The notes under the pieces were generated by a model. The model was not told the DNA's origin, did not search any database, and saw only the letters and a list, made by a program, of their open reading frames with translations. A DNA stretch of 27,704 nt, taken from IMG/VR virus record IMGVR_UViG_3300032050_000655, positions 1 through 27,704 of that record; one strand, given 5' to 3'. The translations under genes and the position numbers were made by a program. This document shows, piece after piece, positions 1 to 27,704 of this stretch (within the stretch, counting starts at the first letter, position 1; each line of letters opens with the position of its first letter). Source of the DNA: a virus.

Positions 1-29
1 AGTGGTGGGTTCGATTCCCACATGGTCCA
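1..29 (+). tRNA. tRNA, 3' fragment cut by the window edge
   Basis: The window opens inside a tRNA. A five-pair T-stem (GTGGG with CCCAC) encloses the loop TTCGATT. The 3' acceptor strand ATGGTCC and discriminator A29 follow. The anticodon lies upstream of the window, so the amino acid is unknown. The next bases are CAA, so CCA is not encoded. It heads a run of tRNA genes. Confidence 0.8.
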
Positions 30-43
30 CAAAAAAAATATTT

Positions 44-117
44 CGGGATGTAGCGCAGTCCGGTAGCGCACCTGGTTTGGGACCAGGGGGTCCCAGGTTC
101 GAATCCTGGTATCCCGA
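44..117 (+). tRNA. tRNA-Pro (anticodon TGG)
   Basis: A full cloverleaf is readable. Acceptor CGGGATG pairs with TATCCCG (one G-U). The anticodon stem CCTGG/CCAGG holds the loop TTTGGGA, giving anticodon TGG. The T-stem CCAGG/CCTGG encloses TTCGAAT. The discriminator is A117. The next bases are CAA, so CCA must be added after transcription. Confidence 0.95.
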
Positions 118-159
118 CAAAAAATATAATATATCAAAAATTTTAATTATCTTTATAAC

Positions 160-447
160 ATGAAAAACGTATTAAAAGACCCACGACTTTATTTTTTCCT
201 ATGGATTGTTCTATCTATTATTCTTGCCATTACGTTAGGAGGATGTCAACAAAAACCTTTGGTTGAAAAAGGTGATGTGGTTGAAAAGTTCGTTATTGAT
301 TCAATGGTTCAATTGCCACCTCACAGCACAATTGAACTTGACAGGAAGTACAAATATTTCATGTCAGACAGCGGTGAGTTTACTTCTTTGAAAAAATATA
401 ATATTGGTGATACCATCACTTATATTTACAAAAAACAAGGAAAGTAA
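160..447 (+). CDS. small lipoprotein, function unknown
   Basis: This 95-residue protein starts with a short charged segment, then a hydrophobic stretch (about residues 10-26) ending in the lipobox-like LGGC with the cysteine at residue 29. Signal peptidase II processing and lipid attachment are therefore likely, leaving a mature part of about 66 residues. The rest is polar and probably beta-rich, with an IGDTITYIYKK ending. It lies between two tRNA genes. No Shine-Dalgarno sequence precedes the ATG; the upstream region is AT-rich and contains TATCTTTA, one base off a host-type -7 box but without a good -33. I do not recognise the family. Phage lipoproteins often act in superinfection exclusion, but nothing here proves that. 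Confidence 0.75.
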   Translation: MKNVLKDPRLYFFLWIVLSIILAITLGGCQQKPLVEKGDVVEKFVIDSMVQLPPHSTIELDRKYKYFMSDSGEFTSLKKYNIGDTITYIYKKQGK

Positions 448-464
448 TATATATTAATACAAAT

Positions 465-541
465 GCCTGAATAGCTTTAATTGGTAGAGCACCTGACTTG
501 TAATCAGGGGGTTGGCGGTTCGAGTCCGTCTTCAGGCTCCA
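465..541 (+). tRNA. tRNA-Thr (anticodon TGT)
   Basis: Acceptor GCCTGAA pairs with TTCAGGC. The anticodon stem CCTGA/TCAGG holds CTTGTAA, giving anticodon TGT. The T-loop is TTCGAGT. The discriminator is T538, and CCA is encoded at 539-541, unlike in the proline and isoleucine tRNAs. Confidence 0.95.
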
Positions 542-556
542 AATTTGATTACCCGT

Positions 557-682
557 ATGAGCAAACTAAATTTGAATGACATCCCAATGGACGATGAAGA
601 CCGTCCAAAAGGAAGACAGATTAAAAAAGAAAACAAACAACCAAAGTTAACCGACAAAACAAAAAAACCTAAAGGAAAATAA
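557..682 (+). CDS. 41-residue basic protein, function unknown
   Basis: A short reading frame runs from ATG 557 to TAA 682. The protein begins MSKLNLNDIPMDDED and continues with a Lys/Gln/Thr-rich tail ending KKPKGK. It has an acidic patch near residues 12-15 and is otherwise strongly basic and probably disordered. It sits just after the threonine tRNA and ends two bases before the next ATG (685), so the two are probably co-translated. The tight spacing and phage-like composition support a real gene, but its size makes this uncertain and I recognise no family. Confidence 0.5.
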   Translation: MSKLNLNDIPMDDEDRPKGRQIKKENKQPKLTDKTKKPKGK

Positions 683-684
683 TC

Positions 685-870
685 ATGGACCCCAAGACTC
701 AAATGACTCAGGAAGATTTTTTAACTGAATTGACCGAATTAAGTCAGTCATTTGGCTTGTATAGTGAAAATGAAAACTTTGGTATTGATGGTGTTTACAA
801 ACATACCCAACCAGAAATATACATATGTCCATGGGACAACACCCAAGGAGATTGTACATATTTTGAATAA
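685..870 (+). CDS. 61-residue acidic protein, function unknown
   Basis: The protein begins MDPKTQMTQEDFLTEL, predicted helical, and ends with a segment containing YICPWDNTQGDCTYFE, where two cysteines nine residues apart could form a site or disulfide. ATG 685 follows the preceding small gene by two bases, consistent with a bicistronic unit. The stop at 870 lies just before tRNA-Ile (876), leaving only five bases. A longer overlapping frame from 752 would run through the tRNA and is not favoured. No family recognised. Confidence 0.55.
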   Translation: MDPKTQMTQEDFLTELTELSQSFGLYSENENFGIDGVYKHTQPEIYICPWDNTQGDCTYFE

Positions 871-875
871 TATTT

Positions 876-949
876 GGACGGGTAGCTCAATAGGTCAGAG
901 CAGGATGCTTATATCATCAAGGTTGGGGGTTCAAGTCCCTTCTCGTCTA
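876..949 (+). tRNA. tRNA-Ile (anticodon TAT)
   Basis: The D-arm GCTC/GAGC and the anticodon loop CTTATAT give anticodon TAT, which reads AUA. The structure is imperfect. The acceptor pairs GGACGGG with CTCGTCT using two G-U pairs. The first anticodon-stem pair is G-A, and the T-stem has two G-U pairs. The discriminator is A949 and CCA is not encoded. AUA is a frequent isoleucine codon in this AT-rich window, which would explain its retention. Confidence 0.8.
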
Positions 950-963
950 CTAAAATTACAATT

Positions 964-1539
964 ATGAGCACAGAATATAACGAATGGTATTGGAAACTTT
1001 ACAGATGGGTAAAATGGGAACTGCCCTACCAACACAAATACATTAAATATGGGGTTCAGAACCTATACAAATGGTTTTGGGTAATATGGAGAGATAGGGA
1101 TTGGGATGACCATTTTATTTTTGAGACATTAAAGTTCAAACTTAAAAACACCGCAAATTACTTTGAGGAAAAACAACGTTTTGTTGGTTGGGAAGATGAG
1201 GTTAAATACATTAGAATTTGTGAAAAATTAATTACACGAATTCAGGAGGATTATTACCAAATGGAGTATACTGATTATGTTAATTTGGAATTTGATTTAA
1301 TACCTATGTCAAACAGTGATAAATTTGAATATAAAAGTACTGTAACTGAAAATAATATTGATAAGTATTTTGCTTTGTATCCAAAAACAAAAAAGAAAGT
1401 TTTATCATCTGATAAATACAAAACATATGTTCCTACAGAAACAGGTCTTGCTTTGGCTATGGGTATAGAACGTCACTTAAAAGCTCGAAAACTTCTGTTT
1501 AAAATTATGGAAAGAAGAATTGAGGCTTGGTGGGATTGA
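964..1539 (+). CDS. Trp/Tyr-rich phage protein, function unknown
   Basis: This 191-residue protein has a striking N-terminal 50 residues with many tryptophans and tyrosines (EWYWKLYRWVKWEL and LYKWFWVIW), yet too many charges for a classical membrane helix. The middle segment FETLKFKLKNTANYFEEKQ looks helical. The C-terminus ends ERRIEAWWD. It lies between two tRNA genes and its 3' end overlaps the promoter of the second. I recall similar hypothetical proteins in T4-related phages but cannot name a family or function. No signal peptide and no catalytic motif is visible. Confidence 0.7.
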   Translation: MSTEYNEWYWKLYRWVKWELPYQHKYIKYGVQNLYKWFWVIWRDRDWDDHFIFETLKFKLKNTANYFEEKQRFVGWEDEVKYIRICEKLITRIQEDYYQMEYTDYVNLEFDLIPMSNSDKFEYKSTVTENNIDKYFALYPKTKKKVLSSDKYKTYVPTETGLALAMGIERHLKARKLLFKIMERRIEAWWD

Positions 1540-1557
1540 TTTTTTTCCGTATATTTG
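1527..1557 (+). promoter_or_regulatory. host-type promoter for the CAT tRNA
   Basis: TTG at 1527-1529, a 20-base gap and TATATTTG at 1550-1557 match the Bacteroidota primary-sigma promoter pattern. The tRNA starts at 1568, so the leader would be only a few bases. Confidence 0.6.
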
Positions 1558-1567
1558 TATAACAATT

Positions 1568-1644
1568 GGACCCTTAGCTCAGTTGGTCAGAGCGGCTGAC
1601 TCATAATCAGTAGGTCGTAGGTTCAAGCCCTACAGGGTCCACCA
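1568..1644 (+). tRNA. tRNA with CAT anticodon (Met, or Ile2)
   Basis: Acceptor GGACCCT pairs perfectly with AGGGTCC. The D-arm is GCTC/GAGC. The anticodon stem GCTGA/TCAGT (closing pair G-T) holds CTCATAA, giving anticodon CAT. The T-loop is TTCAAGC. The discriminator is A1641 and CCA is encoded at 1642-1644. CAT can be elongator Met or the lysidine-modified Ile2. Because an AUA-reading tRNA-Ile(TAT) is already present, Met is slightly favoured. The first acceptor pair is a normal G-C, so an initiator is unlikely. Confidence 0.9.
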
Positions 1645-1660
1645 ATTTTGAATAATTTAA

Positions 1661-1689
1661 AAAAAACCTGACTTATATCAGGTTTTTTT
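1661..1689 (+). terminator. intrinsic terminator after the tRNA run
   Basis: A hairpin of ACCTGA and TCAGGT around CTTATA is preceded by an A-run and followed by seven Ts. It closes the tRNA region. Confidence 0.85.
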
Positions 1690-1690
1690 G

Positions 1691-1697
1691 TATTTAT
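1691..1697 (+). promoter_or_regulatory. TATTTAT motif (candidate phage promoter)
   Basis: TATTTAT directly follows the terminator and lies 24 bases before the ATG at 1722. It is one of the sites discussed in the findings. Confidence 0.4.
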
Positions 1698-1721
1698 TTA
1701 GTAAATAACACTTTTTTACTA

Positions 1722-2348
1722 ATGGATTGGGCTGATTTACTTAAAACTTTAATAACTGCGGTGACTTCAGTTATAGTTGCGTTGGTGACTGCGGGTTATT
1801 TTAGAAAGACCCAAGATAAGAAGAAAGAAAAGAAAAGTCGTGAAAAATTGGTGGAACAAATTCAAAGAGATGAATTAATTCATTTTACTTTAAAAGAGTT
1901 AAGACGAAAATACATTACAGATAGAGTTTACATCATTCAATTTCATAATGGTGGAACGTTTTATACTCAAACACCAATGCAAAAAGCGTCTGTAACATAT
2001 GAAAGATGTTCAGATGGATTAGAAAGAATATCAGAAAAATTTCAAAATATTTTGGTATCAAATTACAATTGGTATTTAACTGAAACACTTGGGAACCGTT
2101 TATTCTATGTTGATGTTGATAGTCAAATAAGTGATTTACCAACCAAAAGTTTGTTAAGACACTATGGAAACTACGCACATGCTGGTGTTCCAATTTATAA
2201 TTCTGATAAACATTTAATTGGTGTTTTATGTTTGAGTTGGGTTTTTTCTGAGTTTCCAATATCAATTACCAATAATGGTGAGTTTACTAATGAATTTAAA
2301 ACTCAACTGTATGAAGATGCTAATTCATTAAAACCTTATTTATTATGA
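1722..2348 (+). CDS. membrane-anchored GAF-like domain protein
   Basis: The 208-residue protein has one N-terminal membrane helix (about residues 7-26). A Lys/Glu-rich segment (about 29-55) follows, probably a short coiled coil facing the cytoplasm. The remainder has the alternating pattern of a GAF-type sensor fold: VYIIQFHNGG near residue 70, then HAGVPIYNSDKHLIGVLCLSW near 152-172, which resembles the closing strands of GAF domains. This fold assignment is by appearance only. It overlaps the next gene by the four bases ATGA, so the two are probably translationally coupled. A ligand-sensing or host-membrane role is possible; no enzymatic motif is visible. Confidence 0.7.
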   Translation: MDWADLLKTLITAVTSVIVALVTAGYFRKTQDKKKEKKSREKLVEQIQRDELIHFTLKELRRKYITDRVYIIQFHNGGTFYTQTPMQKASVTYERCSDGLERISEKFQNILVSNYNWYLTETLGNRLFYVDVDSQISDLPTKSLLRHYGNYAHAGVPIYNSDKHLIGVLCLSWVFSEFPISITNNGEFTNEFKTQLYEDANSLKPYLL

Positions 2349-2626
2349 TAGAGTTTTGGGATATTGAATTGGAAGATGAGTTGGATTTGGAAGTTGATGA
2401 TTTTATTGAAGGGTTATACAAACTTGGATTCAAAAGAAAAAACAAAGAAATTTTTGTAAAAGATATTATTAACCATAATGGTGATAAAATTGATGATGGT
2501 TTATTTTATCATCTAAATGAACAAACATTGATATATTATCCTGAACCAAATTCAGGTATAACAATAAAAGGAATCGGTGATGACATTTCAAAAATTGATG
2601 AGTTTATCCGAAAGAATATTATGTGA
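2345..2626 (+). CDS. 93-residue acidic protein, function unknown
   Basis: Starts inside the stop of the GAF-like gene (ATGA overlap). The protein has a very acidic N-terminus (IELEDELDLEVDDFIEGLYKLGF) whose pattern suggests an amphipathic helix, followed by mixed strands. It ends 11 bases before the ATG of the M23 peptidase gene. TATTTAT also occurs one base before its start codon, inside the preceding gene. No family recognised. Its coupling to the upstream gene suggests a shared task. Confidence 0.65.
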   Translation: MIEFWDIELEDELDLEVDDFIEGLYKLGFKRKNKEIFVKDIINHNGDKIDDGLFYHLNEQTLIYYPEPNSGITIKGIGDDISKIDEFIRKNIM

Positions 2627-2633
2627 TATTTAT
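2627..2633 (+). promoter_or_regulatory. TATTTAT motif, 4 bases before the M23 peptidase ATG
   Basis: TATTTAT then TACT then ATG (2638). A transcript starting 5-7 bases downstream of this element would have essentially no leader. Confidence 0.45.
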
Positions 2634-2637
2634 TACT

Positions 2638-3306
2638 ATGGAATTAACGTACCCATTACAAGGAAAAACATTTAGTGTTACATCAAATTTCGGACAACGA
2701 AATATGGGTAACCACAAAGGTATTGACCTTAAAGCAGAATCAGGAACACGAGTTGTTGCCGCAGCCTCAGGAAGAGTTATTAAAGCCGATACTACAAGTG
2801 ACCCAAATGGTTATGGTGGACAAGTATTAATTAGACACGATGCTGATGGAAATACATTTTATACAAAGTATGGACATTTAAGAAAACTTGATGTTTCAAA
2901 AGGTGACATTGTAAGTAAAGGAGAAGTTATTGGTGAAAGTGGTGGTGGTAAAGATGACCCGAATAGAGGTAGAAGTACAGGACCACATTTACATTTTGAA
3001 CTTTTAGATTCTGCAAGTAAAGCTATTGACCCAACATCTTATTTAAAAGGTGCAACACTTTTAGGTGGAGCGTTATTAGCGGGAAGTACGTTAACGGGTG
3101 GTGATAAAGATAGTGATGATACAGATAATACATCAACCAAATCTAAGAGTAATGTTGTAGATGATATTATGGGTGGTTTTATGAAAGGATATGCACCAAT
3201 AGCGGCCTTGGCATCATTGAAAGGAGTATCAACACCTCAAAAAGAATCTGAAATTCCTAAAGAAATAATGGAAGAAATTCAAAATTTTAAAAGACTTATA
3301 AAATAA
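2638..3306 (+). CDS. M23 (LytM-type) peptidoglycan endopeptidase
   Basis: This 222-residue protein carries the full M23 metal site: H26 and D30 in HKGID, H80 in YGHL, and H117/H119 in GPHLHFE. M23 enzymes are zinc endopeptidases that cut peptide cross-links in peptidoglycan. Here it could be the endolysin or a virion enzyme used at entry. The domain fills about residues 5-133. A glycine/alanine-rich hydrophobic stretch (about 137-154) and a disordered, then helical, tail follow. There is no signal peptide. A start at GTG 2623 is possible, but ATG 2638 places the domain right at the N-terminus, as usual. A strong terminator follows. Confidence 0.9.
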   Translation: MELTYPLQGKTFSVTSNFGQRNMGNHKGIDLKAESGTRVVAAASGRVIKADTTSDPNGYGGQVLIRHDADGNTFYTKYGHLRKLDVSKGDIVSKGEVIGESGGGKDDPNRGRSTGPHLHFELLDSASKAIDPTSYLKGATLLGGALLAGSTLTGGDKDSDDTDNTSTKSKSNVVDDIMGGFMKGYAPIAALASLKGVSTPQKESEIPKEIMEEIQNFKRLIK

Positions 3307-3334
3307 AAAAACCCCTCTTTTGAGGGGTTTTTTG
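3303..3334. terminator. bidirectional intrinsic terminator
   Basis: ACCCCTC and GAGGGGT around TTTT, flanked by A-run and T-run. It lies between the converging M23 gene (+) and lipoprotein gene (-) and can serve both. Confidence 0.9.
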
Positions 3335-3355
3335 TTTAAGATGGTTTCTGTCTAA

Positions 3356-3550
3356 TTACTTAGCAGATTCAACTTTTTTAACTTCTTCAACTTTTACAGA
3401 GTCAACAGAAACTTTAGAAGAATCGCAACAAGCGCTGTCTGCACATGTGCTATCCATCAAAGTTGAGTCAACAAGAGTTGTTTCGGTTTCTTGGCTTGTA
3501 CAAGCAACCAATGCAGTAACCATCAAAAGACTTAAAACTAATTTTTTCAT
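3356..3550 (-). CDS. small Cys- and Asp/Ser-rich lipoprotein
   Basis: The 64-residue protein has a classical lipoprotein signal: MKK, a hydrophobic core, and lipobox LVAC with the cysteine at residue 17. The mature 48 residues are low complexity, with repeats of DST and DS, a cluster of three cysteines (CADSACC) and a final Val/Glu/Lys segment (VKVEEVKKVESAK). Short lipoproteins of this style are common in Bacteroidota and their phages, and no function is known to me. The upstream region has a good sigma70-like TTGTCA-17-TATAAT (3584-3612) but no clear Bacteroidota -7 box. A minus-strand TATTTAT lies at 3594-3600. Confidence 0.75.
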   Translation of the reverse strand: MKKLVLSLLMVTALVACTSQETETTLVDSTLMDSTCADSACCDSSKVSVDSVKVEEVKKVESAK

Positions 3551-3644
3551 AATGTTTTGTGTGTGTTTTATTTGTGTGTTTAAATTATAGTCAATAAATA
3601 TGTTGTTGACAATAGAAGGACAAAAATTTTTTATACTATTATAC

Positions 3645-3651
3645 TATTTAT
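3645..3651 (+). promoter_or_regulatory. TATTTAT motif, 4 bases before ATG 3656
   Basis: TATTTAT, AGAC, ATG. Same spacing as at the M23 gene. Confidence 0.45.
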
Positions 3652-3655
3652 AGAC

Positions 3656-3958
3656 ATGGATAAATTGAAAAAACTTATAAGAGAAAGCTTAGTAGCACAT
3701 CTTAATGAAGCCGATAGTAAAAAGAAAGATGATGTTATTGTTCCTGAAGGATGTTTTGGTGGTCCAAAACACCACATTGGTGCATTGGTAAACATTGTAG
3801 AATTGTTGATGAATGAGAAAGATGAGAACGGTAAAAGAGCCGTAGAAGACTTAAAACAATTTTTGAAGGGAAGTAGTAAAGCTGATGCCAAAGTTGTTGT
3901 ACAGATACTTAGAAAACACCACAAACCACAATTTATTCCATTCACTGGTTGTTTATAA
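3656..3958 (+). CDS. 100-residue protein with possible capsid-targeting N-terminus
   Basis: The N-terminus (MDKLKKLIRESLVAHLNEAD) is an amphipathic helix ending in LNE-A. This fits the T4 gp21 cleavage rule (hydrophobic, any, Glu, then small residue) and resembles LINE-A in the capsid protein of this window. The remainder is helical and Lys-rich, with GCFGGPKHHIGA near residue 32 and a C-terminal FTGCL. By analogy with T4 internal proteins it could be packaged into the prohead and trimmed by the protease, which is an inference. It stands alone, with a TATTTAT element before it and a terminator after it. No family recognised. Confidence 0.7.
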   Translation: MDKLKKLIRESLVAHLNEADSKKKDDVIVPEGCFGGPKHHIGALVNIVELLMNEKDENGKRAVEDLKQFLKGSSKADAKVVVQILRKHHKPQFIPFTGCL

Positions 3959-3981
3959 TAAGACTTTAATTAAAAATATTT

Positions 3982-4009
3982 AAAGTGGTCAATTTTGACC
4001 ACTTTTTTT
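3982..4009. terminator. bidirectional intrinsic terminator
   Basis: AAAGTGGTCA and TGACCACTTT around ATTT with T-runs. It ends the 3656 gene (+) and lies just past the 3' end of the tmRNA gene (-). Confidence 0.85.
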
Positions 4010-4012
4010 ATT

Positions 4013-4396
4013 TGGTGGAGATGGAGGGTATCGAACCCTCGTCCAGACTACCTCAACCGATAGATACTACACGTTTAGGTCAGTGTTTGCTAACACTCCG
4101 AAATTCACAATTCCCTTATTTTATAGTGGTTCGGTTTACTGAGAACTAATCCTCCACTTGTTTCTTTTAAGATAGAAACCACACCTCTAAAGACTTCTGT
4201 TCCTAGGTTAGTGTCTCCCGACCTGAGTTGCAATAGCGATTAGGCTACTACAGAAGCGTTTTCACGGATTAATCCGATAGTCGCCATTTTGTCTAAAACG
4301 TTGCCGTCTAATTTTTTGAACCAGTTTTTAATGAGTTATTTCAGCTCATACGTGCATCCATCAATCAACAATACCTGTCGATTCCATGTCATCCCC
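4013..4396 (-). ncRNA. ssrA: transfer-messenger RNA (one-piece tmRNA)
   Basis: Read on the minus strand, the gene starts GGGGATGACATGGAATCGAC and ends with the T-arm GAGGG-TTCGATA-CCCTC, acceptor CATCTCC, discriminator A and encoded CCA. Acceptor pairing is complete and has G-U as the third pair, the alanine identity element. The segment AAAAAATTAGACGGCAACG matches the region around the resume codon of known tmRNAs, so GGC is the likely resume codon. The open frame then runs about 21 codons and ends RENASVVA, then TAA (about 4239-4241). tmRNA rescues stalled ribosomes with SmpB and tags the nascent chain for proteolysis. The VVA ending differs from the usual LAA. The length (384) is typical. 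Phage tmRNAs are uncommon. Confidence 0.95.
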
Positions 4397-4417
4397 ATAT
4401 ATCAAAGAACATTTATA

Positions 4418-4448
4418 CAAATATAAATATACTTTTTTGAATCAACAA
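4418..4448 (-). promoter_or_regulatory. host-type promoter for the tmRNA
   Basis: On the minus strand, TTG at 4446-4448 (20-base gap) or 4443-4445 (17-base gap) precedes TATATTTG at 4418-4425. The mature 5' end is about 22 bases downstream, so a short precursor would be trimmed. TATTTATA overlaps the -7 box at 4422-4429 in the same orientation. Confidence 0.55.
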
Positions 4449-4449
4449 C

Positions 4450-4456
4450 TATTTAT
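4450..4456 (+). promoter_or_regulatory. TATTTAT motif upstream of the 4474 gene
   Basis: TATTTAT followed by a 17-base A-rich leader to ATG 4474. It is divergent from and adjacent to the tmRNA promoter. Confidence 0.4.
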
Positions 4457-4473
4457 TAAGAAATAATTTAATC

Positions 4474-5067
4474 ATGACAAAAAAAATAGTAAGATTAACA
4501 GAATCTGATTTAGAAAAAATTGTAAGACGTGTTATAAAGGAGTCTATGGGTGTTGGATTTATGTCTGGAGAACCTAACGGTTTGAAAATCAAAAAAATGG
4601 AAACTCAAGAACAACAACAAAGTGTTGTTCCACAAGAAGACAATAAAGAAAAATACAAAAATTTGGTTGCTAAAGTAGATACTTATTTACCTTTTGATAG
4701 TAAAAAACTACAAAATGTTATGGCTCAAATTAAATCTGGTGCGGGTCCACTTATTAATGTTGCACAACCATTTTTAGAAGTACAAAAATTATTAGAAAAA
4801 ATAAATCCTCAGGGATATAAAGAAGCTACTACATCTAATTGGAAAAATTACAAGAGTAATATATTTAACACCTCAGTTGCGGGTAATGATAAATCAGTTT
4901 ACATTTCAGCAATTAATGATTTAGTTAATATGAAACAAGCTTTGAGAAATAAAGCAGCTGAATTATCAGGATTTCAAAGTACAATGCCAGAGTGGGCAAA
5001 AACAGAAGTTGGAAAAAAACTTGTTGATATGATTGCAACTCAGGCTGGAGTATCAAATATGGCATAA
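4474..5067 (+). CDS. 197-residue phage protein, function unknown
   Basis: The protein opens MTKKIVRLTESDLEKIVRRV and then IKESMG. I associate this kind of charged helical N-terminus with many small proteins of T4-related phages of this group. IKE-S fits the loose gp21 cleavage rule, so a capsid-targeting leader is possible. A Gln-rich linker (about residues 46-60) leads into a mostly helical C-terminal domain with VDTYLPFDSKKLQNVMAQI and ending MIATQAGVSNMA. No catalytic motif, signal or membrane segment is visible. A strong terminator follows. Confidence 0.7.
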   Translation: MTKKIVRLTESDLEKIVRRVIKESMGVGFMSGEPNGLKIKKMETQEQQQSVVPQEDNKEKYKNLVAKVDTYLPFDSKKLQNVMAQIKSGAGPLINVAQPFLEVQKLLEKINPQGYKEATTSNWKNYKSNIFNTSVAGNDKSVYISAINDLVNMKQALRNKAAELSGFQSTMPEWAKTEVGKKLVDMIATQAGVSNMA

Positions 5068-5085
5068 TAAAAAAAACTAATTATA

Positions 5086-5117
5086 ATAAAAAAGGGGGTC
5101 AATGACCCCCTTTTTTT
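5086..5117. terminator. bidirectional intrinsic terminator
   Basis: GGGGGTC-AAT-GACCCCC with an A-run before and seven Ts after. It separates the converging genes ending at 5067 (+) and 5116 (-). Confidence 0.9.
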
Positions 5118-5532
5118 ATTTGTTAATTTTTGTTTGCCATCCTTGGAGGTAGTATCCATCAATGTCCCAAGTGCAGTAGATGAAAATTTTATCACCATCA
5201 TCAAGGATGTAGAAATTAACATCCATATTATTTGACTCAACACATTTGGTTCTGTAGATAGTGTAAGGACCATTTTCAACACTTACAATATTGTAGGTGA
5301 AAGTGTTTTTAGAAGTGTAATTTTTGATAGTGATAGTCTTGTTTTCAAGAGTCATTTCACATTTAGCCATACCACTACCCAAGTTACTGTCCATATCATT
5401 GTTTACCGCATATGGGCTTTCCCAAATAGAAAGGTGTTTGTAGTTGTAGAAATTTTCAAACTTATAAACTGATTGTGCTTGAGCGGTGATAGTCAAGATG
5501 AACATTGCGATGGTGGTGATGATGTTTTTCAT
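5116..5532 (-). CDS. secreted/periplasmic protein, function unknown
   Basis: From ATG 5532 the protein has 138 residues with a clear Sec signal peptide (MKNIITTIAMFILTITAQAQ), probably cut after AQA. The mature part is Tyr/Asn/Lys-rich with alternating strand patterns such as KTITIKNYTSKNTFTYNIV. Its C-terminal DDGDKIFIYC resembles small secreted beta-proteins of Bacteroidota. An upstream in-frame start at 5568 is rejected because the host-type -7 box (5554-5561) lies between it and ATG 5532. Own promoter, signal peptide and minus orientation mark it as an accessory gene possibly acquired from a host. A role in altering the host envelope is a guess. Confidence 0.75.
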   Translation of the reverse strand: MKNIITTIAMFILTITAQAQSVYKFENFYNYKHLSIWESPYAVNNDMDSNLGSGMAKCEMTLENKTITIKNYTSKNTFTYNIVSVENGPYTIYRTKCVESNNMDVNFYILDDGDKIFIYCTWDIDGYYLQGWQTKINK

Positions 5533-5553
5533 AGTTTGTCTTCCTTTCTTAAA

Positions 5554-5584
5554 CAAAGATACAACCATTTTTTAATCTACACAA
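5554..5584 (-). promoter_or_regulatory. host-type promoter for the secreted protein gene
   Basis: On the minus strand, TTG at 5582-5584, a 20-base gap and TATCTTTG at 5554-5561. The ATG is about 22 bases beyond the -7 box, and GAAAGGAAG in that short leader is one of the few purine-rich Shine-Dalgarno-like stretches here. Confidence 0.65.
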
Positions 5585-5585
5585 C

Positions 5586-5592
5586 TATTTAT
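5586..5592 (+). promoter_or_regulatory. TATTTAT motif, 5 bases before ATG 5598
   Basis: TATTTAT, AAGAA, ATG. It abuts the divergent host-type promoter of the secreted protein gene. Confidence 0.45.
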
Positions 5593-5597
5593 AAGAA

Positions 5598-7397
5598 ATG
5601 TACAAAATATTTTTACAAGAAGGTAAGAAAGAAGATGCCATCAAAAAGGTAAAAGAAATGTTTTCATCTCCTGAGGATGCTGAGATGATTGACAAAATTT
5701 TTGATGCTACGTCAAGTTTGGGAACCAAGTTTATTCCGTTTGTTGAGAACGAAACCAAAAGATATTTGATTGACCAAAATACAGATATTAATGATTTTAT
5801 TAATCTACTTGTAAATAGACTTAGGTCATTTATCAAAAACAATGATAAAATTACACCTGAAGTAATAGGTACAACCAAAGAGTTGTGGGATGGTATTGAA
5901 TCAAGAGCATTTCCAAAGTTAGACGTTATATTAAAATCACCAAAAGATATTAATTCGTATAATATTGATACATTGGGTTATTTGACGCAAGCACTTTCAA
6001 TGATTTCATCTAAAAGAGAAAAAGAACGTGAGGCGAAAAAAGAAGCTGAAAAAGTATTTGAAGACGGTGATGTAATAGGAATTAGAGCCATCACACATAA
6101 TGCTTCTTGTTATTATGGTTCAGGTACACGTTGGTGTACTGCGGGGCAACAGCCTGATTATTTTAACAAATACACCAAAGACGGTAAACTTTATTACTTT
6201 ATAGACAAATCTAATAGAAGACAAAAAGTGGCTTTATATATTAAAGACGGTGACCCAACTGTGTATGATGCTGCGGATACTGGACATGATGTGGATTTTC
6301 TATACCACGTTTATCCTGAGGTTGAAAATTTTGTTATTGAAAAATTATTGGGTGGTGGAAAAGTAAAAGCAGGATTTGAAAGAATTAAAGACGGAACTAT
6401 TTCAAGTTGGAATGCTGATAGGGTGGACCCATTAATCACCAGTTACAATAGAGATAATGAGGATAATGTCACTTTGAATTTAGATTTTAACGGAAGAGAT
6501 AATGATTATTTTGATTTATTTGAGTGGAACGAAGGTGACGGTGATAGAATGTACTTAGATATTTCATTATCTAGTTACGGTACAGGTGAAATTTTTGATA
6601 GTTATTATGGTGAAGAAGAATGGAAAGAGGGATATATGTATTCTTATTTTGATGACGAACAAATGAAAAGACTTCAAACGTATATGAAGATTATTAATCC
6701 AAAATTATATGAATGTACGTTGGGATTAAAGGAATATGGTAATGATGACTGTAAAATTAAAGTTTCCGAATTCCTATCAAAGACATTTGAAAATGCCGTT
6801 GATAACATAACCAGTGAATATACTTATGACATGAATGTTGATGCCGAACGAGGTATTAAAGAATATTTGGAAAGAGATTATTCAAATATGTTTGCCGAAT
6901 ATGGGTTACCAATGACGGGTACATTTTATAAGAAAACGGTTAAATTAGATGACCTTATAAAAACCTATCAAAAATATAATCCAAAGTTTAATATTGGAAT
7001 TTATGGATTATTAAGAAGAATTATTAATCTTGAAAATATTGACCCCCCAAGTATTGCTGATAGTGTATATGAGTTTAGGTCTGGGAATCATGAATATAGT
7101 AGTACCTACAATGCCATAGAAAAATTATTAGATACTATGGAAGAAACTATTAATGAAAATGAAAACATAACAGGTGATTACATTGACCATTATGATTTTA
7201 TTAAAAAATTGGGTGGTTTTGATGAGTGGTTTGTAATGCCAGGTGATGATAGATATAATCTAAAAATTTCTGATTTGGATATGGAAGATGATAGGGTGAC
7301 ATTTGCAATAAACACTGTTGGTAAAGGTGATATGAAAAAAATGAGATTACCATTTGAAAAATTCAAAGATTTTATTTATAATCTACAACTTTTTTGA
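5598..7397 (+). CDS. large protein with GTRWCT motif, function unknown
   Basis: This 599-residue protein has a helical N-terminal region (1-155). A compact block follows at about residues 160-225: GIRAITHNASCYYGSGTRWCTAG, split here as GIRAITHNAS and CYYGSGTRWCTAG, then KLYYFIDKSNRRQKVALYI. I recognise the pattern C/Y-Y-G-x-GT-x-WCT followed by a YYFID strand as a recurrent block in uncharacterised phage proteins. C171, W179 and C180 are its hallmark residues. The C-terminal 370 residues are acidic with no known motif. One TATTTAT element precedes the gene. No clear terminator precedes the peptidase promoter downstream. An enzymatic role is plausible because the conserved residues are polar and clustered, but the function is not known. 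Confidence 0.75.
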   Translation: MYKIFLQEGKKEDAIKKVKEMFSSPEDAEMIDKIFDATSSLGTKFIPFVENETKRYLIDQNTDINDFINLLVNRLRSFIKNNDKITPEVIGTTKELWDGIESRAFPKLDVILKSPKDINSYNIDTLGYLTQALSMISSKREKEREAKKEAEKVFEDGDVIGIRAITHNASCYYGSGTRWCTAGQQPDYFNKYTKDGKLYYFIDKSNRRQKVALYIKDGDPTVYDAADTGHDVDFLYHVYPEVENFVIEKLLGGGKVKAGFERIKDGTISSWNADRVDPLITSYNRDNEDNVTLNLDFNGRDNDYFDLFEWNEGDGDRMYLDISLSSYGTGEIFDSYYGEEEWKEGYMYSYFDDEQMKRLQTYMKIINPKLYECTLGLKEYGNDDCKIKVSEFLSKTFENAVDNITSEYTYDMNVDAERGIKEYLERDYSNMFAEYGLPMTGTFYKKTVKLDDLIKTYQKYNPKFNIGIYGLLRRIINLENIDPPSIADSVYEFRSGNHEYSSTYNAIEKLLDTMEETINENENITGDYIDHYDFIKKLGGFDEWFVMPGDDRYNLKISDLDMEDDRVTFAINTVGKGDMKKMRLPFEKFKDFIYNLQLF

Positions 7398-7423
7398 TAA
7401 TTCATAATTTTGTTGTATCTTTG
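7394..7423 (+). promoter_or_regulatory. host-type promoter for the M20 peptidase
   Basis: TTG at 7394-7396, a 19-base gap and TATCTTTG at 7416-7423, an excellent match to the Bacteroidota consensus. ATG 7431 is only seven bases downstream, so the mRNA is leaderless or nearly so. TTTGTGGTAAGAT is shared exactly with the Clp promoter. Confidence 0.75.
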
Positions 7424-7430
7424 TGGTAAG

Positions 7431-8258
7431 ATGAACAGATTAGATTTATTAGAAAGAGTACTTAGCGTTCCAACCGCTACGTACCATGAAGAATATATGG
7501 TGGAATTTATTTCCAACTGGCTTAAGGAAAACAACATACCTTATGTGGTAGATGAAATGATGAACATTTATGCCACCAAAACAAGTGAAGGTTTTGAAGG
7601 GAAACTTTATCCATGTATGGTTGCTCATACCGATACCGTTCACGGAATGAATGAGATTGTTGTTCACACAGAAACCTTACCTGACTATGAAGGAAACCTT
7701 AAAGTTTGTCTTAAAGGTTATACACCTGAAGGTAAAGAAACAGGTATTGGTGGTGATGACAAATGTGGTGTGTTTGGAGCAATGTCAGCTCTTTTGGATT
7801 TACCACACGTAAAAGCAGCGTTCTTTGTTAGTGAGGAAACAGGATGTTGGGGTTCTCGTAAAGCTGACCCAAATTTCTTTGTTGATGTGTCTTACGCAAT
7901 TCAGTTGGATGCACCATTGAACTACATGGTTACTGAAGTTTGTTCTGGTGTACGTTTATTTAACCGTGATAGTGAATTCTTTACCATTGTTGACAAGGTA
8001 TTAGATGAATACATGCCAACTCGTGAGTATATGGTTCACCCATACACAGACGTTTCTCAATTGAAAATGAAGTTTGATTTCTCTTGTATCAACATTTCTT
8101 GTGGTTATTACAACTACCACAGACCAAGTGAGTATGTGGTAATTGATGATTTGGATAACTCAATTAAGACCGCATATGCAATGATTGATAAACTTGGATA
8201 TGAAAAACATGAGTATCAGTACGATAAAGAATATGCCAAAAGTCAGTGGTACATTTAA
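7431..8258 (+). CDS. M20-type zinc peptidase, lid domain missing
   Basis: The 275-residue protein has the ordered metal-site motifs of the M20 (peptidase T-like) family: H66 and D68 in AHTDTVHG, D109 in GIGGDDKCG, the catalytic E135 with E136 in SEETGCWGS, D160 in QLDAP, and H230 in GYYNYH. Such enzymes are cytoplasmic di-zinc aminopeptidases or dipeptidases. Peptidase T is about 400 residues; here only about 40 residues separate D160 from the HPYTD segment, so the dimerisation (lid) domain is absent. The start at TTG 7410 is rejected because it lies upstream of the -7 box. It converges with the Clp gene, suggesting a role in finishing Clp-derived peptides. Specificity is unknown. Confidence 0.9.
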   Translation: MNRLDLLERVLSVPTATYHEEYMVEFISNWLKENNIPYVVDEMMNIYATKTSEGFEGKLYPCMVAHTDTVHGMNEIVVHTETLPDYEGNLKVCLKGYTPEGKETGIGGDDKCGVFGAMSALLDLPHVKAAFFVSEETGCWGSRKADPNFFVDVSYAIQLDAPLNYMVTEVCSGVRLFNRDSEFFTIVDKVLDEYMPTREYMVHPYTDVSQLKMKFDFSCINISCGYYNYHRPSEYVVIDDLDNSIKTAYAMIDKLGYEKHEYQYDKEYAKSQWYI

Positions 8259-8261
8259 TAG

Positions 8262-8288
8262 AAAAGGGTCTTAACGACCCTTTTTTTT
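8262..8288 (+). terminator. intrinsic terminator of the peptidase gene
   Basis: AAAAGGGTC and GACCCTTTT around TTAAC, followed by a run of eight Ts. Confidence 0.9.
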
Positions 8289-8302
8289 ATGCTTATAACT
8301 TT

Positions 8303-8331
8303 ATAAAAAAAAATGGGGTCAATGACCCCAC
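8303..8331 (-). terminator. intrinsic terminator of the Clp gene
   Basis: TGGGGTC-AAT-GACCCCA followed, on the minus strand, by a run of about ten Ts. Its core GGGTC-AAT-GACCC is the same as in the 5086 terminator. Confidence 0.85.
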
Positions 8332-8360
8332 TTTTATTACCGATAAGGAATATTATTCAC

Positions 8361-10355
8361 TTATTTGATGATTACCTTCTCAGATTTTACCGATAGGGAA
8401 TATTGTTTACTCTCAACCACATTTCCGTTTAGGACTTCTTCAGATATCAAATCTTCAATTTGGTCCTGAATTGCTCTTTTGATAGGACGAGCTCCATATA
8501 ATTCATCATAACCAATCTTGGCAATGTGTGAAACTAATTTGTCGTCATACTTGAAAATAAGTTTCAACTCTGACAAACGACCCATTAATTTCTTTAATTC
8601 AATGTCAACAATCTTTTTGATAGATTCTTCGTTCAAAGAATTAAACACAATCACATCATCAATACGGTTCAAGAACTCAGGAGAGAAATAATTCTTCATT
8701 TCTTTTTTCAAGATTTCTTTTTTCTGTTCTTCGTTAGAATAAGCGTTACTTGAAAAACCGATACCTGTTCCAAAGTCTTGAAGTTTTTTAACCCCAATGT
8801 TTGATGTCATAATAATCAAACAATTCTTGAAGTTAATTTTTCTACCCAAAGAATCTGTAAGGTGACCTTCATCCAACATCTGAAGAAGTGTGTGGAAGAT
8901 TTCTTTGTTTGCTTTTTCAACCTCATCAAACAAGATTACAGAGTAAGGTTTGTTCTTAACCTGTTCGGTCAACTGTCCACCTTCTTCATAACCCACGTAA
9001 CCTGGAGGGGAACCAATCAAACGAGAGATGGTATGTTTCTCTTGGTACTCACTCATATCCACACGGATAAGTGCATCTGAACTACCAAAGATTTGTTTAG
9101 CCAATTGTTTTGCCAAGTGGGTTTTACCTACACCTGTTGAACCCAAGAAGATAAACGAACCGATTGGTTTATTTGGGTCTTTAATACCCAAACGGTTTCT
9201 ACGGATAGATTTTGAAATCTTTGACACCGCATCATCCTGACCTACAACTTCGGAAATCAAAGTTTTTTCCATTCCAACCAAAGCCATCTTATCATCAACA
9301 TTTAATTTGTTGACAGGAATCTTTGTCATTGACGAAACTACATTCAAGACCAATTCTGGGTCAATCGGTTTGCGATTTTCAGATTGTTCTTTTTCAAACT
9401 TCGCCTTTTCAAGTTCCAAACGTTCAAGAAGTTTTTTCTCTTTATCACGTAGTTCAGCTGCGTGTTCAAAGTCTTGTCTTTTAACAACATCAAGTTTTTG
9501 TTGTTTAAGTTCTGAAGCTTTTTGTTTTAGAATCTCCAAGGATTCAGGGATTTTGGTATCCACTTGAGAACGGGCACCAACTTCATCCATAATATCAAAT
9601 GCTTTGTCAGGAAACTCACGGTCAGTGATGTAACGGTCAGCCAAGTTCACACACAATTCCAATACTTCTTCAGAATAACTAACCTTATGGTATTCTTCAT
9701 ACTTGTCTTTAACATTTGTAATGATTGTTAAAGTCTCAGCTTTATTTGGAGAGTCAACAACAACTTTTTGGAAACGACGCTCAAGGGCTCCGTCTTTTTC
9801 AAAGTTGGTACGATACTCATCCAAAGTGGTTGCTCCGATACATTGGATTTCACCACGAGCAAGTGCTGGTTTAAAGATGTTGGATGCGTCCATTGAACCT
9901 GAAGAATTACCAGCTCCAACAATTGTATGGATTTCATCAATGAAAATTACAATGTCAGGATTTTCTGAAAGTTCTTCAATAATAACTTTCATACGTTCTT
10001 CAAATTGACCACGATACTTTGTACCGGCAACGATGGATGTTAAATCCAATAATACAATACGTTTATCACGTAAGTTACGAGGACAATCCCCGTTAAAGAT
10101 TTTCATTGCCAAACCTTCAACAATTGCGGTTTTACCACAACCAGGTTCACCAATGATAATTGGGTTGTTTTTCTTTCTACGAGAAAGGATTTGAGCAATT
10201 CGGTTAATTTCCATCTCACGACCAATAACAGGGTCCAATTTACCCTCTTGAGCCATTTTGATTAAGTCCTTACTGAAATTGTCCAATACAGGAGTTCCTC
10301 CTGATTTCTTTTTAGGTGTTGACTTACCTTCTGTGTTATCCATTGATTCAATCAT
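8361..10355 (-). CDS. clpC: ClpC-like double AAA+ unfoldase without N-domain
   Basis: This 664-residue protein has two complete AAA+ modules. D1: Walker A GEPGCGKT (69-76), pore loop KYR (113-115), Walker B IFIDE (137-141), arginine pair 193-194. The middle domain has the ClpC-type UVR motif (about 294-311, DFEHAAELRD). D2: Walker A GSTGVGKT (405-412), pore GYVG (452-455), Walker B LFDE (475-478), and IGF (532-534) where ClpC/ClpA dock ClpP. ClpC is usually about 820-850 residues; here the protein begins at the linker before D1, so the adaptor-binding Clp-N repeats are missing. It should unfold substrates and feed ClpP, presumably the host's as none is seen here. It has its own host-type promoter and a divergent UVR-protein neighbour. 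The gene symbol refers to the family. Confidence 0.95.
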   Translation of the reverse strand: MIESMDNTEGKSTPKKKSGGTPVLDNFSKDLIKMAQEGKLDPVIGREMEINRIAQILSRRKKNNPIIIGEPGCGKTAIVEGLAMKIFNGDCPRNLRDKRIVLLDLTSIVAGTKYRGQFEERMKVIIEELSENPDIVIFIDEIHTIVGAGNSSGSMDASNIFKPALARGEIQCIGATTLDEYRTNFEKDGALERRFQKVVVDSPNKAETLTIITNVKDKYEEYHKVSYSEEVLELCVNLADRYITDREFPDKAFDIMDEVGARSQVDTKIPESLEILKQKASELKQQKLDVVKRQDFEHAAELRDKEKKLLERLELEKAKFEKEQSENRKPIDPELVLNVVSSMTKIPVNKLNVDDKMALVGMEKTLISEVVGQDDAVSKISKSIRRNRLGIKDPNKPIGSFIFLGSTGVGKTHLAKQLAKQIFGSSDALIRVDMSEYQEKHTISRLIGSPPGYVGYEEGGQLTEQVKNKPYSVILFDEVEKANKEIFHTLLQMLDEGHLTDSLGRKINFKNCLIIMTSNIGVKKLQDFGTGIGFSSNAYSNEEQKKEILKKEMKNYFSPEFLNRIDDVIVFNSLNEESIKKIVDIELKKLMGRLSELKLIFKYDDKLVSHIAKIGYDELYGARPIKRAIQDQIEDLISEEVLNGNVVESKQYSLSVKSEKVIIK

Positions 10356-10372
10356 AGTCTTTTATCTTACCA

Positions 10373-10402
10373 CAAATATACCATTTTTATTTTAAATAAC
10401 AA
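10373..10402 (-). promoter_or_regulatory. host-type promoter for the Clp gene
   Basis: On the minus strand, TTG at 10400-10402, a 19-base gap and TATATTTG at 10373-10380, then TGGTAAGAT. ATG 10355 is 17 bases past the box. Confidence 0.75.
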
Positions 10403-10404
10403 CT

Positions 10405-10446
10405 ATGACTATATGTCAGTATAATATGACAAAATGTCAGTGTTAT
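10405..10446. promoter_or_regulatory. operator-like pair of TGAC-N5-GTCA palindromes
   Basis: Two 21-base units (10405-10425 and 10426-10446) agree at 17 of 21 positions. Each contains TGAC, five A/T bases, GTCA, and ends GT. The 21-base spacing puts both sites on the same face of the helix. They lie immediately upstream of the -33 element of the clp promoter, where an activator usually binds, and upstream of the divergent UVR gene. The regulator is unknown. Confidence 0.55.
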
Positions 10447-10464
10447 TGATTTGGCACAATTTTG

Positions 10465-10471
10465 TATTTAT
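10465..10471 (+). promoter_or_regulatory. TATTTAT motif upstream of the UVR-protein gene
   Basis: TATTTAT 39 bases before ATG 10511, just beyond the palindrome pair. Confidence 0.35.
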
Positions 10472-10510
10472 GTTTCACAAAGATACATAAAAAATTTAAA
10501 ATAAAAAAAT

Positions 10511-10957
10511 ATGTTTGACTTATTTGGAAACAACAACAGAAAATCTCTAAAACAAATGATGGACGAAATCAATGAGATGTTTGGTGATTACAACCCTAAC
10601 TTTAACAGTTCTTCTATGGAACATAAAACTGAAACAGGAAGTGAAAATGGTATGGAATGGGAAAAAGAAACTTTTTCATCCCCTGATGGTAGAATTACTT
10701 ACATTGTAACTACGGGTACTATGGGTGCACCAAGAAAAAATAAAAATTCTTTGGAATCATTAAAACAACAACTTGACAAAGCAGTTGAAAAAGAAGATTT
10801 CCAATTGGCAATTTATCTTCGTGATAAAATCAAAACTTTTGAAAAAGACCAAGAAGAAATTAAAAAGATTGAAGATGAGTTGAAGGAGTGTATTAAATCA
10901 CAAAACTTTGAAAAGGCAATTGAACTACGAGACCAACTACAAAAAATGAAACCCTAA
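10511..10957 (+). CDS. protein with two UVR motifs, candidate Clp adaptor
   Basis: This 148-residue protein has a Phe/Asn-rich N-terminus (MFDLFGNNNRKSLKQMMDEI), a short strand-forming centre (ETFSSPDGRITYIVTTGT, about 53-70) and a helical C-terminal half with two UVR motifs: EDFQLAIYLRDKI (about 95-107) and QNFEKAIELRDQL (131-143). UVR motifs occur in UvrB/UvrC, in the ClpC middle domain and in McsA, a ClpC activator. No nuclease or helicase part is present, so a DNA-repair role is unlikely. Being divergent from a ClpC-like gene that has its own UVR motif, it could bind that middle domain as adaptor or activator. This is inference. McsA's zinc-binding cysteines are absent. Confidence 0.8.
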   Translation: MFDLFGNNNRKSLKQMMDEINEMFGDYNPNFNSSSMEHKTETGSENGMEWEKETFSSPDGRITYIVTTGTMGAPRKNKNSLESLKQQLDKAVEKEDFQLAIYLRDKIKTFEKDQEEIKKIEDELKECIKSQNFEKAIELRDQLQKMKP

Positions 10958-10960
10958 TAA

Positions 10961-10990
10961 AAAGACCCTTGACTAAAATCAGGGGTCTTT
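10961..10990 (+). terminator. intrinsic terminator of the UVR-protein gene
   Basis: A 12-pair stem (AAAGACCCTTGA with TCAGGGGTCTTT, one G-U) around CTAAAA, ending TTTTA. Confidence 0.85.
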
Positions 10991-10993
10991 TAA

Positions 10994-11000
10994 TATTTAT
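10994..11000 (+). promoter_or_regulatory. TATTTAT motif, 6 bases before ATG 11007
   Basis: TATTTAT, ACTATT, ATG, right after the preceding terminator. With no other space available, it must contain or adjoin the promoter of the KTSC gene unless that gene depends on read-through. Confidence 0.5.
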
Positions 11001-11006
11001 ACTATT

Positions 11007-11252
11007 ATGGCAGTAGGAAGACAAGAAATTAAAGGTACAAAAATTCTTAATGAAATTAATTCGTCTAACATTGTTAGAACCGAATATGATACGGCAGACA
11101 AAACTATGATTGCCGAATTTAAAAATGGTACACGTTATGAGTATGAAGAAGTACCACACAATGTATATGCTGAATTCAGATTGTCAGAATCACAAGGAAA
11201 ATACTTCAATTCCAAAATTTCAAAAGTATACAAATACAAAAAATTACCTTAA
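11007..11252 (+). CDS. KTSC-domain protein
   Basis: The 81-residue protein is almost entirely a KTSC domain, named after the C-terminus of some lysyl-tRNA synthetases. SSNIVRTEYD (about 19-28) is followed by MIAEFKNGTRYEYEEVP and then SQGKYFNSKI, which match its ordered blocks: S-S-N, a strand with F-x-N-G-x-x-Y-x-Y, V-P, and S-x-G-x-x-F-N. KTSC proteins are common in phages and bacteria and their function is not established. It is a stand-alone unit with its own TATTTAT element. Confidence 0.85.
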   Translation: MAVGRQEIKGTKILNEINSSNIVRTEYDTADKTMIAEFKNGTRYEYEEVPHNVYAEFRLSESQGKYFNSKISKVYKYKKLP

Positions 11253-11265
11253 ATAAAAAGTTGAG

Positions 11266-11272
11266 TATTTAT
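11266..11272 (+). promoter_or_regulatory. TATTTAT motif, 5 bases before ATG 11278
   Basis: TATTTAT, ATAGG, ATG. The AGG is too close to the start to serve as a normal Shine-Dalgarno. Confidence 0.45.
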
Positions 11273-11277
11273 ATAGG

Positions 11278-12030
11278 ATGGATAAATACTCAGAAATATT
11301 ATCTTCTTTTGGAACACAAGAAACATTAAACCCTGAAATATGGGATGATGTTGAAAGTGATGAACCAAAGTTAAAACCACAAATTAGAAAAGCATTGTTA
11401 ATGATTGCCGGGGAATTCATGGATTACTTGGGTGATGATTTATTTGTTGATGATGTTAGATTTACTGGTTCACTAGCCAATTTTAATTGGTCAAAATTTT
11501 CTGATATTGATTTACACCTTTACGTTGATTTTACACAGTTTGACCCTGAAGATGTTGAAATGTATAAAGAGTTATTTACACTTAAAAAAACTTTATTTAA
11601 TACTACCCACAATATTACCGTAAAAGGTTTTGATGTGGAATTATACGCTGAAGATATTGACGAATCACATTTTTCAAGTGGTGTGTATTCAGTAATGTTT
11701 GATACATGGGTTCATAATCCTGAAAAAGAAAATGTTAAAATTGACAAAGAAATGTTATTGTCAAAAACAAATTCAATGATGAGTCAAATTGATAGTATTA
11801 TTGAAGATGCTGAAGGTGAAGATTATGACAAATCGGTTAAACGTTTAGATACCTTCAAAGACAGATTAAAGAAATTCCGTAGTTCGGGTTTGGAAAAAGA
11901 TGGGGAGTTTTCATACGAAAATTTAGTGTTTAAATTTCTTCGTAGAAATGGTTATATTCAAAAATTATTTGATTTTAAAAACAAATTAATAGATAAAAAT
12001 TTATCTGTTGAAAATACTGACGTAGAATAA
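11278..12030 (+). CDS. nucleotidyltransferase-fold protein
   Basis: The 250-residue protein shows the pol-beta superfamily signature. G64-S65 in FTGSLANF is followed by FSDIDLHLYV with metal-binding D76 and D78. A third acidic residue is supplied by GFDVELY (D119 or E121). A helical C-terminal region rich in Lys/Asp follows (about 155-250). Such proteins transfer nucleotides to RNA, small molecules or proteins, or make cyclic oligonucleotides; the sequence does not say which. Overall size is smaller than poly(A) polymerase or CD-NTase enzymes. I recall similar predicted nucleotidyltransferases in T4-related phages. It sits alone just before the Thr-Pro protein gene. Confidence 0.75.
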   Translation: MDKYSEILSSFGTQETLNPEIWDDVESDEPKLKPQIRKALLMIAGEFMDYLGDDLFVDDVRFTGSLANFNWSKFSDIDLHLYVDFTQFDPEDVEMYKELFTLKKTLFNTTHNITVKGFDVELYAEDIDESHFSSGVYSVMFDTWVHNPEKENVKIDKEMLLSKTNSMMSQIDSIIEDAEGEDYDKSVKRLDTFKDRLKKFRSSGLEKDGEFSYENLVFKFLRRNGYIQKLFDFKNKLIDKNLSVENTDVE

Positions 12031-12054
12031 TTTAACAATTTACCATTATTGCTA

Positions 12055-12061
12055 TATTTAT
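12055..12061 (+). promoter_or_regulatory. TATTTAT motif, 11 bases before ATG 12073
   Basis: TATTTATATAG precedes the Thr-Pro repeat gene and is the first element before the virion block. Confidence 0.4.
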
Positions 12062-12072
12062 ATAGTAAAATT

Positions 12073-12972
12073 ATGGCATTAGTAACATATTTAATAGGTC
12101 CTTGTGGTGGCGGAGCATCAATACTCGTTGATTTTGATAGTGCATCATTACCTGCAGTTAATGGTAATTACTATTTAACATTCACAGGAGCATCCACACC
12201 AGGATGTTATGATATAATAGATAACGCAGAGCCAGCAACAGGTATTGATAAAGTTTTAACACAATCTGTTGATTATAATGATTGTGCAACTTGTTTATCG
12301 GCAAATCCTACACCAACGCCAACTCCAACACAGACCGTAACACCAACTCCTACAAGAACACCTGTAACACCAACTCCTACACCAACAAGTACGGTAACAC
12401 CAACAGTAACGAGAACACCAACTGTTACTCCAACATCAACTATAACACCAACAGTAACAAGAACACCAACTGTTACTCCAACTAGAACTGTTACTCCAAC
12501 TGTCACTCCAACTAGAACGTTAACACCAACACCAAGTATTACTCCAAGTATTACTCCAACGTTAACACCAACTAGAACGTTAACACCAACACCAAGTATT
12601 ACCCCAAGTATTACCCCAAGTATTACTATATCACCAAGTGCTACACCAACAGTAACACCAACATTAACAAGAACACCAACTGTTACTCCAACACCAAGTA
12701 TTACCCCAACAAGAACTGTAACCCCTACGGTTACATCAACAATAACACCAACACCAAGTATAACACCAACAATCACACCTAGTGGTTTTGCGTTAACAGG
12801 TGGAACAACAAATACACAAAGTGGAACTATAGTATATGAAGATTGTATTACATGTTCAGGTAACACATATACACAAGCATTACCACACGCAATATATTCA
12901 AACGCACAAGGAAGGTCTGTAGTTCAAGTAGACTCAGTTGCCCTTGGTGGATTTAATGGACTAAACTCTTAA
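12073..12972 (+). CDS. Thr-Pro repeat protein, probable virion surface or fibre component
   Basis: The 299-residue protein has three parts. A Cys-containing N-terminal domain (1-78, [13 protein letters not shown] through VDYNDCATC) is followed by about 160 residues of TPT, TPS and TxTP repeats, with Arg and Ile/Val substitutions. A C-terminal domain starts [14 protein letters not shown] and contains [23 protein letters not shown]. The Thr-Pro tract should form an extended stalk. Paired cysteines (CATC and CITC) flank it. The TTG start at 12049 is rejected because it precedes the TATTTAT element. A second protein of this kind starts at 26914. Display on head or tail is inferred from its position beside the structural genes. 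The repeats could vary in length by slippage. Confidence 0.75.
12301..12785 (+). repeat. Thr-Pro coding low-complexity repeat tract
   Basis: Near-continuous six- and nine-base units (ACACCA, ACTCCA, ACAGTA and similar) encode Thr-Pro. A 60-base unit starting at 12511 (ACTAGAACGTTAACACCAAC) repeats in tandem from 12571 for about 50 bases with few changes, which points to recent duplication. Confidence 0.85.
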
Positions 12973-12995
12973 ACTAAAAAACAAAAAATATAAAA

Positions 12996-14480
12996 ATGGC
13001 TGACTTAAAACCTATCGGAAGCGAAAAATTACAAGGAGATGAAAAAATCAAAAGAATCCTTGAAATCGCTAGATATCAAGAAAATATTCCTTCAAGAATC
13101 AATGAAACTTCAAGAGTGGAATTTGCTAAACAATTAGCTGATGGTACTAACTATGAAATCGTAAAAGAAAAACAAGGTTATATCATTAAGAAAATGGTTA
13201 ATGAATCTTTGGAATACATTGAGCCTATGAAAAATAGAAAATACTATGGTTCATATTCTCAAGCATTAAAAAGATTAAACTTAATGGCTGGTGAAGTTAA
13301 TAGACTTACTGAAAATGAAGAAGAGGTGTCTATGTATAACATCGGTGAACAAAAAAAGTTTACATTAAAAACTCCTAAAGCCCCGGCTCCGGCACCTGCT
13401 CCTGAACCAGTTGCAGAACTTCCACCGCCAGCTCCAGCACCTGAAGAAGGTTCTATGGATGCTCCTTTGGATGACGCAGGACTTGACGCACCTGAAGGTG
13501 GTGAAGAAATGGATATGGACATGGAATTAGATACACCTGATGGTGATATGGAAATGGACATGGATTCTGAAACATCAGAACCTGACGAAGAAGTTACATT
13601 TAGAGTTGTTCAAAAACTTACAGGTAAGTTAGGACAAAAAATCAGATTAATGAACGATTCTATTGGTATGACATCTGAAGATATTAAGTATGTTATCAAT
13701 TCAATTTTGTCAGCATTGGATTTAACCAAACTTGATGAGGAAGACAAAGAAGATGTTATGAACAAATTTGAAGATGTTGAGGCTGATTATGAAATGGATG
13801 ACATGGGTTCTGAAGGTGGTGATTATGATATGGATGCAGATGCGGGTGATGATGAAATGGATTTAGATATGGATACCGATGTTGAAATGGATGGTGAAAT
13901 GGGAGAAGGTATGTATGGTTCATTTAAGAATGACGAATGGTACGATGAAAATGATAGACCATATACAGGTGATTTTGACTTTGATTTTGATGAAGAAGAG
14001 TTTGATGAATTTGAACCAATGATGAAAAAACATAGTAATAATGCGATGTTTCAAAAAGGACCTGAGGGTGAAAGAATGTTCAACGCATACAAAGAAAAAT
14101 TCGGTCCAATGAAAGTTAGAACTAAAAGAATGAGTAGTGAAATGTCTGAAGAAGATAAGGTACACTCAAAAATTTCTTCAATAATGGACGAAATTTTCAG
14201 TGAATCTAAAGTTGATAAAGTTTTATCTTCGTATTTTGTTGTAAATGAAAATGAACAAAAAACAAAGAGTAAAAAACTTGTTGAATCAAAAGAACAAAAA
14301 ACAAACATAATGAGTCAAGTTAAAAAATTGTCAGAAAGTTACGAACAAGAATTGGCTTCTGAATTTATCTTGAAAGAAAATAATAATTTTAAATTCGTTG
14401 GGAAAACAAACAAAAGTAATTTAGTATTTGAACACAACGGAGAACAAATTAGAGTAACACCAAAAGGTGAAGTTTTATGA
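12996..14480 (+). CDS. acidic Met/Asp-rich virion-block protein, function unknown
   Basis: The 494-residue protein has a basic, folded-looking N-terminus (1-120) and an Ala-Pro linker (about 129-150). A long acidic region with repeated MDMD motifs (about 150-320) contains a small helical island, KLTGKLGQKIRLMNDSIGM. The C-terminus is helical and mixed-charge (about 390-494), with DEIFSESKVDKVLSSYF. Several E-S and E-N points preceded by hydrophobic residues could be gp21 sites. Similar acidic Met/Asp tracts are found in the gp22-like scaffold at 23334, so a role inside the prohead is plausible. It begins the head operon after an A-rich leader with no Shine-Dalgarno and overlaps the next gene by ATGA. 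Confidence 0.75.
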   Translation: MADLKPIGSEKLQGDEKIKRILEIARYQENIPSRINETSRVEFAKQLADGTNYEIVKEKQGYIIKKMVNESLEYIEPMKNRKYYGSYSQALKRLNLMAGEVNRLTENEEEVSMYNIGEQKKFTLKTPKAPAPAPAPEPVAELPPPAPAPEEGSMDAPLDDAGLDAPEGGEEMDMDMELDTPDGDMEMDMDSETSEPDEEVTFRVVQKLTGKLGQKIRLMNDSIGMTSEDIKYVINSILSALDLTKLDEEDKEDVMNKFEDVEADYEMDDMGSEGGDYDMDADAGDDEMDLDMDTDVEMDGEMGEGMYGSFKNDEWYDENDRPYTGDFDFDFDEEEFDEFEPMMKKHSNNAMFQKGPEGERMFNAYKEKFGPMKVRTKRMSSEMSEEDKVHSKISSIMDEIFSESKVDKVLSSYFVVNENEQKTKSKKLVESKEQKTNIMSQVKKLSESYEQELASEFILKENNNFKFVGKTNKSNLVFEHNGEQIRVTPKGEVL

Positions 14481-14875
14481 GTCATTTAATCTATATTAAT
14501 GGACTTGGTCCAAATTATAGAGGAGATAACATGTATGAGTTTATCTTTAGTGATGAATTAGACGTTTGGGGTGAGAATTGGGATTCAAGACCAGCACATG
14601 GTTACCCACAACCACCTGAATTAAAATATATAAATAAAGTTGGACTACTGAAAAATACGGTGGTCCAACTTGAACTTATACAGGACTCTGATTTTATGGG
14701 AGTCACAGACGCAATGGAAGATGTAATTGCGTTAGCCTGGGAGAAAGATGAAAGTTGTGAAAATGAGACTCGTCTTGTTTTTCGTTTCGGAGATTCAGAA
14801 CAGAAAGTAAAAGATAAATTGTACGAAAGAGACATCATTTTAGAAATTGAAAAAGACGTTGTATATGAAAAATAA
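14477..14875 (+). CDS. conserved-looking 132-residue phage protein
   Basis: Starts inside the stop of the preceding gene (ATGA). The protein begins MSHLIYINGLGPNYRG, then DNMYEFIFSDELDVWGENWD and a Pro-rich YPQPPELKYINKVG. It ends in a strand/helix segment with LVFRFGDSEQKVKDKLYER. I recall this arrangement from T4-related phage genomes, where it is annotated as hypothetical and lies among head genes. It is soluble, without a signal peptide. Translational coupling on both sides (the next ATG is 14865, inside this gene) argues that it is made in step with the neighbouring head proteins. Confidence 0.75.
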   Translation: MSHLIYINGLGPNYRGDNMYEFIFSDELDVWGENWDSRPAHGYPQPPELKYINKVGLLKNTVVQLELIQDSDFMGVTDAMEDVIALAWEKDESCENETRLVFRFGDSEQKVKDKLYERDIILEIEKDVVYEK

Positions 14876-15863
14876 TAAAATTAAACAACTAATGGAACGT
14901 GGACTGAGCCATAAATTGTTATCAACAATGAATGAAGGTCAAATTAATCAACTACATAAAATGATGGTTGGTGAACAAGTAAAGGCAACAACTATGGTCA
15001 GTAGTAAAAACCCAAATGCATCGCAAATCGCAAAAGATTTAAATGATAAAGGGATTAATGTGACTATGACAGAAATGGGTGAAGATGCCGATTTAGACGA
15101 TTCCGCTGAAAAAGAAAGTGGTTTTGACCCTTACGCTGGCAATAGTGTAGGAAATGATGATGGTCCATCTAGTGATGATGGATTTGGTGGTGGAAATGAT
15201 GGTATGGGTATGATGGAAGAAAAAAACAGTTCAAAAGCTTTCGCTATTTGTCATTCACAAGTTGGTCCAAAAAAATCAAGAAAGTGGGAAAGATGTGTAA
15301 GAGAAATTAAAAAACAATTAAAAGAAGGAAAAAATCCTTATTTACCTATAATGGAAGCCGCTTTGGCTAAAATGGTTGAAAAACATATTTCACCAAAAAT
15401 GACTAAAAGTGAATTAATAAACACTTTAAGTGAACAAGGTATTATTACTCGTCCATTTAAAAATAGTATGATTGGTTTTGTTGATGAAACAAAAATGGAC
15501 AAATCAAATAAAAATACATATGTTTCTAAAAAAGAAACTATGGAGCAAGGTACAAAAACAGCACCGACAAGAGTAAAACCTGGTACTAAAGAAAAAGAAA
15601 AACCTGGTAAAATGGACCCTTTTAAAAATCCAAAACACCAACCAAAACCAAAAGCAGAAAAAATTGATGAGCAAGGTACTAAAACAGCACCTCCAGTAGT
15701 TAAACCAGGTACTAAAGAAAAACCTAAAACTTCTGACCCGTTCAAAAATCCAAAGCACCAACCAAAACCAAAAGCATCTACAGAAGCTCCAAAAATGGGT
15801 ACTGTTAAGATTCCTGATTATTTAGAATTTGACCAATTAAAAATTGATTTTAAAAACCAATAA
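14865..15863 (+). CDS. virion-block protein with Pro/Lys repeats, function unknown
   Basis: From ATG 14865 (11-base overlap with the previous gene) the protein has 332 residues. The TTG start at 14847 is not needed. The N-terminus is a charged helix ending STMNE-GQ, compatible with gp21 cleavage. An acidic Gly/Asp linker (about 72-118) is followed by a motif I associate with phage proteins, FAICHSQVGPKKSRKWERCV, and a helical domain. The C-terminal third carries two imperfect copies of about 40 residues, each starting EQGTKTAP and containing DPFKNPKHQPKPKA. These are basic and disordered and might contact DNA or scaffold. The function is unknown. Confidence 0.7.
   Translation: MKNNKIKQLMERGLSHKLLSTMNEGQINQLHKMMVGEQVKATTMVSSKNPNASQIAKDLNDKGINVTMTEMGEDADLDDSAEKESGFDPYAGNSVGNDDGPSSDDGFGGGNDGMGMMEEKNSSKAFAICHSQVGPKKSRKWERCVREIKKQLKEGKNPYLPIMEAALAKMVEKHISPKMTKSELINTLSEQGIITRPFKNSMIGFVDETKMDKSNKNTYVSKKETMEQGTKTAPTRVKPGTKEKEKPGKMDPFKNPKHQPKPKAEKIDEQGTKTAPPVVKPGTKEKPKTSDPFKNPKHQPKPKASTEAPKMGTVKIPDYLEFDQLKIDFKNQ
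15543..15779 (+). repeat. two-copy in-frame repeat in the 14865 gene
   Basis: Copy one 15543-15668, copy two 15669-15779, both beginning GAGCAAGGTAC and both encoding EQGTKTAP and DPFKNPKHQPKPKA. The second copy lacks a few codons, and synonymous differences suggest the duplication is not very recent. Confidence 0.8.
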
Positions 15864-17158
15864 TGAAAAAGAAAATAATTGTTAGAGAGGCTCCAATTGA
15901 TTATGGAGATACCCCTGAAAGAATGTCACCTGATATTGAAAGAACAATTCTTTCAAGAGGAACTCCGTTATCTGCGAATCCTGCATTTCCAAATATAGAA
16001 CAAGGTAATATACCTGAAACGTTTGAAGAGTTAGTAGCGTCTAAAAGATTTAAAGATGTTGTTGCTAAAGTTAGACGTTATGTTCCAAATGCAGGTGCTG
16101 ATATTTCAAGAGGAAATCCTTTACAACAATTACAAAGAACTATGATGAGTATGGCCATGCAATTGTTACAAAAACAAATGGCTCATAAAGAATATCTTGA
16201 AAATTTGGCAATTGATTTGGTTAGAAAAGAAATGGGTGTAAGACCTGACCAAATTAATTATGTTGCAGAACTTGTAATGCCAGGACAAATTGATATGACT
16301 GGTTTTCAAAAACAAGGTGAAGAACCTGAAGACGAGGAAGTTGAACAGAATTTCCAAGAAAAAGAAGAAGACCTTGAAGATTTTATTTCAGCATTTGAAA
16401 GATTTGATATTGAAAAGGCGAAAAGAAGATTTATTAATGCATTAATTCAAGGTTCGTCTAAAAAAGGACATTACATGTTTGAATTAGTTAGAGATGAATT
16501 AGATAGAGTTGACCCCGACTTATTGAATTTGTACGGTGTTGTTATGTCTGTAAATGATTTATTGTATTGGGTATTACCTGATGAGATGATGGACATGATG
16601 ATGAGTCAAGGTGGTGTTGGTGGTAAGGAAGAGGTTGATATTCAAACTGACCCCCCAACAGTTAAAGCGACGGGTGTATTTTTCCCTATATTAATTCACG
16701 AATTAATTAAAGGTACTATGGAAATCTTGGGAACACAAGGTCTTCCTGATGACCCAAAACAAGCCGAAATGGTCATGGCATCAACTGACAGCTTATCAAG
16801 TGAAATTTGGGATTTAAGAATCGGTCCAATATTATGGGAAAAATTCTTGGCAGCATATCCTGAACAGTTATTTGATGAAGATAAAAAATTCATACAAAAC
16901 TACCTTTTTGCAAGATTTTCAGCATTATCTGCTGATGAATTTTTCAAATTAGCGAAAATGATTTTAAGGGGTGATGCAAAAGCAACATCAATCTTAGACA
17001 GAATGGTTAAGGAAATTGTGGAACATTTGAATGAGGAACATAGTGATGATGACGAAGACTATGATACTGATGAAGATGGTGACACTATGGGTCCTGACGA
17101 TGATGATTTGAGTGATTTAGATGATTTCTTAGGTAGTTTAGGTATTGACAGGTCCTAA
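15863..17158 (+). CDS. structural-region protein before TerL, function unknown
   Basis: The 431-residue protein is mainly helical. A proline-containing N-terminus (MKKKIIVREAPIDYGDTPER) leads to a helical region (about 50-115). An acidic stretch (about 150-175) is followed by a long helical core with HYMFELVRDELDRVDPDLLN and IGPILWEKFLAAYPEQLFDED. The tail is almost entirely Asp/Glu before LDDFLGSLGIDRS. Its ATG shares one base with the stop of the preceding gene. It lies where T4 carries the small terminase (gp16), but it is much larger than gp16 and shows no obvious resemblance, so that identity is not claimed. A virion assembly role is likely from context. Confidence 0.75.
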   Translation: MKKKIIVREAPIDYGDTPERMSPDIERTILSRGTPLSANPAFPNIEQGNIPETFEELVASKRFKDVVAKVRRYVPNAGADISRGNPLQQLQRTMMSMAMQLLQKQMAHKEYLENLAIDLVRKEMGVRPDQINYVAELVMPGQIDMTGFQKQGEEPEDEEVEQNFQEKEEDLEDFISAFERFDIEKAKRRFINALIQGSSKKGHYMFELVRDELDRVDPDLLNLYGVVMSVNDLLYWVLPDEMMDMMMSQGGVGGKEEVDIQTDPPTVKATGVFFPILIHELIKGTMEILGTQGLPDDPKQAEMVMASTDSLSSEIWDLRIGPILWEKFLAAYPEQLFDEDKKFIQNYLFARFSALSADEFFKLAKMILRGDAKATSILDRMVKEIVEHLNEEHSDDDEDYDTDEDGDTMGPDDDDLSDLDDFLGSLGIDRS

Positions 17159-17172
17159 CACTAACCTTTTAT

Positions 17173-18942
17173 ATGGGTTTAACCAGAGAACAATTACTAT
17201 TAGAATATTCAAGGTGTATTAAAAACACACCATACGCTCTTAAGACGTATCTTCAGACTTATGATAACACTCAGTCAAGATACGTCCCATTAGAGTTATT
17301 TCCTGACCAAGTTAATTTGGTTGAGGATTATGAAAACTTCAACGAAAACATTGCATTAAAATACCGTCAGGCAGGTGTGTCTACGGTAACTGCCGCTTGG
17401 GCAAGTAAAAGACTTGTATTTGCATCAAAACAAAGACCTGAAAAGGTTTTGATTATTGCAAACAAATTGGATACTGCCGTGGAAATGGCAAACAAAATCC
17501 GTGGATTCACAGAACAATGGCCTTCGTGGGTTGGTGTAAGTTTTTCACCTGATAAAAACGCCGCAAGACACTTTAAATTATCTAATGGTTGTGAAGTCAA
17601 AGCGGTTGCAACATCTAAAGATGCACTTCGTGGTTATACCCCAACTATGTTGATATTTGACGAAGCTGCGTATATTGAAGCAGATGGTGATTTCTGGGCG
17701 GCTTGTATGGCTTCGTTGTCTACGGGTGGTAAAGTTGTTGTTGTATCAACACCAAACGGATACGACCCAATTTACTATGAAATTTACGAACAAGCCAATC
17801 GTGGAATGAATGATTTCAAGATTACCGAAATGTTTTGGTATCGTGACCCTCGTTATACTAAAGATTTGTATTTGGTTAAGACAGATGAGATTATTCATTT
17901 TTTATTAAACCGTGAAGAATATACTTCAGATAGGATTATTGATTTTTCAGGTCGTGACCCTTACGAAAGAAACTATGATGAGTTAAAGGCTTATTTTGAA
18001 TTGGGATACAAACCATGTTCATCTTGGTTTGAGGCGATGGTAAAGAAACTTAAATACGATAAACGTAAAGTTTCTCAGGAATTAGAATGTAATTTCTTGG
18101 GTTCGGGTGATAACGTATTTGATGCTAATTTAATTAAAAATATTACAGATAATATGATTAAAGAACCCATGAATAAAATGATGGGTGGTGGACTTTGGAT
18201 TTGGAAAGAACCTGAACTTAATCATAGATATATTATGGGTGTTGACGTATCTCGTGGAGACTCAGAAGATTACTCAACATTCCAAATTTATGATTTTGAT
18301 GAAAGGGAACAAGTTGCCGAATATGTTGGAAAACTTCCTCCTGATGTATTGGCGGAAATTGCTTACAAATGGGGTAATATGTACAACTGTTTTATAGTAA
18401 TTGATATCACGGGTGGTATGGGGGTTGCAACCGCAAGAAAACTCCAAGAATTAGGATATAAAGATTTATATGTTGATGGTGTTGATTTTGGTAACAGATG
18501 GAAATTTGACCCAAAGGCTGCTGATAAAATACCTGGTATTAACTTTAACAACAAAAGGGTTCAAATTATTGCCGCTCTTGAAGAAAGTTTAAGACACGGA
18601 TTAAAAGTTCATTCATCAAGATTGTTGAATGAAATGAATACGTTTGTTTATATTAATGGAAGACCTGACCACATGAAAGGACAACATGATGATTTAATCA
18701 TGTCTTTGGCTATGGCTGTATATGTGTCAGATTCATCATTTTCACAACTTACTAAGGTTACAGAACAAGCAAAAACTATGTTGGAGTCTTGGCAGGTTAC
18801 TTCTTATGACCCACCAAAAGAACAATACTTTAATCCTGCAATGCCAAATACAAATCATAAGTCAAACATTGCATATCAGAATCAACCAACACAAAAGGAT
18901 TATCAAGACTATTTATGGTTATTCGGCGGAATGAAGCGTTGA
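17173..18942 (+). CDS. terL: terminase large subunit (T4 gp17-like)
   Basis: This 589-residue packaging motor has an ATPase followed by a nuclease. Walker A is the deviant YRQAGVST (64-71), in which valine stands where T4 gp17 has lysine; R65 at the start of the loop may substitute, as in some terminases. Walker B is MLIFDEAAY (D163, E164), and the coupling motif is STPNG (192-196). The RNase H-like nuclease has D358 in GVDVSRG, D411 in VIDITGG and D506/D507 in GQHDDL. It translocates DNA into the prohead through the portal encoded next door and cuts the concatemer. Length matches the family (gp17 is 610). The start is 14 bases after the previous stop. Confidence 0.96.
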   Translation: MGLTREQLLLEYSRCIKNTPYALKTYLQTYDNTQSRYVPLELFPDQVNLVEDYENFNENIALKYRQAGVSTVTAAWASKRLVFASKQRPEKVLIIANKLDTAVEMANKIRGFTEQWPSWVGVSFSPDKNAARHFKLSNGCEVKAVATSKDALRGYTPTMLIFDEAAYIEADGDFWAACMASLSTGGKVVVVSTPNGYDPIYYEIYEQANRGMNDFKITEMFWYRDPRYTKDLYLVKTDEIIHFLLNREEYTSDRIIDFSGRDPYERNYDELKAYFELGYKPCSSWFEAMVKKLKYDKRKVSQELECNFLGSGDNVFDANLIKNITDNMIKEPMNKMMGGGLWIWKEPELNHRYIMGVDVSRGDSEDYSTFQIYDFDEREQVAEYVGKLPPDVLAEIAYKWGNMYNCFIVIDITGGMGVATARKLQELGYKDLYVDGVDFGNRWKFDPKAADKIPGINFNNKRVQIIAALEESLRHGLKVHSSRLLNEMNTFVYINGRPDHMKGQHDDLIMSLAMAVYVSDSSFSQLTKVTEQAKTMLESWQVTSYDPPKEQYFNPAMPNTNHKSNIAYQNQPTQKDYQDYLWLFGGMKR

Positions 18943-18972
18943 TATATATTAGTATTGATTTAAATTTTAACT

Positions 18973-20796
18973 ATGGAAGAAAAGAACCTGACGATATGGC
19001 AAAGATTGTCCCAACAACTTGGACCAAATTCCCTTTTGGGTCAAGATATTCCCACTTATAAGTTTGATAAGAAAGAATTATTAAGAACTACGGATAAAGC
19101 CGAATACGAAAAAGAAAAATTACAAGCTCGTCAAACTTATTATATTTCAAGTCAATGGGCTAAAATTGAAAATAATTTATATTCTCAAGCAATTTATTAT
19201 CAACCAACAAGATTGGCATCATACTACGATTATGAGTCAATGGAGTATACTCCTGAAATTTCTGCGGCTTTGGATACATATGCCGAAGAATCTACAACGG
19301 TTGATGAAAATGGATACATGTTACAAATATACTCTGATTCACCAAGAATTAAGGCTGTATTAGGAGATTTATTTAATAACGCATTGGATATTAATACAAA
19401 CTTACCAATGTGGACACGTAACACCGCAAAATATGGTGATAACTTTGTTTTCTTAAAGTTGGACCCTGAAAAAGGTATAGTTGGTTGTTTACAACTACCA
19501 AACATTGAAATTGAACGTATTGAAGTTGGTATGAAAGGTAGAGCAACATCTGGTATGGGTGGTGCGGTAGCTTCTAATAGTGATGCTAAAAGTTTAACAT
19601 TTACTTGGAAGAACAAAAATTTGGAATTTAACACATGGGAAATGGCTCACTTTAGATTATTGGGTGATGACAGAAAACTTCCTTATGGTACCGCAATGTT
19701 AGAAAAAGCAAGACGTATTTGGAAACAATTAATTCTTGCTGAAGATGCGATGTTGGTTTATAGAACATCAAGAGCACCTGAAAGACGTGTATTTAAAGTG
19801 TTTGTTGGTAACATGGATGATGCTGATATTCAACCATACGTACAAAGATTTGCACAACAATTTAAGAAAGACCAAATCACTGACCCACAAACAGGAAACG
19901 TAGATATGAGGTTTAACCAAATGGCTGTTGACCAAGATTTCTTTATACCTGTAAGAGACCCGGCAGCTCCAAACCCAATTGAAACTTTACCAGGGGCTAC
20001 AAACTTATCAGAAATTGCCGATATTGAATACATCCAAAAGAAACTTTTAACAGCATTAAGAATACCAAAAGCGTTCTTAGGTTTTGAAGAAGTTGTTGGT
20101 GATGGTAGAAACTTATCATTACAGGATATTCGTTTTGCTCGTACAATCAATAGAATTCAAAAATCTATGGTTGCCGAACTTAACAAAATTGCAATCATTC
20201 ACCTATTCTTATTAGGATTTGAAGATGAATTAAATTCATTCCAATTAAGTTTGACTAACCCATCTAAACAAGCGGACTTGTTAACAATAGATGTTTGGAA
20301 AGAAAAAATGTTGTTATACAAAGACGCTGTTGCACCTATTGAAGGTATTGCTCCAACATCTCAAACTTGGGCTAAGAAACATATTCTTGGATTCTCTGAT
20401 GAGGATATTAAACTTGACTTACAACAACAAAGAGTTGAGAAAGCAGTTGCTACTGAAATTGCTAATACACCTAACGTAATAACAAGAACAGGATTGTTTG
20501 ACAATGTTGACAAGTTGTATGGTAATAATGGAGCACCAACAGGAACCACAGAAACACCACCTGCAGAAGGAGGTGATATGGGTGGATTTGGTGCTGACTT
20601 AGGTGGAGAACCACCAGCAGGAGGTGAAGTACCACCGGCAGGAGGTGAAACTGCGGTTACACCCGAATCAGTTAAAAAGAATATGAACATCATTTTAGAG
20701 CGTGATAATTTGTATGGTGTTGATGAGGTTGATTTAGAACGAGGAAAACGTTCATTAGGACTTATTGAAGAACAATTAGGAAAACTATTAGATTGA
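18973..20796 (+). CDS. portal protein (T4 gp20-like)
   Basis: The 607-residue protein matches T4 gp20 in its most conserved part: SRAPERRVFKVFVGN (about 267-281), DFFIPVRD (about 317-324), then ETLPGATNLSEIADIEYIQK and GRNLSLQDIRFARTINRIQ. The dodecameric portal nucleates head assembly, is the DNA channel and docks TerL. The C-terminus has an extra Gly/Pro-rich tract (about 535-570, PPAGGE repeats) before a final helix, absent from T4. It follows TerL directly; T4 has gp18 and gp19 between the two. TATTTAT occurs at 18910-18916 inside the end of terL, 56 bases upstream. Confidence 0.95.
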   Translation: MEEKNLTIWQRLSQQLGPNSLLGQDIPTYKFDKKELLRTTDKAEYEKEKLQARQTYYISSQWAKIENNLYSQAIYYQPTRLASYYDYESMEYTPEISAALDTYAEESTTVDENGYMLQIYSDSPRIKAVLGDLFNNALDINTNLPMWTRNTAKYGDNFVFLKLDPEKGIVGCLQLPNIEIERIEVGMKGRATSGMGGAVASNSDAKSLTFTWKNKNLEFNTWEMAHFRLLGDDRKLPYGTAMLEKARRIWKQLILAEDAMLVYRTSRAPERRVFKVFVGNMDDADIQPYVQRFAQQFKKDQITDPQTGNVDMRFNQMAVDQDFFIPVRDPAAPNPIETLPGATNLSEIADIEYIQKKLLTALRIPKAFLGFEEVVGDGRNLSLQDIRFARTINRIQKSMVAELNKIAIIHLFLLGFEDELNSFQLSLTNPSKQADLLTIDVWKEKMLLYKDAVAPIEGIAPTSQTWAKKHILGFSDEDIKLDLQQQRVEKAVATEIANTPNVITRTGLFDNVDKLYGNNGAPTGTTETPPAEGGDMGGFGADLGGEPPAGGEVPPAGGETAVTPESVKKNMNIILERDNLYGVDEVDLERGKRSLGLIEEQLGKLLD

Positions 20797-20798
20797 TA

Positions 20799-20805
20799 TA
20801 TTTAT
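20799..20805 (+). promoter_or_regulatory. TATTTAT motif, 4 bases before ATG 20810
   Basis: TATTTAT, TAAT, ATG in the short gap after the portal gene. Confidence 0.45.
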
Positions 20806-20809
20806 TAAT

Positions 20810-21514
20810 ATGAAATTTGGACAATTACTTAGCAAGATAGAAGGATTAATGATTAATTCTTATGTGAATGAAACAACAAAAATAGAGTTAAAAAACTTTA
20901 AAAGTTTGGTGTTGGAGAATAAAAATGCCAGTACAATGTTTTACATCTACACTGAATTGTCCAAGAAAAAAGGTTATGATAAGACATTATCTGAAGCTTA
21001 CATCAACGAATCTTTAAGACAAGTTGAAAAAATTATTCCAAAATTAAAAACTCAAAAAATTGAATATTGGGTTAAAGATGTTGTAAGTGAAAACAACTAT
21101 AAAGATATTGATAATTTGATTTACAATACTCCTGATAAGATTATGGAGAATATTGAAAGCAGAAAAAATTTGATAAAAACTTTAAGTGAAAGTACTGAAG
21201 TTAAAACTACAATACAATTACCAATAGAAACTTTGATGAATATTGCCAATAGAGAAATAAGTTCTTATATTGAAAATTTAGATGAAGATTCTAAAAGAGA
21301 TTTATCTAAAGTATTAATGACTGAAGATGTGGAATTATCAAAAGAGTTTGAAGATTTAAAAGTAAAAACAATTCACTCTTTAAGTGGTATTAATGAATCT
21401 ATGGATGATATCACAACAAAAAAATTGCAGGAAACTATTAACCAAATTAAAGGTGAAGAGTTTTCTAAAATCAATTATGTAAGATTATACAATTTGTATA
21501 ATAACATTAATTAA
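20810..21514 (+). CDS. head-region protein after portal, function unknown
   Basis: The 234-residue protein is charged and almost wholly helical (MKFGQLLSKIEGLMINSYVN, then KFEDLKVKTIHS-like segments later). Two YVNE-T / YINE-S points resemble prohead protease sites. In T4 the small prohead core proteins gp67 and gp68 lie between portal and protease; this gene and the one at 21798 take those positions, which makes core components a reasonable guess without sequence proof. Its stop overlaps the stop of the minus-strand bS21 gene by three bases (tail to tail). Confidence 0.75.
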   Translation: MKFGQLLSKIEGLMINSYVNETTKIELKNFKSLVLENKNASTMFYIYTELSKKKGYDKTLSEAYINESLRQVEKIIPKLKTQKIEYWVKDVVSENNYKDIDNLIYNTPDKIMENIESRKNLIKTLSESTEVKTTIQLPIETLMNIANREISSYIENLDEDSKRDLSKVLMTEDVELSKEFEDLKVKTIHSLSGINESMDDITTKKLQETINQIKGEEFSKINYVRLYNLYNNIN

Positions 21515-21699
21515 TCTTTAGGTTTTTGAGATTCAACGTATTGAGCTTTTAATTTCTGAGCTCTACGTGTAACAGATGGTTTTTCATACTGAAGTCTTTC
21601 TCTCAACTTTTCATTTTGCTTGGTTTTAATTACCTTTCCTTTTAATTGTTTCAAGGCTTTTTCCAATGGAGTCTTTTCGTCTATTTTTACTTTTAACAT
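21511..21699 (-). CDS. rpsU: ribosomal protein bS21, phage-encoded
   Basis: From ATG 21699 the protein has 62 residues with the bS21 plan: a short strand (MLKVKIDEKTPLEKALKQLK), then the basic helical part LRERLQYEKPSVTRRAQKLK. R-x-R-x-x-Y-E-K-P-S-x-x-R-R is the family signature. It sits on the 30S platform beside the 3' end of 16S rRNA. In Flavobacteriia, bS21 with bS18 and bS6 hides the anti-Shine-Dalgarno sequence. A longer frame from TTG 21738 (13 extra residues) is rejected. The C-terminus (YVESQKPKD) is short. It is the only minus-strand gene in the virion block. TATTTAC lies six bases before the ATG. Confidence 0.9.
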   Translation of the reverse strand: MLKVKIDEKTPLEKALKQLKGKVIKTKQNEKLRERLQYEKPSVTRRAQKLKAQYVESQKPKD

Positions 21700-21705
21700 A
21701 TTATA

Positions 21706-21712
21706 GTAAATA
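21706..21712 (-). promoter_or_regulatory. TATTTAC, variant of the TATTTAT motif, for bS21
   Basis: On the minus strand TATTTAC, TATAAT, ATG: same six-base gap and orientation as at 10994, one base different. Confidence 0.3.
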
Positions 21713-21797
21713 ATACAAAATTGGTGAAAATTTGACAATAGAATAAAATTAGATTATTTTTTTTCAAACAATAAACAATTTATACACATGATTATTA

Positions 21798-22244
21798 ATG
21801 AAAAAAGGAAAAACATCACGAATTGTAGGATTCAACAATTCAAAAGTGAGTTATGGAACAGTTGATTCCAAAAACTTTAAATCAGTTTATCTTAATCTAC
21901 AAAGTTGGGTTTCGCCAAAACAAAGTTACGACAATTGGGAAAGAATAGTATCAAATTTTAGTAGACAGATAAAACACACAATATTTGAAATATTAGACCC
22001 CACATTTTTTAAAGACAATTATATTGTTGATTTGGATTTAAGGACTAGCGGAATTGTTTATGGTAAGAAAAGTTTTATGAATTTGGAAATTACCTTATTC
22101 TTATCACAAGAAGTGGATTTCAAAGATACAATTCTTAAAGATAAATTAAAAAGAATTGCCAAAGAAATTTATATTGAAAACTTTAAAAAGAACGAGTATT
22201 TTGATTTTACACTATCTAAAAAGAGCAAAGAAGAAACATCTTAA
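21798..22244 (+). CDS. 148-residue head-region protein, function unknown
   Basis: The protein starts MKKGKTSRIVGFNNSKVSYG, a basic N-terminus. The middle IVSNFSRQIKHTIFEILDPT and YIVDLDLRTSGIVYGKKSFMN look like a small alpha/beta fold, and the tail is Lys-rich. It stands between the bS21 gene and the prohead protease gene, in the interval where T4 has its small core proteins. An alternative ATG at 21788 is out of frame. The start has AAAAAAGGAAAA downstream rather than a Shine-Dalgarno upstream. No family recognised; a scaffold-core or head-completion role is inferred from position alone. Confidence 0.7.
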   Translation: MKKGKTSRIVGFNNSKVSYGTVDSKNFKSVYLNLQSWVSPKQSYDNWERIVSNFSRQIKHTIFEILDPTFFKDNYIVDLDLRTSGIVYGKKSFMNLEITLFLSQEVDFKDTILKDKLKRIAKEIYIENFKKNEYFDFTLSKKSKEETS

Positions 22245-22251
22245 TATTTAT
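22245..22251 (+). promoter_or_regulatory. TATTTAT motif upstream of the prohead protease gene
   Basis: TATTTAT starts inside the stop codon of the previous gene and is 15 bases before ATG 22267. Confidence 0.4.
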
Positions 22252-22266
22252 TACTAAAACATACGT

Positions 22267-22998
22267 ATGAAAATATTAGGACCTACCGACACAGGTAAAG
22301 GAATATTGATTGAAATGGATGCAGGATATGTGTCACCATCTCATGAATTTAACAAAAAGATGCTTGAAGAAAATCACAAGAATTTCTTGGATTATTCAAA
22401 ACCTTTTGAATTCTATGCCGTACTTCAAAAATACAACACACCAAACCGTAATGGTAGAGTGTACCCTGAAAGAATCTTAAAACGTGAATCTGACAATTAT
22501 AAAAAGATGATTGAAAAAGGAACATCTCTTTCAGAATTAAACCACCCTGAATCATCATTAATTGACCTTGACCGTGTGTCTCACATCATTAATGATATAT
22601 GGTGGGACGGACATATCCTTATGGGTAAGTTACGTCTTCTAACATCACCAGGATTCCATGAAAGAGGTATTGTATCTACAAAGGGTGACCAAGCTGCTAA
22701 CTTGTTGAGACAGGGTGTTACTTTGGGTATATCTTCACGTGGGGTTGGTTCTTTAAAAAAGAACGGTGAACAAAATGAAGTACAGGATGATTTTGAATTA
22801 ATCTGTTTTGATTTGGTATCTTCACCATCTACACCTGGAGCATATCTTTTTACAAATCCTGATGATAGAAGTAAATTTGAAGAAAATTTGGAAGAAGAAA
22901 AAGTTTCAAGAATGTCTCCAATAGAACAAGATAGTGGAACAAAAATGAATCGCTCTATTGACTTATTGAAAAAATTAAACCATTATTTGGACAGATAA
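22267..22998 (+). CDS. prohead protease (T4 gp21-like)
   Basis: The 243-residue protein matches the T4 prohead protease family: NGRVYP (62-67), ELNHPESS with catalytic H93, DRVSHIINDIWWDGHILMGK, and LGISSRGVGS with the catalytic serine at 156 or 157. It is a serine protease packaged in the prohead core that cuts scaffold, capsid and internal proteins after glutamate and then itself. The probable targets in this window are the capsid protein (E60-A61) and the gp22-like scaffold. The length is close to T4 gp21 (212). It lies upstream of scaffold and capsid genes as in T4. Confidence 0.93.
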   Translation: MKILGPTDTGKGILIEMDAGYVSPSHEFNKKMLEENHKNFLDYSKPFEFYAVLQKYNTPNRNGRVYPERILKRESDNYKKMIEKGTSLSELNHPESSLIDLDRVSHIINDIWWDGHILMGKLRLLTSPGFHERGIVSTKGDQAANLLRQGVTLGISSRGVGSLKKNGEQNEVQDDFELICFDLVSSPSTPGAYLFTNPDDRSKFEENLEEEKVSRMSPIEQDSGTKMNRSIDLLKKLNHYLDR

Positions 22999-23008
22999 TT
23001 TAAAAAAC

Positions 23009-23221
23009 ATGGACGAAAAATATTTTGTAGCAAAAGTACAGTACGATTTACCTGATGAAAACACAGGTAAATTAAAGAAAATCCGAGAGGAAAAATTGGT
23101 TAAAGGTTACTCTGTAACTGATGTTGAAGCCAAGGTAACATCCCGATATACTGGGTTTCAACATGATTGGAGAATCACAGCAGTCTCCGAAAGTAAAATA
23201 GACGAAGTTATTGAAGATTAA
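23009..23221 (+). CDS. DUF4494-like small protein
   Basis: The 70-residue protein has the layout of DUF4494: YFVAKVQYDLPDENTGKLKKI, then EEKLVKGYSVTDVEAKVTSR, then a WRITAVSESKIDEVIED end. The family is known to me mainly from Bacteroidota and their phages and has no assigned function. It is inserted between protease and scaffold, where T4 has nothing, and starts ten bases after the protease stop. A terminator follows, so it ends the protease transcript. Confidence 0.7.
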   Translation: MDEKYFVAKVQYDLPDENTGKLKKIREEKLVKGYSVTDVEAKVTSRYTGFQHDWRITAVSESKIDEVIED

Positions 23222-23222
23222 T

Positions 23223-23251
23223 AAAAACCCCTCCTAACCGAGGGGTTTTTT
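23223..23251 (+). terminator. intrinsic terminator after the DUF4494-like gene
   Basis: AAAAACCCCTC and GAGGGGTTTTT around CTAACC, with a six-T tail that runs into TATTTAT (23251-23257). A second weak hairpin GGGTT/AACCC follows at 23261-23277. Confidence 0.88.
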
Positions 23252-23303
23252 ATTTATTTAGGGTTTTTACTAACCCCAAATAGAATTTTTTGACATATGG
23301 ATA

Positions 23304-23310
23304 TATTTAT
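23304..23310 (+). promoter_or_regulatory. TATTTAT motif upstream of the scaffold/capsid unit
   Basis: TATTTATA in an untranslated gap of 112 bases after a terminator, 23 bases before ATG 23334. This should be a strong site, as it would drive the capsid gene. TATTTAT also occurs at 23251-23257. Confidence 0.5.
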
Positions 23311-23333
23311 ATGTTAAATTATTCTATAATAAT

Positions 23334-24956
23334 ATGACAGATAAAAAGTCGTTAGTTGAGGAAGCACTACTACAAATGAAAAATTTGGAACAAGTAGTTG
23401 CCGAAAATGCAAAAGGAATACTTGCTTCTACTATGAAGGAAGAAATCTCAGAATTAGTAAAAGAGTCTTTGAAAAATGAGACTGAAAAAGAATCAAAAGA
23501 AGTTGAAATGGATGAACAATCAGAAGATGATTTAGACATGGATATTGATATGGATTCTGATGATGAAGACATGGATGATGTTGAAATGGACATTGATATG
23601 GATTCTGACGATGATGAATCGGAAGATGAATTTGATATGGACTTTGATATGGATTCTGAAGATACACTACCAATTGACCTTACAAATGCGTCTGATGATG
23701 AAATCTTAAAGGTTTTCAAATCTATGAGTGATGAAGATGGTATCATTGTTAAACAAGATGGTAACCACATTACTTTAAACGATGAAGATGAAGATGTTGA
23801 ATACATTATTCAAACTGAAAGTATGGACGAAGTTGAAATGGAAGAAGAGTACATGGAAGAAGAGTACATGGAAGAAGAACAAATGGATGAAGATGAATTA
23901 TCTAACGATGATTTAGAATCTATGATGGCTGACATTTTTGGTAAAGAACAAATGGACGAAGTTGAAATGGAAGAAGAGTACATGGATGAAGAACAAATGG
24001 ACGAAGTAGTGTATGAAATAGAAATGGAAGAACAAGAAGACGATGACGATGAGGATGAAGATGAAGATGAAGATGAGGATGAAAACATGTCTGAAGGTAA
24101 AATGACAATTAAACCAGTTATGGGTAAATTAACAAAATCCTCTTTAACTAACAAAGCTAAAAAAATGGAAACTAAAGAAGGGTCAATGATGAGTAAACCT
24201 GTAGTAGGTAAAGGTGTTAAAACTGGAAGTGCTAAATTTGAATATAAAGAAGGTAGAAAAATGGAAACCAAAGAAGCGGCTATTGAACCAAAAGGTAAAG
24301 CTAAAGGAGTTGGTATGAATTTAAAACCTAAGAAGTTTGAATACACTGAAGCTGAAATGAAAGAAAAGTATGGTTCTAAAAAACACGAATACAGACGTAA
24401 GGATGTTGATGGTGTTGAAAAGAAAGCTGGTGAAAAAGATGGTCATTACAAAGATTACGAAAAAGAGGAAACTAAAGAAGCTGCTAGAACATTAGGTAAT
24501 GGAACTAGAAATTACGCTCAAAGAAAAGGTTTACCTAAAATGAAAGTAATTCCAAATCAAGCTCTTGCTGAAGAAGTTGAAAGATTGAGAGAAAAGAATG
24601 AAGAATACAGAAAAGCACTTAATATTTTCAGAGAAAAATTAAATGAAGTTGCTGTGTTTAATTCAAACTTGGCTTACGCAACAAGATTGTTCACAGAACA
24701 TACAACAACAAAACAAGAGAAGATTAATATCTTAAGAAGATTTGATGATGTTGAGTCATTAAAAGAATCAAAATCATTGTATTCATCAATTAAAAATGAA
24801 TTAAATACCACGACTCAAAACGTAGTTACAGAATCTATGGAAAAAATTGGTAAATCACCAGCATCAGGTTCTTCACAAAACTTAATTGAGTCAAAAACTT
24901 ATGAAAATCCACAATTCTTAAGAATGAAGGATATCATGCAAAAAATACAAAAATAA
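23334..24956 (+). CDS. acidic prohead scaffold protein (gp22 position)
   Basis: The 540-residue protein has a helical N-terminus (1-55) and a very acidic region (about 60-255) with repeated MDxDMDSDDED and EEEYMEEEQMDE blocks. A basic Lys/Gly-rich middle (about 260-395) is followed by a coiled-coil region (about 405-490, LAEEVERLREKNEEYRKAL then FREKLNEVAVFNSNLAYATR) and a helical C-terminus ending MKDIMQKIQK. T4 gp22 is also acidic and coiled-coil, lies between gp21 and gp23, and is cut to small acidic peptides. Identification is by position and composition rather than sequence identity. It is about twice the size of T4 gp22 (269), owing mainly to the acidic and basic tracts. Confidence 0.8.
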   Translation: MTDKKSLVEEALLQMKNLEQVVAENAKGILASTMKEEISELVKESLKNETEKESKEVEMDEQSEDDLDMDIDMDSDDEDMDDVEMDIDMDSDDDESEDEFDMDFDMDSEDTLPIDLTNASDDEILKVFKSMSDEDGIIVKQDGNHITLNDEDEDVEYIIQTESMDEVEMEEEYMEEEYMEEEQMDEDELSNDDLESMMADIFGKEQMDEVEMEEEYMDEEQMDEVVYEIEMEEQEDDDDEDEDEDEDEDENMSEGKMTIKPVMGKLTKSSLTNKAKKMETKEGSMMSKPVVGKGVKTGSAKFEYKEGRKMETKEAAIEPKGKAKGVGMNLKPKKFEYTEAEMKEKYGSKKHEYRRKDVDGVEKKAGEKDGHYKDYEKEETKEAARTLGNGTRNYAQRKGLPKMKVIPNQALAEEVERLREKNEEYRKALNIFREKLNEVAVFNSNLAYATRLFTEHTTTKQEKINILRRFDDVESLKESKSLYSSIKNELNTTTQNVVTESMEKIGKSPASGSSQNLIESKTYENPQFLRMKDIMQKIQK

Positions 24957-24991
24957 AAATAAATAAAACTTAAAAACAAAAAAATACTAAA

Positions 24992-26833
24992 ATGGGTGCA
25001 TTATTAGAAAGCGGTCTTGTTGGTAACATTGGTTTAAAACACCTTAAGGTTATCAAAGAAGACACAATCAACAAATGGGATAAACTTGGCTTTTTGGAAG
25101 GTTTAAAAGGTCACATGAAAGAAAACGTAGCTCAGTTATACGAAAACCAAGCTTCTTTCTTAATCAATGAGGCTTCTTCAACTTCTGATAGCGGTTCTTT
25201 TGAAACAGTTGTTTTCCCAATCGTGAGAAGAGTATTCTCTAAATTATTAGCTAACGACATCGTGTCTGTACAAGCAATGAACTTACCAATCGGTAAATTG
25301 TTCTACTTCGTACCTAAAATTCAAGGTTATTCTGGTGGTACATCAACAGATGGTTTGTTTGGTGGTTCAGGAACTCACTACGCACCTATCGGTTCTCCAG
25401 GAAACTACCCTGGTAATCCTGATGCTGGATACACTTCAGGTGATGGTACATTTAACCCAATCTATAACAAAGATTTGTATGATTTATTCTACGAAGGAAA
25501 TGAGGCTGGTTTAAACCCTCCTGGTTTGTTTGACTATTCAAAAGGTCAGTGGACTGCTATTACAGCAAATACTGTAACTTACGCTTGGTCTAACGCTGGT
25601 GTTTTATTACCTGCAGCATACCCTGAAGATAACTATAGAAAAGTTATCATTGTTATGAGTGGATTCTCTAACGCAGGTGCTGGTCAATTGATTGGTCCTA
25701 ACGGTAATACTATGGATACTGAAGAATTCTTGTCAGGTTTGAACATCTTAGGTGTTTCAACTAACCAATTTACTTCAGCAAACACAACTAACCCTTATTT
25801 ATTCAGAGTTGTTACTCAAAGATATGGTAAAGGTATTGTTCAATACGGAAGTCAAGTAAATACTACTTTCCCAGTAAACAAAAATTCAGGTGGTTCTTAC
25901 TACAACGTATGTGACGCTAATGGATTTATTTTCTTGGAAATTGATTTACAAGCTCCTGTTTGTATTACTTGTGGTGATTCATCTATGGATGGTTACACAG
26001 GTTCTACTTTCTCATCTGATACAACTACTAACGATGCGTTCTTAGCTATCTACAGATTGTATAAAGAATTGGAATTTGAAGACCAAATTGGTGAAGTTTC
26101 TTTTGACCTTGAGTCAGTAACTGTTTCTGTAACAGAAAGAAAATTAAGAGCACAATGGTCTCCTGAATTAGCTCAAGACGTTGCGGCGTTCCACAACATT
26201 GATGCTGAAGCTGAATTGACAGCATTGTTATCTGAGCAAGTTGCTGCAGAAATTGATAGAGAAATCTTGAGAGATTTGAGAAAAGGTGCGGCTTGGAACT
26301 TGAGATGGGATTATAACGGTTGGAAGAGACTATCTTCTAGCGGAACAACTCCTTACACTCAAAAAGATTGGAACCAAACTTTGATTACTGCAATTAACCA
26401 ATTGTCAGCTCAAATTCACAAATCAACTTTAAGAGGTGGTGCTAACTGGATTGTTGTATCTTCTGAAGTATCTGCTATCTTTGATGACTTGGAATACTTC
26501 CACGTATCAAACGCAGCTCCTGAGCAAGACCAATACAACATGGGTATTGAAAGAATCGGTACTTTGTCAGGTAGATATCAAGTATATCGTGACCCTTACT
26601 TCCCAGCTAACCAAGTGTTAATCGGACACAAAGGAACTAGCTTGTTGGATACTGGTTACATTTACGCTCCATACGTACCTTTACAGTTGACTCCAACTAT
26701 GTATAACCCATTCAACTTCACACCTATCAAGGGTATCATGACAAGATACGCTAAGAAAATGGTTAACAACCGTTTCTATGGTAGAGTTACAGTTGACGGA
26801 GTTAGAACATTCAACTTACAAGAATTGAGATAA
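24992..26833 (+). CDS. major capsid protein (T4 gp23-like)
   Basis: The 613-residue protein has a helical delta domain (1-60) ending FLINE-ASSTSD, which aligns with the gp23 maturation site FLTE-AE; the predicted cut is E60-A61. VVFPIVRRVFSKLLANDIVS corresponds to the gp23 segment MGMVRRAIPNLIAFDICGVQ. The C-terminus (YAPYVPLQLTPTMYNPFNF, then MTRYAKKMVNNRFYG) matches the gp23 end. It is longer than gp23 (521), with inserts rich in Gly/Asn/Thr (about 118-220 and 300-340) that may be surface loops. It is preceded by an A-rich leader without Shine-Dalgarno. Codon use looks more polished than in the neighbours (for example more AAC), fitting high expression. Confidence 0.96.
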   Translation: MGALLESGLVGNIGLKHLKVIKEDTINKWDKLGFLEGLKGHMKENVAQLYENQASFLINEASSTSDSGSFETVVFPIVRRVFSKLLANDIVSVQAMNLPIGKLFYFVPKIQGYSGGTSTDGLFGGSGTHYAPIGSPGNYPGNPDAGYTSGDGTFNPIYNKDLYDLFYEGNEAGLNPPGLFDYSKGQWTAITANTVTYAWSNAGVLLPAAYPEDNYRKVIIVMSGFSNAGAGQLIGPNGNTMDTEEFLSGLNILGVSTNQFTSANTTNPYLFRVVTQRYGKGIVQYGSQVNTTFPVNKNSGGSYYNVCDANGFIFLEIDLQAPVCITCGDSSMDGYTGSTFSSDTTTNDAFLAIYRLYKELEFEDQIGEVSFDLESVTVSVTERKLRAQWSPELAQDVAAFHNIDAEAELTALLSEQVAAEIDREILRDLRKGAAWNLRWDYNGWKRLSSSGTTPYTQKDWNQTLITAINQLSAQIHKSTLRGGANWIVVSSEVSAIFDDLEYFHVSNAAPEQDQYNMGIERIGTLSGRYQVYRDPYFPANQVLIGHKGTSLLDTGYIYAPYVPLQLTPTMYNPFNFTPIKGIMTRYAKKMVNNRFYGRVTVDGVRTFNLQELR

Positions 26834-26851
26834 TTTATCTCAAACGTCATA

Positions 26852-26879
26852 AAAAAAGGGAACTTAGGTTCCCTTTTTT
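26852..26879 (+). terminator. intrinsic terminator of the capsid gene
   Basis: A-run, GGGAAC, TTAG, GTTCCC, T-run. Confidence 0.9.
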
Positions 26880-26891
26880 GTTTTATAAAGG

Positions 26892-26898
26892 TATTTAT
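26892..26898 (+). promoter_or_regulatory. TATTTAT motif upstream of the second Thr-Pro gene
   Basis: TATTTATA 15 bases before ATG 26914, right after the capsid terminator. Confidence 0.45.
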
Positions 26899-26913
26899 AA
26901 TGTATAAAATAAG

Positions 26914-27704
26914 ATGGCTTGTAAAAAATCAATAATAAAAAATAACTCAATAACATCTATTGGTGTTATTAATTATACTAGATGTTCGGATAATTTAAAT
27001 ATAAATAATCACGAAGTATTAGAAAATGAAACTATTAATGTATGGTATATTGACGGTACTTATTCGACAGCATCTAAAAGTATTCAAATTCTTTCAACAA
27101 TTGATTGGCCACCACCAGTAACTCCAACTCCAAGTATTACAGCATCTGTTACTCCAAGTTATGGAGCAACTCCAACACCAAGTGTAACATCAAGTTTAAC
27201 ACCAACTCCAACTATAACATCTACAATTACACCAACACCAACTAGACCTGTGTTTACAATTACATCATTATCTAGCGGTACAACATCATTAGATGCTTGT
27301 TCAAGTCCAAGTCTTCAAACATATTATAGTAATGTTGCTATTGGTTTTTGGACTACAGGAACAACAATATACTTGAATAGTAGTTTTACAACACCAATTT
27401 TTGCAACATATCTTTCAGATTCTGGTGGATTACCAGGTAACACTGTATTTCAAACAAATGGTTCAGGTAATATAATATTAATTGAGTCGTGTCCCGCACC
27501 AACACCAACGGCGACAAGAACTCCAACACCTACACCTACACCCACAATAACACCTACTAATACGGTTACACCAACAGTGACTGAAACTCCTACTAACACA
27601 CCAACGGCCACAATAACGGATACTCCTACTCAAACACCAACTAATACACCAACACCTACGGTAACGGATACTCCTACTCAAACTCCAACTGAGACACCAA
27701 CACC
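26914..27704 (+). CDS. second Thr-Pro repeat protein, 3' end beyond window
   Basis: An open frame runs from ATG 26914 to the window end, 263 codons without a stop. A small N-terminal domain (MACKKSIIKNNSITSIGVIN, about 1-68) is followed by a first TPTPS stretch (about 69-112) and a compact domain (about 113-193) with LDACSSPSLQTYYSNVAIGF and TPIFATYLSDSGG. A second, more regular tract of TPT, TDTPTQ and TPTNTP reaches the edge. The DACS...YYS domain resembles modules I associate with Bacteroidota phage surface proteins. It lies directly after the capsid gene with its own promoter motif and terminator boundary. A decoration or fibre protein is likely, but unproven. An antisense frame here is only a shadow of the repeats. 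Confidence 0.8.
   Translation, partial: MACKKSIIKNNSITSIGVINYTRCSDNLNINNHEVLENETINVWYIDGTYSTASKSIQILSTIDWPPPVTPTPSITASVTPSYGATPTPSVTSSLTPTPTITSTITPTPTRPVFTITSLSSGTTSLDACSSPSLQTYYSNVAIGFWTTGTTIYLNSSFTTPIFATYLSDSGGLPGNTVFQTNGSGNIILIESCPAPTPTATRTPTPTPTPTITPTNTVTPTVTETPTNTPTATITDTPTQTPTNTPTPTVTDTPTQTPTETPT

Follow-up and report, generated by a model that had tools for sequence, protein, structure and literature searches.

A phage-borne bS21 gene without the Shine–Dalgarno switch of host rpsU, and its possible role in replacing the host ribosomal protein

The stretch of DNA analysed here, a 27.7-kb virus record (27,704 nucleotides, referred to below as the window) from a virus of Flavobacterium-like hosts, carries a T4-like myovirus head block, and profile and sequence comparisons confirm that a minus-strand gene within this block is a complete bS21 gene of the Bacteroidia type. 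bS21 is the ribosomal protein that phages carry most often. Judged from leader sequences, the Shine–Dalgarno (SD) sequence of rpsU acts as a switch particular to the host gene and absent from the phage gene, which suggests that phage bS21 can be made while the host version is shut off. We favour, with a probability of roughly 0.55, a reading in which a late, SD-independent phage bS21 would replace host bS21 in the 30S subunit and so keep host rpsU off.

The bS21 gene and its place in the head block

The 62-residue protein matches PF01165 in a Pfam profile search (E 3.8e-10, 39.8 bits, cut-off 27) and TIGR00030 in NCBIfam (33.2 bits, cut-off 28.95), in both cases above the curated cut-off and over most of the model, so that the bS21 signature noticed in the first-pass annotation is borne out by the HMM check. 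It also matches PHROG 21469, 'ribosomal protein S21'. A search of the PDB returned nothing but bS21 chains below E 0.7, the best being that of Flavobacterium johnsoniae (7JIL, 1.7e-6), and a profile that included three Flavobacterium sequences matched the same chain with E 2.4e-28. Substitutions among bS21 genes of the window's clade are mostly synonymous; against one relative, L017, eight synonymous changes and one non-synonymous change were counted (dN/dS ~0.03).

The genes of the block run in the order terminase, portal, a gene with no match, bS21 on the opposite strand, a second gene with no match, prohead protease, a small gene, an acidic gene in the scaffold position and capsid (Table 1), and the corresponding order in T4 is 20-67-68-21-22, the compared region ending before gene 23. 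The placement of bS21 on the minus strand inside the virion block, as first annotated, stands, and its description as a lone minus-strand gene holds within the head block, though not window-wide, where a Clp ATPase gene and open reading frames near 3356-3550 and 5116-5568 share that strand. For the protein encoded between bS21 and the protease gene, a predicted structure search of the PDB found no clear fold relative, and a viral structure library returned one uncharacterised myovirus protein. Its identification with T4 gp68 was rejected, as profile comparison gave no support.

Table 1. Features of the head block around bS21, with candidate promoter elements and other short upstream elements
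Feature	Coordinates	Strand	Remarks
Terminase large subunit	17173..18942	+	family match
Portal protein (T4 gp20-like)	18973..20796	+	family match
Flanking head-block gene, 234 aa	20810..21514	+	no family match; 4-nt overlap with bS21 stop; kept in bS21-less relatives
bS21 (rpsU-like) gene	21511..21699	-	ATG 21699, stop 21511; complete, 62 aa; Tyr54; KVIKTKQN at residues 22-29
TATTTA box	21707..21712	-	starts 13 nt ahead of bS21 ATG; candidate element of a phage late promoter
CAATTTTG	21716..21723	-	degenerate host-type -7 box (TAnnTTTG); perfect (TATCTTTG) in some sister clades
GTCAAA element (TTTGAC on +)	21731..21736	-	~37 nt before bS21 start
Flanking divergent gene, 148 aa	21798..22244	+	no family match; fold predicted with confidence (pLDDT 90.7); kept in bS21-less relatives
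Prohead protease (Peptidase_S77, gp21-like)	22267..22998	+	TATTTA box 22 nt upstream; anchor of bS21-independent survey
TATTTA box	23304..23309	+	precedes acidic scaffold-position gene (23334), itself upstream of capsid gene
Major capsid protein (gp23-like)	24992..26833	+	family match

Relatives were collected in two ways. A bS21-based search yielded 80 viral loci, and because it had used exact peptides of the query, a second sample was anchored on the prohead protease. In the latter, bS21 is a minus-strand gene that precedes the protease gene, in most cases by 562-589 nt, with wider spacings in L260 (611 nt) and L263 (979 nt), and is absent from L247, L248, L249 and L255-L259, although enough DNA is covered there. 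The relatives without bS21 retain both flanking genes, which lie about 66 nt apart in L255 as against 283 nt in the window; bS21 is thus a separable cassette within this block.

For F. johnsoniae there is evidence that bS21 hides the anti-SD sequence of 16S rRNA and that Tyr54 matters (McNutt et al. 2023, PMC9976891), a paper that also backs the role ascribed to Flavobacterium bS21 in the first-pass annotation. The residue check at the 16S 3' end proposed there finds Tyr54, the residue that stacks on the anti-SD, at a position contacting A1534. In the protease-anchored sample, which is independent of bS21, this position is aromatic in all 35 distinct phage proteins (31 Tyr, 2 His and 2 Phe), and host bS21 (54 distinct proteins) likewise has Tyr54. 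The N-terminal half is phage-specific: V23 and I24 occur in 35/35 distinct phage proteins and F23 and D24 in 54/54 distinct host proteins, and among the same phage proteins K22 is also invariant, with K25, T26 and Q28 nearly so. The KVIKTKQN signature was at first discounted, since the initial search had used that peptide, and was accepted only once the protease-anchored sample was available.

Other parts of the window also carry recognisable features. The Clp-type AAA+ ATPase gene (8361-10355, minus strand; E 4.7e-239 to PHROG 4871, 'ATP-dependent protease') is preceded, at a distance of 25 nt, by a host-type TATATTTG box, adjoins a plus-strand gene (10511-10957) whose protein has two UVR motifs, and encodes an IGF-like loop, recognised by eye, kept at the place where ClpC binds ClpP; McNutt et al. 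(PMC9976891) have considered, as a speculation, that phages of this type might remove host bS21 with a protease of their own. A member of PHROG 17056, a family of unknown function, lies at 5598-7397, with at least two copies in a 295-kb relative, G001 (L172:4625-6418 and L173:16058-17005). Threonine/proline-rich repeats (PTPT-type) are encoded at 12073-12972, similar-looking repeats occur at about 27105-27681 near the right end, and genes for four tRNAs (Pro, Thr, Met and Ile, the last with anticodon TAT) lie within 44-1644 at the left end.

Leaders and promoter-like boxes

Leader pairing energies were calculated against the Flavobacterium 16S tail, which we take to be CACCUCCUUUCU. Among the sampled hosts, 80 of 80 rpsU leaders pair strongly with it (median -19.7 kcal/mol, range -20.7 to -17.6), whereas phage bS21 leaders have a median of -0.5 kcal/mol (range -4.0 to 2.9), and an SD, including the extended SD that is a feature of autoregulation in Flavobacteriales, is found in 0/80. 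In F. johnsoniae, experimental evidence indicates that rpsU is autoregulated through its own SD by ribosomes lacking bS21 (PMC9976891), so a phage gene with an SD-free leader would be without the SD-based autoregulation of its host counterpart.

This contrast is specific to the gene. The near-absence of SD sequences from the window, as first annotated, is real: none of 30 leaders contains AGGAG or GGAGG, and none of these 30 pairs with the 16S tail below -10 kcal/mol. The proposal built on it, that lack of an SD would favour phage mRNAs, fails, as host genes are equally SD-poor (median leader energies are -1.0 for phage genes of G001 and -0.5 for host genes, and in either set SD-like motifs are as frequent as chance predicts), and SD absence alone cannot tell phage from host mRNAs. 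A limited literature search found no earlier description of the contrast between rpsU and phage leaders or of the near-leaderless mRNAs predicted below; Chen et al. 2022 (PMC9723584) do not mention promoter, leader or autoregulation.

Upstream of the bS21 gene lie three short elements (Table 1). Most distinct bS21 leaders have TATTTA at -12 or -13, a clear box being absent from some distant bS21 clades. In the window it precedes bS21, the protease gene and the scaffold-position gene and is absent before the capsid gene and the small gene after the protease, a distribution in line with the published transcription units of relatives, in which the protease gene is joined to its downstream gene and the capsid gene to its upstream gene (PMC9723584). 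The minus-strand orientation of bS21 had been taken to suggest separate timing. Against this, bS21 has the same box as the plus-strand head genes, and relatives co-express it with capsid genes; the late expression also anticipated by the first-pass annotation has been published for relatives, together with structural genes (PMC9723584). GTCAAA is present in 32/37 distinct leaders of relatives (0.03 expected in each), mostly at -36 to -38, which would place it near -35 if the bS21 mRNA began at the AUG, and no similar element was seen at other TATTTA sites.

The box is widespread in G001, where, with start positions taken from a simple longest-ORF caller, 97 of 336 ORF starts have TATTTA within 32 nt (8.7 expected). 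The box is common where a gene follows a gap or has a divergent neighbour and rare at overlapping genes (12/119), which makes a translation signal, considered as an alternative to a promoter, less likely. In the upstream gaps of this genome, few words are as strongly over-represented as TATTTAT and the host-type TATCTTTG; the former peaks at -11 to -13, and for TAnnTTTG the peak is at -12 precisely, with 20 genes against 0.32 expected per position. At -11 to -14, TATTTAT occurs in 0/281 Flavobacterium host genes. The effect of the box is weaker in a second genome, G003. The TATCTTTG boxes of G001 (loci L166-L180) look like a second promoter class, and their peak at exactly 12 nt from the ATG is where the boxes of leaderless mRNAs would lie. 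The sigma-A box of F. psychrophilum occupies -12 to -5 relative to the start of transcription, and leaderless mRNAs make up only 5.5% of the total there (PMC9723704); with this spacing, the box position in G001 indicates that many phage mRNAs may begin at or beside the AUG.

We regard TATTTA as a candidate phage late promoter, a computational reading. All six related genomes have a weak candidate for a gp55-like late sigma factor, and in the same six genomes neither a family match to a gp45-like sliding clamp nor anything in searches for phrog_12791 and phrog_223 was found. One TATTTAT gene of G001 encodes a DnaB helicase, not a structural protein, so late genes do not make up the whole of the TATTTAT class; few named matches came from PHROG scans of a selection of G001 genes, which cover the early/late split of the two promoter classes only in part.

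A proposed one-way replacement and its alternatives

The favoured replacement would begin with the entry of phage bS21 into host 30S subunits late in infection, where it would displace host bS21. Ribosomes carrying the phage protein would keep the anti-SD hidden, host rpsU, which depends on an exposed anti-SD, would stay off, and the phage bS21 mRNA, starting at or a few bases from its AUG if box placement is a guide, would be translated by those same ribosomes, making the exchange one-way in favour of the phage protein. The phage-specific N-terminal half may add some further change to initiation. This reading draws on the bS21 family assignment, Tyr54, the SD-free leader, the box shared with head genes, the weak gp55-like candidate, the autoregulation of rpsU (PMC9976891), and the late expression in relatives and the entry of another phage bS21 into E. 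coli ribosomes, both reported or cited in PMC9723584; counted against it are the computational nature of the promoter, the missing match to a gp45 clamp, the DnaB gene with TATTTAT, the distant clades that lack the box and the longest-ORF start positions. A shut-off of host transcription might by itself be enough to silence host rpsU. In a bolder version, which we consider unlikely, many late mRNAs begin right at the AUG or directly beside it, and phage bS21 both escapes SD autoregulation and tunes ribosomes to these near-leaderless mRNAs in a one-way takeover. The predicted near-leaderless mRNAs are a possible difference between phage and host messages other than SD content.

Two further readings are each possible, although we hold them only tentatively. 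Chen et al. (PMC9723584) proposed that phage bS21, once part of host ribosomes, favours the transcripts of the phage, which is also the idea of the first-pass annotation, and specialised ribosomes of this kind, in which the mRNA-facing side of the 30S subunit is altered so that late phage mRNAs are chosen over those of the host, would make sense of the consistent N-terminal difference (V23/I24 in phage, F23/D24 in host) and of boxes abutting the ATG, an arrangement uncommon in the host (in F. psychrophilum, 5.5% of mRNAs are leaderless; PMC9723704). The two sets of mRNAs cannot be told apart by SD content, however, and the phage-mRNA feature that bS21 would read is hypothetical. Alternatively, the phage copy may be a plain replacement that keeps 30S subunits complete as synthesis of host bS21 falls, with neither selectivity nor further regulatory gain. 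The conserved bS21 core with Tyr54 and the late co-expression with structural genes (PMC9723584) are what mere supply would predict, and a leader free of the SD switch would let complete ribosomes go on making the protein, but the strict phage-specific conservation of residues 22-28 suggests something more than a host copy. A role outside the ribosome or in the virion, such as RNA binding at packaging or injection with the genome, seems quite improbable: the fixed place of bS21 between two head-block genes is compatible with it, and packaging into particles was raised as a possibility by Chen et al. (PMC9723584), yet the ribosome-binding features and the residue contacting A1534 are conserved, and relatives without bS21 keep both flanks, so the head does not need it. 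Overall, the interpretation given in the first-pass annotation is partly supported, and one-way replacement is the reading we prefer.

Comparison with known systems

The putative promoters resemble T4 late promoters (PMC2988020) in having an AT-only box in the -10 region, no -35 consensus and sites on both strands, alongside the weak gp55-like protein; they differ in the box itself, which is TATTTATA and not TATAAATA, in the enrichment of TATTTAT instead, and in the lack of a match to the gp45 clamp family. Among ribosomal precedents, the bS21 of Pelagibacter phage HTVC008M, as cited in PMC9723584, has been reported in E. coli 70S ribosomes; according to that citation it is likewise a phage bS21, with a host of a different phylum. 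The host bS21 of F. johnsoniae (7JIL, PMC9976891) shares family, length, C-terminal half and Tyr54 with the window protein, which departs from it in the phage signature at residues 22-29, the SD-free leader and an identity to Flavobacterium bS21 below 40%.

The closest system is that of Chen et al. (PMC9723584), who described 47 phage genomes in which bS21 lies on the reverse strand in the company of terminase, portal, protease and capsid genes and has an aromatic residue at position 54; the hosts were predicted to be Bacteroidetes, and bS21 was expressed with structural genes. Their co-transcribed neighbour is reported as absent from two outgroups, whereas the bS21-less relatives found here keep both flanks. 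No anatomical difference was found between the window and these phages. As in the myoviruses of their clades a-e, the reverse-strand gene sits in the head block with portal on one side and prohead protease on the other, and it has the Bacteroidia-type bS21, the aromatic residue 54 and the GC content of ~33% of their phages, so that by its anatomy the window's bS21 fits the phage bS21 group already published.
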